A stretch of DNA of 64,000 nucleotides from Affinundibacterium baiyunense (lineage in GTDB: Bacteria; Pseudomonadota; Gammaproteobacteria; Burkholderiales; Burkholderiaceae_D): positions 1 to 64,000 of the forward strand of contig NZ_JAGSPM010000004.1 of NCBI RefSeq assembly GCF_018139645.1, read 5' to 3'. Below the pieces are notes generated by a model. That model had not been told where the DNA came from. It did no database searches and worked only from the letters and a program-made list of their open reading frames with translations. The position numbers and the translations under genes were made by a program. Shown in pieces: positions 1-64,000 of this stretch. Within the stretch, counting starts at the first letter, position 1. Each line of letters opens with the position of its first letter.

Positions 1-93
1 GAATACATTCACTACTATAATCATGAGCGAATCAAACTAAAACTAAAAGGGCTGAGTCCTGTTCAATACAGAAATCAGCCCTCCTATGCATAA
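1..93 (+). CDS. IS3-family transposase (OrfB), C-terminal 30 residues only
   Basis: Frame 1 is open from the first base to a TAA at 91-93 and encodes 30 residues. They include YYNHERIKLKLKGLSPVQYR, the conserved tail of IS3-family OrfB transposases with an rve integrase core, which follows the last catalytic Glu. The catalytic DDE residues are outside the window. The gene would catalyse copy-out/paste-in transposition of the element. Whether the full transposase is intact cannot be judged here. Confidence 0.82.
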   Translation, partial: EYIHYYNHERIKLKLKGLSPVQYRNQPSYA

Positions 94-127
94 CTAACAA
101 ACTGTCCAACTATTTGGGGTCACTTCA
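1..127 (+). mobile_element. Right end of an IS3-family (IS150-like) insertion sequence, truncated by the window start
   Basis: The first 93 bases encode the C-terminal end of an IS3-type transposase. The following 34 bases end in TGTCCAAC...GGGGTCACTTCA (103-127), which reads inward as TGAAGTGACCCC...GTTGGACA, the style of terminal inverted repeat seen in IS3-family, IS150-group elements. The element therefore appears to end at 127, only 30 bases before the icd stop codon. The rest of the element, its left end and its target duplication lie outside the window. The assignment rests on recognition of the transposase tail and the terminal repeat. Confidence 0.8.
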
Positions 128-157
128 CAACAAGCTGCGCCCCAGAATTGGATTTGG

Positions 158-1411
158 TTACATGTTTTCGATCATTACATCACCAAAGCCTGAGCAAGAC
201 ACTTGCGTAGCGCCTTCCATCAAACGGGCGAAGTCATAAGTCACTTTCTTCGCTGTGATCGCTTTTTCTGTAGATGAAATCAACAAGTCAGCAGCTTCGA
301 ACCAGCCCATGTGACGCAACATCATTTCTGCGGACAAAATCAATGAACCTGGGTTCACGTAATCTTTACCTGCATACTTCGGTGCTGTACCGTGAGTCGC
401 TTCGAACATCGCGATAGAGTCAGACAAGTTTGCACCTGGAGCGATACCGATGCCACCCACTTGCGCAGCCAAAGCATCAGAGATGTAGTCGCCGTTCAAG
501 TTCAATGTCGCGATAACGCTGTATTCTGCTGGACGCAACAAGATTTGCTGCAAGAATGCGTCAGCGATGGAATCCTTAACGATAATTTCTTTACCTGTTT
601 TTGGATTCTTGAATTTGCACCATGGGCCGCCGTCGATCAATTCTGCGCCAAATTCTTTTTGTGCCAATGCATATGCCCAATCACGGAAGCCACCTTCGGT
701 GTACTTCATGATGTTACCTTTGTGAACGATGGTCACGGATGGCTTGTCATTGTCGATTGCGTATTGGATTGCTTTGCGTACCAAACGCTCTGTACCTTCG
801 ATAGAAACTGGTTTTACGCCAATACCAGAAGTTTCTGGGAAGCGGATTTTCTTGACGCCCATTTCTTCTTGCAAGAATTTAATCAATTTCTTAACTTGAT
901 CTGTACCTTGCGCAAATTCAACACCTGCGTAAATGTCTTCTGAGTTTTCGCGGAAGATCACCATATCGGTTTTTTCTGGCTCACGTACTGGGGATGGCAC
1001 GCCTTTAAAATAACGCACTGGGCGCAAGCAAACATACAAATCTAACTCTTGGCGCAAAGCCACGTTCAAAGAACGGATACCGCCGCCAACTGGCGTGGTC
1101 AATGGACCTTTGATGGAAACAACGTAGTCTTTCAACGCAGCCAAAGTCTCTTCTGGCAACCATACGTCTGGGCCATATACTTTTGTGGATTTTTCACCTG
1201 CAAAAATTTCCATCCAACTGATTTTACGTTTGCCGCCGTAAGCTTTTTCAACCGCTGCATCCACCACCTTGATCATGACTGGGCTAATATCAACGCCAGT
1301 ACCGTCACCTTCGATGTAAGGAATAATTGGATTTTCTGGAACATTCAATGAGAAGTCAGCATTGACGGTAATTTTTTGGCCTTCTGCCGGTACTTTAATA
1401 TGTTGATACAT
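158..1411 (-). CDS. icd: Isocitrate dehydrogenase (NADP-dependent)
   Basis: This enzyme oxidatively decarboxylates isocitrate to 2-oxoglutarate in the TCA cycle, yielding NADPH, in the cytoplasm. The 417-residue product has the length of E. coli Icd (416). [10 protein letters not shown] near residue 112 carries Ser114, equivalent to the substrate-binding serine phosphorylated in enterobacteria. The substrate-binding arginines follow (R120, R130), and [11 protein letters not shown] is present. [10 protein letters not shown] contains the Lys-Tyr pair that gives NADP preference. The gene is monocistronic here. The stop codon lies 30 bases from the end of an IS3-type element, so its native terminator may have been displaced. 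Confidence 0.97.
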
Positions 1412-1667
1412 CGTTTTCTCCGTGGATACGTGCGATCAAGCGCTACACTACACTTTGCGAATATAGAATCACGCTTTGCTGTTAACATGTCTCGATGTCG
1501 TACATAAAAGATTTTTCTGGTACAAACAAGCCAAAACTTAAACTCTTATATAAGACAGAAGACCACCATTTCGTATTATGCACTACTATTTTACTTGATG
1601 CCATAATTTTGCGACACTCGCAAAGCCGCTTTTGGCGTGCATTTTTACCGTTTTACCGATTAGATCA

Positions 1668-2213
1668 ATGAAACTTATCTTATTTAACAAACCGTTTGAC
1701 GTAATGTGTCAGTTTTCTCCACACCCGACACGTGCAACTCTGGCGAACTACATCAAAACCCCAAACATCTATCCCGCTGGACGCCTCGATGCCGATAGCG
1801 AGGGGTTAGTCTTATTAACAGACGACGGCAAACTACAACATAAGATTAGCCACCCCAACTGGAAAGAGGCCAAAACCTACCTAGTTCAAGTTGAGGGCAA
1901 TGCGAACTCAGAGCAACTTACTCGTCTAGCAAACCCACTCGACTTAGGCGACTTCATCACACTACCCTGCAAAGCAATAAAAATTGCTGAACCAGAATGG
2001 ATTTGGCCACGCACACCTCCCATTCGTGAACGAGCTAACATTCCTACCAGCTGGCTCTGCATCGTCTTATCAGAAGGAAAAAACCGTCAAGTTAGGCGCA
2101 TGACCGCTGCGGTGGGATTGCCCACTTTACGTCTAATTCGTAGTGGCATAGGCGATTACAACCTCGCCACACATCCATTGCTACCTGGCGAAGCGATGGA
2201 AATTTCGACCTGA
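1668..2213 (+). CDS. rluE: 23S rRNA pseudouridine synthase, RluE-type
   Basis: This is an RsuA/RluB/E/F-family pseudouridine synthase; RluE modifies U2457 of 23S rRNA. The catalytic block GRLDADSEGLVLL contains the nucleophilic Asp, and the C-terminal block EGKNRQVRRM is also diagnostic. The product is 181 residues and lacks an N-terminal S4 domain, which fits RluE rather than RluB or RsuA. The ATG at 1668 (MKLILFNKPFDV) is chosen over an upstream in-frame TTG at 1632 because the family core begins with it. The neighbours are not functionally linked. Confidence 0.88.
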   Translation: MKLILFNKPFDVMCQFSPHPTRATLANYIKTPNIYPAGRLDADSEGLVLLTDDGKLQHKISHPNWKEAKTYLVQVEGNANSEQLTRLANPLDLGDFITLPCKAIKIAEPEWIWPRTPPIRERANIPTSWLCIVLSEGKNRQVRRMTAAVGLPTLRLIRSGIGDYNLATHPLLPGEAMEIST

Positions 2214-2311
2214 GATTGCATCAGCGTTGCACCAGGGAACAAATAAAGTGAACGAATTTCAAAACTAATAGTCAGACTGCAAGTCATTTTTACCATGCAA
2301 TCAAACTATCC

Positions 2312-2770
2312 ATGCCCAATCACCTCTTTACCAAGTTATTGGTTTTATCTTGCTCTGCAATCTATGCACACATCGCGATCGCGACCGAACCAAGCCTAAA
2401 ACGTCAGCAATTTCAAATTGGAACAAACATAATCGATGCTGAGTTGGCGCTCACTGCCGAAGAGCGTCAACGCGGCTTAATGTTTAGAGAATCACTAGGT
2501 GAAAATCAAGGAATGATGTTCCAGTTTGCGCATGCAGACCATTACTGTATGTGGATGAAAAACACTTTAATTCCACTGTCAATTGCGTTCATTGATGAGC
2601 AAGGCAAAATCATTAACATCGAGGAAATGAAGGCCCATAGCGAAGAAACCACCTGCGCAAAAAACAAAGCGCGCTATGCTTTAGAAATGAACACTGGTTG
2701 GTATCAGCAGCGACAAATCGAACCCGGGCAGCATATTCACGGCTTACCATTAGATAGCAATAAGCAGTAG
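2312..2770 (+). CDS. Exported DUF192 family protein
   Basis: The 152-residue protein has an N-terminal hydrophobic signal sequence (about residues 1-25, ending near AIAT). It is followed by a single DUF192 domain, recognisable from EERQRGLMFRE, GMMFQF and CMWMKNTLIPLSIAFI. DUF192 proteins are small, widespread and mostly of unknown function; the fold is a compact beta structure. A periplasmic location is inferred from the signal sequence. The gene follows rluE by about 100 bases and is followed by a strong hairpin at 2824-2853. Confidence 0.85.
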   Translation: MPNHLFTKLLVLSCSAIYAHIAIATEPSLKRQQFQIGTNIIDAELALTAEERQRGLMFRESLGENQGMMFQFAHADHYCMWMKNTLIPLSIAFIDEQGKIINIEEMKAHSEETTCAKNKARYALEMNTGWYQQRQIEPGQHIHGLPLDSNKQ

Positions 2771-2823
2771 CATAGAGCACAGGGATAAATACAAAAATAC
2801 GTGCTTAACGCTTCAGAAAAGAC

Positions 2824-2853
2824 AAAAACCGCAATAAAAATTGCGGTTTTTTT
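2824..2853. terminator. Bidirectional intrinsic terminator between the DUF192 gene and rpsT
   Basis: AAAAACCGCAA and TTGCGGTTTTT form an 11-bp stem with a 6-base A-rich loop. A T-run follows on the plus strand and an A-run precedes it, so it can terminate transcription from both converging genes. Confidence 0.85.
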
Positions 2854-2929
2854 ATTTGATAAACCAACTACTAAGTAGCTTTCCTATCTTTTGCTTTAAT
2901 GCACCGACATCAGTGCAAATCAAAAACAA

Positions 2930-3193
2930 TTAAGCCAATGCTTTCAAAGCAGAAGCTAAACGGCTCTTATGACGAGCTGCTTTGTTTTTGTGGATGATTT
3001 TTTTGTCAGCAATGCTATCGATCTTAGAAACAGAGTTCTGAAAGATCACTGCAGCAGCAGCCTTGTCACCAGCTTCAATTGCTTTACGTACAGCTTTGAT
3101 CGCTGTGCGTAATGCAGAACGTTGACTAGAGTTGTGTGCATTTTGTTTAACTGCTTGACGAGCACGTTTGCGTGCTTGTGCGGTATTTGCCAT
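2930..3193 (-). CDS. rpsT: 30S ribosomal protein S20
   Basis: This 87-residue, Lys/Arg/Ala-rich protein begins [18 protein letters not shown], the conserved start of bacterial S20. It binds 16S rRNA as a primary assembly protein of the small subunit. The length is typical of the family. It is transcribed alone and converges with the DUF192 gene; the hairpin at 2824-2853 would end its transcript. Confidence 0.98.
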
Positions 3194-3457
3194 GAGATTT
3201 CCTAAACGTGGTCAACGCGACGGGTTCAAGATGTGAATTTAATTACTCACATGGCCGCGCCGCAAAATTCTGTACAGCTTTGCAGTATAACGGGTTTTAA
3301 AACCATGTGCAAGTCGCTTCATGCTTTTACTGATGAAAACTGTGGCAGTGCTGCAAAATTCACAATAAAACCGATGCAATCCACCAATGATACGTGCAGC
3401 TTGAGGCATTACAATAGCCGCATCTCCTAGCCCCCCCCTATCACTTTTGGAAGCACT

Positions 3458-4075
3458 ATGTCGACTCACAATCACCAACTGACTGGCAAATTTGTCGCAC
3501 TCATGCCGCTGCAACGCGAGCATTTGAGCGAGCTCGCCGCCGCAGCCAATGATGGAAAACTTTGGGAGCTATTCTTCACCTCGGTTCCAGCGCCAGGGAC
3601 GATGACGAGTTGGTTTGATAAAGCAATGGAGCAACAAGAAAAAGGCTTAGCCATTCCTTTCACGGTCTTTGATCAATCACGCAAGAACATTCTTGGCTCT
3701 ACTCGCTACTGCAATATTGATCGTGCGAATAAACGTTTGGAAATCGGTTACACCTGGTATGCCCTATCCCACCAATGCAGTCCGATTAACACCGAATGTA
3801 AGCTTTTGCTACTAACCCATGCTTTTGAGGTACTCGACTGCAATGCAGTTGAATTTCGAACTGACTGGTTTAATCAGCGTTCGCAAAAGGCTATAGAACG
3901 CTTAGGAGCAAAACGCGATGGCGTACTCCGTAGCCACATGGTCTTGCCCGACGGACGTGTACGCGATACGGTGGTGTACAGCATACTGAAACACGAATGG
4001 CCCGGCGTCAAAGCTAACCTACAATTTAAACTTTCCCGAGATCCGTCAAGCTCTACCAACCTTTCCAAATCATAG
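3458..4075 (+). CDS. GNAT family N-acetyltransferase (RimJ/RimL-like)
   Basis: The 205-residue protein resembles RimJ/RimL-type acetyltransferases, which transfer acetyl from acetyl-CoA to amino groups. Supporting blocks are LEIGYTWYALSHQ, the mid-domain strand FRTDWFNQRSQKAIERLGAKRDGVLR and the closing RDTVVYSILKHEWP. The substrate is not predictable. The 22-residue polar tail after the domain is unusual and low in complexity. The stop is 9 bases before the GTG of the VWA gene, so the two are probably co-transcribed. Confidence 0.85.
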   Translation: MSTHNHQLTGKFVALMPLQREHLSELAAAANDGKLWELFFTSVPAPGTMTSWFDKAMEQQEKGLAIPFTVFDQSRKNILGSTRYCNIDRANKRLEIGYTWYALSHQCSPINTECKLLLLTHAFEVLDCNAVEFRTDWFNQRSQKAIERLGAKRDGVLRSHMVLPDGRVRDTVVYSILKHEWPGVKANLQFKLSRDPSSSTNLSKS

Positions 4076-4084
4076 GCAAACAGC

Positions 4085-5251
4085 GTGTTAATTGATTTTT
4101 TCTTCATTTTAAAAGACGCCAAAATCCCTGTATCGATCAAAGAATTTTTGACCTTACTGGAAGCGATGCAGCAAGGCATCGTTGGCACATCAATCGACGA
4201 ATTCTATTTTTTGTCGCGCACCATGCTCGTGAAAGACGAAGCCAATTACGACAAGTTTGATCGCGCTTTTGGTTTATATTTCAAAGGCATACAGACAATA
4301 TTCGAAAAGCATCCTGAAATTCCCTTGGATTGGTTAAAGAAACGACTCCAACGTGAACTCACAGATGAGCAACGCGCCGCATTAGAAAAATTTGGCTACG
4401 ACAAATTAATGGACAGGCTCAAGCAATTACTCGAAGAACAAAAAGAGCGACACGAAGGCGGCAATCGCTGGATAGGCACGGGTGGCACCTCCCCTTTCGG
4501 CAATGGAGGCGATAATCCTGAAGGCATACGCATAGGCGGCAAAAGCGAACGCCGTTCCGCAGTCAAAGTCTGGGAGGCGCGCGCGTTCAAAGATTACGAC
4601 ACCGAGCGTGAACTTGGCACTCGCAATATCAAAGTCGCATTGCGTCGCCTGCGTAAATTCGCCAGACAAGGTGCGGAAGAAGAATTAGCCTTAGATGCAA
4701 CGATCAAAGCGACCGCCAATAATGCGGGCTACCTCGATATCAAAATGCAGCCAGAACGCAAAAACAATATCAAGGTACTCATGTTATTCGACGTGGGCGG
4801 TACCATGGATGATCACATCGCACAGATTGAAGAGTTATTTTCCGCGGCAAAAACAGAATTCAAAAATATGGAGTTCTACTATTTTCATAATTGTGTGTAC
4901 GACTATTTATGGAAAAACAACCATCGACGCCATTCGGAAAAATTCGCGACATGGGATGTCTTACGTAAATACACGCCAGACACAAAATTAATTTTTGTCG
5001 GCGATGCCACCATGAGTCCATATGAGATTTTGCAGGCTGGCGGCTCGGTGGAATATAACAATGAAGAAGCAGGTGCGGTTTGGATACAACGATTTACCGC
5101 CCACTTCCCCAAGTATTTGTGGCTCAATCCCGAACCAGAAGGAATTTGGCAATATCGCCAATCCATCGACATCATGCGTAAATTGCTTAGCAATCGAATG
5201 TTCCCGATTACTTTGTCAGGTTTGGAACAAGGGATGCGTCTATTGAGTTAA
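4085..5251 (+). CDS. VWA domain-containing protein (CoxE-like)
   Basis: The 388-residue protein has an N-terminal helical region, a Gly-rich stretch near residues 130-160, and a C-terminal von Willebrand A domain beginning at VLMLFDVGGTMDDH. The metal-site motif is D236-V-G-G-T rather than the canonical DxSxS, so metal binding may be altered. Such proteins commonly act with a MoxR-type AAA+ ATPase in maturation of metalloenzymes or complexes. No MoxR gene is adjacent here; the preceding gene is a GNAT. A GTG start at 4085 gives MLIDFFFILKDAKIPVSIKEF, the usual family beginning. Confidence 0.85.
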   Translation: MLIDFFFILKDAKIPVSIKEFLTLLEAMQQGIVGTSIDEFYFLSRTMLVKDEANYDKFDRAFGLYFKGIQTIFEKHPEIPLDWLKKRLQRELTDEQRAALEKFGYDKLMDRLKQLLEEQKERHEGGNRWIGTGGTSPFGNGGDNPEGIRIGGKSERRSAVKVWEARAFKDYDTERELGTRNIKVALRRLRKFARQGAEEELALDATIKATANNAGYLDIKMQPERKNNIKVLMLFDVGGTMDDHIAQIEELFSAAKTEFKNMEFYYFHNCVYDYLWKNNHRRHSEKFATWDVLRKYTPDTKLIFVGDATMSPYEILQAGGSVEYNNEEAGAVWIQRFTAHFPKYLWLNPEPEGIWQYRQSIDIMRKLLSNRMFPITLSGLEQGMRLLS

Positions 5252-5463
5252 TAACTAGCCTTTACCCTTGAGGCATTTGTCTTTTCCCACGCAATTAAAA
5301 ATTTAACTGTACATAAAACCAGTATTTCCCTTTACAATAATTCGTCAAATTGGCGGTTTTCCGTGTAGGATAAAAAAAGAACAGCGTCGCTCGAGTTCGG
5401 GCAAAAGCAAATAAACAAGCCAATAAATTAATAGATTAATAAACTTTTCACCCATTTCATCGC

Positions 5464-7455
5464 ATGGCAACTAAAAAAACCACAACTCCATCCGACTACA
5501 GCGAATCATCCATCCGCGTCCTAAAAGGACTGGAACCGGTCAAACAAAGACCTGGGATGTACACCCGCACCGAGAATCCGCTACATATTATTCAAGAAGT
5601 CATCGACAATGCCTCTGACGAAGCTTTAGGTGGACATTGCAAAAACATCCAAGTCACCCTAAACACAGATGGCAGCATCAGCGTAGAAGACGATGGACGC
5701 GGCATTCCTGTCGGTTTACATCCGGAAGAAGGCGTCCCTACCGTCGAAATCGTCTTCACCCGTTTGCATGCCGGCGGTAAATTCGACAAAGGTTCAGGCG
5801 GTGCTTATGCCTTCTCTGGCGGTTTGCACGGGGTGGGTGTCTCTGTCACCAATGCGCTGTCTAAACGCTTAGAAATTACCGTATGGCGCGAAGGTGGATT
5901 ACACAATCTCGTCTTTGCAGACGGTGAAGTCATTCAGCCGTTGAGTACTCAACCACTAGGTCGTGGCGATAAGAAAAACGGTACACGCGTCTCAGTCTGG
6001 CCCGATGGAAAATATTTTGACTCACCGAATATCTCCATCCCCGAAATGCAACGTTTATTGCGTTCGAAAGCCGTGCTACTGCCAGGTGTCAAAGTTACCT
6101 TTACCAATGCAAAAACCGGAGAAAGTCAAACCTGGCAGTACGATCAAGGCTTGCGCGGTTATTTGACCGAAGCACTAACACAAGCCTCGCACGGCGAGCT
6201 CGTCATTCCCATGTTTGAAGGCGAACAATTTGCCAATGCCGAGGCCGATGGCTTTGCCGAAGGTGAAGGCGCATCATGGGTGGTTGCGTGGACAGAAGAT
6301 GGTGGCGTCGTACGCGAATCCTATGTCAACTTAATTCCAACGCCAGCTGGCGGCACCCATGAATCGGGCTTACGCGAAGGTTTATTCGGCGCGGTAAAAA
6401 GCTTCGCCGAAATGCATTCTTTATTACCCAAAGGCGTCAAACTTTTACCAGAAGACGTGTTCGCGCGCGCCTCCTTTGTGCTGTCTGCAAAAGTATTAGA
6501 TCCACAATTCCAAGGGCAAATTAAAGAGCGTTTAAATTCCCGTGATGCGGTTCGCTTGGTATCGAGCTTCGCCAAACCACCGTTGGAACTGTGGCTCAAT
6601 TCGCACGTAGAGCTCGGCAAGAAATTGGCTGAACTAGTGATCAAACAAGCGCAATCGCGCTTACGTTCACTGCAAAAAGTCGAAAAGAAAAAATCGTCTG
6701 GCGTCGCCGTTTTACCGGGCAAATTAACTGATTGCGAATCGAACGACATCACTCGCAATGAATTGTTTTTAGTTGAAGGGGATTCCGCTGGTGGCTCAGC
6801 CAAAATGGGCCGCGATAAAGAATTTCAAGCGATTCTGCCATTGCGCGGTAAAGTGTTGAACTCGTGGGAATCGGAACGCGATCGTCTGTTCGCCAACAAT
6901 GAGATTCACGATATCGCCGTCGCGATTGGTGTCGATCCACACAGCATCAATGACAATATAGATCTGAGCAATCTACGTTACGGCAAGATCTGCATACTCT
7001 CAGATGCGGATGTGGATGGTTCGCATATTCAAGTCTTATTGTTGACACTGTTCTTCAAGCACTTTCCACAGCTCATTGCACGCGGTCACATTTGCATCGC
7101 CCGCCCTCCTCTATTCCGCGTTGATGCACCGGCGCGCGGCAAAAAACCTGCGCAGAAAATTTATGCACTGGATCAAGGTGAACTCACCGCGATCGAAGAT
7201 AAGTTACGCAAAGACGGCGTCAAAGATGGTGCTTGGGCGATTTCCCGCTTTAAAGGTTTGGGCGAGATGAATGCCAACCAACTCTGGGAAACAACAATGA
7301 ATCCTGATACACGTCGTTTGCTGCCAGTTTCCTTAGGCGAGTTCGATCAAGAATTTTCTGAAGGCCGCTTCAATATGCTGATGGGCAAAGGAGAAGCGTC
7401 GGCACGTAAGGCTTGGCTGGAAGAGCATGGGAATGAAGTAGAGGCCGACATTTAG
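5464..7455 (+). CDS. parE: DNA topoisomerase IV subunit B
   Basis: ParE is the ATPase subunit of topoisomerase IV, which decatenates daughter chromosomes. The 663-residue protein has the GHKL ATPase motifs (EVIDNASDEALGGH, DDGRGIPVG and GGLHGVGVSVTNALS), the transducer domain, and the TOPRIM motifs LVEGDSAGGSA and DADVDGSHIQ. The C-terminal RFKGLGEMN block completes the type II topoisomerase pattern. The absence of the roughly 170-residue insert found in many proteobacterial GyrB proteins and the partner parC downstream favour ParE over GyrB. Confidence 0.96.
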   Translation: MATKKTTTPSDYSESSIRVLKGLEPVKQRPGMYTRTENPLHIIQEVIDNASDEALGGHCKNIQVTLNTDGSISVEDDGRGIPVGLHPEEGVPTVEIVFTRLHAGGKFDKGSGGAYAFSGGLHGVGVSVTNALSKRLEITVWREGGLHNLVFADGEVIQPLSTQPLGRGDKKNGTRVSVWPDGKYFDSPNISIPEMQRLLRSKAVLLPGVKVTFTNAKTGESQTWQYDQGLRGYLTEALTQASHGELVIPMFEGEQFANAEADGFAEGEGASWVVAWTEDGGVVRESYVNLIPTPAGGTHESGLREGLFGAVKSFAEMHSLLPKGVKLLPEDVFARASFVLSAKVLDPQFQGQIKERLNSRDAVRLVSSFAKPPLELWLNSHVELGKKLAELVIKQAQSRLRSLQKVEKKKSSGVAVLPGKLTDCESNDITRNELFLVEGDSAGGSAKMGRDKEFQAILPLRGKVLNSWESERDRLFANNEIHDIAVAIGVDPHSINDNIDLSNLRYGKICILSDADVDGSHIQVLLLTLFFKHFPQLIARGHICIARPPLFRVDAPARGKKPAQKIYALDQGELTAIEDKLRKDGVKDGAWAISRFKGLGEMNANQLWETTMNPDTRRLLPVSLGEFDQEFSEGRFNMLMGKGEASARKAWLEEHGNEVEADI

Positions 7456-7465
7456 AGAAACACAT

Positions 7466-7563
7466 AAATCCGATTGCGCGGCGCATTCCGGCGTTGCAAA
7501 TCCTCGCAATACCGACGTATTGCTTTGGTTTGCGCCTTGTACTGCATCCGCGAAATCGAATTT
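7466..7563. repeat. Palindromic intergenic element between parE and parC (about 98 bp)
   Basis: AAATCCGATTGCGCGG (7466-7481) is the near reverse complement of CCGCGAAATCGAATTT (7548-7563), matching at 14 of 16 positions. Inside lies a smaller palindrome, GCAATACCGACGTATTGC (7506-7523), flanked by GTTGCAAATCCTC and GGTTTGCGCCTTG. It contains no plausible gene. The form fits a non-coding REP- or MITE-like repeat. Other copies cannot be checked from this window alone. Confidence 0.6.
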
Positions 7564-7663
7564 CTGAGCCTCCCTACGGTTTAACTATTGTTAAAAAATT
7601 TAGTTAGCAACAAAGACAGAATAAAACGCGGGTCACACCCGACCAAAATTAGATTATAAGACT

Positions 7664-9991
7664 ATGAGCGAACAAGCAAATTTATTTGATGAGGCCCCTG
7701 ACAATAACGGTGGCAATGGTGGAGATGGTGAGACACTGACGCTAGCGACTTTCGCCGAACGCGCCTATCTCGATTATGCGATTTCTGTCGTCAAAGGTCG
7801 TGCGCTGCCGGATGTTAGCGACGGACAAAAACCGGTACAACGCCGCATCCTGTATTCAATGAATGAATTAGGATTGAACTCGACGGCGAAACCGCGTAAA
7901 TCGGCAACGGTAGTCGGTGATGTACTCGGTAAGCTTCATCCGCATGGTGATCAATCGGTGTACGACGCGATGGTACGGATGGCGCAAGATTTTTCCTTGC
8001 GCTACCCATTAATCGACGGACAAGGTAACTTCGGTTCACGCGATGGTGATGGTGCGGCGGCGATGCGGTATACCGAAGCTCGTTTAACACCAATCTCCAA
8101 ATTATTGCTCGACGAAATTGATCTTGGCACCGTTGATTTCCAGCCTAACTACGATGGTTCTTATGAAGAACCGACCCTGCTTCCAGGACGTTTGCCATTT
8201 GTTCTGTTGAATGGTGCTTCCGGGATTGCAGTCGGTATGGCAACAGAAATTCCTTCACACAACTTGACCGAAGTCGCCAAAGCCGCGGTTGCTTTAATTC
8301 GCAATCCGAAAACGACGCATGCCGAATTGATGGAATTGATCCCCGGTCCTGATTTTCCGGGTGGCGGTCAAATCATTACGCCGGCTGCGGCGATTAGTGA
8401 AATTTATTCGAGCGGTCGTGGCAGCGTCAAAGTACGCGCACGTTGGAAGATCGAAGAACTAGCGCGCGGTCAATGGCAAGCAGTCATCACTGAATTGCCG
8501 CCTGGTACATCTTCACAGAAAGTCTTAGAAGAAATCGAAGAGATTACCAATCCGAAAATCAAGATCGGTAAAAAATCTCTGTCGCCAGAACAAGTCAGCT
8601 TAAAGCAAGTGATGTTATCGGTACTCGACGCGGTACGCGATGAATCAGGCAAAGATGCTGCCGTACGCTTGGTCTTGGAGCCCAAATCCAAGAATCAAGA
8701 TCAAGCTGAATTCATGCAAATGTTATTAGCACACACATCGCTCGAAACCTCTGCTTCGCTGAACTTGGTGATGATCGGTGGCGATGGTCGCCCACGTCAA
8801 AAATCTTTAAGTGAAATTTTGACCGAATGGATTAGCTTCCGCTTTGAGACAGTGACACGCCGCACCCAATTTAAGCTGAAAAAAGTCAATGACCGTATCC
8901 ATATTTTAGAAGGCCGTGAGGCAGTTCTATTGAACATCGACAAAGTCATTAAGATCATTCGTGAATCGGATGAACCTAAGCCAGCTTTGATTGAAGCTTT
9001 CCGCTTGTCTGATCGTCAGGCGGAAGACATTTTAGAGATTCGCCTGCGTCAATTGGCGCGCTTAGAAGCGATCAAGATTCAGCAAGAATTAGCAGAATTA
9101 CGCAACGAAAAAACCAATTTGCAAAACCTCTTAGATGATCCTTCGGCGATGAAGAAATGCATCATCAAAGAGATCGAAGCTGATGCAAAACAGTATGGCG
9201 ATGCACGTCGTACGGTAATCGAAGAAGCACAACGCGCCTCGGTAGAACAGAAAGTCATTGATGAACCTGTCACCGTGGTGATTTCTGAAAAAGGCTGGGT
9301 CAGAGCACGTACGGGACATGACCACGATCCGGCGCAGTTTAGCTTTAAAGCGGGCGATAGTTTATATGGCACCTTTGAATGCCGCACGGTCGATCACATG
9401 CTAGTGTTCGGCTCGAATGGTCGCGTTTATTCCGTACCTGTTTCCGCACTACCGGGCGCACGTGGTGACGGCGTACCAGTCACCACCTTAATTGATTTAG
9501 CGACTGGCACACGTATCCTGCATTATTTCGCTGGCAAAGCTGAAACGGCGCTTTTATTAGCATCTACCGCCGGTTACGGCTTTACCGCCAAACTCGGTGA
9601 CATGGTTGGTCGTATGAAAGCTGGTAAGGCCTTCATGACACTGGACGATGGCGACGAACCATTAGCACCAAGCGCTGTCGCTGACGACGCTAGCGCCATC
9701 GCTTGTTTATCAGAAAAAGGACGCTTACTGGTATTTGGCTTAAACGAAATCAAGCAATTATCCAGCGGTGGACGCGGAGTGATTTTGATGGAATTAGAAC
9801 CCAAAGAAAAACTGCTCGCAGCGACTGCGATTAGCCAAAAAGGCGTGAAAGTCAGTGGTATTGGTCGTGCTGCAAAACCACAGGAAGTCAGCTTGAGTGC
9901 AAGTGGCCTAGCGATCCATATCGGCAAACGCGCACGCAAAGGCAAGGCCTTGGAATCGAAAATCAAAGCCACACATTTAACGAAGAACTAA
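7664..9991 (+). CDS. parC: DNA topoisomerase IV subunit A
   Basis: ParC is the DNA cleavage and religation subunit that partners ParE. The 775-residue product contains the winged-helix region with [20 protein letters not shown] (residues 89-108), the catalytic Tyr136 in [10 protein letters not shown], a long coiled coil near residues 390-510, and a C-terminal beta-pinwheel. At the quinolone-determining position equivalent to E. coli ParC Ser80 it has Gln97, and at Glu84 it has Asp101. The gene follows parE after about 208 bases that hold a palindromic element, so the pair may have separate promoters. Confidence 0.96.
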
Positions 9992-10041
9992 TACGCTTAA
10001 AAGCAGATCTAAAAGCAGATTCAAGTAGTCGCAATAAAAAA

Positions 10042-10074
10042 GCCCTAGCAATTTAGTTTGCTAGGGCGTTTTTT
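10042..10074. terminator. Bidirectional intrinsic terminator after parC
   Basis: GCCCTAGCAA pairs with TTGCTAGGGC in a strong stem with a short loop. It is followed by G then TTTTTT on the plus strand and preceded by AAAAAA, so it can serve parC and the converging diguanylate cyclase gene. Confidence 0.88.
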
Positions 10075-10124
10075 GATCGTTTCAAGTCAACTATGCAAGA
10101 ACAGAAGCCAATCAAATTGACAGG

Positions 10125-11795
10125 CTAAATCTCTTGATCCCCTAATACGATTTTATTCTTTCCACTGTGCTTTGCGCGATATAGTGCAGCATCCGCAATC
10201 GCCAATAAGTCATCAGGGCTTGTAGTTTGTCTTGAGTCAGCAATGCCAGCTGAAAAACCAACGCAAAACTCGCCTTGCTCTGAGCTATGGTGTAAATGAT
10301 TAAAAGCTAATCGTACCTTTTCCAATACGGCATAAGCGACATCTGCCGTCGTGTTCGGGAAAATAACGATGAACTCTTCGCCACCATAGCGCCCAACAAC
10401 ATCGCTCTTGCGCAAACGTTGTCTCAACAAATGTGACAAGGTGCGTAATACTTGGTCACCAATTTGATGCCCATAGGTGTCATTTACTTTCTTGAAATTA
10501 TCAAGATCGAGCATCGCGACAGAAACACAAGTGACATTGCGACTTGCGCTCGACATCTTCGCGATTAAATCTTCTTTAATCGCAGAATGGTTATACAAGC
10601 CCGTTAAACCATCGCGCATAACTAAAGTACGTAGCGCACGATAACGCTCAGCACGTGTCGATAGCGAAGAAATTAACAATTCAGGCGAAATTGGTTTTAC
10701 CAAAAAATCATCCGCACCAACCTTCACTGCAGCGAGTTGTTTTTGCAAATTATTTTCGCTAGATAGAAAAACGATAGGCACATCCAGATAAGAAAGATCC
10801 TGACGAATCACTTTGGACAATTCCACCCCATCACAGTCAGGCATATAAACGTCCATTAAAACCAATTCTGGTCTAAAAGTCGCCATTTTCTCCAAAACTA
10901 AGGCAGGATTATTGAGCACCTCGACAATCATTCCCGCACCTTGCAAAACGCGACTGTAATACTCAGCCAAATCAACATCATCATCGATAATCATGATGCG
11001 ATAGTGCTTGGGGTTAATACGACTTAAGATGTCTTCGACACTTTCGGTCAATGCAAGAATATCTATAGGTTTGAGAAAAAATGCTTCGCCACCCGCACGA
11101 ACCGCCCGCAAACGAGTCTCAAAACTATTTGTTTTTGAGGTGAATAACACTGGCGGCAAATTGATACCATGTGCCCTGAGACGTTTAATTTCATCGCTTC
11201 CAGCAAAATGTGAATGATGAAAATCAGCATCAATAATCAGTAATGCTGGCTGTTTATGTTGGATCGCATGTTCAAGTTCATGAACTTGATTTACGTGCTG
11301 CACTTCAAATGCAAATTGCTCCAAGACTTGAGTAATTTCTTGATTCTTCTCGTCGACATCATCTGCCCACAAGATTAATCGGACTGAATCATGAGTCGGT
11401 GCTGGCGCAATATTCGTCGTTTGACTTGTTACCTCAGCCTGAGCTTCAATAACCGATGCATGTATGCCCTTTGCTGCAGCAAGGTAATTAAGCACCTCAG
11501 CCACAAAGGTCTGAATTTTGTTGCTATCCCAAGCCTCACCACTAACATAGGCTTTCAGTTTGATCTCGAGTTGTCGTGCATTATCGCCCATCTCAGGGAA
11601 GCCAAAAGTTCCAGCAGAACCGGCCATCGTATGTAATTGACGATGTAACGAGGTATAGTTTTCACGATTGGTAGGATCGGATTCGAATCGCTGACAAGTC
11701 AGGCGCATTTCTTCCAGCTTTGCAGGAAGTTTGGCGATATACAGCTGAGCAAGTGCCTGTAAGGCATCATTCAGCTCTTGATCCCGCTCGCTCAC
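10125..11795 (-). CDS. Diguanylate cyclase with Hpt and two receiver domains
   Basis: The 556-residue protein has four modules. An Hpt domain (about 1-110) has phospho-accepting His55 in LHTMAGSAGTFG. The first receiver spans about 138-260 (Asp189) and the second about 265-380 (Asp315 in LVLMDVYMPD). A GGDEF domain spans about 395-553, with active site GGEEF at 471-475 and an RxxD product-inhibition site (RKSD, 462-465) five residues before it. It should make cyclic di-GMP under phosphorelay control. Translation probably starts at GTG 11795, immediately after the stop of the single-receiver gene, so the two are co-expressed. It lacks membrane segments, so it is cytoplasmic. No histidine kinase gene is adjacent. 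Confidence 0.92.
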   Translation of the reverse strand: MSERDQELNDALQALAQLYIAKLPAKLEEMRLTCQRFESDPTNRENYTSLHRQLHTMAGSAGTFGFPEMGDNARQLEIKLKAYVSGEAWDSNKIQTFVAEVLNYLAAAKGIHASVIEAQAEVTSQTTNIAPAPTHDSVRLILWADDVDEKNQEITQVLEQFAFEVQHVNQVHELEHAIQHKQPALLIIDADFHHSHFAGSDEIKRLRAHGINLPPVLFTSKTNSFETRLRAVRAGGEAFFLKPIDILALTESVEDILSRINPKHYRIMIIDDDVDLAEYYSRVLQGAGMIVEVLNNPALVLEKMATFRPELVLMDVYMPDCDGVELSKVIRQDLSYLDVPIVFLSSENNLQKQLAAVKVGADDFLVKPISPELLISSLSTRAERYRALRTLVMRDGLTGLYNHSAIKEDLIAKMSSASRNVTCVSVAMLDLDNFKKVNDTYGHQIGDQVLRTLSHLLRQRLRKSDVVGRYGGEEFIVIFPNTTADVAYAVLEKVRLAFNHLHHSSEQGEFCVGFSAGIADSRQTTSPDDLLAIADAALYRAKHSGKNKIVLGDQEI

Positions 11796-12194
11796 TTATG
11801 CAACCTTATTCCAAAGCGCACGCGCTTGATCTGCCAAGGCCATAGGGTCAAATGGTTTGGCGATAACACCAATTGCTCCCAGCGTGTAATAGTAATCCTG
11901 CTCGCTGGACTGTACTTTCGCCGTCATAAAAATCACAGGAGTAGCACTGGTCGCTGGTAACTTGCGCAAATGCGACAAGGTAGTCGGGCCGTCCATATTA
12001 GGCATCATGACATCGAGCAGCAAAAGATCAGGAACAAATCCTTGTTCAATTGCCGCAATTGCTTCTGCACCGGAGCTACAAGTTTTTAAGGTAAATCCGC
12101 CAACCACCTCTAAGGCAATTTGCGCGACAGCTTGAATATCTAAGTCGTCTTCTACGTATAAAATTGTGCTTAATGACTTTGCTGTCATACCCAT
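11796..12194 (-). CDS. Single-domain response regulator
   Basis: The 132-residue protein consists only of a CheY-like receiver. The acidic pocket is at VEDD (residues 14-17), the phosphorylated Asp61 lies in LLLLDVMMPNMDG, and the conserved Lys113 lies in AKPFDP. It has no output domain, so it probably passes phosphate or acts by protein contact. Its TAA abuts the GTG of the Hpt/receiver/GGDEF gene with no spacing, which suggests translational coupling and a shared pathway. Confidence 0.92.
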   Translation of the reverse strand: MGMTAKSLSTILYVEDDLDIQAVAQIALEVVGGFTLKTCSSGAEAIAAIEQGFVPDLLLLDVMMPNMDGPTTLSHLRKLPATSATPVIFMTAKVQSSEQDYYYTLGAIGVIAKPFDPMALADQARALWNKVA

Positions 12195-12400
12195 CCTTTA
12201 GTAAAAACGATAATGATATTGAGCTTTATGTTCAACAAGATTCATCGAGAAATTGTAACTGGCTCACGTGTGTCATCATCATAGCTCTATGACATATGTT
12301 ATCAAAGCAATTTTACGTCATGAAGAAATTTTTCCAACAAGAAACATCCAATTGTTACCAAAAAGTAATTTAATCCCAGAAAAAGTGACATCGTCAATTC

Positions 12401-13630
12401 TTAATTATATGTTCGTGGCTCACCTGCATAGACGCTGAATCGACAGGGATTTACGCCTATCATATAAGCTAAGTCTGCAGGTCGCTCAATCTGCCATAAG
12501 GCAAAATCGGCTTGTTTTCCCAAGGCTAAACTACCAATTGTCTGCTGTAAACCAAGTGCTTTTGCCGCATTTACGGTAAGTCCTTGCAATGCTTCTAAAG
12601 GTGTCATCCGAAACAGCGTACACGCCATGTTCATCGTCAGCAAAGGTGATGTCATCGGGGATGTACCTGGATTGCAATCCGTCGCCAAGGCAATCGGCAC
12701 ATTCGCCGCGCGTAATGCAGCGATTGGTGGCAGTTTTGTCTCACGTAAATAATAGAAAGCACCAGGCAATAAAACAGCAACGGTGCCATGTGACTTCATA
12801 GCTGCGATCCCAGCGTCGCTTAAGTATTCAAGATGGTCTGCTGATAGACCTTGGTATTGCGCTGTCAATGACGCACCACCTTGATCTGAAAGCTGCTCTG
12901 CATGCAACTTGACTGGTAAGCCATACTTTTGTGCAACTTGAAAAACCCGCTCGGTTTGCGCGGGTGTGAAGCCTATCTTTTCGCAAAACACATCAACCGC
13001 ATCTGCTAAACCTTCCGCGACAATTGCTGGCAACATGCGTTCACATACCTCATCAATATAATCATCAGCGCGACCAGCAAATTCGGGCGGCAAGGCATGT
13101 GCGCCTAAGAAAGTCGTGGTAACCGTCACAGGTAAATCGCGCTGAATCTGGCGTGCAACACGCAATATTTTCGCCTCGGTTTCGGTATCAAGTCCGTAGC
13201 CGGATTTAATTTCTAGTGTGGTGACACCCTCACGCAAACTGCTCAGTACGCGCGGCAAACTGGCTTGCATCAATTCTTGTTCCGTTGCAGCACGCGTCGC
13301 TTTAACGGTCGAGACTATGCCCCCGCCTTGCCGTGCAATTTCTTCATACGTGACGCCATTTAAGCGCGCCTCAAACTCATTGCTACGATTACCCGCGTAC
13401 ACCATATGCGTGTGGCAATCGATCAAACCTGGCGTTAGCCAACAGCCCTGTCCATCGTGCAGCACCTTTACCTTGTAATCTGCCGGTAAATCCTGTGCAG
13501 CACCTATCCAGGCGATCTTACCATCTTTCACGGCAATCGCAGCATCGCGAATGATGCCGTAATCAAGCGCAGCGTCCATCGTGGCCAAATGAACGTTAAG
13601 CCATAAGCTATCCCAATTAGCTGACTGCAT
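12401..13630 (-). CDS. hutI: Imidazolonepropionase
   Basis: HutI hydrolyses 4-imidazolone-5-propanoate to N-formimino-L-glutamate, the third step of histidine degradation. The 409-residue amidohydrolase has metal ligands H73 and H75 in [12 protein letters not shown], later motifs LHAEQLSD and DHLEYLS, and [11 protein letters not shown]. The start at 13630 lies 14 bases inside the end of hutD, so the genes are translationally coupled. It is the last gene of the hut operon here. No formiminoglutamate-processing gene (hutG or hutF) follows. Confidence 0.96.
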
Positions 13631-14249
13631 GCATGCCTCCGTGTTGCGCTGGATAATTCAAAAAACTAATCCGCATGATATACAAAAGACTGGCTTCTTC
13701 CGCTTCAATATGACAACGTATGCCACTCGCTTCCTGCTCTTCTTCGAGCAACACCAACTCGCCCGCTTCCAAGCTGGTTTGGTTTAACAACTGCGCACGA
13801 CCTTTTTCGCAGAATACCAAAATCTGCTGTGCATCCTCCGCATGGATCAAATGCTGACCCGCACTCAAGCGCTGCATATAGTGCTGACAAACATCGCGTC
13901 GCGTCATCAAATTCAAATCGACTACAGTGCCATCGATCAATTCTGCAAAAATATTATCCTCACCAGCAAAACGATGCGGCAAACTTTCTTGCGTCAGACT
14001 AATCATCTTCTCCGCTAAGCTATCCGCATCGGTTTTCAATACCAAACCAGCTCCGGTCAAAATCGCCAAGCTACGATCAATTTGTGCGAAATGAGAAAAC
14101 GGTCCATCTTGCGCTACTGTCGCCGTACTTAATCGCCAAACAAAGTGATCCATTCCCGCTCCTTCTGGAAAGATCGCTAATTCAGTCGTACTGCCACCAC
14201 CGTTTTTCCACGGCATCGTGCGGTAATCTCTTGTGGTCCATTTACGCAT
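13617..14249 (-). CDS. hutD: HutD family protein
   Basis: The 210-residue protein starts [23 protein letters not shown] (positions 1-23); the MPWKNGGG block is diagnostic of the HutD cupin family. HutD is encoded in many hut operons. In Pseudomonas it has been linked to limiting hut activity, perhaps by binding an intermediate such as formylglutamate, but no enzyme activity is established. It overlaps hutI by 14 bases and lies downstream of hutH, separated by a palindromic repeat. Confidence 0.9.
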
Positions 14250-14297
14250 GTCTATTTTCTAAATATTGATGAAGTTTTAGATCATATTCAAAAGCAA

Positions 14298-14362
14298 GCC
14301 GCAGAGGCGTAAAGATCGCGGAGTTTTTTAATTTTTCTCTGCGATCTCTGCACCTCTGCGGC
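14298..14362. repeat. Long imperfect hairpin repeat between hutH and hutD
   Basis: The arm starting GCCGCAGAGGCG (14298-14323) is an imperfect reverse complement of the arm ending CACCTCTGCGGC (14337-14362), 22 of 26 positions matching, around an A/T-rich loop. A related half-copy (GCTCTGTGGCTCTGCGGC) occurs downstream of hutU near 16102-16119. It lies in the operon transcript and could form a stable RNA stem that affects message decay or polarity; that role is inference. Confidence 0.6.
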
Positions 14363-14387
14363 AAAAAAACTAATGTGAAAGATTAAC

Positions 14388-15929
14388 TTAAGCCAGATAT
14401 AAATGTGAATACAAATCGGCACATTGTGCGCTCAAAGCGCCTTCAACCACCAAAGACTTGGCAGCCTCAATATCAGGAGCAAAGAAACGATCTTTGTCAT
14501 AGAACGCCACTTTAGAACGCAACAATTGATGTACCATCGTCAACTTATCTGAGGTTTTTAACGGCTGATGGAAATCCACGCCCTGTGCTGCGGCCAACAA
14601 CTCAATGCCAACGATGGTTGCAGTGTTATGTGCCATCTCATGCAAACGACGACCGGCATACGTTGCCATACTCACGTGATCTTCTTGATTCGCTGAGGTT
14701 GGAATGGTATCGACGCTAGCTGGATGTGCATGCGATTTATTTTCAGATGCCAATGCGGCAGCTGTCACGTGGGCGATCATAAAGCCAGAATTCAAGCCTG
14801 AAGATGGTACCAAGAATGGTGGCAAACCAGAAATCGAAGCATCAATCAATAAAGCAATACGGCGTTCAGAAATCGAACCGATTTCTGCAATTGCCAAAGC
14901 CAAAGTATCAGCGGCAAAAGCCACTGGCTCAGCGTGGAAGTTACCGCCAGAAATCACTTCATTCGTATCAACAAACACCAAAGGATTATCCGTGACGGCG
15001 TTCGCTTCGGTCAGCAAAGTACGCGCTGCATTATTAATGATGTCCAGACATGCGCCCATTACTTGCGGCTGGCAACGTAAGCAGTATGGATCTTGCACGC
15101 GTTCGTCATTCACCAAATGGGATTGACGAATTTCACTGCCATTCAACAAAGTACGATAAATATTCGCAGTCGCAATTTGACCAGGCTGACCACGCACAGC
15201 ATGAATACGTGGATCAAATGGTGCATCGCTGCCTTTCGCCGCGTCGACAGACAAAGCACCTGTAATCGTTGCCGCTTCTAATAAACGCTCAGCGAGGAAT
15301 AGTCCATTCAATGCCAGGGCCGTCGACACTTGCGTACCATTAATCAGCGCCAAACCTTCTTTGGCTGCCAACACAACTGGCGTAATTCCCGCTTTCGCTA
15401 AGGCCTCTTTGGCATCAACCAATTTGCCGTCAACGCGCACTTGACCTTCGCCCATGATCGCTAAAGTCATGTGCGATAAAGGCGCTAAATCGCCGGAAGC
15501 TCCAACTGAACCTTTGACCGGAATCGCAGGCATGATGCCCGCGTTGTAAGCGGCAATCATGGTGTCAATCACAGAGGCGCGAATACCCGAGAAACCACGC
15601 GCAAGACTCGCAATCTTCATCGCAATAATCAAACGCACCACTTCATCAGCAATCAATTCACCAGAACCAACAGAGTGCGACAAGATCAAATTCTTTTGCA
15701 GTAATTCCAAGTCTTCATCTGGAATACGGGTTTTCGCCAATTTACCAAAACCGGTATTGATACCGTAAGCCGCATCACCTTTGGCGACAATGCGGTCGAT
15801 GGTCGCAGAAGATTCATGGATAGCCGCATAAGCAGGCTCTGCTAAGGCTAACTTAAAAGGCTTTTGCCAGATCGCGCGCAAGTCTGCGAGTTTGAATTGG
15901 CCTGGTTGTATCGTAAATGTTGTGCTCAT
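14388..15929 (-). CDS. hutH: Histidine ammonia-lyase
   Basis: HutH deaminates L-histidine to urocanate, the first step of the pathway. The 513-residue protein carries the Ala144-Ser145-Gly146 triplet in [10 protein letters not shown] that cyclises to the MIO electrophile. It also has INTGFGKLA near the N terminus and the [11 protein letters not shown] and [13 protein letters not shown]-type active-site blocks (here [13 protein letters not shown]). The ATG at 15929 is preferred over an in-frame upstream codon at 15971 because it follows an AGGACAAG ribosome-binding site and begins the family core. It lies between hutU and hutD. Confidence 0.97.
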
Positions 15930-15985
15930 ATTCTTGTCCTTTATCTTGTCATTTTTTTGCCGCAACGGCATAGAATTTTTTGTTT

Positions 15986-16128
15986 GTCACTCCTGCTTAG
16001 GCAGGAGTCCAGTGTCTTCAATTGAGCCACCGAAGTCGCTGGATTCCCGCCTACACGGGAATGACACCAACAAACAAACCTGTTTCTCTGGTTGCTCAGT
16101 GTGCTCTGTGGCTCTGCGGCGAAAAAAC
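15986..16128. repeat. Intergenic repeat cluster between hutU and hutH, including a dRS3-like palindrome
   Basis: A 27-base block starting GTCACTCCTGC (15986-16012) is an imperfect reverse complement of CTGGATTCCC...GGGAATGAC (16039-16065). The second block contains ATTCCC-N8-GGGAAT (16043-16062), the same pattern as the neisserial dRS3 repeat and common in betaproteobacterial gaps. Further on, CTCTGTGGCTCTGCGGCG (16103-16120) resembles one arm of the hairpin at 14298-14362. These are non-coding. They sit in the hutU-hutH spacer and could be targets for element insertion or form RNA stems. Confidence 0.65.
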
Positions 16129-16148
16129 AAATTACTTCAATTATTTAA

Positions 16149-17840
16149 TTATTTAATCATCGGCAATTGCATGCCATTACGCTTAGCACATGCCACGGCT
16201 TGTTCATATCCTGCATCGGCATGACGCATTACGCCAGATCCGCAATCGTTGACTAAGACGCGCGCTAAACGTTTCGCAGCTGCGTCGGTACCATCCGCCA
16301 CAATCACCATGCCGGAATGCTGTGAGTAGCCCATCCCCACACCGCCACCATGATGCAAAGAGACCCAGCTTGCGCCACCTGCGGTGTTCAACAAGGCATT
16401 CAGCAAAGGCCAATCCGACACTGCATCGGTACCGTCTTTCATACTTTCAGTTTCACGATTCGGGCTGGATACAGAACCTGTATCGAGATGATCACGACCA
16501 ATCACGATCGGCGCTTTCAGTTCACCGTTTTTCACCATCTCATTAAATGCTAAACCAGCGATGTGGCGCTCGCCCAAACCTAACCAGCAAATACGCGCTG
16601 GCAAACCTTGGAAGGCGATACGCTCACCCGCCATATCCAACCATTTATGCACGCCTTTATTTTCTGGAAATAATTCTTTGATCTTAGCATCGGTTTTACG
16701 AATGTCTTCAGGATCGCCCGACAACGCTACCCAACGGAATGGACCTTTGCCATCACAGAACAAAGGGCGAATATACGCAGGCACAAAACCTGGGAAGTCG
16801 AAAGCGTTTTTCACGCCCGTATCGAAGGCAACCTGACGGATATTATTGCCGTAATCCACCGTTGGAATGCCCATCTCATGAAAATCCAACATCGCTTGCA
16901 CGTGGACCGCACAAGCTTGCGCCGCATCCGCTGTTAATTTCGCGTGTTGGCTGGCATCTTGTTGCGCAGCCTTCCATTGATCAACTGTCCAACCAATCGG
17001 CAAATAACCATTAATCAAATCATGGGCGGAAGTTTGGTCTGTTACCAAATCTGGCTTGATGCCGCCAGCCTTCGCGCGTTTTACCAATTCTGGCAAAATC
17101 TCCGCAGCGTTGCCCAGCAAAGCGATTGAAATCGCATCTTTACGTGCGGTGTGATATTTAATCAATTCGATAGCGTCGTCGATGTCTTTTGCTTGTTTAT
17201 CGACATAGCGTGTGCGCAAACGGAAATCAATACTCGATTGCTGGCATTCAATATTCAAAGAAACTGCACCGGCAAATGTCGCTGCCAAAGGTTGCGCGCC
17301 ACCCATGCCGCCCAAGCCTGCAGTCAAAATCCAACGACCGCCCCACTCGCCACCAAAATGCTGACGACCTGCTTCAGCGAAAGTCTCATAAGTACCTTGC
17401 ACGATGCCTTGGGTGCCAATGTAAATCCAACTACCCGCGGTCATTTGACCATACATGAACAAGCCGTTACGGTCGAGTTCATTGAAGTGTTCCCAATTGG
17501 CCCATTTTGGCACCAGATTAGAATTAGCGATCAAGACGCGTGGTGAATCTTCCGTGGTTTTAAAAATACCGACGGGCTTACCGGATTGAATCAACAAGGT
17601 TTCGTCTTCGCCCAAGTCTTTCAAGCTCACCAAAATCTGGTCATAGCATTCCCAGTTACGTGCCGCACGACCGATGCCGCCATACACGACTAAGTGCTTA
17701 GGATTTTCTGCGACTTCTTTGTCGAGATTATTTTGAATCATGCGGTAAGCCGCTTCGGCTACCCAGGTCTTACAGACTTTTTCAGCGCCGCGTGGTGCGC
17801 GGATTTCACGACTTGCATCCCAGCGTGGATCATTGTTCAT
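16149..17840 (-). CDS. hutU: Urocanate hydratase (urocanase)
   Basis: Urocanase converts urocanate to 4-imidazolone-5-propanoate using tightly bound NAD+. The 563-residue length matches the family. Recognisable blocks are [31 protein letters not shown] (Rossmann-like NAD site), [34 protein letters not shown] and the C-terminal MRHADAGY. It is the first gene of the hutUHDI transcript, about 105 bases downstream of the HutC-type operator, and therefore directly exposed to repression. Confidence 0.97.
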
Positions 17841-17945
17841 AGTTATCTCCTAAAAATAAAGACATCGAAAACTCCCAACGACACCAACTGCTGCGCATAC
17901 GCATAGGATGTGGCAAGGACATAGTAGGTATTCTGCGGCACAGTT

Positions 17946-17965
17946 TAAGTTGTATATACAACTTA
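17946..17965. promoter_or_regulatory. Probable HutC operator in the hutU/hutC divergent promoter region
   Basis: TAAGTTGTATATACAACTTA is a perfect 20-bp palindrome in the 211-bp divergent spacer. Its core TTGTATATACAA matches the known HutC-binding pattern of proteobacterial hut operons. Its position suits repression of hutU and autoregulation of hutC, relieved by urocanate. Binding itself is not shown by the sequence. Confidence 0.85.
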
Positions 17966-18051
17966 TGCAAGCGATTTTTTTGTATTCTGTGCGAAAATAG
18001 ATGGCATTTACTGTTAGCTAGTAAATATCAATTCACCCATCGATTACGACT

Positions 18052-18762
18052 ATGTCCACAACGCCTGCTGCAGTTCCCGCTTTTCAAATCATTAAAGACT
18101 TCTTGTTAAAAGAAATTCAAGCTGGAACTTGGAAAGAAGGTGATGCGGTTCCGTCGGAAGCGGCATTGGCACAGCAATTTAATGTCTCGCGCATGACCGT
18201 TAATCGTGCTGTTCGCGAACTGACGAGTGAACAAATTCTGACCCGAATTCAAGGCTCAGGCACTTATGTGGCACAACAAAAATATCAAGCGACCTTAGTC
18301 GCGATTAAAAGCATTGCCGAAGAAGTTCGCGCGCGCGGGCATGAACACCGCAGCGAATTACATGAGTTAAGCGCAGTTGAGGCCAATGATGCGCTGGCTG
18401 AACAATTTCAAGTCGATGTTGGTCACAGCTTATTTCATTCAGTCATCGTGCATTTTGAAAATGAAGTTGCAATACAAGTGGAAGATCGCTGGGTCAATTC
18501 AGCACTTGCACAAGATTATCTTGCGCAAAATTTTACTAGTAAGACGCCGAACGAATACTTGATGGAAGTCGCACCTTTGCAAGGCGTGGATTACAGTATC
18601 GAAGCGGTGATGCCTCCCAAATTAATCGCCGAGATGTTACACATCTCAAGCAAAGATGCTTGCTTAGTATTGCATCGGAAAACCCGTTCACAAAATCAGA
18701 TCGCAACCATTGTTACAATGTGGCATCCAGGAAATCGTTATCAATTTACTGGTAGCTTTTAA
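18052..18762 (+). CDS. hutC: Histidine utilisation repressor (GntR family)
   Basis: The 236-residue protein has a GntR winged-helix domain (about 10-75, with EGDAVPSEAALAQQFNVSRM) and a C-terminal UTRA effector domain (about 90-235, with EDRWVNSALAQDYL). In known systems HutC represses hut genes and is released by urocanate. It is divergent from hutU across a spacer holding a perfect palindrome that is its likely operator. Confidence 0.95.
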   Translation: MSTTPAAVPAFQIIKDFLLKEIQAGTWKEGDAVPSEAALAQQFNVSRMTVNRAVRELTSEQILTRIQGSGTYVAQQKYQATLVAIKSIAEEVRARGHEHRSELHELSAVEANDALAEQFQVDVGHSLFHSVIVHFENEVAIQVEDRWVNSALAQDYLAQNFTSKTPNEYLMEVAPLQGVDYSIEAVMPPKLIAEMLHISSKDACLVLHRKTRSQNQIATIVTMWHPGNRYQFTGSF

Positions 18763-18918
18763 ATCACGATATTAAGTTGCGCTTTTAGATCACAAATAAA
18801 GCGTGTTAGTGAATTAATTCATAGCGTCGCTGTGAACGAAAAAGAGAAACAAAACTTGTGCGGTACAAACGAAGCAACGCTCCCCTCAACTATGCATTGT
18901 TATTCTAAGCAGGTAAGT

Positions 18919-21165
18919 ATGTTATTTCATCAGCGCTTAAAAAAACTGTCAGCGACTCTTGTATTTGTTAGTGGCATGTTTGTCCTAACAAGTGCTCATG
19001 CACAAGTTAAACCACATTTAGAAGAAAACATTACATCGATAAAAGAGCGCCCAAAGGTAGCTTTGGTGTTGTCAGGTGGTGGTGCGCGTGGATTCGCCCA
19101 CGTTGGTGTACTGCGTGTTTTAAAAGAGATGCGTATTCCGATTGATTTCGTGGTCGGCACTAGCATGGGAGCAGTCGTCGGTGGCGCTTATGCTGCAGGT
19201 CGCTCAGTCGAAGAAATCGAAGATATTGTGCGTAATACCTCATGGGATACGGTACTAGCTGATCGCCCAGCGCGCGATGCTTTGGATTTTAGACGTCGTG
19301 AGGAAGACGTAAACCTTCCCTCGCGTATTGAATTTGCGGTCACTAAATCAGGTATCACATTTCCACCATCAGCCGCTGGAAATTCGGCGCTAGAACAGGC
19401 GCTGACTCGCTTGTTACCGAATGGCATGAAGAGTGAACACATCAATCATTTACCGATTCCGTTTCGCTCAGTTGCCTCGGATCTCGTCACAGGTGAAATG
19501 GTCGAACTAACAGACACGCCGCTTTTTATCACCTTACGCGCGTCACTTGCAGTTCCTGGCATGTTCGCACCAGTGCACATTAATAAGCGCCTAGTGGTTG
19601 ACGGTGGTTTAGTTCGCAATTTGCCGATTGATATGGCAAAAAAAATGGGCGCGGATATCGTTATTGCAGTCAACGTAGGTACGCCTTTAGCGCAAGAAAA
19701 AGAATTGGGTAGTGCGATCAGCGTAGCGCAACAAATGCTACAAATTTTGACCGAGCAAAATGTACAGCGCTCACTCAAAGAGCTACGTCCCAAAGACATT
19801 TTAATCGCGCCAAATTTAAGTGGAATCGATTTTCTGGATTTCGATGAACATCATAATGCGATGCTCGCTGGTGATATCGCTACACGCCAACTAGAAAATC
19901 GCCTACAACAATTAAGAGCGACGCCAGAAGAATATCGCCGTTATGAACAATTGCGTACCGCTGAAAGCAGCTCACCCGATAAAGCATTAAAGATTGCTAG
20001 TATCGAAATCCAGGGCACACAAAACATCAATCCCGACATTCTTCTCAAGCAGTCTGGGCTTCAGTTAAACGAAGTGACGAGCGAAGAAAAAATCCGCCAA
20101 GTCACCGGCAAGCTCTATGGCCGCGGAGATCTCGATCACGTTGAGGTGGAGATTGATGATCGCGAAGATGAACGTGATGTCGTCATCAAAACGCATGAAG
20201 CTGTATGGAGTAAAAATCGTCTACGCCTAGGTTTGGAATTGTCGAGCGATTTCAATGACACACACAAATTTTCACTCGGAGCGATGCACGTTGCCGCTTC
20301 TCAAAATAAATGGGGCGGCGAAGCGCGAATTATCGCCAAAATTGGTTCGGATCGCATTTTAGGTGCACAATTTTTTCAACCATTGGGTGTGGGCAGTGAA
20401 TGGTTTATTGCTCCTTCGTTGCAAAGCAATGCCTCGTCTACCGATCTGTTTTCCGAAGGCCGCAAACTGATTCGCTATGGTTACAAAGCGAATAGCGTGA
20501 TTTTGCCAATTGGTCGCCAAATCGGCAATTGGGGTGATATTCAACTAGGTGTGCGGCGCGAACGCGTTGAAGTCAAAAAATTATTGCCGGAAGAACTCGG
20601 ACCAGATGTGCGTGTATTTCAAACCACCGAATTTCTACGCTATCGCGTTGATACTTTAGATTCATTAGCCTATCCAACACGCGGCAATTATTTAACGGTC
20701 GAATGGGATCGTGCGCTCGATCGAGATGGCAATAAGAAGGCAATTTTAAACTCGTCGATATTGGGAATGACTGCGTTTAAACGCGGTGAATGGGCGGGTC
20801 ATATTTATGGCGAGTGGTCACGCTCACAAGGTGATATTGCACCTTTGTCTTTAGGAGGTTTCTTGCGTTTATCAGGGACGCCAGCGGAGTCACTCTCGAA
20901 TAAGACAGTTGCCTTGGGTCGCGTTGTCATGGCGCATCGCATCGGCAGTATGCCAGCCGCTTTAGGTGGTGCAGTTCGTCTCGGATTTTCTGCTGAATTG
21001 GGTGGCGGCTTTAAAGAGAACGAAGCTGTTAAATTCAGCAAAATTAAACGTGCTGTTAGCAGCTTCGTTGCCTTCGATACGCGGTTTGGCCCGCTTTATT
21101 TTGGTGCGGGTGCTACGCAAGGCAGCGGTTCCAGTTTTTATCTATTCTTAGGGCCGATCTGGTGA
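18919..21165 (+). CDS. Patatin-like phospholipase with outer-membrane barrel (PlpD-like, type Vd)
   Basis: The 748-residue protein has a signal peptide (MLFHQRLKKLSAT to SAHAQ). A patatin domain follows, with the oxyanion-hole motif SGGGARGFAHVG (around 52-63), nucleophile Ser82 in GTSMG and catalytic Asp near 228 in DGG. Next comes a POTRA-like segment (roughly 355-425), then a C-terminal beta-barrel ending FLGPIW. This is the PlpD layout, in which a barrel exports or displays a lipase. The ATG at 18919 is chosen because it begins a clean signal peptide; in-frame starts at 18892 and 18832 add a polar stretch. The last 28 bases overlap the convergent HTH gene. Confidence 0.9.
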   Translation: MLFHQRLKKLSATLVFVSGMFVLTSAHAQVKPHLEENITSIKERPKVALVLSGGGARGFAHVGVLRVLKEMRIPIDFVVGTSMGAVVGGAYAAGRSVEEIEDIVRNTSWDTVLADRPARDALDFRRREEDVNLPSRIEFAVTKSGITFPPSAAGNSALEQALTRLLPNGMKSEHINHLPIPFRSVASDLVTGEMVELTDTPLFITLRASLAVPGMFAPVHINKRLVVDGGLVRNLPIDMAKKMGADIVIAVNVGTPLAQEKELGSAISVAQQMLQILTEQNVQRSLKELRPKDILIAPNLSGIDFLDFDEHHNAMLAGDIATRQLENRLQQLRATPEEYRRYEQLRTAESSSPDKALKIASIEIQGTQNINPDILLKQSGLQLNEVTSEEKIRQVTGKLYGRGDLDHVEVEIDDREDERDVVIKTHEAVWSKNRLRLGLELSSDFNDTHKFSLGAMHVAASQNKWGGEARIIAKIGSDRILGAQFFQPLGVGSEWFIAPSLQSNASSTDLFSEGRKLIRYGYKANSVILPIGRQIGNWGDIQLGVRRERVEVKKLLPEELGPDVRVFQTTEFLRYRVDTLDSLAYPTRGNYLTVEWDRALDRDGNKKAILNSSILGMTAFKRGEWAGHIYGEWSRSQGDIAPLSLGGFLRLSGTPAESLSNKTVALGRVVMAHRIGSMPAALGGAVRLGFSAELGGGFKENEAVKFSKIKRAVSSFVAFDTRFGPLYFGAGATQGSGSSFYLFLGPIW

Positions 21166-21929
21166 ACCACACGCCCTTTGGTGTTTGCCATGGTAGCGGG
21201 ACGACGTAGTGCGGTGAACGCAGAAAATTCCCAAGATCGGAATCCCAACATCAAGGTATAACCATCACGATCTTCAGCAGGCAGACGTCGATCTTCATGC
21301 TGAAGACGTGCAATTTCCGCCGTCAATTGCTGTATCTTTTGTTGTATCTCTTGCGCGCTATTTTTGGATAGGCGCGCTGGTACGCACATCAAAGTTTCTC
21401 CAGTACCGTCAAATCGACCATTGAAGTAATCCGCAACAACCACTTCTTTGAAAAATGCTTGTATCGGACCATCTGCGCGCCAACGAAAAGCTGGTGAAAC
21501 ACGCAGACGATATCGGTTCATCGGCTTGAGTTCAATCAACTCATGCTTATCCAATTCAATCATACAAAGTATGCATTCGGCTTCGGTTAAAGTATAGGTC
21601 TCAACGATTTGCTCAAATGTCCAATGACCAAGGCAAGAGATCGCGACTAATAACAATTTCGGATTCTCCATCAAGGCACGCTCTTGCGATAAAGTCAGAT
21701 GATCAGCTTGTGGCGTCACATCAGCGGCTTGACGCAATACATCCTCTAATGAAATCTCCGATACCTTGCAAATTTGCGCCATGCGCGACAAAGTCATATC
21801 TTTTTGCCCAAACATACGTTTGATACTCGATTCACTCATATCAATCAAACGCGCCAACTGTTTATAAGTCATGCCGACTCGACGCAATTCTTTTCGCAAC
21901 ACATCTAATAGCATTTCTGGGGAACTCAT
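21138..21929 (-). CDS. Helix-turn-helix transcriptional regulator (XRE-type N terminus)
   Basis: The first 70 of 263 residues form an XRE-like HTH (RRVGMTYKQLARLIDMSESS, then IKRMFGQKDMTLSRMAQIC). The rest is not a recognised effector domain; it contains a helical middle part and a coiled-coil-like stretch near residues 200-220. Targets are unknown. Its 3' end overlaps the end of the patatin gene by 28 bases on the opposite strand, so mutual antisense effects are possible. The next gene downstream on this strand is far away, so it is probably monocistronic. Confidence 0.82.
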   Translation of the reverse strand: MSSPEMLLDVLRKELRRVGMTYKQLARLIDMSESSIKRMFGQKDMTLSRMAQICKVSEISLEDVLRQAADVTPQADHLTLSQERALMENPKLLLVAISCLGHWTFEQIVETYTLTEAECILCMIELDKHELIELKPMNRYRLRVSPAFRWRADGPIQAFFKEVVVADYFNGRFDGTGETLMCVPARLSKNSAQEIQQKIQQLTAEIARLQHEDRRLPAEDRDGYTLMLGFRSWEFSAFTALRRPATMANTKGRVVHQIGPKNR

Positions 21930-21971
21930 TTATTGCTCCTAAAATCTACCAACGAAGATTATTTTCTTCCA

Positions 21972-22751
21972 CTAATTGCTGTCTGGTTTGGCGAGAAACC
22001 GAATTTCCTGCGCGGTTTTAGTGCCGATCACAACACGATTCAGATGGCTAGGAATGACAGCATCAAACTGATTTAAAGCCAAACGTCCGCCCATGATCTC
22101 AGCAAAGCGCTGCGGATGTAAGGGAGTCTTATCTGGTTCAGCATAACCATCTGGGAACATCGGAAAATCGGTGCTCATATCGTACTTATCCGTGGCACCC
22201 AAGGTATGAAGAAACTCGTGTGCAATCACAACATTATTTTTTTCACGCATTTCCGTACTAGCAAACACATTCACCTGACCGATCAAGCCCTCTTGCAAGG
22301 CAGTTGAATGATGTACCTGCTGTCTTTGCGGATCGAAATATTGAACAAACAAACGTACTTGGGTTCCCGGCCCCTGCACCTTCGCATTGCGATAAGCCCA
22401 CCAACGAAACTGCAAACTCCACCACATCACCTCCAATACATTGGCGTTTTCTGGTGGCGCGGGAGGACGTTTTGCCAGCTTTCTTTGTAGACGAATTTGG
22501 ATAGAAGCATGCTGAGTACGCCCATACTTCTCGGCTTCGGTCAGCATAAACTGTTCAATAGACGCAAATTCATCATGCGTTAAGCGAGAAATATAATCCT
22601 CTGCGATCTCGCTGCCATCTCCATTGATCGGGTACAGATTGACCATCAAAGTGTATTTCCACTCGACGGACTGTGTTTTAGCCCGATAACCAGAATAGCT
22701 AACGGCAGCTAAGATAAACAACAAAATGAAAATACGGATCGTTTTAAACAT
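21972..22751 (-). CDS. Membrane-anchored metzincin-like zinc metalloprotease (putative)
   Basis: The 259-residue protein has one N-terminal membrane segment (about 5-22) and then a soluble domain. H178-E-F-L-H182-T-L-G185-A-T-D188 fits HExxHxxGxxD, the zinc motif of metzincins whose third ligand is Asp, as in snapalysins. EIMGG at 219-223 supplies a candidate Met-turn about 32 residues later. The protein probably faces the periplasm. I do not recognise the family; protease activity is inferred from the motif only. It is followed by the HTH gene on the same strand, 42 bases away. Confidence 0.7.
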   Translation of the reverse strand: MFKTIRIFILLFILAAVSYSGYRAKTQSVEWKYTLMVNLYPINGDGSEIAEDYISRLTHDEFASIEQFMLTEAEKYGRTQHASIQIRLQRKLAKRPPAPPENANVLEVMWWSLQFRWWAYRNAKVQGPGTQVRLFVQYFDPQRQQVHHSTALQEGLIGQVNVFASTEMREKNNVVIAHEFLHTLGATDKYDMSTDFPMFPDGYAEPDKTPLHPQRFAEIMGGRLALNQFDAVIPSHLNRVVIGTKTAQEIRFLAKPDSN

Positions 22752-22906
22752 GCAAAGAATATTTTGAAATAATGCGCATGATTGTAACTGATAGGCTGAT
22801 GAGCGACTATGCTAGTTTATTACCATGACGTCAGCGATCGCAGTGCCGACTTTTGGTCAAGCCCTGATCACGATGCAGACTGAAATCAAAATTAAAGGAC
22901 AAAAAC

Positions 22907-22932
22907 AAAAAAGCAGCCGAAGCTGCTTTTTT
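22907..22932 (-). terminator. Intrinsic terminator after the 128-residue exported-protein gene
   Basis: AAAAAAGCAGC-CGAA-GCTGCTTTTTT is a perfect stem with a tetraloop that reads UUCG on the minus strand, followed by a T-run there. It lies about 20 bases past the stop of the minus-strand gene. Confidence 0.85.
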
Positions 22933-22953
22933 GTTTATTTTTCTGATGAAAAA

Positions 22954-23340
22954 TTATTTTTTAGCTTTCTTACCCGCTGCTGTTGCTGGCAAATAAGCGA
23001 GTGGATCATTCAAACCACTTTCGTATGCTGTCATGACTGTTTTTGGACGCATGCAAGTTGCGCCCAACGTTGTGGAGTCAGCGGATACAGAGTTCACGCA
23101 GACTTGCAATTTCATGATCTTGCTTTGTGGAATGCCAGCTGCAGCAGCAATGGATACTACTGAGTGATGATTCGCACCGTTTGCAATCAGTTGATCAACT
23201 GTTTTTTGTAAATTACGGCTAGTAGACAAAGCAGTAAAAATACCATCTACAGAGGTATCAACTGGTTTCGCTGCTTCAATCGCGCAAGCGCTTCCTGCAA
23301 CAGCCAATCCCAAACACGCGCCAATAATCATTTTCTTCAT
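22954..23340 (-). CDS. Small exported protein of unknown function
   Basis: The 128-residue product has a clear signal peptide (MKKMIIGACLGLAVAGSACA). The mature part includes a helical segment with QKTVDQLIANGANHHSVVS and two Cys residues, at VCVNSV and ATCMRP, that may form a disulfide. It ends in a basic KKAKK tail. I do not recognise the family. An AGGAGACT ribosome-binding site precedes the ATG and a strong terminator follows, so it looks like a real, independently expressed gene. Confidence 0.75.
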   Translation of the reverse strand: MKKMIIGACLGLAVAGSACAIEAAKPVDTSVDGIFTALSTSRNLQKTVDQLIANGANHHSVVSIAAAAGIPQSKIMKLQVCVNSVSADSTTLGATCMRPKTVMTAYESGLNDPLAYLPATAAGKKAKK

Positions 23341-23780
23341 AGTAGTCTCCTAAATTCGACAAACAATTTTGCCTAACGACTTGATTCTAGTGAGTTTTTA
23401 CGACACTGCAAAGAATTAATTAGAAAAATCTCGGAAAAAGATTTCGAAGTTAAAATTCAGACAAATACTCTGTTCTCGATTTACGACAAAAATCAATTAT
23501 TGTGCGTTTTATGCAGCTTTCTCTGCATCAATAAATGTGTCGTTACTAACAATCATCAATTGCCCTCGATATTTTTTAGACAAAGATAAGCCTTAGGGTT
23601 TCAGCAATAGTCCAAGCTGGCTGGTTTATCTATGCAGCGGCGCTAAGCGTTGCAAAATTTTCTTCACATCAATGTGTTTTGATTGACGCACCAGAACAGC
23701 AGGAATACAGTGAATCACTAGTAATCAGAATATCTCACCAAACTCTGCGTTGAAACACAATCTTAAAGGTCGTGATCGCC
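23341..23780. other. Gene-free leader region upstream of the propeller kinase
   Basis: This 440-base A/T-rich gap has no open frame with coding character. It holds the divergent promoters of the small exported protein and the kinase, and two consecutive stem-loops at 23584-23654. Nothing else is recognised. Confidence 0.6.
23584..23654 (+). ncRNA. Putative structured 5' leader (two tandem stem-loops), unclassified
   Basis: AGATAAGCC (23584-23592) pairs with GGTTTATCT (23623-23631), allowing one G-U pair, and encloses an inner CAGC/GCTG hairpin (23602-23619). Immediately after, TGCAGCG (23633-23639) pairs with CGTTGCA (23648-23654). Neither stem is followed by a T-run, so this is not a simple terminator. 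It sits about 130 bases before the kinase start. I could not match it to a riboswitch class that I know; regulatory function is conjecture. Confidence 0.3.
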
Positions 23781-26700
23781 ATGCAATGCCTTGGATTTCA
23801 AAGAGTATTCCACACCATCTGCTGCCTAACTATTTGGCTAGCCTGCACTGGCGCAGATCAAGCCTATGCCAATTCCAAACAAACCTTGCGCTTCACCCAT
23901 ATTTCACAAGAACAAGGATTATCTGACGGCTCCGTCCCAAGCATTTTTCAAGATGAACAAGGATTGATGTGGTTAGGCACCTCAACTGGCTTAGTTCGCT
24001 TTGATGGTCGGCACGCACGCGAATGGAAAGCCAATCCTGAAGATGAAAATAGTTTGAGTGGTCCATTGGTGTCGGCCATCTTAAAAGGACATCAAAACTA
24101 TTTATGGATAGGCACCTCTGGTGGTCTCGATAGACTTGATACAAAAACCGAAAAAATTGAACGTGTGGCAATGCCTAGCGAGCTATCTTTTCAGCAAAAA
24201 CGTATTTGGTCTTTGGCTTCAAATATCAATGACAGAATTTGGATTGCGACCCAGCATCAACTATATTTATTTGATCCGCATGCGACCAATCAGCAAGGAT
24301 TCACAGCCATCAAACTGACTGGAGATTCTGGTGCCCTCCTACGCTCGCTAGCGAGTGACGGCCGCGGTGGCGTTTGGGCAGCCTTGGGGTCACGAGTGTT
24401 TCATCTGAACGAGTCTGCACAACTTGATGTGCAATTTGATGCGGCAAGTGTTACACCTAACAAAGCGCGAGTCGATGCATCGATACGTTTCATGCAACTA
24501 GATAATCAGGGACGTTTGTGGTTGGGAACCCAAACAGGTTTACAAGTTTGGAATATCGCCAAGCCAGAACCGAAACTCGACATTATTGACAAGCAAATCA
24601 ACTTACCGAAAGAACGTATATTTGCGATCCTCATGGATGAAGCAAAATCAATGTGGATAGGATTTGGTGGCAGCATTGGCCTCTATCGTATTCGTTCAGA
24701 TCAAACCGAGCAACCAATCAAGATAGAACAGTACAAAAACTATCCAACCTTAAGCTCAAGCATCATCAACAACTCCATCGCCTCACTATTTCAAGATCGC
24801 ACTGGTACTTTGTGGGTAGGCACTTGGGGTTACGGTATCAGTTTAGTCAATTTACGAAGCAAAAGCTTCACTCATTATTTCCATCTTGACGAAGAAAAAA
24901 ACAGTCTAAGCAATAATAATGTGATGTCGATTGATGTGGACCGCACTGGCAAGGCTTGGGTCGCCAGTTATGGTGGAGCACTCAACTATTTAGATCTTGA
25001 GACCGGCGAGGCGCAGCATTTCACTAGCACACAAACAGGCCTGCGCTTTATGAAGGCCTTACACTTAGAAACTGAGCGTCGACTGTGGCTTGGTGGTGAT
25101 GACGGCTTAACTCTATTTGATCCGCTGATCAAACGTTCACAAAAAATTCCATTGTCGCCAAGTAGTCCTAGTGCAGGATCAATCAGTTCCATCATCATCG
25201 ATCGACATGGTGATACATGGGCCGGCAGTGGTAATGGTTTGTATCGAATTTCGCCTAGTCTACAAGTGACGACCTACAAAGCCAATCCAAATCAAACTGG
25301 AGCTTTGAGTCATGACACCGTCGATTGCTTATTGGAAGACAAAGAAGGAAGAATCTGGATCGGCACCAAAGGAGGCCTGCAATTATGGGACGCTGGGAAG
25401 CAACAGTTTATACAGGCGATTCGTTCCAATAGTGAACTAAAAAATCCAAACTCGCTATCAATTTACGGCTTGCACCAAGATTCAGCAGGTCGCATTTGGG
25501 TTGGCACCTCGACTGGATTATTTCAGCTAAACCAACATCAAGATCAGTGGCAATTAAAGCCTTGGAACAAGATCAAGGGCATGCCTGCCGGCTGGGTCAT
25601 CAGCATACAAGAGGATGCCGTTGGAAATTTATGGTTAGGAGCAGAAAAGGGTCTAGTGAAATTATCGATCAATGCGATAAGTGCGCGTGTTTACAGCAAT
25701 TTCAATGGACCTGTGACGGGTAGTTTTAATTTTGGCGCCAGCACAAAAGCAAAGGACGGCCGCTTATTCTTTGGAGCATGGGGCTTGATTGCATTTCATC
25801 CTCAAGAGTTACAGGACAATCAATCGCTAGTGCAAGTCGTGTTGTCCGACATTCTGGTGTTCAACCGCTCGCTCAAGAATTTAAGCGTAGCGGATAAACA
25901 AATTCAGCAAACCCAGCAAAACAATTATGTATCGCCAAAGCTGGTTGATACCCACCAGCATAATCTAGCAGAAATTGGTGTAAACACGCTGATACATGAA
26001 GCTAAGGAAATTAGACTCTCACCCAAGTACAGCATGATTAGTTTTGAATTCTCCGCTTTGCAATTTTATGACCACAAACAAAATCGTTATGCCTGGCAGC
26101 TAGAAGGCTTTGATAACGAATGGATTTACGGCAAACCCGGCGAGGCACTCGCGACCTATACCAATTTGGATCAAGGAAATTACACGCTCAAAGTAAAAGC
26201 AGCGAGTTCAACCGGTGATTGGAACGAAACAGCGCTGACATTAAAGATCAAAGTTTTTCCACCATTTTGGAAAAGTTGGTGGTTTATTTCGCTCTTAACT
26301 CTGAGTATCTCTGCCCTGTTTATTTGGTTCTATCGGTTTCGTGTTGGCTTCTTAAAACGTGCGCGTGACCAACTAGAGCAGCAAGTTAATTTACGCACGC
26401 AAGAAGTACAAGTGCAGAAAGAACAATTACGCAGAGAAAAGGAAATTGCCGAACAAGAACGTGAAATCGCAGATAAAGCGCGACACGACATTACGCTATT
26501 AAGTGAAATTGGTAGAGAAATTAGCGCATCCCTAGACATCGAAGCAATTCAAAAAGTGTTTTATACGCATGTCTCAAAATTAATGGACGCCGATGTTTAT
26601 GGCATCGGCATGGTCGACTGGGATCAGCGTATCGTCAGCTTCGACAACGTACTAGACCGTGGCGTACCAACCAAACGCTATTACCGACACTTAGACGATG

Positions 26701-27791
26701 TAAATCAACCCGCAGCACAATGTATTTTGCAAGCGGAAGAATTGAACATTGGGCAGTTTGAATACAACAATACCGTCGTCAATCACACACTTCAAGATTC
26801 CGTCTACAACCAGCGCATCGACAACTCAGAAGTAACGCGTACGAATTCAGGCTTATACGTACCGATGCTGATCGACGAACAAGTCATCGGTGTAATCACA
26901 GTATTAAGTGCGCGTCCTTACGCTTATGATTCAACTCATCTCGACATGCTTCGAACCTTGGGGGCTTATGCCGCAGTGGCACTTGATAAAGCGCGTGCAT
27001 ACGAGCGAGTGAAATTAACCCAATCAAAACTGGTCGAACAGGAAAAACTCGCGGCCTTGGGTTCTATCGTCGCCGGTGTTGCACATGAGTTAAATACACC
27101 GATAGGCAATAGTTTACTGGTGGCGAGCGCGCTCAAAGAAAAAAATGATGAGTTTATCCAAACAATACAGAGCGGCAATTTAAAGCGCTCAGAGATGGAA
27201 AGATTCTGTCGAAACTCGACGGAAGCAGTCGATATTATCGTAAGAAATTTAGATACCTCTGCCCAATTAGTAGCAAGCTTCAAACAAATATCGGCGGATC
27301 AGACTTCAAATCAACGCCGACGATTTGATCTGGCGAAAATATGTGAAGAACTTGCGAGAACCCTCGCTGCGCGAATTCGGCGCGAGGGACATCAATTAGA
27401 AGTCAATATCGAACCCGGTATTTTGATCGATAGTTATCCCGGATCATTAGGACAAGTTTTAAGTAATCTGATCATTAATGCGATAGTGCACGGATTCGAT
27501 TCAGGTGAGCCGGGGCGCATCGTCATCACCGCCGAATTGGCAAATAAATCCTTAGTTGTGATTCAGTGCCGCGACAATGGTAAGGGCATCCCACAGAAAA
27601 ATCTCAAACGTATTTTTGAGCCCTTTTTCACTACACGATTAGGACAAGGTGGCAGCGGTCTAGGTTTGCATATTAGCTATAACATCGTGCATTCGATTTT
27701 AGGCGGCAACATCGCTGTGCATAGCAAAGAGCATGAAGGTGCATGCTTTGTCATAGAGCTTCCGCTAGTCGCACCGCAAATCACAAACTAA
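23781..27791 (+). CDS. Two-component sensor histidine kinase with double beta-propeller, Y_Y_Y and GAF domains
   Basis: The 1336-residue protein has an N-terminal signal peptide. About 14 regulator-propeller repeats follow, of the type GRIWIGTKGGLQLWD, enough for two seven-bladed propellers (about 35-690). Then come a Y_Y_Y domain (about 760-825), one membrane segment (about 835-855), a coiled coil, a GAF domain (about 910-1070), a HisKA domain with its phospho-accepting His in GVAHELNTPIG (about residue 1102), and a HATPase domain with DNGKGIP and GSGLGL. The ATG at 23781 is spaced about 10 bases from AAAGGT and is preferred over the GTG at 23772. There is no receiver domain and no adjacent response regulator, so the target is unknown. 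Confidence 0.9.
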   Translation: MQCLGFQRVFHTICCLTIWLACTGADQAYANSKQTLRFTHISQEQGLSDGSVPSIFQDEQGLMWLGTSTGLVRFDGRHAREWKANPEDENSLSGPLVSAILKGHQNYLWIGTSGGLDRLDTKTEKIERVAMPSELSFQQKRIWSLASNINDRIWIATQHQLYLFDPHATNQQGFTAIKLTGDSGALLRSLASDGRGGVWAALGSRVFHLNESAQLDVQFDAASVTPNKARVDASIRFMQLDNQGRLWLGTQTGLQVWNIAKPEPKLDIIDKQINLPKERIFAILMDEAKSMWIGFGGSIGLYRIRSDQTEQPIKIEQYKNYPTLSSSIINNSIASLFQDRTGTLWVGTWGYGISLVNLRSKSFTHYFHLDEEKNSLSNNNVMSIDVDRTGKAWVASYGGALNYLDLETGEAQHFTSTQTGLRFMKALHLETERRLWLGGDDGLTLFDPLIKRSQKIPLSPSSPSAGSISSIIIDRHGDTWAGSGNGLYRISPSLQVTTYKANPNQTGALSHDTVDCLLEDKEGRIWIGTKGGLQLWDAGKQQFIQAIRSNSELKNPNSLSIYGLHQDSAGRIWVGTSTGLFQLNQHQDQWQLKPWNKIKGMPAGWVISIQEDAVGNLWLGAEKGLVKLSINAISARVYSNFNGPVTGSFNFGASTKAKDGRLFFGAWGLIAFHPQELQDNQSLVQVVLSDILVFNRSLKNLSVADKQIQQTQQNNYVSPKLVDTHQHNLAEIGVNTLIHEAKEIRLSPKYSMISFEFSALQFYDHKQNRYAWQLEGFDNEWIYGKPGEALATYTNLDQGNYTLKVKAASSTGDWNETALTLKIKVFPPFWKSWWFISLLTLSISALFIWFYRFRVGFLKRARDQLEQQVNLRTQEVQVQKEQLRREKEIAEQEREIADKARHDITLLSEIGREISASLDIEAIQKVFYTHVSKLMDADVYGIGMVDWDQRIVSFDNVLDRGVPTKRYYRHLDDVNQPAAQCILQAEELNIGQFEYNNTVVNHTLQDSVYNQRIDNSEVTRTNSGLYVPMLIDEQVIGVITVLSARPYAYDSTHLDMLRTLGAYAAVALDKARAYERVKLTQSKLVEQEKLAALGSIVAGVAHELNTPIGNSLLVASALKEKNDEFIQTIQSGNLKRSEMERFCRNSTEAVDIIVRNLDTSAQLVASFKQISADQTSNQRRRFDLAKICEELARTLAARIRREGHQLEVNIEPGILIDSYPGSLGQVLSNLIINAIVHGFDSGEPGRIVITAELANKSLVVIQCRDNGKGIPQKNLKRIFEPFFTTRLGQGGSGLGLHISYNIVHSILGGNIAVHSKEHEGACFVIELPLVAPQITN

Positions 27792-27827
27792 AAAATAACT
27801 GAGCACTAGCTAAGTTATTACGAAGGA

Positions 27828-28019
27828 CTAACTAAGCGCAGGCAAACCAAGATCAATACCATCAAAGTCGATTAGAGGAATTAAATTCGTCGCATGTCCG
27901 ACAAATGGTAAGCGGTCGTGCCAACCCTGTTCGCGTGCTGGCACTAACCAGTAACCATCTTCATCATGCGCAACCCAATATCTGGGTTGCTGCGTGAACT
28001 CATAAAAAACTATCGTCAT
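27828..28019 (-). CDS. Small conserved-looking protein of unknown function, coupled to the M14 peptidase gene
   Basis: This 63-residue protein begins MTIVFYEFTQQPRYWVAHDE and is rich in aromatic residues, with no signal or membrane segment. The ATG at 28019 lies one base after the stop of the carboxypeptidase gene (TGA-G-ATG), which implies translational coupling. An in-frame earlier start at 28082 would lie inside the upstream gene and is less likely. I do not recognise the family. Confidence 0.6.
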   Translation of the reverse strand: MTIVFYEFTQQPRYWVAHDEDGYWLVPAREQGWHDRLPFVGHATNLIPLIDFDGIDLGLPALS

Positions 28020-28020
28020 C

Positions 28021-29733
28021 TCACTCAAGGATAGAATAAATAGGATAGCGACGCCACTCAGGTTCGTGGAAGCGCTTGCCATTGGCGAAGATAAAACTCA
28101 ATACAGCTTCCTGATTATCTAATAATGAGGGATTAGCGGCTTTCCAAACCGCGAACTTCTCAGCTAACTCAGGTTCCGTCTGCAACATCTCATAGGCACT
28201 ATCTTCAAATACGTAGTCAGAGAATGCTTCTTTCTTCTCTAAGACACTATTAAAGAATCCCCAACGGAAAAAACTGTCATGCGCTTGTGGCTCTAAAGTC
28301 TCGACCGCATAACGCGCATTCGGCTGATTTAGCGATAACAAATAATCTCCAGCTCTGGCATTGATTGTCTGCGTAGTCACCGACAATTCCATCGCATCAT
28401 GAAACATATGTCCTTCATAAGCATTTGCACGCGATTGCACATCCACAATATGATAAGCCTGAACCTGCATACTGCGATCTTCGCTGAGCTTTTCCAACAC
28501 GATACCATTCCATTGTAGACGCTCAATCACTTCACGCCATGCTTGTGAAATCAAATACGCTTTCGGTGTTTTCACCACAACATCTTCGACGAAGTGATCA
28601 AAGTACTCGATATCTTTTTCCCATGCTTGATTACGGTCATAGGATAAACGCATGTAATTCCCGATCTTACTCGGGCTATACACTGCCTGATAGCCTTTAA
28701 AACGGAAGCGTGATGGACGAGAATGATCCGCCCTCCATGTGACAGGCCACTCTTTTTTCTGCGCTGCATTTTGCTTGGCTTCTAGTCGCAAATTTTGAAT
28801 CTGAGCGGCACGCGCAATAGTGAAATCTAACACCACTTCAACCAATGCCCGCATCGAATCATAGCGATCAGCATATGGTTTTAGCATATGCGTTTCTGGC
28901 ATGAAACCAATAGTGTGATGTAATGCGGCAAATCCTGTGGAGAAACGCGGCACTTCTAAAAAATCTTCAATCCCATCGTCGGGAGTCACTTTCACCGGAT
29001 TCACATATGGGCAAGTCGGCCAACCTCGCTGTTCCATCTGCGCGTAAATTTCTGGCAGCATGGTTTCTCTCAAAAATGGCCCTAAACCATCGCCGAGTTT
29101 ATCTGCCTGAGTTTGAATCAAGGTCATTGTGTAGCTGTAGTCTGCACCATTTGAAGTGTGGGTATCAACCATCACATCGGGATCCCACACGGTAAAGAAT
29201 CGATTGAACACTTGCGCAGCCAAGCTATCACACTTCACAAAATCACGGTTCAAATCAAGATTGCGGGCGTTTGCGCGGAAACCAAACATTTCCGGTCCAT
29301 CTTGATTGACGCGCGAAGTATTTTGACGGTTTAAACATCCATCAACGTTATAAATAGGAATAAACAAGAATACCGTTTTCCCCAAAGCAGCGAGACGCTC
29401 AGGCTGAGTACAAAAATCACGTACCAAGGCCATGCAAGCATCGATTCCCTCAGGTTCGCCGGGATGAATGCCATTGTTATTAAAAAAGATGGGACGCCCT
29501 GCCGCTTTTAAAGTTTCGCGATCAAATACAGCATCCGCAGTGATTACGCCTGCATGCATAGGAATGCCGTTATCGGAAACGCCAATTTGCGAAAAATGTA
29601 AAACCTGTGGAAAGTCCTTGGCTAATTTCTCATAAAACGCAATACAAGCATCCCATGTGCTTGTTTGATTTTGATTCCCTAGTTCATAAGGCGTTGGATA
29701 AGATGAATTGGCAGGATGTATTGGCATATTCAT
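28021..29733 (-). CDS. M14 family zinc carboxypeptidase
   Basis: The 570-residue protein contains the M14 metal motif H90-P-G-E93 in NNNGIHPGEPEGIDA, followed by NVDGCLNRQNTSRVNQ and the third-ligand region VDTHTSNGADYSYT. It has no signal peptide, so it is probably cytoplasmic. The C-terminal half is longer than in typical carboxypeptidases and is not recognised. M14 enzymes remove C-terminal residues from peptides; the exact specificity cannot be read here. A 63-residue gene is coupled directly behind it. Confidence 0.88.
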   Translation of the reverse strand: MNMPIHPANSSYPTPYELGNQNQTSTWDACIAFYEKLAKDFPQVLHFSQIGVSDNGIPMHAGVITADAVFDRETLKAAGRPIFFNNNGIHPGEPEGIDACMALVRDFCTQPERLAALGKTVFLFIPIYNVDGCLNRQNTSRVNQDGPEMFGFRANARNLDLNRDFVKCDSLAAQVFNRFFTVWDPDVMVDTHTSNGADYSYTMTLIQTQADKLGDGLGPFLRETMLPEIYAQMEQRGWPTCPYVNPVKVTPDDGIEDFLEVPRFSTGFAALHHTIGFMPETHMLKPYADRYDSMRALVEVVLDFTIARAAQIQNLRLEAKQNAAQKKEWPVTWRADHSRPSRFRFKGYQAVYSPSKIGNYMRLSYDRNQAWEKDIEYFDHFVEDVVVKTPKAYLISQAWREVIERLQWNGIVLEKLSEDRSMQVQAYHIVDVQSRANAYEGHMFHDAMELSVTTQTINARAGDYLLSLNQPNARYAVETLEPQAHDSFFRWGFFNSVLEKKEAFSDYVFEDSAYEMLQTEPELAEKFAVWKAANPSLLDNQEAVLSFIFANGKRFHEPEWRRYPIYSILE

Positions 29734-29855
29734 GAGATTGAGTATTCGATAAAATGAGCGAGATGGGCTGCGATTGTAGCATCGACCCTCCAGAATTTTT
29801 CATGTAATCAAGACCATCCAACCAAACGAAGGCAGCCACATGTCGATCAAAAACT

Positions 29856-30071
29856 ATGCAAACCGATGATTTAATTTCTTTAGTCACAAAAACGATGCCT
29901 TACGGTAAATTTCAAGGTCGCCTACTCGCGGACTTACCTGGCCACTATTTAGGATGGTTTGCTCGTGAAGGATTTCCGCATGGCGAAATCGGCAGGCTGT
30001 TAGAACTGATGTATGAAATTGATCACAATAATTTACGTGAATTACTGACACCACTGAGGAACAATAAATGA
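29856..30071 (+). CDS. DUF3820 family protein
   Basis: The 71-residue protein has the pattern TMPYGKFQGRLLADLPGHYL followed by WFAREGFPHGEIGRLLELM. This is the DUF3820 family, often labelled a putative quorum-sensing-regulated virulence factor. Its function is not established. It is divergent from the M14 peptidase gene and is followed by a long gene-free gap. Confidence 0.88.
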   Translation: MQTDDLISLVTKTMPYGKFQGRLLADLPGHYLGWFAREGFPHGEIGRLLELMYEIDHNNLRELLTPLRNNK

Positions 30072-30324
30072 GAAGCCACGAATAAGGTGAATACCATTGC
30101 CGCTATTAAGCAAAATGCCAACTACGTAAAAAAGTTCAAAAATCAGGAAAAGTATTAGTTAACAATACCCTCAATCTCATCTGCCTATCCCTAATAACTA
30201 TTTTTGGTTTTCTAAGGCTGAACTGAAGACACTCCCTCTCCAGTAACAAACTTTGTGCGCTTCACATGATCAAGTATGAATTCATGCCGAAGTTTGTAAC
30301 TAAACACTAGGAGCAAGCAATAAA

Positions 30325-30363
30325 AATAAGCACGAGAAATACGCACAAGAAATAAGCACTAAA
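30325..30363. repeat. Three tandem copies of a 13-base repeat
   Basis: AATAAGCACGAGA, AATACGCACAAGA and AATAAGCACTAAA follow each other without spacers. Copies differ at one to four positions. The array is short and could be a protein-binding iteron-like site or slippage; neither can be shown here. Confidence 0.6.
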
Positions 30364-30547
30364 AGTAAATTACAAATTTAAGACAATTTACATAGAACTT
30401 AACGAAATGCCGACAGTCTTAGCTCAGCGAATATGTTTGAATGTGAATCTTGTTGCATAAGCTTTAAGCCGACGATTGCAACAAGTAACAAGATAGGTCG
30501 CACCCATTTTTGATAGCTCTTTGACTGATCATAAAGAACCACTGATG

Positions 30548-30619
30548 TACAGAGACACACACCTACCTGTGAAAAAACAAGATACTCCCCTCCGTCTTGT
30601 AATTTCGTGTGTCTCTGTA
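30548..30619. mobile_element. 72-bp miniature inverted-repeat element with 6-bp direct repeats
   Basis: TACAGAGACACAC (30548-30560) is the exact reverse complement of GTGTGTCTCTGTA (30607-30619). The element is flanked directly by CTGATG on both sides (30542-30547 and 30620-30625), as expected for a target-site duplication. An inner ACAAGA/TCTTGT dyad lies in the centre. It cannot encode a transposase, so it would be non-autonomous. I do not recognise the parent family. Confidence 0.6.
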
Positions 30620-30743
30620 CTGATGGGGTTTATTAAATAGAAATCAATAGAATTTCTAATCTGCATATCGTGGCGAGATAGTAGCGTCACAGTAGCCTTA
30701 TAGCTACATCTTAGCAGCACCTTCGCCGCAACCTCACAGCTCT

Positions 30744-30781
30744 CTTCCAACTTATTTGCGACTTACTTCCAACTTATTTGC
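30744..30781. repeat. 16-base direct repeat, two copies 22 bases apart
   Basis: CTTCCAACTTATTTGC occurs at 30744-30759 and 30766-30781 with six bases between. It lies just past the stop codon of the TAXI gene on the minus strand. No function is evident. Confidence 0.6.
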
Positions 30782-30808
30782 AATTTTTTCGCTGCAAATA
30801 ATATTCGC

Positions 30809-32128
30809 TCAAACACCATTCTGAACGCGCTTACGGACAAATTGTATATGGCTTCGCAAGCCATATAGCTCTTCCGCATAAGCTAAAGGAATAGAAATAT
30901 GATTCACTTTATTTTCGATTTCATTGAGCCTTTGTAATTGCTGTTGCGCGATTTGTTGCCTTTGCTCAGGCGATGCTTCATCTAGCGCATGTTCTACCGA
31001 GCGCAATTGCCCATACCAGCGATAGATACGCGAGCGCACACGCCATACATATAACGGAGGAATAATTTTCGATAGTGGTAACGCCAATGCTCCAAAGGCG
31101 ATGAACAAGACCCACATACGCTCCAAGAAATTCGACATCCAAAAACTCAGATATCGCTGCAAAAATGGAGGTCCACTCTTATAAAATTTTTCAGCCTGCG
31201 GCTCTACTGTAATTTCGGTGTACCGATCAGATGGAAATTCGCCCTGCTTACTAAACCAATTTGCGCCACCATGAATTTTCTTGGCAGCTTGCAAAAACAA
31301 ACTGATTAAAGCTGGATGCAAACTTTCATGCGCGACCAAGGTCGCGGTCGGTGAAATCAAATGATAATCGCGTGAAGGAATATCTCTTCCCATATCGACA
31401 ATGCCACGTGGCAGCACCACATGCGACAAGAATGGAAATCGACGGGTATATGCTTCTGCCTGTACGAAATCAAATAACTTGACACCTGGCGTTTGTAATA
31501 GCATTTGAATCAATTGTGAATCCGATGCCGAACTCATTACCAACACATCGATCTGTTCATTTACAAATGCAACGGTCGCTGGTGTGCTCTCCAATTGATG
31601 TATCTCTAATTGATTTTCATCCAGATTATTCACCGACAATAGCTGTTGAAATAAACGTCGCACGCCAAATCCATCAGGGCCAACATTCACACGCTTAGCT
31701 TTGAACTCGGCTAAGCTCGTGACTTCTTTTTTACCTCGATAAAATATCCAGATCGGTTCATAAAATAAACTACCTAAAGAAATCAAACCTTTTTCTTGGG
31801 CATCTTTCTCTGTGGTTGAGCCACTCTGCACAAAGCCAATGTCAATCTTTGAATCTAAGTCAGCGATGTGTTGAAGATTTTCTTGCGATCCTTGCGATTT
31901 GTGAATACGCAAGGTAATTTGGTTCTGCGCTAATTCATCTGCATACTGCTTTGCAAAGCGTTCGTAAGCGCTATTTTCCTGACCCGCACTAAAGTCCAAT
32001 GTTCTACCCGGTGCAGGGTCAACCACATAATATGCTGCCAGTATCACGGCAATAATCATCAGCGCAATCGGGCCAAATGCAATCAAGGCATCTTTGGTAG
32101 AAATCAGCGTAAATTTAATTTTAGGCAT
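30809..32128 (-). CDS. TAXI-family solute-binding protein with two membrane anchors (orphan)
   Basis: The 439-residue protein has an N-terminal membrane segment (about 17-36) and a TAXI/NMT1-like periplasmic binding domain (about 45-320, with IDIGFVQSGST and VNVGPDGFGVRRLF). A second membrane segment follows (about 335-357), then a cytoplasmic helical tail of about 80 residues. TAXI proteins normally deliver ligands to a TRAP permease, but no DctM/DctQ-type gene is nearby. The anchored form with a cytoplasmic tail suggests a sensor or permease-independent role; that is inference. Confidence 0.82.
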   Translation of the reverse strand: MPKIKFTLISTKDALIAFGPIALMIIAVILAAYYVVDPAPGRTLDFSAGQENSAYERFAKQYADELAQNQITLRIHKSQGSQENLQHIADLDSKIDIGFVQSGSTTEKDAQEKGLISLGSLFYEPIWIFYRGKKEVTSLAEFKAKRVNVGPDGFGVRRLFQQLLSVNNLDENQLEIHQLESTPATVAFVNEQIDVLVMSSASDSQLIQMLLQTPGVKLFDFVQAEAYTRRFPFLSHVVLPRGIVDMGRDIPSRDYHLISPTATLVAHESLHPALISLFLQAAKKIHGGANWFSKQGEFPSDRYTEITVEPQAEKFYKSGPPFLQRYLSFWMSNFLERMWVLFIAFGALALPLSKIIPPLYVWRVRSRIYRWYGQLRSVEHALDEASPEQRQQIAQQQLQRLNEIENKVNHISIPLAYAEELYGLRSHIQFVRKRVQNGV

Positions 32129-32183
32129 CGTTTATAAAAACCAAGTTGATATGATCCATTTGATCCGATTGATCCAAGCGATT

Positions 32184-32975
32184 TCACGACCCTAGTTTTT
32201 GGTACTCTGATTGAAATTGATCTAAACCTTGCAACATGTCTGCAAATGCTAATTGCACTTGCGTTGGATCGCCTTTAACGCCTAACTCAATATGTCGTCG
32301 CATTGTGTCAGTTCCAACACTGGGCAAACTAAACACTTTGATTAATGGATAACGCGATTCAAGTTCTTCCATCATCGGCGTTAATAAGGATTCTGCAACT
32401 TCGAATACTAATACCGCTTTTTCATCAGAGGCCTGTTGATGAAATAGATGTGCGTAGTGTGTATCCAACACCCAAGCTATCATCGGCCACGCCATTACTG
32501 GAAACCCTGGCACAAAATAGTGCTGCTGTATGGCAAAGCCAGGAATTTTATTGAATGGATTAGGGATAATATCGGCACCTTCAGGAAACTCGCCCATTTT
32601 CAATCGATGCAAATTGTCGGGGCTACTGAGATCAAGCGCATGTTCAGATCCTACATGCATTTCGGTAATGCGCTCTTGAATAAGTTTCTTTGCTTCTGGA
32701 TGCAAGACTATCGGCAATCCCAAAGCTGCTGCCGCACACTGGCGAGTATGATCGTCAGGCGTCGCACCAATCCCACCGGTACTAAAAACAATATCACCGC
32801 TGGCGAAGCTACGCTTGAGTAGATTGGTGATTCGAACGCGATCATCGCCAACATATTCAGCCCAATCCAAGCTCAAGCCACGTTCCTTCAGAATCTCAAT
32901 CACTTTAGGTAAATGTTGATCTATCCTTTTGCCAGAAAGAATTTCATCGCCAATAATAATTAAACCAATTCCCAT
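32184..32975 (-). CDS. CinA-like / molybdopterin-binding domain protein
   Basis: The 263-residue protein consists of a MoCF-type nucleotide/pterin-binding domain, with GLIIIGDEILSGKR at the N terminus and FSTGGIGATPDDHTRQ near residue 65. It resembles the N-terminal half of competence/damage-inducible protein CinA and lacks the C-terminal amidohydrolase (PncC) part. The biochemical role is uncertain. The ATG at 32975 is chosen because it lies about 7 bases from AGGAG, which overlaps the stop region of the EI24 gene; a GTG at 32978 and an out-of-frame ATG at 32980 are closer but less suitable. Confidence 0.85.
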   Translation of the reverse strand: MGIGLIIIGDEILSGKRIDQHLPKVIEILKERGLSLDWAEYVGDDRVRITNLLKRSFASGDIVFSTGGIGATPDDHTRQCAAAALGLPIVLHPEAKKLIQERITEMHVGSEHALDLSSPDNLHRLKMGEFPEGADIIPNPFNKIPGFAIQQHYFVPGFPVMAWPMIAWVLDTHYAHLFHQQASDEKAVLVFEVAESLLTPMMEELESRYPLIKVFSLPSVGTDTMRRHIELGVKGDPTQVQLAFADMLQGLDQFQSEYQKLGS

Positions 32976-32984
32976 CACATACTC

Positions 32985-33851
32985 CTAAACCTGTGAATTA
33001 TTTTGTGCATTAATACCAACCGCTAGCCTCATATCTGGTGCAGATGCTTGACGTAAGTCTTGTAGTGCACGCAAACAAAAATGTTGGTACCACAAGCCAG
33101 TAAAAATAAAAATCAAGAGATAAACCCAAATAGCCATGCTGGCGATGATAGGGAAGAAAAATAAATGCGCCACAGAAATCGCACTTCCCAGCCATAGCAT
33201 GGATGGCAAAGAACTAAACCACCCGGCAATCAAACCAATTAATAAAAGCGAACCGCGATGTTTCGACACAATTTGTTGACGTTCTTCTGGCTCGGCAAAC
33301 ATCGCCAATGCATCATAGCTCATGACACGGTAGGTTAACCATCCCCACAGTAAGGGCTGCACAAAGACATAAATTGGTGGGATAAAAATCAGTGGCAAAG
33401 TGATTACCCAGCCCAACACAAATAGAAAAACCGAGCCCAATGAAAAGCCAAAGCTGCGTAAAAATGAAGCACCATATCGTTTTTCTAATGAGGGAAAATC
33501 TCTTTCTCCTACGTGTTTAGAAATGACTGGCATAATCAAGACGCCGATAAACAGTAAATTGCTAATGATCACTACAGGTAGCAGCACCCACATCGCCAAT
33601 AAGGGAATCACCACGGTTTTTAATGCCAATAAACCCAGTGAATTCAACACCTGTGCTGCACTCGAATAGGCCTCGTTTGCCGCAAAATAGGATTGAAAAA
33701 AGTCAATCACCGCTTGCAAACGCCAAGCCATTAATCCCCCCCACAGCAATAGAGAAATAATCAATGGAATTATGCTCAACAAGATTATTTTGAAGCGAAA
33801 CTGCGTCGCAAAAGCTTGCGCCCAAGATCGCATCAGTGCGGATAAATTCAT
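32985..33851 (-). CDS. EI24/CysZ-like integral membrane protein
   Basis: The 288-residue protein starts MNLSALMRSWAQAFATQFRF and contains about six hydrophobic segments, with the loop WLTYRVMSYDALAMFAEPEER typical of EI24 domain (PF07264) proteins. CysZ members carry sulfate; the general substrate of this subgroup is unknown. The ATG at 33851 follows AAAGGTAATTGC and is preferred over an upstream in-frame codon at 33881. It is closely followed by the CinA-like gene, so they are probably co-transcribed. Confidence 0.83.
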   Translation of the reverse strand: MNLSALMRSWAQAFATQFRFKIILLSIIPLIISLLLWGGLMAWRLQAVIDFFQSYFAANEAYSSAAQVLNSLGLLALKTVVIPLLAMWVLLPVVIISNLLFIGVLIMPVISKHVGERDFPSLEKRYGASFLRSFGFSLGSVFLFVLGWVITLPLIFIPPIYVFVQPLLWGWLTYRVMSYDALAMFAEPEERQQIVSKHRGSLLLIGLIAGWFSSLPSMLWLGSAISVAHLFFFPIIASMAIWVYLLIFIFTGLWYQHFCLRALQDLRQASAPDMRLAVGINAQNNSQV

Positions 33852-33999
33852 GCAATTACCTTTATAAACAGAGGACAACACAGACAGGTATTCTACCTTG
33901 CATTAACAATATAGACACATGCACAAAGATACAAAGACCTAGGCTTTTGATCTACAATTGCGCCACCTATTTTTCATTACTCTTATTCAAGGATCAATT

Positions 34000-34356
34000 A
34001 TGTCTTCTATAACTACTGTCAGCGGTCTGCAATACGAAGATAAAGTCGAAGGTAGCGGCGCGGAAGCCACTGCTGGTAAAAACGTCGAAGTACATTACAC
34101 AGGCTGGTTGCAAAACCCAGACGGTAGCGCCGGCAAAAAATTTGATTCAAGCAAAGACCGCGGCCAGCCATTTGAATTTGCACTTGGCGCTGGTCAAGTA
34201 ATTAAAGGTTGGGATGAAGGCGTACAAGGAATGAAAGTTGGCGGGACTCGCTTACTAACGATTCCATCCGCCCTAGGCTACGGACCACGCGGTGCAGGCG
34301 GCGTGATTCCACCAAACGCAACTTTAATTTTTGAAGTTGAATTACTGGGCGTATAA
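34000..34356 (+). CDS. FKBP-type peptidyl-prolyl cis-trans isomerase
   Basis: This 118-residue single-domain FKBP catalyses proline isomerisation in protein folding. The core is recognised by [45 protein letters not shown] and [21 protein letters not shown]. There is no signal peptide, so it acts in the cytoplasm. The ATG at 34000 follows AAGGATCAATT; an upstream in-frame codon at 33958 only adds a hydrophobic leader-like run and is less likely. A strong terminator follows. Confidence 0.93.
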
Positions 34357-34374
34357 ACTCTCGCTCACTAACAT

Positions 34375-34413
34375 AAAAAATGGCTGCTTCTTTTACGAGA
34401 AGCAGCCATTTTT
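34375..34413. terminator. Intrinsic terminator after the FKBP gene (bidirectional form)
   Basis: TGGCTGCTTCT and AGAAGCAGCCA form an 11-bp stem with a 6-base loop. An A-run lies before it and a T-run after it. Confidence 0.88.
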
Positions 34414-34494
34414 ACTTAAAGATTACAGATTCAATCATGTGCAACTTAGAGAAGATGCCTAAACATCGCTAAATTTGATGAGCAATCGCGCTGA

Positions 34495-34824
34495 TTATTT
34501 AAACGGACTACTACTATTTAAAGGCGTTCCTTTTTTGGCGCATGTTGGTGGATTCGTCATGCCAAAACTCAGCAAATTACCACCATTGATCACGCAATTA
34601 TATTCACCGCCATTTGCTTTAACTGCGACATAAGTATTGGTGCCATCGACGTGTTTATTCACTACCACGACATCATTTGGCTGCACGCCTAAGGCACCTG
34701 CAGTCTTCGTCTTTACATCGTCATCTGAGAGCATATTTGTTTTTGTCGCAATCGTATTACATGCTGACAATGACAGCACCAAAGCTGTCATCAGTACACT
34801 GGTTTTTACGCGCTTGCTAGTCAT
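34495..34824 (-). CDS. Small lipoprotein of unknown function
   Basis: The 109-residue protein has a lipoprotein signal with the lipobox LSAC at about residues 19-22. The mature part contains DDVKTKTAGALGVQPNDVVV and two later Cys residues (YNCVI and PTCAKK) that could form a disulfide. A location in the cell envelope is inferred. The family is not recognised. An AGGAGGAAT ribosome-binding site precedes the start. Confidence 0.78.
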   Translation of the reverse strand: MTSKRVKTSVLMTALVLSLSACNTIATKTNMLSDDDVKTKTAGALGVQPNDVVVVNKHVDGTNTYVAVKANGGEYNCVINGGNLLSFGMTNPPTCAKKGTPLNSSSPFK

Positions 34825-35068
34825 TGATTCCTCCTAAAAAATAACAAAAAAGAATCATCACTATACATATCAAATTATTCTTAAATTAAACAAATACTTC
34901 TCAAAGCGTATAGAAAGTGTATCTATTTAATAAAAGTAAAATGCATTTAATGAATAGCAATTTATGATTAGCAATTAGCGCTCAGCACAAACTTTCCTTA
35001 ACTTAATACAATGACAACCAGGCTACGGCGAATGCAACGGCACCAACAAACGATCAAGACGCGATCGA

Positions 35069-35674
35069 CTACTCCTTGATAAAGTGCTCGCGATAGTATT
35101 TCAATTCCTCAATGGATTCGATGATGTCAGCTAAGGCAGTATGTTTTTGATGTTTTTTAAAGCCACTTGCTAAGGCTGGCTTCCAGCGACGACACAATTC
35201 TTTCAAGGTCGACACATCGAGATTTCGATAATGGAAAAACTCCTCCAACTTTGGCATACCGCGGAACATAAAGCGACGATCTTGGCAAATTGTGTTACCG
35301 CACATCGGTGATTTTCCTGCTGGAACATACGCTTTCAAAAAGCTAATCAAGGCCTTTTCAGCGTCTGCTTCGGTAATCGTCGATGCTTTAACTCGATCAA
35401 TCAGTCCCGAGCGACCATGCGTACCTTTGTTCCAAGCATCCATTTTATTCAAAACTTCATCTGATTGATGAATCGCAAATACGGGGCCTTCAGCCAATAC
35501 GTTTAACTGCATATCGGTCACAACCACCGCAATTTCGATAATTTTATCGTTGTCGGGATCTAAGCCAGTCATTTCCATATCGACCCAAATTAGATTCATC
35601 TCGTTTGGCTTAGCTGGTTTCACCGCGCTTGCTGTTGTGGTTTCATTTACTTCGATATTGCTCTCTTGTGACAT
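35069..35674 (-). CDS. orn: Oligoribonuclease
   Basis: Orn degrades short RNA oligonucleotides, including the pGpG produced from cyclic di-GMP, and is usually essential. The DEDDh exonuclease core is visible in [19 protein letters not shown] (D32, E34), in CQDRRFMF, and in [11 protein letters not shown] near the C terminus. The 201-residue product has about 25 extra N-terminal residues compared with standard Orn. The extended start at 35674 is supported by AGGAAGAATT immediately before it, whereas the internal Met26 has no good site. Confidence 0.94.
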
Positions 35675-35776
35675 AATTCTTCCTAGACGCTAATTTGCTT
35701 AATTTCTCAAAATAAACAAAAGCTTAATTTTGAGATAACTAACTTCACTATTTTTCTGATAAAGCAGCATTTTCCC

Positions 35777-37048
35777 ATGAATTCATACACGTTTTCGGTT
35801 TTATTCATTGTTTTTCTTGGCATCACGGTTAGCCTGCAATTCTGGTTGTCGTCTCGCCAGCTGCGTCATGTCAGCAAACATCGCGCAGAAGTTCCTGCAG
35901 AATTTAAAGAAAAGATTGCACTAGATGCACATCAAAAGGCTGCCGACTATACGATCGCAAAAACCAAGTTTGGCCTTCTATCTTTATTTTTTAGTGTCAT
36001 CGTGCTGTTAGGCTTTACCCTGTTCGGCGGACTGCAACTAATGTCATTGAGTCTTTATCGCTGGCTAGGCGATGGCATGACTTATCAACTGGGCTTAATC
36101 GCCGCCTTTGCACTGATCAGTGGCGCATTAGATTTGCCATTTGACCTGTATCGCCAATTTGTGTTGGAAGAAAAATTTGGCTTCAATAAAATGAATTTAA
36201 AATTATTCATCAGTGACTTAATCAAAGGCAGTTTAATCGGCGCTGCGATTGGTCTGCCTTTAGTCTGGGTAGTGATCACCCTTATGGATAAATCGGGCGA
36301 TTTGTGGTGGTTATATGCTTGGTTAGTGTGGACTGGTTTTCAACTCTTAATGATGCTAATTTTCCCGACCTGGATCGCGCCTTTGTTCAATAAATTTACA
36401 CCTTTGGCGGATGACAGTTTACGTCAACGTATAGAAGGCTTGATGCAACGTGTTGGCTTTGCCTCTAGCGGTTTATTTGTGATGGATGGTTCTAAACGTA
36501 GCGCGCACGGCAATGCTTACTTTTCAGGCTTTGGCAAAACCAAGCGCATCGTTTTCTTCGATACACTCATTGCAAGATTAGCGCCACAAGAAGTCGAAGC
36601 AGTACTAGCACATGAGCTTGGGCATTTCAAACTCAAACATATTATTAAAAGAATGATAGTGATGTTCCTTGTTTCACTTGGATTCTTAGCTCTGCTGGGA
36701 TACTTAAAACAACAAGTTTGGTTCTTTACAGGTTTAGGCGTTGATCCAATTTTGTTCTCGTCCTCCAACAATGCCATGGCATTAATTTTGTTTATGCTGA
36801 CCTTGCCGGTGTTCACATTTGTACTGTCGCCATTAACATCGATTAGTTCACGTAAACATGAGTTTGAAGCAGACGCTTTTGCAGTGAAACACACTAATGC
36901 AGGCGATTTAGTTTCAGCGCTTGTCAAATTGTATGAAGACAATGCGTCAACACTGACTCCTGATCCAATACACTCCGCTTTCTATGACTCGCATCCACCC
37001 GCGTCTATTAGAATCGCGCACTTGCACCAGCAAGCGAAACTAGCATAA
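35777..37048 (+). CDS. M48 family zinc metalloprotease (Ste24/CAAX-protease-like)
   Basis: The 423-residue protein has several membrane segments and the active site H279-E-L-G-H283 in VLAHELGHFKLKH. The third ligand is within RKHEFEADAFA. The DSHPPASIRIAHL block near the end is typical of bacterial M48A proteases related to yeast Ste24. It is an inner-membrane endopeptidase; its substrates are not predictable. The gene is divergent from orn and lies upstream of the pterin dehydratase gene. Confidence 0.9.
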   Translation: MNSYTFSVLFIVFLGITVSLQFWLSSRQLRHVSKHRAEVPAEFKEKIALDAHQKAADYTIAKTKFGLLSLFFSVIVLLGFTLFGGLQLMSLSLYRWLGDGMTYQLGLIAAFALISGALDLPFDLYRQFVLEEKFGFNKMNLKLFISDLIKGSLIGAAIGLPLVWVVITLMDKSGDLWWLYAWLVWTGFQLLMMLIFPTWIAPLFNKFTPLADDSLRQRIEGLMQRVGFASSGLFVMDGSKRSAHGNAYFSGFGKTKRIVFFDTLIARLAPQEVEAVLAHELGHFKLKHIIKRMIVMFLVSLGFLALLGYLKQQVWFFTGLGVDPILFSSSNNAMALILFMLTLPVFTFVLSPLTSISSRKHEFEADAFAVKHTNAGDLVSALVKLYEDNASTLTPDPIHSAFYDSHPPASIRIAHLHQQAKLA

Positions 37049-37110
37049 TTTACTAACTGCAATTAGCGTGAAACAAACTATTTTCCGAACGACTTAATCA
37101 AAACTCGCAT

Positions 37111-37458
37111 ATGAAAACTTCTGATCTCTTAGCAAAAAAATCAGCGCACACTGAAATCGGCTTACAAGAACAAGAACTGCCGACTTACTTTGCAGCGACA
37201 CCAGGTTGGACACAAGATGGTCCGCGCATTGTCAAAACCTATAACTTCAAAAATTATTACGAAACACTCGCTTTCGTCAACGCGATTGCTTACACCATTC
37301 ATGAAGAAGACCATCATCCTGAATTAGTCGTCACCTATAATCGCTGTGTCGTCAAATTTGATACGCATACTGTCAATGGTGGAAAAGGTGGCATCTCTGA
37401 AAATGACTTCATTTGTGCAGCAAAAATCGATGTAATTTTTACGCAGACCTTCGGTTGA
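37111..37458 (+). CDS. 4a-hydroxytetrahydrobiopterin dehydratase
   Basis: The 115-residue protein is a pterin-4-alpha-carbinolamine dehydratase (PCD/PhhB family). It recycles the pterin cofactor of aromatic amino acid hydroxylases. The key block is [18 protein letters not shown], with the conserved catalytic His pair, followed by [11 protein letters not shown] and [14 protein letters not shown]. No phenylalanine hydroxylase gene is adjacent. The next gene, rsgA, starts eight bases after its stop. Confidence 0.92.
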
Positions 37459-37466
37459 TTCACCGC

Positions 37467-38405
37467 ATGTCAAAAAAAATCGCCGCACAAAAAAAATCAG
37501 GTCCAACCGAGCAAGCGACGGTAATTGCCGCTCACGGGCGGCATTATCTAGTTCAAGCCAAGGGTATCAAATTACATTGCGTAACACGTGGTAAAAAGAG
37601 TGATGTTGCCGTTGGTGACATCGTTGAATACCAACTCACCTCTGCCAACCAAGGCGTGATTGAAACGATCGTGCCGCGCAGTACTTTGCTTTATCGCTCG
37701 GATCAATATAAGTCGAAAATGCTTGCGGCGAACTTAACGCAATTGATCATTGTCGTCGCTACCGAACCTAGCTTTTCCGATGATCTAATTTCACGAGCCT
37801 TAGTCGCCTCTGAATCGTCTGGCATCAAAGCCCATATTGTTCTGAACAAAATCGACGTGGCTACAAGCTTACCAAAAGCGAGAGAACGTATCGCTCTATA
37901 TGCATCACTTGGCTATCCGGTACACGAAGTATCTGTCACCGCACAAGCCGAAGCAACACGCGAAAAAATGCTGTCGCTCATACAAGGGCAACGTACCATT
38001 TTGATTGGACAATCGGGTATGGGGAAATCGTCGCTCATCAATCTCTTAATCCCCGACGCTGAAATTGCGACACGCGAAATTTCCGCTGCATTAGATACCG
38101 GAAAACACACCACCACCTTCACTCGCCTATTTCAAATGGCGGAGTATCAAGATCAAGCAACGTATGTGATTGACTCACCAGGTTTTCAAGAATTCGGTTT
38201 ACATCATTTAAGCGAAGGTATGCTTGAACGCGCTTTTCCAGAATTTCAGCCACATCTAGGCCACTGCAAATTCTATAACTGCCACCATCATACCGAGCCA
38301 GGTTGTACCGTTCTCGAAGCGCTTAAGCGTGGTGAAATTAGTCAAATGCGCCATGATTTGTTCAAACAACTCGTCCATGAAGCGGCACAGACGATAGGCT
38401 ATTGA
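37467..38405 (+). CDS. rsgA: Ribosome small-subunit-dependent GTPase A
   Basis: RsgA is a circularly permuted GTPase that assists late 30S maturation. The 312-residue protein has an OB-fold N terminus. Then come the G4 motif NKID, the G1 motif GQSGMGKSS and the G3 motif DSPGF in permuted order. A C-terminal zinc finger follows in [15 protein letters not shown]. The ATG at 37467 is selected because it falls just after the dehydratase stop; an upstream in-frame codon at 37413 would overlap that gene by 46 bases. Confidence 0.95.
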
Positions 38406-38526
38406 TGTGCAACTAGGCTAAGTAAATCAGTGGATTAAATTTAGGGCATTTAGAAAATATAGAAGTGATTTAAATTTTTATTTAAGTCATTTCTAGTTTG
38501 AAATAGACAAGCTAGAAAACACCAAA

Positions 38527-39321
38527 TTAAGGAACGGGCTTGCTCCATTTCTGCTCCAATTTCGCGTAGATTCCATTCTTTTTAATCCTACGCAAACCGC
38601 GATCTAATAACTCAGCATATTTAGTCGAATCCGCTCTCTGACGTGAAAAACTCACGTATAAAGAATTTTGTCCGATACTACCGACCTGCTTAATCTTTCC
38701 ACTAAATTCTTCAGGATAACGATTCACCAAATAGTCGACCACGCGTGTGTAAATCAAGGAATACTCAGAACGTTGGCGCACTAATTTTCTAAGATTAGAC
38801 AAGTCGGTTGGTGCAACCTCACGACTGATACTTTGATCAGTATCGACTTCATCCGTATAGGTATATCCATGTGTCACACCGACTTGCTTTCCGCGCAAAT
38901 GTGTCACTTGTAAATTGCTCGCGGTAGAGCTCTGCAAAGCATAAATTCCGATCTCTGCTTTAAAAATAGGTTCAGTATGAAACAGCAAGACCTTACTTAG
39001 TTTGCTGTCTTTTAAGCTATCAAAGCAACCTAACTCTTGCCCAGTTTCAGCCAGCATCAAACATCTGGCATAAGGAGCCGATTTGAAATTCACCTTCACG
39101 TCAACGGCAGCAAAGGCAGCTTCTATGATATCCACTGCCCAGCCTTGCAATTTACCGTCTTTATAGGCGGCGTAGGGATACCATTCATCCTCGCCGACCA
39201 AGCTGATGCTCTGCGTTTGCTCTTCCGCGTAAACAGCTTGGAGATTCGCCATATAAATGACGAAACCAATAGCGATTAGGATGATCTTTTTTAAGCCACT
39301 TAAATAAGCGCTGTCGTGCAT
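38527..39321 (-). CDS. Periplasmic solute-binding protein, amino-acid-type (SBP_bac_3)
   Basis: The 264-residue protein has an N-terminal hydrophobic signal region (about 10-32) and a type-3 extracellular solute-binding domain. Indicators are EDEWYPYAAYKDGKLQGWAVD, the hinge KSAPYARCLMLAETGQ and the C-terminal LDRGLRRIKKNGIYAKLEQKW. No ABC permease or ATPase gene is adjacent, so it may be an orphan binding protein or serve a distant transporter. The ligand is unknown. Confidence 0.85.
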   Translation of the reverse strand: MHDSAYLSGLKKIILIAIGFVIYMANLQAVYAEEQTQSISLVGEDEWYPYAAYKDGKLQGWAVDIIEAAFAAVDVKVNFKSAPYARCLMLAETGQELGCFDSLKDSKLSKVLLFHTEPIFKAEIGIYALQSSTASNLQVTHLRGKQVGVTHGYTYTDEVDTDQSISREVAPTDLSNLRKLVRQRSEYSLIYTRVVDYLVNRYPEEFSGKIKQVGSIGQNSLYVSFSRQRADSTKYAELLDRGLRRIKKNGIYAKLEQKWSKPVP

Positions 39322-39569
39322 AAAATGCTCTCAATATTTACTACAAGCATTTAAACATAAAACTTTATTTGTACAAAAAAATAAGATCAGTTTTGTCTTA
39401 AATAACCAAATAGTTACTGATTTAACGCAATCTGTGCAGAACTAAATAACATTCTCGCTGTCTGTAAAAATCAACGATATGATCTCGTGATGTCGAGTTC
39501 TTTGACCAAATCTTGGCTCCAGTGACTTAGCGCGAGCCTTTTTATTTCAACCTTTGGATAAGAAAAATT

Positions 39570-42500
39570 ATGAAACTCCAGCCATTATTTCTTAGTCTCT
39601 CCCTCGCAGGAATGATCTCTTCCGCTTATGCGGTGGATAACCAAGCGTATGCACGATTTCCGACAATTCGCGCGGACACGGTTGTGTTCACGGCGGAAGG
39701 AGATTTATGGAAAACAAGTACAAATGGCGGCGCAGCGCAACGCTTAACAACGCACCTAGGTGCAGAAACGCATGCTGCAATATCACAAGACGGTCAATGG
39801 TTGGCTTTTTCGGCTACTTATGAAGGCGCGCAAGAAGCTTATGTGATGCCAATTCAAGGCGGCGTACCGAAACGGATTAGTTTCGACAATACCGTTGTCA
39901 CGGTATTAGGTTGGAGCGCGCAAGGTGAAGTATTGGTTACCAGTCAAAACCAAGTGGGTCCGACTTCACAAACTGTGATCTCGGCGATCAACCCTAAAAA
40001 TTTACAACGTCAGATTTTCCCGGTAACTGATGCAAATGAAGCCGCAGTAGATGACGCAGGCAAAACTTTATTTTTTACCCGACTTGGTTTGCATACACGC
40101 AATGACAATGCAAAATTGTATCGTGGCGGCGCGGTCGCACAATTGTGGAAGTTTGATCTGCAAGCAAAGAGCGAAGCCGTCAATTTATTCGCGACTGAAA
40201 AATCCAATAACCGCCGCCCTATGCTGTGGAAAAATCGCTTATATTTTTTGAGTGATCGAGATGGTGCCTACAATATTTACGCAGCCAATCTCGATGGTAG
40301 CGACGCTAAAGCCATAACCAAGCATCGCGATTGGGAAGTGAGAAATCCACAATTAGGCGATGGCAAAATCGCGTATCAATTGGGAGCCAATTTACACGTA
40401 CTCGATCTCAATAAACAAGACGATAAATCATTAAACCTCGCCTTGGTTTCCGACTTTGACCAATCTCGCCAACGTCATATTAAAAACCCACTCGACTTTT
40501 TGACGAATACACAGATTGCCGCAAAAGACGATAAATTGGTGTTCACGGCGCGCGGTCAAATCACCGTCGCCACTACCGGTAATCAACGTCGTGTCGACAT
40601 CGTTTTACCGGAAGGTGCGAGAGCACGCGAAGCTGTATTCTCGCACGACGATCGTTATATCTATGCTTTTGCTGACAGTAGTGGCGAAAATGAAATTTGG
40701 CGTTTTCCCGCCAATGGCAATGGCAAACCAGAGCAATTAACCAAAGACGGCGAAACCCATCGTCTCACATTAGCGCCCTCGCCTGATGGCAAGTTTATTG
40801 CACATACCGACAAGCGTGGCAGACTGTGGTTACTTGAACTCGCAACCAAAACAAACACGATCATCGATGACGCTTCGAAAGAAGGTCACGGCACCCACGA
40901 TGAAATTGTCTGGTCGCCTGATAGTAAAACCTTAGCGATGGTACGTGGCAATAGCAGTCAAGGACGCAATCAAATCGGTTTGTACGATTTAGACAGCAAA
41001 CAAACGCATTTTGTAACAACCGATCGTTATGAGTCAGAGTCACCAACTTTTTCTGGCGATGGAAAATGGCTCTATTTTTTATCGAATCGCAATTTCCAAC
41101 CTGGTGTCGGTGCGCCATGGGGCGATCGTAACATGGGCACTTATTTTGACAAACGTGCTGGCATTTTCGCATTAGCCTTACAACCAGGAAATCGTTTTCC
41201 GTTTAAGCCGGATGACGAGTTGAGTAAAACTGGCGATAAAGCCAACGATAAAGCAAACGATAAGCCTACTGAAAAATCTAGTGACAAAACGGATGCGAAC
41301 GAAGCCAATAAAGAATCTAAAAAAGTAGAGAATACGACGGCAAAAAGATCAAACAGTATTGTCTATCAAGGACTAGCTGAGCGTTTATATGAGGTTCCCA
41401 TCGCGGCTGGCAATTATCGTCGCTTAGTCACTGACGATAAACGCTTGTATTTCCTTGAGCGTGATCCAGTTGATCGTAGTCGTAGTCATGTAAAAACACT
41501 GGCAATCGCGAAAACTGCACCACAAGCGGAAGTGTTCGCGCCTGGCGTACGTAATTTTGACTTATCTTTAGACAAGAAACGTGTATTCCTGCACAGCGGT
41601 AGCGGCACTGGTGATTTCTTCGTTGTCGATGCTGGAGCAAAAGCACCACCCGACATGAGCAAAGCCAAGCTCAAAGTCGACGATTGGACTTTTAGCTCCA
41701 ATCCACGGCAAGAATGGAAACAAATGTTCACCGATGCTTGGCGTATGCATCGTGACTTCTTATACGATACGAATATGCGTGGTGTTGATTGGGTCAAAGT
41801 GCGTGAGAAGTACGCGCCTTTGGTTGAGCGTATCACAGATCGCGCGGAGCTAAATGATCTGCTCGGATTAATGGTCAGTGAAGTTAGTTCATTGCACTCA
41901 CAAGTGCGCCCTGGCGATATCCGTCGCGCTGCTCCAGATGGTGTAGCGGCTGGACTTGGTGCTGTGCTGAGCAAGACTAATGAAGGCTATCGTATAGATC
42001 ACATCTATCGCAGCGAGCCCGATTTACCATCGCAACGCGCCCCGCTCGACAATCCAGATCTTGACGTGAAAGTGGGTGACTTGATCACTGCAATCAATGG
42101 CAAAGATGTGAACACGGTGCGCGACATTTCTGATCTGCTATTAAATCAAGCCGACAAACAAGTATTACTGCAGGTGAAACGTGGTACCAACAGCAAATCA
42201 ATGTTGGTGTCGCCGATCAATATGATGAAGCAAGCGAACCTGCGCTATAGCGACTGGGAGCAAAGTTTGTCTAGCAAAGTGGATCGCGCATCAAATGGCA
42301 AAATTGGCTATCTGCATCTGAGAGCAATGACCCCTGCTGATGTCTCCAGTTTTGCACGCGATTTCTATGCTAACTATGATCGCGATGGATTAATCATCGA
42401 TGTGCGTCGCAATAACGGTGGCAATATCGATAGCTGGATCATCGAAAAACTCTTGCGTAAAGCGTGGGCATTTTGGGCGCCGCCAGGGCAACAGGCTTAC

Positions 42501-42902
42501 GCCAACATGCAACAAACTTTCCGTGGTCATTTGGTCGTACTGATTGATGAGCTGACGTATTCAGATGGTGAAACTTTTGCTGCTGGCGTCAAAGCACTTA
42601 ACCTTGGCCCACTAGTCGGTAAACGAACCGCTGGCGCTGGAGTTTGGTTATCAGACAGAAATACGCTAGCGGACAATGGGATGGTACGCGCGGCAGAGAA
42701 TGCGCAATTTGATGCGAGAGACGGCCGCTGGATGGTGGAAGGTGTTGGCGTTGCACCTGATATTGAAGTCGACAATCCACCGAATGCTAGCTTCAAAGGC
42801 GAAGACAAACAGTTAGAAGCAGCGATTAATTATCTGCAGAAGAAACTGAAAGAACAGCCGATTAAGCCACTACGACCACAAGCGATTCCACCATTGAAGT
42901 AA
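39570..42902 (+). CDS. S41 family peptidase, tricorn-protease-like, exported
   Basis: The 1110-residue protein begins with a signal peptide (MKLQPLFLSLSLAGMISSAYA). A long WD40-like/PD40 beta-propeller region follows (about 30-540), then a charged low-complexity linker rich in Asp, Lys and Asn (about 550-600) with repeats of KANDK. Next are the C1 domain, a PDZ domain (about 790-880) and the S41 catalytic domain. Catalytic residues inferred by analogy to tricorn are H776 (SSLHSQ) and S998-D999 (TYSDGE). It probably degrades peptides in the periplasm. The gene is followed by a strong terminator. Confidence 0.93.
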   Translation: MKLQPLFLSLSLAGMISSAYAVDNQAYARFPTIRADTVVFTAEGDLWKTSTNGGAAQRLTTHLGAETHAAISQDGQWLAFSATYEGAQEAYVMPIQGGVPKRISFDNTVVTVLGWSAQGEVLVTSQNQVGPTSQTVISAINPKNLQRQIFPVTDANEAAVDDAGKTLFFTRLGLHTRNDNAKLYRGGAVAQLWKFDLQAKSEAVNLFATEKSNNRRPMLWKNRLYFLSDRDGAYNIYAANLDGSDAKAITKHRDWEVRNPQLGDGKIAYQLGANLHVLDLNKQDDKSLNLALVSDFDQSRQRHIKNPLDFLTNTQIAAKDDKLVFTARGQITVATTGNQRRVDIVLPEGARAREAVFSHDDRYIYAFADSSGENEIWRFPANGNGKPEQLTKDGETHRLTLAPSPDGKFIAHTDKRGRLWLLELATKTNTIIDDASKEGHGTHDEIVWSPDSKTLAMVRGNSSQGRNQIGLYDLDSKQTHFVTTDRYESESPTFSGDGKWLYFLSNRNFQPGVGAPWGDRNMGTYFDKRAGIFALALQPGNRFPFKPDDELSKTGDKANDKANDKPTEKSSDKTDANEANKESKKVENTTAKRSNSIVYQGLAERLYEVPIAAGNYRRLVTDDKRLYFLERDPVDRSRSHVKTLAIAKTAPQAEVFAPGVRNFDLSLDKKRVFLHSGSGTGDFFVVDAGAKAPPDMSKAKLKVDDWTFSSNPRQEWKQMFTDAWRMHRDFLYDTNMRGVDWVKVREKYAPLVERITDRAELNDLLGLMVSEVSSLHSQVRPGDIRRAAPDGVAAGLGAVLSKTNEGYRIDHIYRSEPDLPSQRAPLDNPDLDVKVGDLITAINGKDVNTVRDISDLLLNQADKQVLLQVKRGTNSKSMLVSPINMMKQANLRYSDWEQSLSSKVDRASNGKIGYLHLRAMTPADVSSFARDFYANYDRDGLIIDVRRNNGGNIDSWIIEKLLRKAWAFWAPPGQQAYANMQQTFRGHLVVLIDELTYSDGETFAAGVKALNLGPLVGKRTAGAGVWLSDRNTLADNGMVRAAENAQFDARDGRWMVEGVGVAPDIEVDNPPNASFKGEDKQLEAAINYLQKKLKEQPIKPLRPQAIPPLK

Positions 42903-42914
42903 TCGGAATAGCAT

Positions 42915-42953
42915 AAAAAATGGCGCAGAGATGATTAGATCTGCGCCATTTTT
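42915..42953. terminator. Intrinsic terminator after the tricorn-like gene
   Basis: TGGCGCAGA and TCTGCGCCA form a 9-bp stem. The loop is 10 bases. An A-run precedes and a T-run follows, so it may work in both directions for the converging genes. Confidence 0.87.
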
Positions 42954-43021
42954 ATTTTGATTTCTATCGAGAAAGATGCAACTTGTATTTTAGTTTTAGC
43001 TTATGCAAACCCGATATTTTT

Positions 43022-43846
43022 TCAAGAGCGCTGATCCGCTGGGCCAACCACCTCTCGATATGCATGCCAAGTGGCATGCCCAATAATCGGCATCGCAATA
43101 ATAAATCCCAGATTCCACGTCATAAATCCTACTACGACAAAACCGACAATCGTTAAGCCCCAAATCATCGTTAGAGGTACGTTCACAAATAATGCGACGA
43201 TACTGATGATCATCGCAGTAATCGCATCAGTATCTCGGTCTAACATCAAAGGAATCGATACCCAACTAATCGCAAATACAATGCTCGCAAAAATAAAACC
43301 AATACAGGCATACACCACCAAAAATTCAAGATTCTCTAAGGAGAATAATTTCGCCAAGAATCCTTCCATCGTTGGCATGCCCTTGTTGTAGAACAAGGCA
43401 AAAATAACTAAGGACGCACGTGCCCACACCATCATAATCACGGCTAGCACCACGGCAAAAGTACCAATATTGCTCCAACGACCGCGCATAGAAAATGCGC
43501 TGCCCAACATGCCAGAGCGCAAATTCTCAATCCGACGGCTAACATCATACAAACCTAAGGCCAACAGCGGACCTACCAATAAAAAACCACAAGTTAATGC
43601 CGACAAATACTGCGGCGCATTGGCTAAAGTGAGTTTTAAAATACCGCCCATGACGGCAAAGCAAACACCATAAAAGAGGCCCGCCATCGGTTCTGCACGA
43701 AAATCTTGCCAGCCTAAATAAAGCCAATGAAATGCGCGAAAAGCACCCAAACGCGCAACAGGCGGGAACGCACTCTTCTGATCAATTACCATACGAATAT
43801 CGGGCGCTGCGCTGTCACCATCGCGCCCGCTTGTTGAATCACTCAT
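43022..43846 (-). CDS. DUF2189 domain-containing membrane protein
   Basis: The 274-residue protein has a short polar N terminus, then about six hydrophobic segments. FRAFHWLYLGWQDFRAEPMAG and the C-terminal PIIGHATWHAYREVV are typical of the DUF2189 family, whose members are of unknown function. It is converging with the tricorn-like gene. Upstream lies a 600-base gap with a MITE-like element. Confidence 0.88.
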   Translation of the reverse strand: MSDSTSGRDGDSAAPDIRMVIDQKSAFPPVARLGAFRAFHWLYLGWQDFRAEPMAGLFYGVCFAVMGGILKLTLANAPQYLSALTCGFLLVGPLLALGLYDVSRRIENLRSGMLGSAFSMRGRWSNIGTFAVVLAVIMMVWARASLVIFALFYNKGMPTMEGFLAKLFSLENLEFLVVYACIGFIFASIVFAISWVSIPLMLDRDTDAITAMIISIVALFVNVPLTMIWGLTIVGFVVVGFMTWNLGFIIAMPIIGHATWHAYREVVGPADQRS

Positions 43847-44454
43847 AATGTCTCCAGATTTTTTAATTTTTTTGATGTGGTTTGCTAGGGCCTGTTAACA
43901 TTTAAATTGGGAGTGCGAATGTGGAAAAACGTGCACAGGGCTAGGCGTCAAGGCGCGCGGCAGTGCGAGCACTGTAAGCGACTTGCAACAACGCCATGTG
44001 CCCGTTTTTCCCATTCCCGAAGGGTTCAAGCCAAAACGCGCGATGGACAGCGTTGTAGCTCTTGCCGAGGCACCTGCCTCGGCGGCGAACTACGCCTTGC
44101 CATCCCACCTTTTGGCTTGAACGCATCTCCCGATTTAAACGTTAACAGGCCCTAGTCCTTGACCAAAATCAAATCACTAGCTGTCATGCTAAGCGAGTTT
44201 ATATTCATGTCGCAAGCGCCACAGTCGGTTAACATTCGAAATGAACAACACTTTGTAGAAAATTTTGGTGAAATTTCACCCAAACTAGTAGTCCAAAGTT
44301 ATTTACGGCAAATTTCATGCGGTTCGCGTTATAAAGTAACACTTACGTCGCAGAAATTTTCGAATTGTCGGCAGCTCATCTACACTTCTCGATATCGAGC
44401 GAATTCTAATTTTTAACAAGACGCTACTGCACAATTCAACTTTGTTTCTCTCAA
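43847..44454. other. Gene-free gap containing a MITE-like element
   Basis: The gap of 608 bases separates the DUF2189 gene and the LytS-type kinase gene. Its main content is the element at 43888-44152. The remaining 300 bases (44156-44454) are A/T-rich and show no gene; they presumably hold the kinase promoter. Confidence 0.6.
43888..44152. mobile_element. 265-bp MITE-like element with 20-bp terminal inverted repeats
   Basis: The left end GGGCCTGTTAACATTTAAAT (43888-43907) and the right end ATTTAAACGTTAACAGGCCC (44133-44152) are inverted repeats with one mismatch. TA flanks both sides (43886-43887 and 44153-44154), inside CTAG, as if the element had inserted in CTAG with duplication of TA. 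The interior holds a GCCGAGG/CCTCGGC hairpin (about 44074-44091). An open frame crossing it (43907-44155) lacks protein-family features. A target like this fits IS5-family (IS427-group) elements, but the parent is not identified. Confidence 0.7.
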
Positions 44455-45573
44455 ATGAAAAATCTCTTGTCTTTATCTACTATTCGTCATTTTCTCAACG
44501 AACACAAACGCTCGCTGATTTGGCTAAGCTGCTTTAACACCGGTGTCGCGCTATTCATTACCTTGGTATTACCGACCAAGCAAAGCTTTGCAGTGAATTG
44601 GGTGTTCTCGATGTTAATTGGCTATAGCATCAACATCGTCATCGTATTAACACGGTGGATCATTTGGCGTGACAAAAAGCCACATCGCATCGCCTTTTTA
44701 TTGATGTGTATGGCGGCAGCACCGATCGGTTATTTCATTGGTGGATCGATCGGTATGGTCTTTTATGGTCTGAAAATGCCGAGCTTTGTAACCGTGATGA
44801 AAAATGGTGAAGGCATCTTAGTCATTATGAGTATCTTCATCAGCTTATTCGGTGGCGTATTTTTTTGGAACCAATCAAAACTGGCAGAACTAGAAGCAGA
44901 ACAAGAAAAAGAAAAAGCGCGCATAGCAGCAATCGAACGTCAAGCGATGCAAGCGCAATTGCAGCTACTGCAAGCACAAATCGAACCCCACATGTTATTC
45001 AACACGCTCGCCAACTTACAAGGTTTGATCGCCATCGATACACAACGCGCACAACACATGTTGGAGCAGCTGATTCGTTATTTACGCGCGAGTTTAAATT
45101 CGTCAAGAATCGAACAAACAACGCTACAACATGAGTTTGATTTACTCGAAGCATATTTAGAATTGCTGGCGATACGTATGGGAAAGCGCTTGCAATATCA
45201 AACCAATTTACCAGAGCAGCTAAGGAGACAAGCGATCGCGCCCATGCTATTACAGCCAATCGTTGAGAACGCGATTAAGCACGGCGTAGAGCCTAAAATG
45301 GAAGGTGGCAGCATCCATGTTTCTGCCGAGACTGACAGCGAATTCCTGCACATTTATGTGATTGATACAGGTATGGGACTACCTGTAGATTATGATGAAA
45401 ATAAACCAGCACCACAATCGCAACATCCAAATCAAAGCCATGTCGGTAACGCGAATGTGCGTGAACGTCTGCTAGCGCTGTATGGCCCGCGAGCGTCGTT
45501 GACGCTCAGTGCGAATCAACCACAAGGCGTAATCGCTCATTTATGCATTCCCTTATCGACGCAAGTGCATTAA
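44455..45573 (+). CDS. Sensor histidine kinase, LytS/YehU type
   Basis: The 372-residue protein has four hydrophobic segments in its first 145 residues, a short coiled coil (about 147-170), then the His_kinase domain with phospho-accepting H179 in QAQIEPHMLFNTLANLQ and a HATPase domain with NAIKHGVEPKMEGG. This matches the LytS/AlgZ/YehU family. It is followed 67 bases later by a LytTR response regulator, its evident partner. Confidence 0.93.
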   Translation: MKNLLSLSTIRHFLNEHKRSLIWLSCFNTGVALFITLVLPTKQSFAVNWVFSMLIGYSINIVIVLTRWIIWRDKKPHRIAFLLMCMAAAPIGYFIGGSIGMVFYGLKMPSFVTVMKNGEGILVIMSIFISLFGGVFFWNQSKLAELEAEQEKEKARIAAIERQAMQAQLQLLQAQIEPHMLFNTLANLQGLIAIDTQRAQHMLEQLIRYLRASLNSSRIEQTTLQHEFDLLEAYLELLAIRMGKRLQYQTNLPEQLRRQAIAPMLLQPIVENAIKHGVEPKMEGGSIHVSAETDSEFLHIYVIDTGMGLPVDYDENKPAPQSQHPNQSHVGNANVRERLLALYGPRASLTLSANQPQGVIAHLCIPLSTQVH

Positions 45574-45640
45574 CGACACTCCATCAATAAAGACACAGCA
45601 TTAACAACATTCTTGTTTCATCAAAATCGAATTAATTATC

Positions 45641-46450
45641 ATGACTCAACTACGCGCACTCATCGCTGAAGACGAAAATATTCTAGCCTTAACTTTACAA
45701 AAAACACTAGAACGCTTATGGCCTGAACTGGAGATTTGCGGCATCGCAGAAAACGGCGTTGAAGCGGTGAATTTAGCGTTTAAGCATTTTCCTGAAATCG
45801 TCTTTCTAGATATAAAAATGCCCGGCAAAACTGGGCTCGAAGTTGCCGAAGAATTGACGGAAGAATGGCCGAGTGACAGGCCTTTCCCGATGATCGTTTT
45901 CGTCACGGCGTATGATGAATTTGCGCTGCAGGCATTCGAGCACGAAGCCTGCGACTACGTGTTAAAGCCCATCAGTGACGTTCGCTTTGCAAAGACAGTA
46001 CAGCGACTACAAAATAAAATCTCGGATCGCTCTGCGCCATCCAATGAGTTAGAAAAAATGATCGCACAGCTAAGCAAATTAAGTCCTGCACTTTTAGGAA
46101 ATCCGCAAGCATCTGCATCGAATGAACGACTCAGCATGATACGTGCGGCGGTTGGCAATCAAATTCGCATGATCCCAATTGAGGACGTGCTGTTTTTTGA
46201 GGCGACCGACAAATACATCAATGTTGTGACAGCGGAACAAGGAAGTCTAATTCGGATGAGCTTACGCGAATTACTGCCGCAACTTGATCCGCAATTATTC
46301 TGGCAAATTCACCGCGGCTACATCATCAATACGCGCTACTTACAATATGCGACGCGCGATGAAACTGGAAAGCTGACAGTGCAACTCAAAGGTAGTCAAC
46401 AAAAACTACAAGTAAGTCGCGTCTATGCGCACTTATTTAAGCAAATGTAG
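45641..46450 (+). CDS. LytTR-family response regulator
   Basis: The 269-residue protein has an N-terminal receiver (phosphorylated Asp57 in EIVFLDIKMPGKTG, conserved Lys in DYVLKPISD) and a C-terminal LytTR DNA-binding domain (about 165-268) with EDVLFFEATDKYINVV and FWQIHRGYIINTRYL. It should act with the upstream LytS-type kinase. Target genes are not evident, but the ElaA-type acetyltransferase follows by 24 bases and may be in the same transcript. Confidence 0.93.
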   Translation: MTQLRALIAEDENILALTLQKTLERLWPELEICGIAENGVEAVNLAFKHFPEIVFLDIKMPGKTGLEVAEELTEEWPSDRPFPMIVFVTAYDEFALQAFEHEACDYVLKPISDVRFAKTVQRLQNKISDRSAPSNELEKMIAQLSKLSPALLGNPQASASNERLSMIRAAVGNQIRMIPIEDVLFFEATDKYINVVTAEQGSLIRMSLRELLPQLDPQLFWQIHRGYIINTRYLQYATRDETGKLTVQLKGSQQKLQVSRVYAHLFKQM

Positions 46451-46474
46451 AATAACAATTTTTAGGTAATCACA

Positions 46475-46933
46475 ATGCAAAACATCCGCTGGCAATGCTG
46501 CCGCTTTCACGATCTAACAGTCGACCAACTTTATGCGATTTTGCGTGCGCGCTCAGCGGTATTTGTGGTGGAACAAAATTGTCCCTATCTCGATATGGAT
46601 GATGCTGATCAGAGTTCATTACACTTAATTGCATGGAGCGACGATCAAAAAGTTGCAGCCTATCTGCGCGTTGTTCCACCCGCTGTCAAATATGCAGAAG
46701 CTTCACTAGGTCGCGTCATCACGAGCGATTTTGCACGCGGAACAGGTATCGGTAAATCTTTACTAATTCGTGGCATCGCTGCATGCAAAGAAGCGCATCC
46801 TGCACATGCGATTCGTATCGGTGCGCAACAATATCTAGAAAAATTTTATCAATCTTTCGGATTTGTGACGGTCTCCGACATGTATCTAGAAGACGATATC
46901 CCGCATATCGAAATGCTGCTGATACACGCTTAA
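46475..46933 (+). CDS. elaA: GNAT acetyltransferase, ElaA family
   Basis: The 152-residue protein has the ElaA signature blocks LYAILRARSAVFVVEQNCPY and DADQSSLHLIAW, then LGRVITSDFARGTGIGKSL, the acetyl-CoA-binding region, and QQYLEKFYQSFGFVTVSD. ElaA-type enzymes are predicted acyltransferases with unknown substrate. It is 24 bases downstream of the LytTR regulator. Confidence 0.9.
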   Translation: MQNIRWQCCRFHDLTVDQLYAILRARSAVFVVEQNCPYLDMDDADQSSLHLIAWSDDQKVAAYLRVVPPAVKYAEASLGRVITSDFARGTGIGKSLLIRGIAACKEAHPAHAIRIGAQQYLEKFYQSFGFVTVSDMYLEDDIPHIEMLLIHA

Positions 46934-46984
46934 GTAATACATGCTTAAGTAAGAGACGTTTAAGTAAAACTCACTTCACGACAT

Positions 46985-47020
46985 AAAAAAAGCTGGTTCT
47001 TATTACTAAGAAACCAGCTT
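46985..47020 (-). terminator. Intrinsic terminator for the yggL transcript
   Basis: AAGCTGGTT/AACCAGCTT form a stem extended by CTTA/TAAG with one bulged base. On the minus strand it is followed by a run of seven T, so it most likely ends transcripts from yggL; on the plus strand no T-run follows, though the hairpin could still affect elaA. Confidence 0.75.
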
Positions 47021-47125
47021 CAGTTCGATAAGCTAATAAGCAAGAGTTGCCTTGAGACGAACGCAGCAGACAGGCTAACTCAGCTTAAAATTTGCTACAT
47101 GCGCTATATGCGCTGTAGACATTAA

Positions 47126-47479
47126 TTATTCAGCAAATTCAGTATCCATCGGCGAATACCAAGCATCTTTTAATACGCCAACTTGCACATCTTTAAATTC
47201 AGGACGTGCTGTCATCCATGCTTTTAATGCCTCGCGATCTTCATCGGTAGCGGAACCTGGACCAAAACTGCAAACGAAACCTGAAGTCAGCCAGCCACTC
47301 AATGCCAAGTCACGTGGCTCGATCACTTCTTCCAAGAATGTATGAATCAATTGCGCTTCTTCATCGGAAGACAATTCTTTAGTCAAATCAGCTTTGTACT
47401 CAAAACCAAATTCTTGAAATTCACCAACGTGCAATTTTTTACGTTGACGAGCATTACGGGATTTTTTTGATGGAATCAT
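47126..47479 (-). CDS. yggL: YggL family 50S ribosome-binding protein
   Basis: The 117-residue protein has SRNARQRKKLHVGEFQEFGF at the N terminus and WLTSGFVCSFGPGSATDEDR in the middle, the pattern of the YggL/DUF469 family. In E. coli YggL binds the 50S subunit and influences assembly. It is downstream of pip on the same strand by about 165 bases, with its own likely promoter. Confidence 0.92.
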   Translation of the reverse strand: MIPSKKSRNARQRKKLHVGEFQEFGFEYKADLTKELSSDEEAQLIHTFLEEVIEPRDLALSGWLTSGFVCSFGPGSATDEDREALKAWMTARPEFKDVQVGVLKDAWYSPMDTEFAE

Positions 47480-47644
47480 AATTTTCTTTTATTGAATTAA
47501 CATCCCTCACAACATGCGAGGAATCAACAGCTGCGCATTGTAAAGACTATGCCGAAACTACACAAACGCAAATTACCTTTCAATTATCTATAAGACCACG
47601 TTCTAGCTTTAAACTGCAGCAACTTATAAAAAAGTAAGGGAGTT

Positions 47645-48607
47645 TTATAAAAATTTTCCATGCAACTTAAATTGCTCGGTGGCGCGCACCAGTTCCTTTG
47701 CAATTCCCGGCTCCATTGCCGCATGGCCAGCGTCATTAATCATGTGCAATTGCGATCCAGGCCAAGCTTGATGCAAACGATAAGCTGACAATGGTGGACA
47801 AATCACATCGTAACGCCCCTGTACGATTACCGCAGGTAAATGTCGAATTGTATGAATATTTTTAACCAATTGGTCTTCATCCATAAACGCTGCATTTAAC
47901 ATATAGTGTGCTTCCAAGCGGCCGATTCCTAGACTAACTTCGTCAGATTCAAAGTCTTGTATCGCTTGCGCCTGCGGCTCTAAAAACAAACAAGATCCTT
48001 CATAGCGACTCCAATTGCGTGCCGCTTCTTTGTATATCGAAGGTTCTTCATCAAACAAACGCTTCACATAGGCTTGCAATAAATTGCCACGTTCAGAATG
48101 CGGCACCGCTTCAGCAAAGCGCTGATGCACTTCTGGATAGAAATGATTCATTCCATTAATGAACCAATCCACTTCCGCCTTAGTACACAAGAAGATGCCG
48201 CGCAAAACAAAGCCAAGACAGCGTGCTGGATGCTCTTCACCATAAGCAAGCGCAAGCGTCGAGCCCCATGATCCGCCAAACACCAACCACTGTTCGATAC
48301 CCAACATCGCGCGAATCTTTTCAATGTCTTCAATTAACAGTGCGGTTGTGTTGTTTCGATACTCACCTAATGGGATCGATTTTCCAGCACCGCGTTGATC
48401 GAACAATACAATACGATAATGTGCGGGATCGAAAAATCGTCGATGCATCGGCGAAGTGCCGCCGCCAGGACCACCGTGTAAGAATAAAACCGGCTGTCCA
48501 GCTGGATTACCACACTCTTCCCAATACAAAGTATGTATCGCATCCACTTCCAGCATCCCTTGACGATAAGGTTCAATCGGTGGATACATTAAGGTATTTT
48601 CTGACAT
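47645..48607 (-). CDS. pip: Prolyl aminopeptidase
   Basis: The 320-residue alpha/beta hydrolase removes N-terminal proline from peptides. The oxyanion region is FLHGGPGGGTSPMHRRFFD, the nucleophile is Ser113 in VFGGSWGSTLALAYG, and the acid/base residues fall in IVQGRYDVICPP and INDAGHAAMEPG. The ATG at 48607 (MSENTLMYPP) begins the family core; an upstream in-frame codon at 48664 would run into crcB. Confidence 0.94.
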   Translation of the reverse strand: MSENTLMYPPIEPYRQGMLEVDAIHTLYWEECGNPAGQPVLFLHGGPGGGTSPMHRRFFDPAHYRIVLFDQRGAGKSIPLGEYRNNTTALLIEDIEKIRAMLGIEQWLVFGGSWGSTLALAYGEEHPARCLGFVLRGIFLCTKAEVDWFINGMNHFYPEVHQRFAEAVPHSERGNLLQAYVKRLFDEEPSIYKEAARNWSRYEGSCLFLEPQAQAIQDFESDEVSLGIGRLEAHYMLNAAFMDEDQLVKNIHTIRHLPAVIVQGRYDVICPPLSAYRLHQAWPGSQLHMINDAGHAAMEPGIAKELVRATEQFKLHGKFL

Positions 48608-48639
48608 AATTTTTTCAATTTCAAATAAAGAAAACAGGT

Positions 48640-49026
48640 TTAAACCGATTGAAACAAGCGCCAACTAGCATAGCCTGCAAAGCAACAGAGTATAGAGCCA
48701 AGTAAATGCAAAGCACTATGCCCGAAAGCCCATAGCCATTCTCCTTTTTGCAGAAGTTCCATCGCCTCGGCAGAAAAACTAGAAAAGGTGGTTAAGCCAC
48801 CTAAAAATCCTGTGACGACAAACAGACGCCATTCAGGCGATAGTTGCGGATTGGCAGAAAAAAAACCAACACAAATACCAATCACATAAGCACCACCTAA
48901 ATTAGCAAGCAAGGTACCCAATGGTAAATTTACCTGCACAGAATTCAGAGTCAGACTCAGTACCCAACGCAAACATGCGCCAATCGCAGCGCCAGCACTA
49001 ACCGCAATAACCGACAATCCATTCAT
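48640..49026 (-). CDS. crcB: Fluoride ion channel CrcB/Fluc
   Basis: The 128-residue protein has four membrane segments and the conserved blocks GAAIGACLRWVLS, LPLGTLLANLGGAYVIG and VVTGFLGGLTTFSSFSAEAM, the last forming the fluoride pore. Fluc channels work as antiparallel dimers to export fluoride. No fluoride riboswitch is visible in the 18-base spacer after moaE, so it is probably read from the moe/moa transcript. Confidence 0.95.
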   Translation of the reverse strand: MNGLSVIAVSAGAAIGACLRWVLSLTLNSVQVNLPLGTLLANLGGAYVIGICVGFFSANPQLSPEWRLFVVTGFLGGLTTFSSFSAEAMELLQKGEWLWAFGHSALHLLGSILCCFAGYASWRLFQSV

Positions 49027-49044
49027 TGCTCTGATGCTCCCGGT

Positions 49045-49518
49045 TTATTTTTGCAATTCAGATGAGGACGCATTCCATTTGTGCTTAGCGACACTATCGG
49101 ACTCGCGTGCATCGACCCATCGTTCGCCTTCTGGAGTTGTTTCTTTCTTCCAAAACGGCGCCTCAGTTTTTAAGTAATCCATCATGAACTCACAAGCAGC
49201 AAAAGCTTCACCTCGATGCGCGCTAGCAGCTGCTACCATCACAATTTGATCTTTGGGTTGCAACACACCGACACGATGAATAATCAATACATCAAGCAGA
49301 TTCCATCGTTGTTGTGCTTGCTCAGCGATTGCCTGCAAGGATTTTTCTGTCATACCTGGATAATGCTCTAACTCCATCGCACTAACAGTTTGTCCATCAT
49401 TACGATCACGAACAAGTCCAACAAAATTGACCACCGCACCAATCGCTGGATTACTGGATCGCATGATCGCTAACTCATTGCTGACATCAAAGTCACTGGT
49501 CTGAACAGAAATTTTCAT
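49045..49518 (-). CDS. moaE: Molybdopterin synthase catalytic subunit
   Basis: MoaE, with MoaD, adds the dithiolene sulfurs to precursor Z to make molybdopterin. The 157-residue protein includes GAVVNFVGLVRDRNDG, IHRVGVLQPKDQIV and FMMDYLKTEAPFWKKE, the last with the catalytic Lys. The ATG at 49518 is chosen because it begins the family core and follows moaD by five bases; a much longer in-frame extension to 49650 overlaps moaD and is rejected. Confidence 0.95.
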   Translation of the reverse strand: MKISVQTSDFDVSNELAIMRSSNPAIGAVVNFVGLVRDRNDGQTVSAMELEHYPGMTEKSLQAIAEQAQQRWNLLDVLIIHRVGVLQPKDQIVMVAAASAHRGEAFAACEFMMDYLKTEAPFWKKETTPEGERWVDARESDSVAKHKWNASSSELQK

Positions 49519-49523
49519 CAAAG

Positions 49524-49781
49524 TCAGCCTCCAGTAACAGGCGGGAAAAATGCTAATTCTGCGCCATCTTGCAGCGTGACGTCGCCATTCAGCATTTGTT
49601 GATTGCACGCCATTCTCAAGGCCTTGTTCGGCGCTAAGACCTCTGCCCAAACCCCACCGCGTGATATTAGTAAATCACGAACCTGATGCGCACTGACGCT
49701 ATTGACATCAAGTTCTAATACTTCGCTTCCGCATCCTAATTTTTCTCGCACACTGGCAAAAAACTTCAACTGTATTTTCAT
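49524..49781 (-). CDS. moaD: Molybdopterin synthase sulfur carrier subunit
   Basis: The 85-residue ubiquitin-like protein ends in the required Gly-Gly (FFPPVTGG), which is adenylated and thiocarboxylated. It begins MKIQLKFFASVREKLG. It lies between moeA and moaE, which fits its role in the same complex as MoaE. Confidence 0.95.
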   Translation of the reverse strand: MKIQLKFFASVREKLGCGSEVLELDVNSVSAHQVRDLLISRGGVWAEVLAPNKALRMACNQQMLNGDVTLQDGAELAFFPPVTGG

Positions 49782-49869
49782 TTTATTTTTCTGTTCTAAT
49801 TTGATGTTTGATTCTCTATTTGATTCTATGTTTAATTTCAGTTTTTCTTTTCAATAACCTGAATGTGTC

Positions 49870-51165
49870 TCAATAGAGCAATCCATTAAATGGAATAAAT
49901 TTCACCATGTCGCCATGCGCCACCGTTTGCCCTGCAGCTAAATCAATTAAGCCATCGCCCCACACTGTCGATGTTAGTACACCAGAACTCTGATTTGAAA
50001 AAAGTGTTAGGCCACCTTCAGCGTTCATCTTCGCACGTAAAAACTCATTTCGCTTATCTGCTTTTTTCCATTCAAAATCAGCACGCATTAGGTAACTAAT
50101 CGGCGTAATGTTTTGTATCCCTTGCATACGTAAAATGAATGGACGCACAAAGAGTAAAAACGTCACGAAACTAGACACTGGATTGCCAGGCAATCCGAGG
50201 AAAAAAGCTGTGTTTGCCACTTGATTCATTTCTATTGGATTTACTTGTTCAACTTGATCAAGCTGAGCAACACGACGCACCTCGCCAAACGCGAGAGGTT
50301 TACCGGGTTTCACTGCAATCTGCCACATATTGATATTGCCTTCAGCCTCGACAGCAGGTCGAATATGATCTTCCTCACCGACCGACACACCGCCCGAAGT
50401 AATAATCAAATCATGTTGTTGTGCGGCCTCGCGCAAAGTCGCACGGGTAGCCGCCAAGTTGTCTGGAACGATACCGTAATCAGTTATTTGACAGCCTAAG
50501 TTTTGCAATAAGCCAGTGAGTAAAAATCGATTGGAGTTATAAATTGAACCCGGTTTTAAAGGCTCACCCGGCATCGTCAGCTCATCACCAGTAAAAAAAA
50601 CCGCTACGCGTAAAGCGCGTAACACAGGCAATGTTGCTAAGCCTACCGATGCCGCCAAGCCAAGTTCCTGCGGCCGCAAACGCGTACCGGCTGGCAGAAT
50701 TTCTGCCCCCTGCTGAATATCTTCACCTTGCCTGCGTATCCACTCGCCTGGTTTTACTTGGTGACGAATAGTCACAAAAGTCTGCTGATCTTGCCCATCG
50801 TTGAAGTTTTCAACTTCACATTGTTCTTGCATCACCACCGCATCAGCGCCAGCAGGAATGAAAGCGCCAGTAAAAATACGCGCTGCTGTTCCAGGTTCCA
50901 AAGTCTGGCCGACCACACCCGCAGGTATACGTTGCGACACTCTTAAACGCGCGCAGCCACTTTCACAATCTGCCGCGCGCACTGCGTAGCCGTCCATTTG
51001 TGTATTGTCCATCGGTGGCGCATACAAGGACGAACGCTGCGCTTGCGCCAGCACGCGACCATTCGCTGCTAATGTTGAAACCTGCTCGATTTCTTGAATT
51101 GGACGCACTGCTTGCAATAAAGTTTGCAGCGCTTGTGCGACACTTAACATCGGTTTCTTTTCCAT
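49870..51165 (-). CDS. moeA: Molybdopterin molybdenumtransferase
   Basis: MoeA inserts molybdate into adenylylated molybdopterin. The 431-residue protein has the domain blocks MDNTQMDGYAVRAADC-type (PMDNTQMDGYAVR), RIFTGAFIPAGADAVVMQEQ, YNSNRFLLTGLL, TSGGVSVGEEDHI and FFLGLPGNPVSSFVTF. It starts the moeA-moaD-moaE run; moaA, moaB and moaC are not present in the window. Confidence 0.95.
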   Translation of the reverse strand: MEKKPMLSVAQALQTLLQAVRPIQEIEQVSTLAANGRVLAQAQRSSLYAPPMDNTQMDGYAVRAADCESGCARLRVSQRIPAGVVGQTLEPGTAARIFTGAFIPAGADAVVMQEQCEVENFNDGQDQQTFVTIRHQVKPGEWIRRQGEDIQQGAEILPAGTRLRPQELGLAASVGLATLPVLRALRVAVFFTGDELTMPGEPLKPGSIYNSNRFLLTGLLQNLGCQITDYGIVPDNLAATRATLREAAQQHDLIITSGGVSVGEEDHIRPAVEAEGNINMWQIAVKPGKPLAFGEVRRVAQLDQVEQVNPIEMNQVANTAFFLGLPGNPVSSFVTFLLFVRPFILRMQGIQNITPISYLMRADFEWKKADKRNEFLRAKMNAEGGLTLFSNQSSGVLTSTVWGDGLIDLAAGQTVAHGDMVKFIPFNGLLY

Positions 51166-51576
51166 TCTTATTTTTTCTTTATCATGAATTAGTTACTGTC
51201 TAGTTTAACACTCTAGATTGCTGCCCTATTGAAGTGTACAAGCATATATCAAACACACTTGATACAAGTCTAATCACGGATACCCGATAACAAAATTGCC
51301 TCAGTACTGCAATTTGCATCATAACAGAGCAAGTTTTGCATTTAATTAAACCAAACCTAGGCCAAATAGGGAATAATGAATCGTCGAAAAAATCAGCAAT
51401 CGTTTTCGAGAGTTTATTCACATTCGAATGCCAAACATAAATTGGAAAAAATGCATAGGCTAGACCTTGAACTGCGTCACTCCCCCATTTTTGGCTCCAG
51501 AGCGTCTCTCAATTTCTCATTGAATAAGCTGAAAGTTATTTACGCAATACCACATCAACCCAAGGACAATTTAATC
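51166..51576. other. Gene-free gap upstream of the 68-residue protein gene
   Basis: The 411 bases between moeA and the small gene at 51577 contain an in-frame extension of that gene back to 51376, but its predicted residues lack family character and no ribosome-binding site precedes 51376. Only divergent promoters are expected here. Confidence 0.5.
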
Positions 51577-51783
51577 ATGGCAAAGAAAAACGAAGAATTA
51601 GATGAAGAGACGCTGGCGGTAATTCAATGGTGCATAGAAGTCGAAGGCTATCTTGTAAAGGGCGGCGCTACTCAAGCTCAAGCGCAAGAATTTATCGAAG
51701 AAGAAATTGAATTTTTAACCGATCAATTCTATGACGGATTAACTCCCGAAGAAGCTGCAAAAATTGCCCTAAGCGATGAATAA
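51577..51783 (+). CDS. Small acidic protein of unknown function
   Basis: The 68-residue protein begins MAKKNEELDEETLAVIQWCI and is strongly acidic and helical, without signal or membrane segment. The ATG at 51577 follows AAGGACAAT at good spacing and is preferred over the in-frame ATG at 51376. It is followed 81 bases later by the M24 peptidase gene. I do not recognise the family. Confidence 0.7.
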   Translation: MAKKNEELDEETLAVIQWCIEVEGYLVKGGATQAQAQEFIEEEIEFLTDQFYDGLTPEEAAKIALSDE

Positions 51784-51864
51784 GGACATTGACTAAATGG
51801 AACTTGGCGATAAACAAGCGGTCACAAGATCGTCGTTAAAACTACGAAATACTTGGGAGAGCGT

Positions 51865-53217
51865 ATGAAAAAAACACTAATTGCCTGTGCGTTTGCAGGT
51901 ATCTTCAGTTTGTGGCAATGCATACCAGCACAAGCGCAAATTTTGTCTATACGTGAACAAGCGCGCGTGATTGATGAAAACTTAGCCGACCGCTTTGAAA
52001 ACTTATTACCAGGTATGATGCAAGAAACTGGCATCGATATGTGGATCGTAATCTCGCGCGAATATAACGAAGATCCCGTCCTCAAGACCATGCTGCCTGC
52101 GGAATGGCTAAACGCAAGGCGCCGTACAATTTTAGTGTTTTACCATAACCCACAAACGCGGACAGTGGAGCGTCTTGCAGTTGCGCGCTATGACTTCGGA
52201 AAAAATATTAAAGCGGCATGGGACACACAAAAACATCCTGACCAATGGGACGCCTTAGTTAACATTATCAAGCAAAGAAATCCACAAAAGATCGGCATTA
52301 ATACCTCAATGCATTTTGGCCATGCTGATGGCTTAGATTACACCGAGCACCAAGAGTTGATGCAAAAACTACCAACTGAGTTTAAGTCGCGTACTGTGTC
52401 AGCGGAGCCCTTAGCGATTCGTTGGTTAGAAACACGCACTGCACGTGAGATGCAATTCTATCCACAACTGATTAACGCCACCCACAAAATTATTGAAGAA
52501 GGCTTCTCTGAAAAAGTCATCACACCGGGTATCACAACAAGCGAAGATGTAGTCTGGTGGTTCCGTCAAAAAATTCGAGATTTAGGATACGATACTTGGT
52601 TCCATCCCACCGTAGATATCCAACGAGTTGATCCTAAAACCGAAGGTGCTGAACGTAGCTTTGCAATCAAACCAAAAGCGGATGTGATTTTGCCAGGTGA
52701 TTTAATCCACGTTGATATCGGCATCACCTATTTACGTCTGCACACCGATATACAACAACATGCCTACATTTTAAAACCAGGCGAGACAGAAATACCGACT
52801 TCCATCCAACAAGCGTTTAGCAAAGCGAATCGTCTACAAGATATTTTGACGACGCAATTCAAACTGGGAAAGACAGGTAATCAAATTTTAGCTGGGGCGC
52901 TCGCACAAGCGAAGAAAGAGGATATCGCTGCAAGTATTTATTCGCATCCAATTGGCTACCACGGCCATGCCGCAGGACCCGCCATTGGTATGTGGGATAA
53001 CCAAGGAAATGTCGTTGGCACTGGCGATCAAGCGCTCCGAAAAAATACAGCCTACTCAATTGAACTAAATGCGAGCAGCATGATTCCAGAATGGAAGAAA
53101 ACGATCCGCATTATGCTAGAAGAAAATGCGTTTTTTGATGGCGAAACAGTGCGGTATATTAATGGACGACAAAAGAAAATTTATCCGATTCCTAGACCAT
53201 CTTCCTACAATCAATAA
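51865..53217 (+). CDS. Exported M24 family metallopeptidase (Xaa-Pro aminopeptidase-like)
   Basis: The 450-residue protein has a signal peptide (MKKTLIACAFAGIFSLWQCIPAQAQ) and a pita-bread metallopeptidase fold. Candidate metal ligands are Asp in LIHVDIGITYL, Asp in RLHTDIQQH, His in YSHPIGYHGH, Glu in YSIELNA and Glu in IMLEENAF. It probably acts in the periplasm on proline-containing peptides. The ATG at 51865 follows GGGAGAG. A weak terminator follows at 53282. Confidence 0.9.
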   Translation: MKKTLIACAFAGIFSLWQCIPAQAQILSIREQARVIDENLADRFENLLPGMMQETGIDMWIVISREYNEDPVLKTMLPAEWLNARRRTILVFYHNPQTRTVERLAVARYDFGKNIKAAWDTQKHPDQWDALVNIIKQRNPQKIGINTSMHFGHADGLDYTEHQELMQKLPTEFKSRTVSAEPLAIRWLETRTAREMQFYPQLINATHKIIEEGFSEKVITPGITTSEDVVWWFRQKIRDLGYDTWFHPTVDIQRVDPKTEGAERSFAIKPKADVILPGDLIHVDIGITYLRLHTDIQQHAYILKPGETEIPTSIQQAFSKANRLQDILTTQFKLGKTGNQILAGALAQAKKEDIAASIYSHPIGYHGHAAGPAIGMWDNQGNVVGTGDQALRKNTAYSIELNASSMIPEWKKTIRIMLEENAFFDGETVRYINGRQKKIYPIPRPSSYNQ

Positions 53218-53281
53218 AGTAAATCGCCTGCGGGGATAGATCAAAACATACATTGAGATCGCCGAAGCAGTTAACAAACGA

Positions 53282-53316
53282 AACGCCACTCATATAAATG
53301 CAGTGACGTTTTTTTG
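53282..53316 (+). terminator. Intrinsic terminator after the M24 peptidase gene
   Basis: AAACGCCACT pairs with AGTGACGTTT with one mismatch around an 11-base loop, and seven T follow on the plus strand. Confidence 0.65.
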
Positions 53317-53357
53317 TTTAGTTAGGAGCATCGCACTGATGCCTAGGAAGTGCAGAC

Positions 53358-53705
53358 TTAGCGATCTTCACGACGATAAGTGATGTGCTCAACGCGAACC
53401 AATTGTGCGTCTTCCGCCTCTTTATACGACCATTGTCTAGGCTTAAATTCTGAAGCTGTTTGCTGACGGCTACGATTACTCGAGGTGACCACGATCAAAA
53501 ACAGTTTCACCAGCATAAAGATCACGAACAAACTCAAAATTAACGGTATCAAGGTGATCAGTAGCGCTAAGCCTATGCACAATACTAAGATTCGTGGCAA
53601 TGGTGTACGCAGTAATGCTTGTCCAGCTTTATTGCCGACTGTGCGTAGCTCTTGCCACGCTTGGCGTAAAACTGAGTACATGTACTGTTTATTTGAATTT
53701 TTCAT
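53358..53705 (-). CDS. Small inner-membrane protein of unknown function
   Basis: The 115-residue protein has a basic N terminus, one long or two short hydrophobic segments at about residues 37-75 (ILVLCIGLALLITLIPLILS and following), and a polar basic tail ending ITYRREDR. There is no signal cleavage site. It is not recognised. It lies on the minus strand, converging with the M24 gene. Confidence 0.6.
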   Translation of the reverse strand: MKNSNKQYMYSVLRQAWQELRTVGNKAGQALLRTPLPRILVLCIGLALLITLIPLILSLFVIFMLVKLFLIVVTSSNRSRQQTASEFKPRQWSYKEAEDAQLVRVEHITYRREDR

Positions 53706-54060
53706 TTTTCATCCTTGAATTAAACAATCTGAAAGCACCGTCACTGTAAAACAAAGTATCAATTCTTGTTCCAGCTTTCCGACCAAATTGCATTTTTGAG
53801 GAATGAATGGCTGAGTGCTTGGGGTAGATGGATTATCAAGGCCAGTCATAGAAAAGCCTACGGTAAAAAAATTCAAAAATCGCCATACGACTAAATCACC
53901 ACCAATCTTCAAGGTCAGCAAAGACAAACTCAGTCTTAATACCGGTGTTTCGGTACTTGAGCTAGCATTTTTCGCATTTCATCGCATAGCGATGGCAACC
54001 AGATGTAAGGACATTTAAAGTTTCATCATCTTCAATAACACACCTATTTTAGGAGCCAAT
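53706..54060. other. Gene-free gap between two small genes
   Basis: The 355 bases contain no convincing gene; short frames on both strands lack family features. A CATCGC/GCGATG dyad lies around 53979-53993. The AGGAGCC at 54052 is the ribosome-binding site of the next gene. Confidence 0.5.
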
Positions 54061-54321
54061 ATGCTTCACTCACAAAAAGCCCGCATCTTCTTTAGTACAT
54101 TAATCCTAACGACTCTTGCATCAGGCAATTGCCTCGCTCAACAATTAGTCAGTACGCAGACACAAACCGTCACCATTCAAGCGAAACGTCTTAGCGCACA
54201 AGAAAAAACAACATATGACCAACAGCAGATGAACCTGCAAGCACAACAAGTCATTGTCACCGCAAAACGCTTGAGTGCCGCAGAAAAGCTTGCTTATGAC
54301 AAAAATCAAGCTCAACAATAG
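54061..54321 (+). CDS. Small secreted protein with a duplicated AKRLSA motif
   Basis: The 86-residue protein has a signal sequence (about 1-27, ending near CLAQQ). The mature part contains two copies, 27 residues apart, of a block with consensus V-x-A-K-R-L-S-A-x-E-K-x-x-Y-D (residues 37-53 and 64-80). The spacer is rich in Gln. The duplication is visible in the protein but diverged in the DNA, so it is old. AGGAGCC before the start is a good ribosome-binding site. The family is not recognised. Confidence 0.7.
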   Translation: MLHSQKARIFFSTLILTTLASGNCLAQQLVSTQTQTVTIQAKRLSAQEKTTYDQQQMNLQAQQVIVTAKRLSAAEKLAYDKNQAQQ

Positions 54322-54443
54322 CAATTAAAAATTTTCAAAAATATAAATAACTGATACAAATCTATTACAAATTGTTTGACGCTTAAAGCAAAAATTGATT
54401 TACACTTCCCGCTTCACTGCCATTGAATTGGAGTTTGACTATC

Positions 54444-54725
54444 ATGAATACACAACAATTTTCACTCGGTATTGCTCTCATCGCATTCGTCGGGATCGCA
54501 CAAAGCCAAGAATTCGTGGTGGTACCAACTCAGTCAAATCCGCCGCCAACTTGTCAGGAAAATTGCCCGCCAGAGCAAGCAATGCAGATTGATCGCGGTG
54601 GCATGGACAAAGCATCTGTGCATTTGCAAATTCTGCAACAGACTTCACAAAAGTTCATTGAACCTTCCGCGTCAAAGAAAAACAATAACGACGATAAAAA
54701 GACACCGAATAAGTCTCAAGACTAA
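54444..54725 (+). CDS. Small exported protein of unknown function
   Basis: The 93-residue protein starts MNTQQFSLGIALIAFVGIAQS, a signal peptide. The mature part has a Pro/Cys motif (PPPTCQENCPPEQ), a helical piece (ASVHLQILQQTSQKFIE) and an Asn/Lys-rich tail. The ATG at 54444 is used because a signal peptide begins there; an upstream in-frame ATG at 54423 is less suitable. A strong terminator follows. It is not recognised. Confidence 0.65.
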   Translation: MNTQQFSLGIALIAFVGIAQSQEFVVVPTQSNPPPTCQENCPPEQAMQIDRGGMDKASVHLQILQQTSQKFIEPSASKKNNNDDKKTPNKSQD

Positions 54726-54766
54726 TTGTTGCGGTGGATTGAATCCACGCTTTATGTAGCGTCAAG

Positions 54767-54794
54767 AAGGCCTGTGTTAGCACAGGTCTTTTTT
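54767..54794 (+). terminator. Intrinsic terminator after the 93-residue exported protein
   Basis: AAGGCCTGTG pairs with CACAGGTCTT (one G-U pair) around a 4-base loop, followed by a T-run. A second, short hairpin GTGGATT-G-AATCCAC lies just upstream at 54734-54748. Confidence 0.8.
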
Positions 54795-54819
54795 ATTTTC
54801 CAACGCTAAATTCCTGAAT

Positions 54820-55266
54820 CTAGATCGAAGAGCGATCAATCCGCTTACTTAGGATAATCGAAGTCGAAGTTTGTCTTACTCCCTCCAAACTACCGATCTG
54901 GTCTAACAATTTATCAAGCACTTCTGTACTTGCGCAACGCAAAGTCAACATGTAGTCAATTGCGCCACTCACAGCACTTAGGCTTTCAACTTCAGGCAAT
55001 TGCTGCAAAAATTTAATTAAGGAATTGGCAAATTTAGCGTCAATTGACAATCCTACATAAGCCCGCACAGCAGGCTGATACATAGAAGCATTAAGTTTCA
55101 AACCATATCCCGCAATCACTTGACGCTTCTCTAGTGCAGCGATTCTTGCAATCACCGTAGTACGCGCAATTCCCACCAATTTAGCGATCGTCGTGACGGG
55201 CAAACGTGCATCGTCCATCAACAAAGCTAAGATCTTATTATCAATTTCATCAAGCACTGGTTTCAT
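54820..55266 (-). CDS. Lrp/AsnC family transcriptional regulator
   Basis: The 148-residue protein has the N-terminal AsnC-type winged helix (LDEIDNKILALLMDDARLPV, then TIAKLVGIARTTVIARI) and a C-terminal RAM ligand-binding domain (about 65-145). It is divergent from the saccharopine-dehydrogenase-like gene with a 9-bp dyad between them, so it probably regulates that gene in response to an amino acid, plausibly lysine; the effector is inferred. Confidence 0.93.
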   Translation of the reverse strand: MKPVLDEIDNKILALLMDDARLPVTTIAKLVGIARTTVIARIAALEKRQVIAGYGLKLNASMYQPAVRAYVGLSIDAKFANSLIKFLQQLPEVESLSAVSGAIDYMLTLRCASTEVLDKLLDQIGSLEGVRQTSTSIILSKRIDRSSI

Positions 55267-55310
55267 TATTTACCTTTGGCTATCCATGCATTTCGACATA
55301 AAGAAAATCT

Positions 55311-55351
55311 TTATCGTCAATTTGTATTATTAATTGGCATTATGACGATAA
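55311..55351. promoter_or_regulatory. Candidate Lrp-type operator between divergent genes
   Basis: TTATCGTCA (55311-55319) and TGACGATAA (55343-55351) are perfect 9-base inverted repeats separated by a 23-base A/T-rich spacer. They lie between an Lrp-type regulator and a metabolic gene. The arrangement fits an operator, but no binding data exist here. Confidence 0.5.
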
Positions 55352-55451
55352 TTTAGTCGCTATTATCTGACATTTCTTGCCTCTATACTATTTCTATTGC
55401 AAACAAAGATAAGCAAACGCGTTTTATCTTTCATTTTATCTGGAGACGATT

Positions 55452-56543
55452 ATGGCAACGAAACTGATCTTATTGGGCGCAGGAAAAATTGGCGACGCGA
55501 TTTTAAATTTGCTTTCTCATACCAATGACTATGTCATCACCGTGGCAGATAAAGATGCGAATCGACTGGACTATGTCAATAAAGAAAACTTCCCAAACGT
55601 CACTACCGTATGCGCTGATCTCAATGACCGAGCTGCAGTAGAAAATTTAATTCAAGGACATCAAGTTACCTTATCCGCTTGCCCTTATTTCTTAACACCA
55701 ATGATCGCCAAGGCAGCGAAAATGGCGCAGTCACATTATTTCGATCTGACAGAAGACGTTGAGAGCACACGCATCGTTAAGCAATTAGCAGTGAATTCGG
55801 ATAGCGCCTTTGTACCGCAATGTGGTTTAGCACCTGGATTCATTTCTATCGTTGCCAATCACGTCGCACAAAAATTTGATTCGCTACGCGACGTCAGCAT
55901 GCGTGTTGGGGCACTACCGACTTTTCCAAACAACGCCTTGAAATACAATCTGACTTGGAGCACCGATGGACTGATCAACGAATACTGCAATCCTTGCGAG
56001 GCGATTGTCGATGGTCAGTTGCGCGAGACTTCTGCGTTAGAAGAAATTGAACATTTTTCGCTCGATGGAATTGACTACGAAGCCTTTAATACCTCGGGTG
56101 GACTCGGCACCTTATGCGAATCACTTGCTGGCAAAGTCGAGAATCTGAACTATAAAACGGTTCGTTACCCTGGACATCGCGATATCGTAAAAATGTTAAT
56201 TCGTGATTTGGAGTTGGGCAAAATCGGGCGACGTCCAATTTTAAAAGACGTGTTAGAGACATCAATCCCGATGACAAAACAAGATGTCGTATTGGTTTTC
56301 GTCAGCGTGGTCGGGATGCGTGCAGGTCGTCTAGAACAAGAATCGTATGCAAAGAAAATCTATGCACAAGAAGTGAATGGGCGCTTGCTATCGGCAATTC
56401 AATTAACTACTGCATCAGGGATTTGCGCGATGCTTGATTTGTTAATCGCAAAGAAATTGCCGCAGCGCGGTTTTGTTCGTCAAGAACAAGCGTGTTTTAA
56501 TGATTTTATGTCGAATCGCTTTGGTCGGTATTACGCTAACTAG
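55452..56543 (+). CDS. Saccharopine dehydrogenase family protein
   Basis: The 363-residue protein has an N-terminal Rossmann motif GAGKIGDAI and the catalytic-domain blocks LSACPYFLTPMIAKAAKMAQ, FVPQCGLAPGFISIVANH and TSGGLGTLCESLAG. These belong to the saccharopine dehydrogenase / lysine dehydrogenase-like group. It probably oxidises or forms an amino-acid derivative with NAD(P)H, perhaps in lysine catabolism. The exact reaction cannot be decided. It is divergent from an Lrp-type gene. Confidence 0.85.
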   Translation: MATKLILLGAGKIGDAILNLLSHTNDYVITVADKDANRLDYVNKENFPNVTTVCADLNDRAAVENLIQGHQVTLSACPYFLTPMIAKAAKMAQSHYFDLTEDVESTRIVKQLAVNSDSAFVPQCGLAPGFISIVANHVAQKFDSLRDVSMRVGALPTFPNNALKYNLTWSTDGLINEYCNPCEAIVDGQLRETSALEEIEHFSLDGIDYEAFNTSGGLGTLCESLAGKVENLNYKTVRYPGHRDIVKMLIRDLELGKIGRRPILKDVLETSIPMTKQDVVLVFVSVVGMRAGRLEQESYAKKIYAQEVNGRLLSAIQLTTASGICAMLDLLIAKKLPQRGFVRQEQACFNDFMSNRFGRYYAN

Positions 56544-56603
56544 CGCGCATGGCAAAGCACGCTAGCGAGATTTAATCGGAACAAATCAAAATATAACTCC
56601 TAT

Positions 56604-56644
56604 AAAAAAACTGAAGCTGATGCACAAACATCAGCTTCAGTTTT
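56604..56644. terminator. Intrinsic terminator between the saccharopine-dehydrogenase-like gene and rarA
   Basis: CTGAAGCTGATG (56611-56622) and CATCAGCTTCAG (56629-56640) form a perfect 12-bp stem. Seven A precede it and four T follow, so it can serve both converging genes, most strongly rarA on the minus strand. Confidence 0.88.
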
Positions 56645-56708
56645 CGTCATCGCATTCTTTGCTTCATCTAGCGATGAGAAAAGCCATACTTTCAGTAGTT
56701 CCCCCACC

Positions 56709-58016
56709 TTATTCGCTGTCTTTATCAAGTTGTCGTAGATAGGCGAGTTTTTCGGCAATTTTAATTTCCATGCCACGAGGCACAGGCTGGTAAAAACTTA
56801 CATCCTCTAAACCATCTGGCATATACGTTTCGCCCGCAGCGTAGGCATGTGGTTCATCATGTGCATAGCGATAAAGTTTTCCGTAACCTAATTCTTTCAT
56901 CAACTTAGTTGGGGCATTACGCAAATGCTCAGGTACGACGCGCGACTTGTCCTTGGCAACCAAAGCGCGTGCTTGTTTGTACGCTAGGTAGATCGCGTTA
57001 GATTTAGCCGCGCAAGCCAAGTAAACCACGGCTTCTGCCAACGCAAGCTCTCCTTCTGGAGAACCTAAGCGCTCATATACCTCGGCTGCATCAAGACTAA
57101 TACGCAAAGCACGTGGGTCCGCCAGACCAATATCCTCACTTGCCATACGAATGATACGCCGTGCTAAATAGCGCGGATCTGTGCCGCCATCCAACATTCT
57201 GACCAGCCAATACAAAGCGGCATCAGGATTGGAGCCGCGTACCGATTTATGCAAGGCAGAAATCTGATCATAGAACGCGTCGCCACCTTTATCGAATCGC
57301 CGTAACGCATCGCCTAAACATTCTGCGAGTAATTGACTATCAACTTCTAACGATTTTTTTGCCTGCGCAGCGCGGGCTGTTATATCGAGATTATTCAATA
57401 GCTTGCGACCATCACCATCAGCGCTGGCGATCAAGCTTTGTTTCGCATCTACTGTGAAGGTCAGGCCATCTAACTCTTGCACGCAGGCCTTCTCCAACAT
57501 CAAAGCCAAATCATCTTCGGATAAAGACTTTAAGACGTACACCGCAGCACGTGAGAGCAATGCGCTATTAACTTCAAATGAGGGATTCTCGGTAGTGGCG
57601 CCGATAAAAGTGAATAAACCACCTTCTACATGCGGCAAGAACGCATCTTGCTGGCTTTTGTTAAATCGATGAACTTCATCAACAAACAAAATGGTCCGAC
57701 GCTGTGAACTAGCGCGAATAAACTCGGCTCGCTCAACTGCATCACGAATATCTTTCACCCCTGATAACACCGCAGAGAGTGCAATAAATTCCGCGTTGAA
57801 GGCTTGCGCCATCAATCGCGCTAAACTAGTTTTACCAACTCCGGGCGGTCCCCACAACAACATCGAATGTGGTTCACCTGATTCGAACGCGACGCGTAAA
57901 GGCTTGCCTTCACCCAACAAATGCTGCTGACCAATAACTTCAATCAGACTTTTCGGTCGCAAACGCTCTGCCAGTGGTTGATGTAGCTTTGCCTGCGCTT
58001 CTTGCCCTAGGATCAT
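56709..58016 (-). CDS. rarA: Replication-associated recombination protein A
   Basis: RarA (MgsA) is an AAA+ ATPase of the clamp-loader/Mgs1/WRNIP1 family acting at stalled forks. The 435-residue protein has Walker A LLWGPPGVGKTSLA, Walker B ILFVDEVHRFNKSQQD, and the block GATTENPSFEVNSALLSRA. Its ATG overlaps the lolA TGA by four bases (ATGA), which gives translational coupling. Confidence 0.95.
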   Translation of the reverse strand: MILGQEAQAKLHQPLAERLRPKSLIEVIGQQHLLGEGKPLRVAFESGEPHSMLLWGPPGVGKTSLARLMAQAFNAEFIALSAVLSGVKDIRDAVERAEFIRASSQRRTILFVDEVHRFNKSQQDAFLPHVEGGLFTFIGATTENPSFEVNSALLSRAAVYVLKSLSEDDLALMLEKACVQELDGLTFTVDAKQSLIASADGDGRKLLNNLDITARAAQAKKSLEVDSQLLAECLGDALRRFDKGGDAFYDQISALHKSVRGSNPDAALYWLVRMLDGGTDPRYLARRIIRMASEDIGLADPRALRISLDAAEVYERLGSPEGELALAEAVVYLACAAKSNAIYLAYKQARALVAKDKSRVVPEHLRNAPTKLMKELGYGKLYRYAHDEPHAYAAGETYMPDGLEDVSFYQPVPRGMEIKIAEKLAYLRQLDKDSE

Positions 58017-58657
58017 GGACGTAAAACTTCCGCGCCCTGAGGTACCAGGAACTTGAATTGGTCAGCCCCAAAGCTAGGATTCTTCTCAAAATTTTTCAGT
58101 GTAACGACAGACAGTTGACCAAAACTATCACGCAACTCCATTCCAACCGGAACCCCGTCTTTCATACCGATACCGATGGTTTCAAACTGACTATCTTTGG
58201 TCTTAGGTATTGCCTCCAACCATTCGACGCCCTGCTTCACGCCGACGTCTTTCATCACGAAATTTTTGTCTAAATCAACGCTACCAAATAGAATCGCTGC
58301 GGGGCTAGATGCAATTGCATTACCCAAGGATTTGATCGTTACTTGATTGAGATCTTTATCGTAAAGATAAAGCTTGTCGCCATCTGCTTGAAGCACTTGA
58401 TCGTAGGGCTTCACGTAGGTCCAAATAAACTTGCCAGGACGAGCGAATTTAAATGTTCCTGACGACGTTTTACCCATCTTGGATACACCGTTAACCGTCT
58501 TCATCTGTACCTGAACAAACTCACCCTTAGCGGTCTTTGTATTCACCACAAATGCTTTGAACTGTTCAACGCCAGAAGCCTGCGCAATGCTCATTCCAAG
58601 TGACAATAAACCGCCAACAATCGCGCCGTAGCACACACTTTTTTTAATGATATTCAA
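58013..58657 (-). CDS. lolA: Outer-membrane lipoprotein carrier protein LolA
   Basis: LolA shuttles lipoproteins through the periplasm from LolCDE to LolB. The 214-residue protein has a signal peptide ending near AQASG, the blocks KTAKGEFVQVQMKTVNG, GTFKFARPGKFIWTYVKPY and KLYLYDKDLNQVTI. It sits between ftsK and rarA, a gene order common in betaproteobacteria. Confidence 0.95.
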   Translation of the reverse strand: MNIIKKSVCYGAIVGGLLSLGMSIAQASGVEQFKAFVVNTKTAKGEFVQVQMKTVNGVSKMGKTSSGTFKFARPGKFIWTYVKPYDQVLQADGDKLYLYDKDLNQVTIKSLGNAIASSPAAILFGSVDLDKNFVMKDVGVKQGVEWLEAIPKTKDSQFETIGIGMKDGVPVGMELRDSFGQLSVVTLKNFEKNPSFGADQFKFLVPQGAEVLRP

Positions 58658-58763
58658 AATAAATCCAATTCTTTATGAAACAGGCTAGAACAATATTTGT
58701 CGATTCAACTCGACAATGCACTAACTCCAATATGTAATCTAACGCGGTAACAGCCAAGAAGGC

Positions 58764-61085
58764 TTACTCAGCGTTACCAACCGGCACCAAAATTTCGCGA
58801 TTACCGTTCGATTGCATGGTGGATACCACACCGCTCGCTTCCATTTGTTCTAATAAACGTGCTGCGCGGTTATATCCAATTCGCAAATGCCGCTGCACCA
58901 AAGAAATCGAAGCACGTCGATTTTTCAAGACGATCGCGACCGCCTGATCATACAAAGCATCCGCCTCACCGCCACCCTCACCAGGAGCAAGTGCATCACC
59001 ACCTTCTTCGAGCACACCACCTTCAAGAATTCCCTCAATGTAGTTGGGTTCACCTTGTTCTTTCAAATGCTTAACGACACGATGCACTTCTTCGTCAGAT
59101 ACAAATGCGCCATGCACCCGCATCGGCAAACCCGTACCGGGCGGCATGTACAACATATCACCCATACCGAGCAAAGACTCTGCGCCCATTTGATCTAAGA
59201 TCGTCCGTGAATCGATTTTACTACTCACTTGAAATGCGATACGGGTGGGAATATTCGCCTTAATCAAGCCCGTAATAACATCCACCGAAGGGCGTTGCGT
59301 CGCCAAAATCAAATGCAATCCAGCAGCGCGCGCTTTTTGCGCAATACGAGCGATCAATTCCTCAACTTTTTTCCCGACCACCATCATCAAATCAGCTAAT
59401 TCATCAATGATAATGACGATCGTTGGCAGTTTTTCTAAAGGCTCAGGCGCATCGGGTGTTAGGCTAAATGGATTGGGAATATGCTCTTCGCGTTTCGCTG
59501 CCTCAGCAATCTTGGCGTTATAACCAGCCAAGTTACGCACACCCAGTTTCGACATCAACTTGTAGCGTCGTTCCATCTCATTGACCGCCCAATTTAAGGC
59601 ATGTCCAGCTTGACGCATATCGGTCACCACGGGAGCTAATAAATGCGGAATCCCCTCATACACGGACATTTCCAACATTTTTGGATCAATTAAAATCATA
59701 CGCACATCATTCGGGTCCGACTTATACAGCAAAGACAAGATGGTCGCATTGATCCCGACTGATTTACCTGAACCCGTTGTACCAGCAACCAACAAATGCG
59801 GCATCTTAGCGAGATCAGCAACGACTGGGTGACCAGCAATATCCTTTCCCAAGGCAACCGTCAAATTTGATGCGCTATCGTTATACACTTTAGAACTTAA
59901 GATTTCGGTCAAACGAACAATTTGACGTTTAGGATTCGGCAATTCCAATCCCATGTAATTTTTACCGGGGATTGTTTCGACGACACGTATCGATGTCAAT
60001 GCGAACGAACGCGCTAAGTCGCGGGCTAGACCAACAATCTGACTACCTTTAACGCCGGTTGCAGGTTCGATTTCATAGCGTGTAATCACTGGACCTGGAT
60101 AAGCCGCAATCACTTTGACTTCAACCCCAAAGTCAGAGAGCTTTTTCTCAATCAAACGGCTGGTGAACTCTAAAGTTTCGACACTCACCGTTTCTTGTGA
60201 CAACGGTGGTTCATCCAATAAGGACAACGGTGGCAAATTCGTATCAGGCATGTCATTGAAGAGCGACACCTGACGTTCTTTTTCAATTCGCTCAGACTTT
60301 TGTACGGCGACAACTTGTGGCTCGATTCGTATTGGTGGCGCTTCAACAATTTTTGCACGTTCTTGAACTACCGAGGTTTCGCGTTTCACCGCGGCGGTTT
60401 CACCTAGTTTACGATCTTCGTGATCGGTATATTTTTTTCGTACGAACTCAAAACTTGTTTCAATCAAGGTGCCAGTATTTTCAGCGATTTGCCACCAAGA
60501 CAAATGAAAATACAGGCTCAAACCTAAAGCAATAATCAATAACAATAATAAGGTAGCACCAGTGAAGCCAAACGCGCTTGCGCTTAAATGTCCAATCAAC
60601 TCACCTAATACACCACCGTGCACACCTGGCAAGGCAACTTTCATTGAATACAAACGCAATGATTCCAAACCCATGCTACCGATCAAGATAAATACGAAGC
60701 CTGCAATTTGAATAATTTTGTCAAAGAAATGTGCATCTTCTTGTGCTGGATGGGATTCGTGATTCAAACGACGATAGCTGCGCCACACTAAACGCAATAA
60801 GGCAAATGAGAACCACCAAGCAGAGAATCCAAAAATAAACAAAGCTAAATCGGAAATCCGTGCACCCACGTAGCCGCCTAAATTATGAAATCGATCGACT
60901 GTCACCGAACGCGACCAGCCAGGATCAAGTGGCGAGTATGTCGCCATCACCAATATAAAATAGACGGTGAACGCAGCGAACAACATCCAGCGCACTTCGC
61001 GTAACAACACAAGTAATCGATTTGGCAGTGGAGTCGCGACGGCCGAGTTTCGATTACGTTGATAAACTTCGTTGGAATTAGACAT
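58764..61085 (-). CDS. ftsK: DNA translocase FtsK
   Basis: FtsK pumps DNA at the division septum and activates dimer resolution. The 773-residue protein has four membrane segments in the first 200 residues, a short linker compared with E. coli FtsK, a motor domain with Walker [16 protein letters not shown] (about residue 430) and [12 protein letters not shown], and a C-terminal gamma domain ([20 protein letters not shown]) that reads KOPS sites. The ATG at 61085 ([10 protein letters not shown]) is preferred over an in-frame codon at 61124. Confidence 0.96.
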
Positions 61086-62457
<1,372 letters not shown>

Positions 62458-62590
62458 TCTTAGAAGTGAAATAAGGGCGCAATCAAAACAGTGCAGAGAA
62501 TATTGAGTCACATCCCAATCATCTCTGCGCTTGTTTACTTTGCACTACTCTTCTCGGTATTCAACAAAAATCATATCAGCAAACCACATC

Positions 62591-63232
62591 ATGGCATCAT
62601 CAATGAAATCATTTGCTGAACTTCAAGACGTTGCAAAGCAACTCAAAGTACAGCAAGAATTACGTGCAAAGGCAGAAGCTGAACGAATTGCACGTGAAAA
62701 ACAAGCTGCCATCGAAGCCAATATTTTTCGTAGTACAGTCGGCGAAGTTCAAGCCTTAAAGACCGCGGAAAAATTTCACCCTACACCAAAAAAACCACCA
62801 CCACTTCCGTTCAAACATTTCGAAGATGAACAGAAGGCTTTGCAGGAATCTCTGTCAGACGAATTTGATGCGGGGACATTGCTAGAATCGGATGAGAACT
62901 TAAGTTACACTCGACCAGGTGTTGGTATCGATGTCGCAAAAAAATTGCGCCAAGGTGCATGGGTCATACAAGCACAGCTCGATTTACATGGTATGCGACG
63001 CGATCAAGCACGCGATAATCTCGGCGAGTTTTTGCGCAAATGCATACGTAGCGGGTTACGCTGCGTACGCATCATTCATGGCAAAGGCTTGGGCTCGGTG
63101 AACAAAGAACCGATTCTGAAGAACAAGGTGAGAAACTGGCTAATTCAGAAGGATGAAGTAATTGCTTTTAGCCAGGCAACTGCGGCTGATGGCGGCTCTG
63201 GTGCCTTAATTGTTTTATTACGTGCTTCCTAG
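62591..63232 (+). CDS. Smr domain-containing protein
   Basis: The 213-residue protein has a charged helical N terminus (about 1-60) and a C-terminal Smr domain (about 130-213) with LDLHGMRRDQARDNLGEFLR, HGKG in RIIHGKGLG and the closing SGALIVLLR. Smr domains cut or bind nucleic acids; the LDLH and HGKG motifs are the usual active-site region. It is 133 bases downstream of trxB, with a GCAGAGA/TCTCTGC dyad in the gap. The ATG at 62591 is preferred over 62531. Confidence 0.9.
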   Translation: MASSMKSFAELQDVAKQLKVQQELRAKAEAERIAREKQAAIEANIFRSTVGEVQALKTAEKFHPTPKKPPPLPFKHFEDEQKALQESLSDEFDAGTLLESDENLSYTRPGVGIDVAKKLRQGAWVIQAQLDLHGMRRDQARDNLGEFLRKCIRSGLRCVRIIHGKGLGSVNKEPILKNKVRNWLIQKDEVIAFSQATAADGGSGALIVLLRAS

Positions 63233-63246
63233 ACTAACACGATGAA

Positions 63247-63289
63247 TACGGCGCCCGCTTCATCAAACAAAGACGCCGTAATATTTTTA
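63247..63289. terminator. Possible intrinsic terminator between smr and the PII gene
   Basis: TACGGCG (63247-63253) pairs with CGCCGTA (63274-63280) around a 20-base loop, followed by ATATTTTTAT. The loop is long, so the site is weak. Confidence 0.45.
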
Positions 63290-63307
63290 TAAGGACAAAT
63301 CCGCCAG

Positions 63308-64000
<693 letters not shown>

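Follow-up and report, generated by a model that had tools for sequence, protein, structure and literature searches.

MITE-like elements of about 270 bp share a two-hairpin interior beneath unlike ends

Introduction

What is the short, gene-free stretch bounded by inverted repeats that lies upstream of a putative two-component system in Affinundibacterium baiyunense, and is anything in it kept besides its ends? The locus belongs to a 64,000-bp window, the whole stretch of DNA analysed here (assembly GCF_018139645.1, contig NZ_JAGSPM010000004.1, positions 1 to 64,000). An initial annotation made from the letters alone had proposed a 265-bp MITE-like element in a CTAG target, moved by an IS5-family transposase and possibly carrying a promoter or terminator. 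We examined the element at its locus, its copies and partner insertion sequences (IS), and the conservation and range of its interior.

Results

A 265-bp element in a CTAG target

Direct reading of the sequence confirmed a CTAG-targeted element of 265 bp, the body of which begins with GGG at 43888 and ends with CCC at 44152, with CTAG at both edges (Table 1). At the 5' edge, C 43885 and the TA precede a body that opens with GGGCCTGTTAAC; at the 3' edge, the body closes with GTTAACAGGCCC and is followed by the second TA and G 44155. The 20-bp terminal repeats match at 19 of 20 positions, as had been claimed, and TA does lie on both sides inside CTAG, such that the ends and their CTAG flanks form an inverted repeat of 29 nt that is 93% complementary. 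Allowing at most two mismatches, GGGCCTGTTAAC occurs within the window at the two ends of the element only. The pattern alone is not rare (2.6 chance matches are expected in the window at two mismatches), unlike two exact inverted copies of it 265 bp apart, which are rare.

Table 1. Features of the element and of the neighbouring open reading frames (ORFs)
Feature	Position	Strand	Basis
ORF, hydrophobic	43022-43846	-	named from translation, no family search
TA flank left (target CTAG)	43886-43887	.	sequence read
Left terminal inverted repeat GGGCCTGTTAACATTTAAATTGGGAG	43888-43913	.	inverted-repeat search
Hairpin A, arms 43923-43956 and 43978-44011	43915-44015	+	inverted repeats, fold, homologue covariation
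Hairpin A loop-1 letters	CTAGGCG 43941-43947; GCAACAACGCC 43985-43995		
Central mini-hairpin CCCGAAGGG	44016-44024	.	sequence read; invariant pairs among homologues
Hairpin B, inverted homologue of A	44022-44127	-	inverted repeats, alignment, model R1
Hairpin B loop letters	GACAGCGTTG 44046-44055; CTTG 44061-44064; CGCCTTGCC 44093-44101; tip hairpin 44064-44083		
Right terminal inverted repeat	44127-44152	.	inverted-repeat search
TA flank right	44153-44154	.	sequence read
ORF, histidine-kinase-like	44455-45573	+	named from translation, no family search
ORF, response-regulator-like	45641-46450	+	named from translation, no family search

The absence of a gene inside the element was upheld: its only ORF, of 82 aa with a TTG start, has no Pfam match, and a coding reading of it was dropped given that blank and because its conservation is accounted for by stem covariation. 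The GCCGAGG hairpin that had been described as a strong feature of the interior is present, but it is merely the tip of a larger hairpin. A tRNA search over 43000-45000 returned none.

The element sits in a divergent intergenic region, 41 bp upstream of the start codon of ORF 43022-43846, in agreement with its proposed placement between a membrane-protein gene and a two-component system, although both are named from translations only. The suggestion that it carries a promoter or terminator was unsupported, as pattern counts showed no excess within 43600-44500: one promoter-like pattern, straddling the right end of the element, was found with 1.0 expected, and two terminator-like patterns, neither inside the element, with 1.3 expected.

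Copies and sites within the genus

Had there been no further copies, the initial annotation would have been refuted; a genome search found them in the element's own and in related genomes. The second copy in the same genome, on contig 79, has a longer tip in hairpin A. Matches occurred in 24 of the 60 genomes searched, own included, all in the window's genus; several of the 24 have many matches, and some match only part of the interior. The exact 22-base end pattern was present in 25 stretches of the genome collection, all from Undibacterium, a genus of Burkholderiales that NCBI places in the Betaproteobacteria.

In one genome (G002) this site is likewise occupied and the flanks are 95-96% identical, from which we infer that the insertion probably predates the split of the two genomes. 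The flanks joined without the element gave contiguous matches in two others (G031 and G008, 71-72%). Both relatives lack the element there, but their TA/CTAG is not preserved. Of 86 copies inspected individually (see below), 33 obey a TA|G rule at each end and 32 at a single end. A copy with another end type (L056, G024:C11:93533-93800) lies about 0.6 kb from a match to ORF 43022-43846, apparently 3' of the matching gene.

Partner insertion sequences of the IS5 family

Absence of an IS with the same ends would also have spoken against the annotation, and two such IS were found, L108 in G035 and L082 in G061. L108, from the same genus, measures 833 bp (837 bp including the TA flanks), and its ends, GGGGCTGTTAACATTTA and GGGTCTGTTAACATTTAA, are close to those of the window element: positions 43886-43905 match one of them at 95% over 20 bp, while beyond the ends only chance-level matches were seen. 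L082 measures 855 bp including its TA flanks; it opens with GGGCCTGTTGACATATT and encodes its transposase in two overlapping frames (DUF4096 and DDE_Tnp_1). These frames match NCBIfam NF033580 'IS5 family transposase' and Pfam DUF4096/DDE_Tnp_1, which substantiates the proposed IS5-family link, mobilisation itself being inferred; L108 was assigned as IS5-type by blastp to L082. Two overlapping frames and TA flanks would also fit the IS427 subgroup named in the initial annotation, a label that stays putative.

In blastn comparisons with three IS the ends match and elsewhere there are only short chance-level matches, so that the interior is not an internal deletion of these IS, an origin that is not required of all MITEs. 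Several other criteria for a MITE are fulfilled, the element being short and without a transposase gene, having terminal inverted repeats and IS-shared ends, and occupying multiple sites.

In G003, G032 and G027 there are copies in which both hairpins and the CCCGAAGGG linker recur between wholly different ends, TA-GAACTCATTTCATAAATA. No IS with GAACTCATTTCA ends was seen in 20 regions around mostly unpaired end matches; one was found later, via PF13340. This DUF4096 IS (L340, in G003) measures 839 bp including its TA flanks, its ends match the GAACTCATTTCA-type copies there, and its transposase frames share 31-37% identity with the L108 and L082 frames. Because the same hairpins occur with L340-type and with L108-type ends, one kind of interior appears to ride different IS5-family members. 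IS partners were identified for these three end types only, and their activity has not been shown. The window's own genome has no match to a piece of the L082 transposase and none to PF13340; unless some other enzyme can move it, the window copy is thus probably stranded.

The interior is a pair of inverted, homologous hairpins

The initial annotation described the interior as gene-free with a strong hairpin, which missed both its strong structural conservation and its membership of a far wider family. Together with a few flanking bases (43884-44157), the element gave fold z scores of -12.7 and -13.1 on the two strands, and none of 200 dinucleotide shuffles folded as well. Folded as RNA, either strand gives a single closed structure consisting of the end stem, hairpin A, the CCCGAAGGG mini-hairpin and hairpin B; the underlying inverted repeats span 34 nt at 74% in hairpin A and 28 nt at 82% in hairpin B.

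The search model, R1, was built on the B hairpins of 43 Undibacterium copies (alignment A1, in which 43 of 55 matches were used). Covariation was then scored in alignments A2 and A3, which hold 48 copies of 260-290 bp, one per genome, aligned without structure. In the B half, 92.7% of pairs are standard and the covariation score is 0.594 versus 0.164 for shuffled alignments and at most 0.125 for slid controls. Conservation of this half is partly circular, since R1 matches are found by their likeness to it; the A half, which was not used in searching, gave 92.3% paired and a score of 0.576 versus 0.164 shuffled and at most 0.102 slid. Both structures came from the same alignments and are therefore favoured over the slid controls. 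In the mini-hairpin, none of the 47 distinct rows of A3 departs from the two C-G pairs counted.

Some of the best-conserved letters lie outside the main stems: GCGTTG, CTTG and CGCCTTG in hairpin B, with the inverted counterparts AGGCG, CAAG and GCAAC in hairpin A. In seven genomes (G063, G171, G1147, G971, G049, G497 and G744) R1 also matches hairpin A on the opposite strand, overlapping the B match at the linker, which indicates that the element is made of a single hairpin module present twice, the copies facing opposite ways on either side of CCCnnnGGG. The letters of the internal loops are fixed, while the stems covary freely.

The hairpin tips are hypervariable (L083, L087, L008) and may contain additional nested hairpins set in a frame that recurs (such as GGAAAG..CTTCGTTGCGTCAG..CGAAACC), giving copies of about 350-440 bp. 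By eye, the interior of hairpin A in L233 looks replaced by unrelated sequence, with the ends and hairpin B kept.

The build extends beyond the order

R1 matched 29 of 39 genomes in a draw from the genus, with up to 50 matches in one genome, and 104 of 399 genomes in a draw from the order, representing 55 of 158 genera. In the class draw it matched 67 of 369 genomes, 65 of them outside the order, and in the phylum draw 38 of 398: the window's own, one of the same family, six of the same order, 12 of the same class and 18 of other classes, 13 of these 18 falling in one family. Order and class are here the search tool's own groups. E-values were rough, the wider searches were more strictly filtered with about ten candidates scored per genome, and most matches remain uninspected. 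Six R1 copies of equal score (90.5 bits) in one genome (G216) suggest recent spread there.

Of the queries searched against plasmids, three gave no match and a fourth one short match, and two further queries matched records of Azotobacter, Halomonas and P. aeruginosa; one query against phages gave no match. No gene is listed under the example on an Azotobacter chroococcum plasmid, nor under the one on a Halomonas replicon, but the latter record is nearly unannotated, so that the absence says little.

As R1 was built without the ends, hairpin A or the total length, these features serve as independent checks. We fetched 100 regions, 80 from the order search and 20 from the genus search; 98 have some outer repeat, 90 have one at a score of at least 15, and 86 also have the linker at the expected place. 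Most of these 86 copies (71, in 46 genomes) are from outside Undibacterium. Their length is 260-290 bp in 76 of the 86, with a median of 270. The ordered motif AGGCG..CAAG..AAC was found in the A half of 30 of the 86 against a mean of 0.64 in 50 dinucleotide-shuffle sets, and AGGCG alone in 58 of the 86 versus 24.1 in shuffles; the exact ordered motif is thus confined to about a third of the copies.

Outside the order we inspected 28 different copies (L289-L299, L314-L318, L355-L363 and L365-L367; L364 coincides with L318, and L319 with L260 of the order set). An enclosing repeat with a score of at least 13 was present in 25 of the 28, all but L295, L356 and L366. These 25 measure 252-277 bp, and in 23 of them a CCCnnnGGG-type linker lies no more than 20 bases from the middle. 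The same build, with most copies near 270 bp, is thus found in Burkholderiales, in other orders of the tool's class and in some further classes.

The ends fall into unlike clusters while the interior persists

We compared 108 ends, from the 86 copies and 22 out-of-order loci (L319 is among them, so one place is counted twice). Single linkage at 72% sorted them into 24 clusters, of which 15 are singletons and the largest has 58 members; 99.9% of shuffled comparisons were at or below about 62.5%. Pairs such as L229/L235, L208/L247 and L012/L020 have interiors 0.77-0.86 identical, where shuffled letters reach at most 0.64, and ends only 0.54 alike. Across the set, interior identity climbs with end similarity, from a median of 0.66 for ends less than 0.5 alike to 0.91 for ends more than 0.9 alike, suggesting that an interior usually descends with its ends and that replacement is only occasional. 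Copies with unlike ends have a median interior identity of 0.65-0.66, slightly more than the 0.56-0.59 of shuffled letters (four pairs); by this comparison, what they share is structure and loop letters, not overall sequence. Several top rows of this comparison, those with L273, were left out, as they represent one end type mis-measured through an offset.

No general RNA signature on the present reading

Either strand of the inverted design carries the same pair of hairpins, so wobble pairs have to be counted module by module. Reading each hairpin inward from its end, we counted 65 G-T versus 25 A-C in the order set (p 3e-5). Of the 65 G-T wobbles, 29 lie at columns 13-17, beside loop 1, leaving 36 versus 24 elsewhere, and the Undibacterium set gave 15 versus 14. 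We read this as one strand-polar wobble near loop 1 and no general RNA signature.

Apart from a riboswitch overlap, an Rfam search of 30 loci found no family at gathering score inside an element. The exception is a cobalamin riboswitch at L317 1334-1496 (40.1 bits, above gathering), which overlaps the outer 23 nt of the element starting at 1474. A weak full-length match of the DUF3268 RNA (RF02966) to L225 411-508 (30.0 bits, E 0.0095) was taken as chance: the gathering score of this family is 65.3, far higher, and on re-search it was listed neither for L225 nor for 14 other sources. Integron attC sites carry end boxes of the form RYYYAAC / GTTRRRY. These are unmet here, the hairpin bases being GCGa...CCC and GGGTT...AACGC (consensus by eye), and this candidate was rejected.

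Discussion

Repeated copies with shared ends, a structured interior and its range are matters of observation. In our judgement the element is likely a MITE-like non-autonomous transposon, moved by the IS5 family, with a selected fold, ends swapped across TA-inserting transposases and a role inferred at the level of DNA. Its mode of movement is most likely ordinary; what is conserved in it is unusual. An IS5-family transposase made elsewhere would cut at the ends and insert the element at YTAR sites, although transposition has not been observed. The fold, under selection, would be the element's lasting identity, and the ends would change to suit whichever TA-inserting transposase is present. 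In single-stranded or supercoiled DNA the fold, taking the shape of a hairpin or cruciform, could help bring the ends together or recruit a host protein. That it acts more likely as DNA than as RNA is our least certain inference; it is drawn because the strand-specific tolerance of G-U pairs that an RNA should show is not seen throughout, and the action of the fold is unproven. More tentatively, and with slightly less than even confidence, we propose that the inverted hairpin pair is the conserved unit of an ancient class of mobile elements, read as a folded strand by an unknown, widely conserved factor, while the ends change. No factor binding the fold is known.

If the ends alone mattered, the interior would be neutral filler, palindromic by chance. 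Such an ordinary MITE would have ends matching IS5-family elements, as here, and bacteria are known to harbour short copies of such a kind (PMC10969869); we nevertheless hold it very improbable, as architecture, length and loop letters of the interior persist across orders under unlike ends, and several pairs of copies have interiors more alike than their ends. Template switching turns imperfect palindromes into perfect ones, and as a mutational process could keep stems matched without selection. The two ends of one copy do look, by eye, more alike than ends of different copies, but the process would also erase the conserved unpaired letters, and their persistence makes this account improbable.

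A structured RNA made from the element (a regulatory RNA, an RNase III target or an RNA-binding decoy) might instead be what selection keeps. The strong fold in both strands, the covarying stems and the wobble bias of one set (65 to 25) would all suit it; the G-U excess is not general, however, vanishing in the Undibacterium set and shrinking outside columns 13-17, no Rfam family was found inside elements at the 30 loci beyond the riboswitch overlap, and promoter-like patterns are not in excess, which leaves this possible but doubtful. Domestication at this locus as a promoter, terminator or insulator between divergent genes would accord with the short distance to the start of ORF 43022-43846 and with retention in the near relative G002. 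Against it stand the lack of any excess of promoter or terminator patterns, the copies at many other places (whose neighbours were not compared) and the two relatives without the element at the site, and we give it little credence. We thus retain the MITE-like element with a selected fold as the preferred reading.

Several described repeats resemble the element in part, as far as the accessible portions of the sources tell. RUP of S. pneumoniae, from which it was described, is 107 bp with IS630-Spn1 ends and a TA target (PMC2229807); it too is short and gene-free, with IS-shared inverted ends, many copies and a stable fold, but our element differs in a two-hairpin interior that is common to many taxa and end types. 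The CIR of Caulobacter, about 110 bp with exposed GANTC sites, likewise has two hairpin arms joined by a linker and is conserved between species of a class (PMC2229807, in part). It is set apart there from repeats with pairing ends, whereas the ends of our element also pair, enclosing the arms; whether the sequences are related is open. REP sequences, associated with RAYT transposases, are also palindromic units, in alternating orientations in BIMEs, but of 20-40 bp (PMC2817692 and PMC3733652, in part), compared with 270 bp and IS5-type ends at TA. QMITE2 of Coxiella has ends of 23-29 bp, a core of 113-145 bp and a stable predicted fold (PMC10969869); it differs in its direct repeats of 7-9 bp, not TA, and the portion of that paper available mentions no two-arm core common to families.

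We found no recognisable description of the family in Rfam or in the literature, as far as the parts of PMC10969869, PMC3852290 and PMC2229807 at hand go; subscription papers and ISfinder were mostly not covered, and the family may already have a name. As a rule a MITE is defined by its ends, the inside being treated as leftover. Here the shape of the inside is conserved over many lineages of a phylum and the ends fall in unlike clusters, suggesting a selected function of the fold and pointing to repeats of about 270 bp, present in large numbers, that we could not match to a described family. The covariance model obtained here offers a means of annotating the family and testing its function.

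Side forms of the family

Ten loci in two genomes (L037-L040 and L042-L047, in G001 and G012; e.g., L044 4103-4155) hold palindromes of about 46-63 bp, made of two family ends with almost nothing between; these constitute a second, smaller non-autonomous form. An ancestral autonomous element with a hairpin module at each end was considered and rejected, as the two regions with R1 pairs in the right orientation 1-3 kb apart do not fit it: by eye, the second of two copies in L348 seems shortened, and L349 pairs a full copy with a single-hairpin one (two of seven paired regions were viewed in this way). The single-hairpin version, at about 870-1010 of L349, appears by eye to have its own short inverted ends. 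In L348, the two copies, at about 830-1110 and 2290-2490, have TTAACCCGGCAACA-type ends and lie around a stretch of about 1.2 kb.
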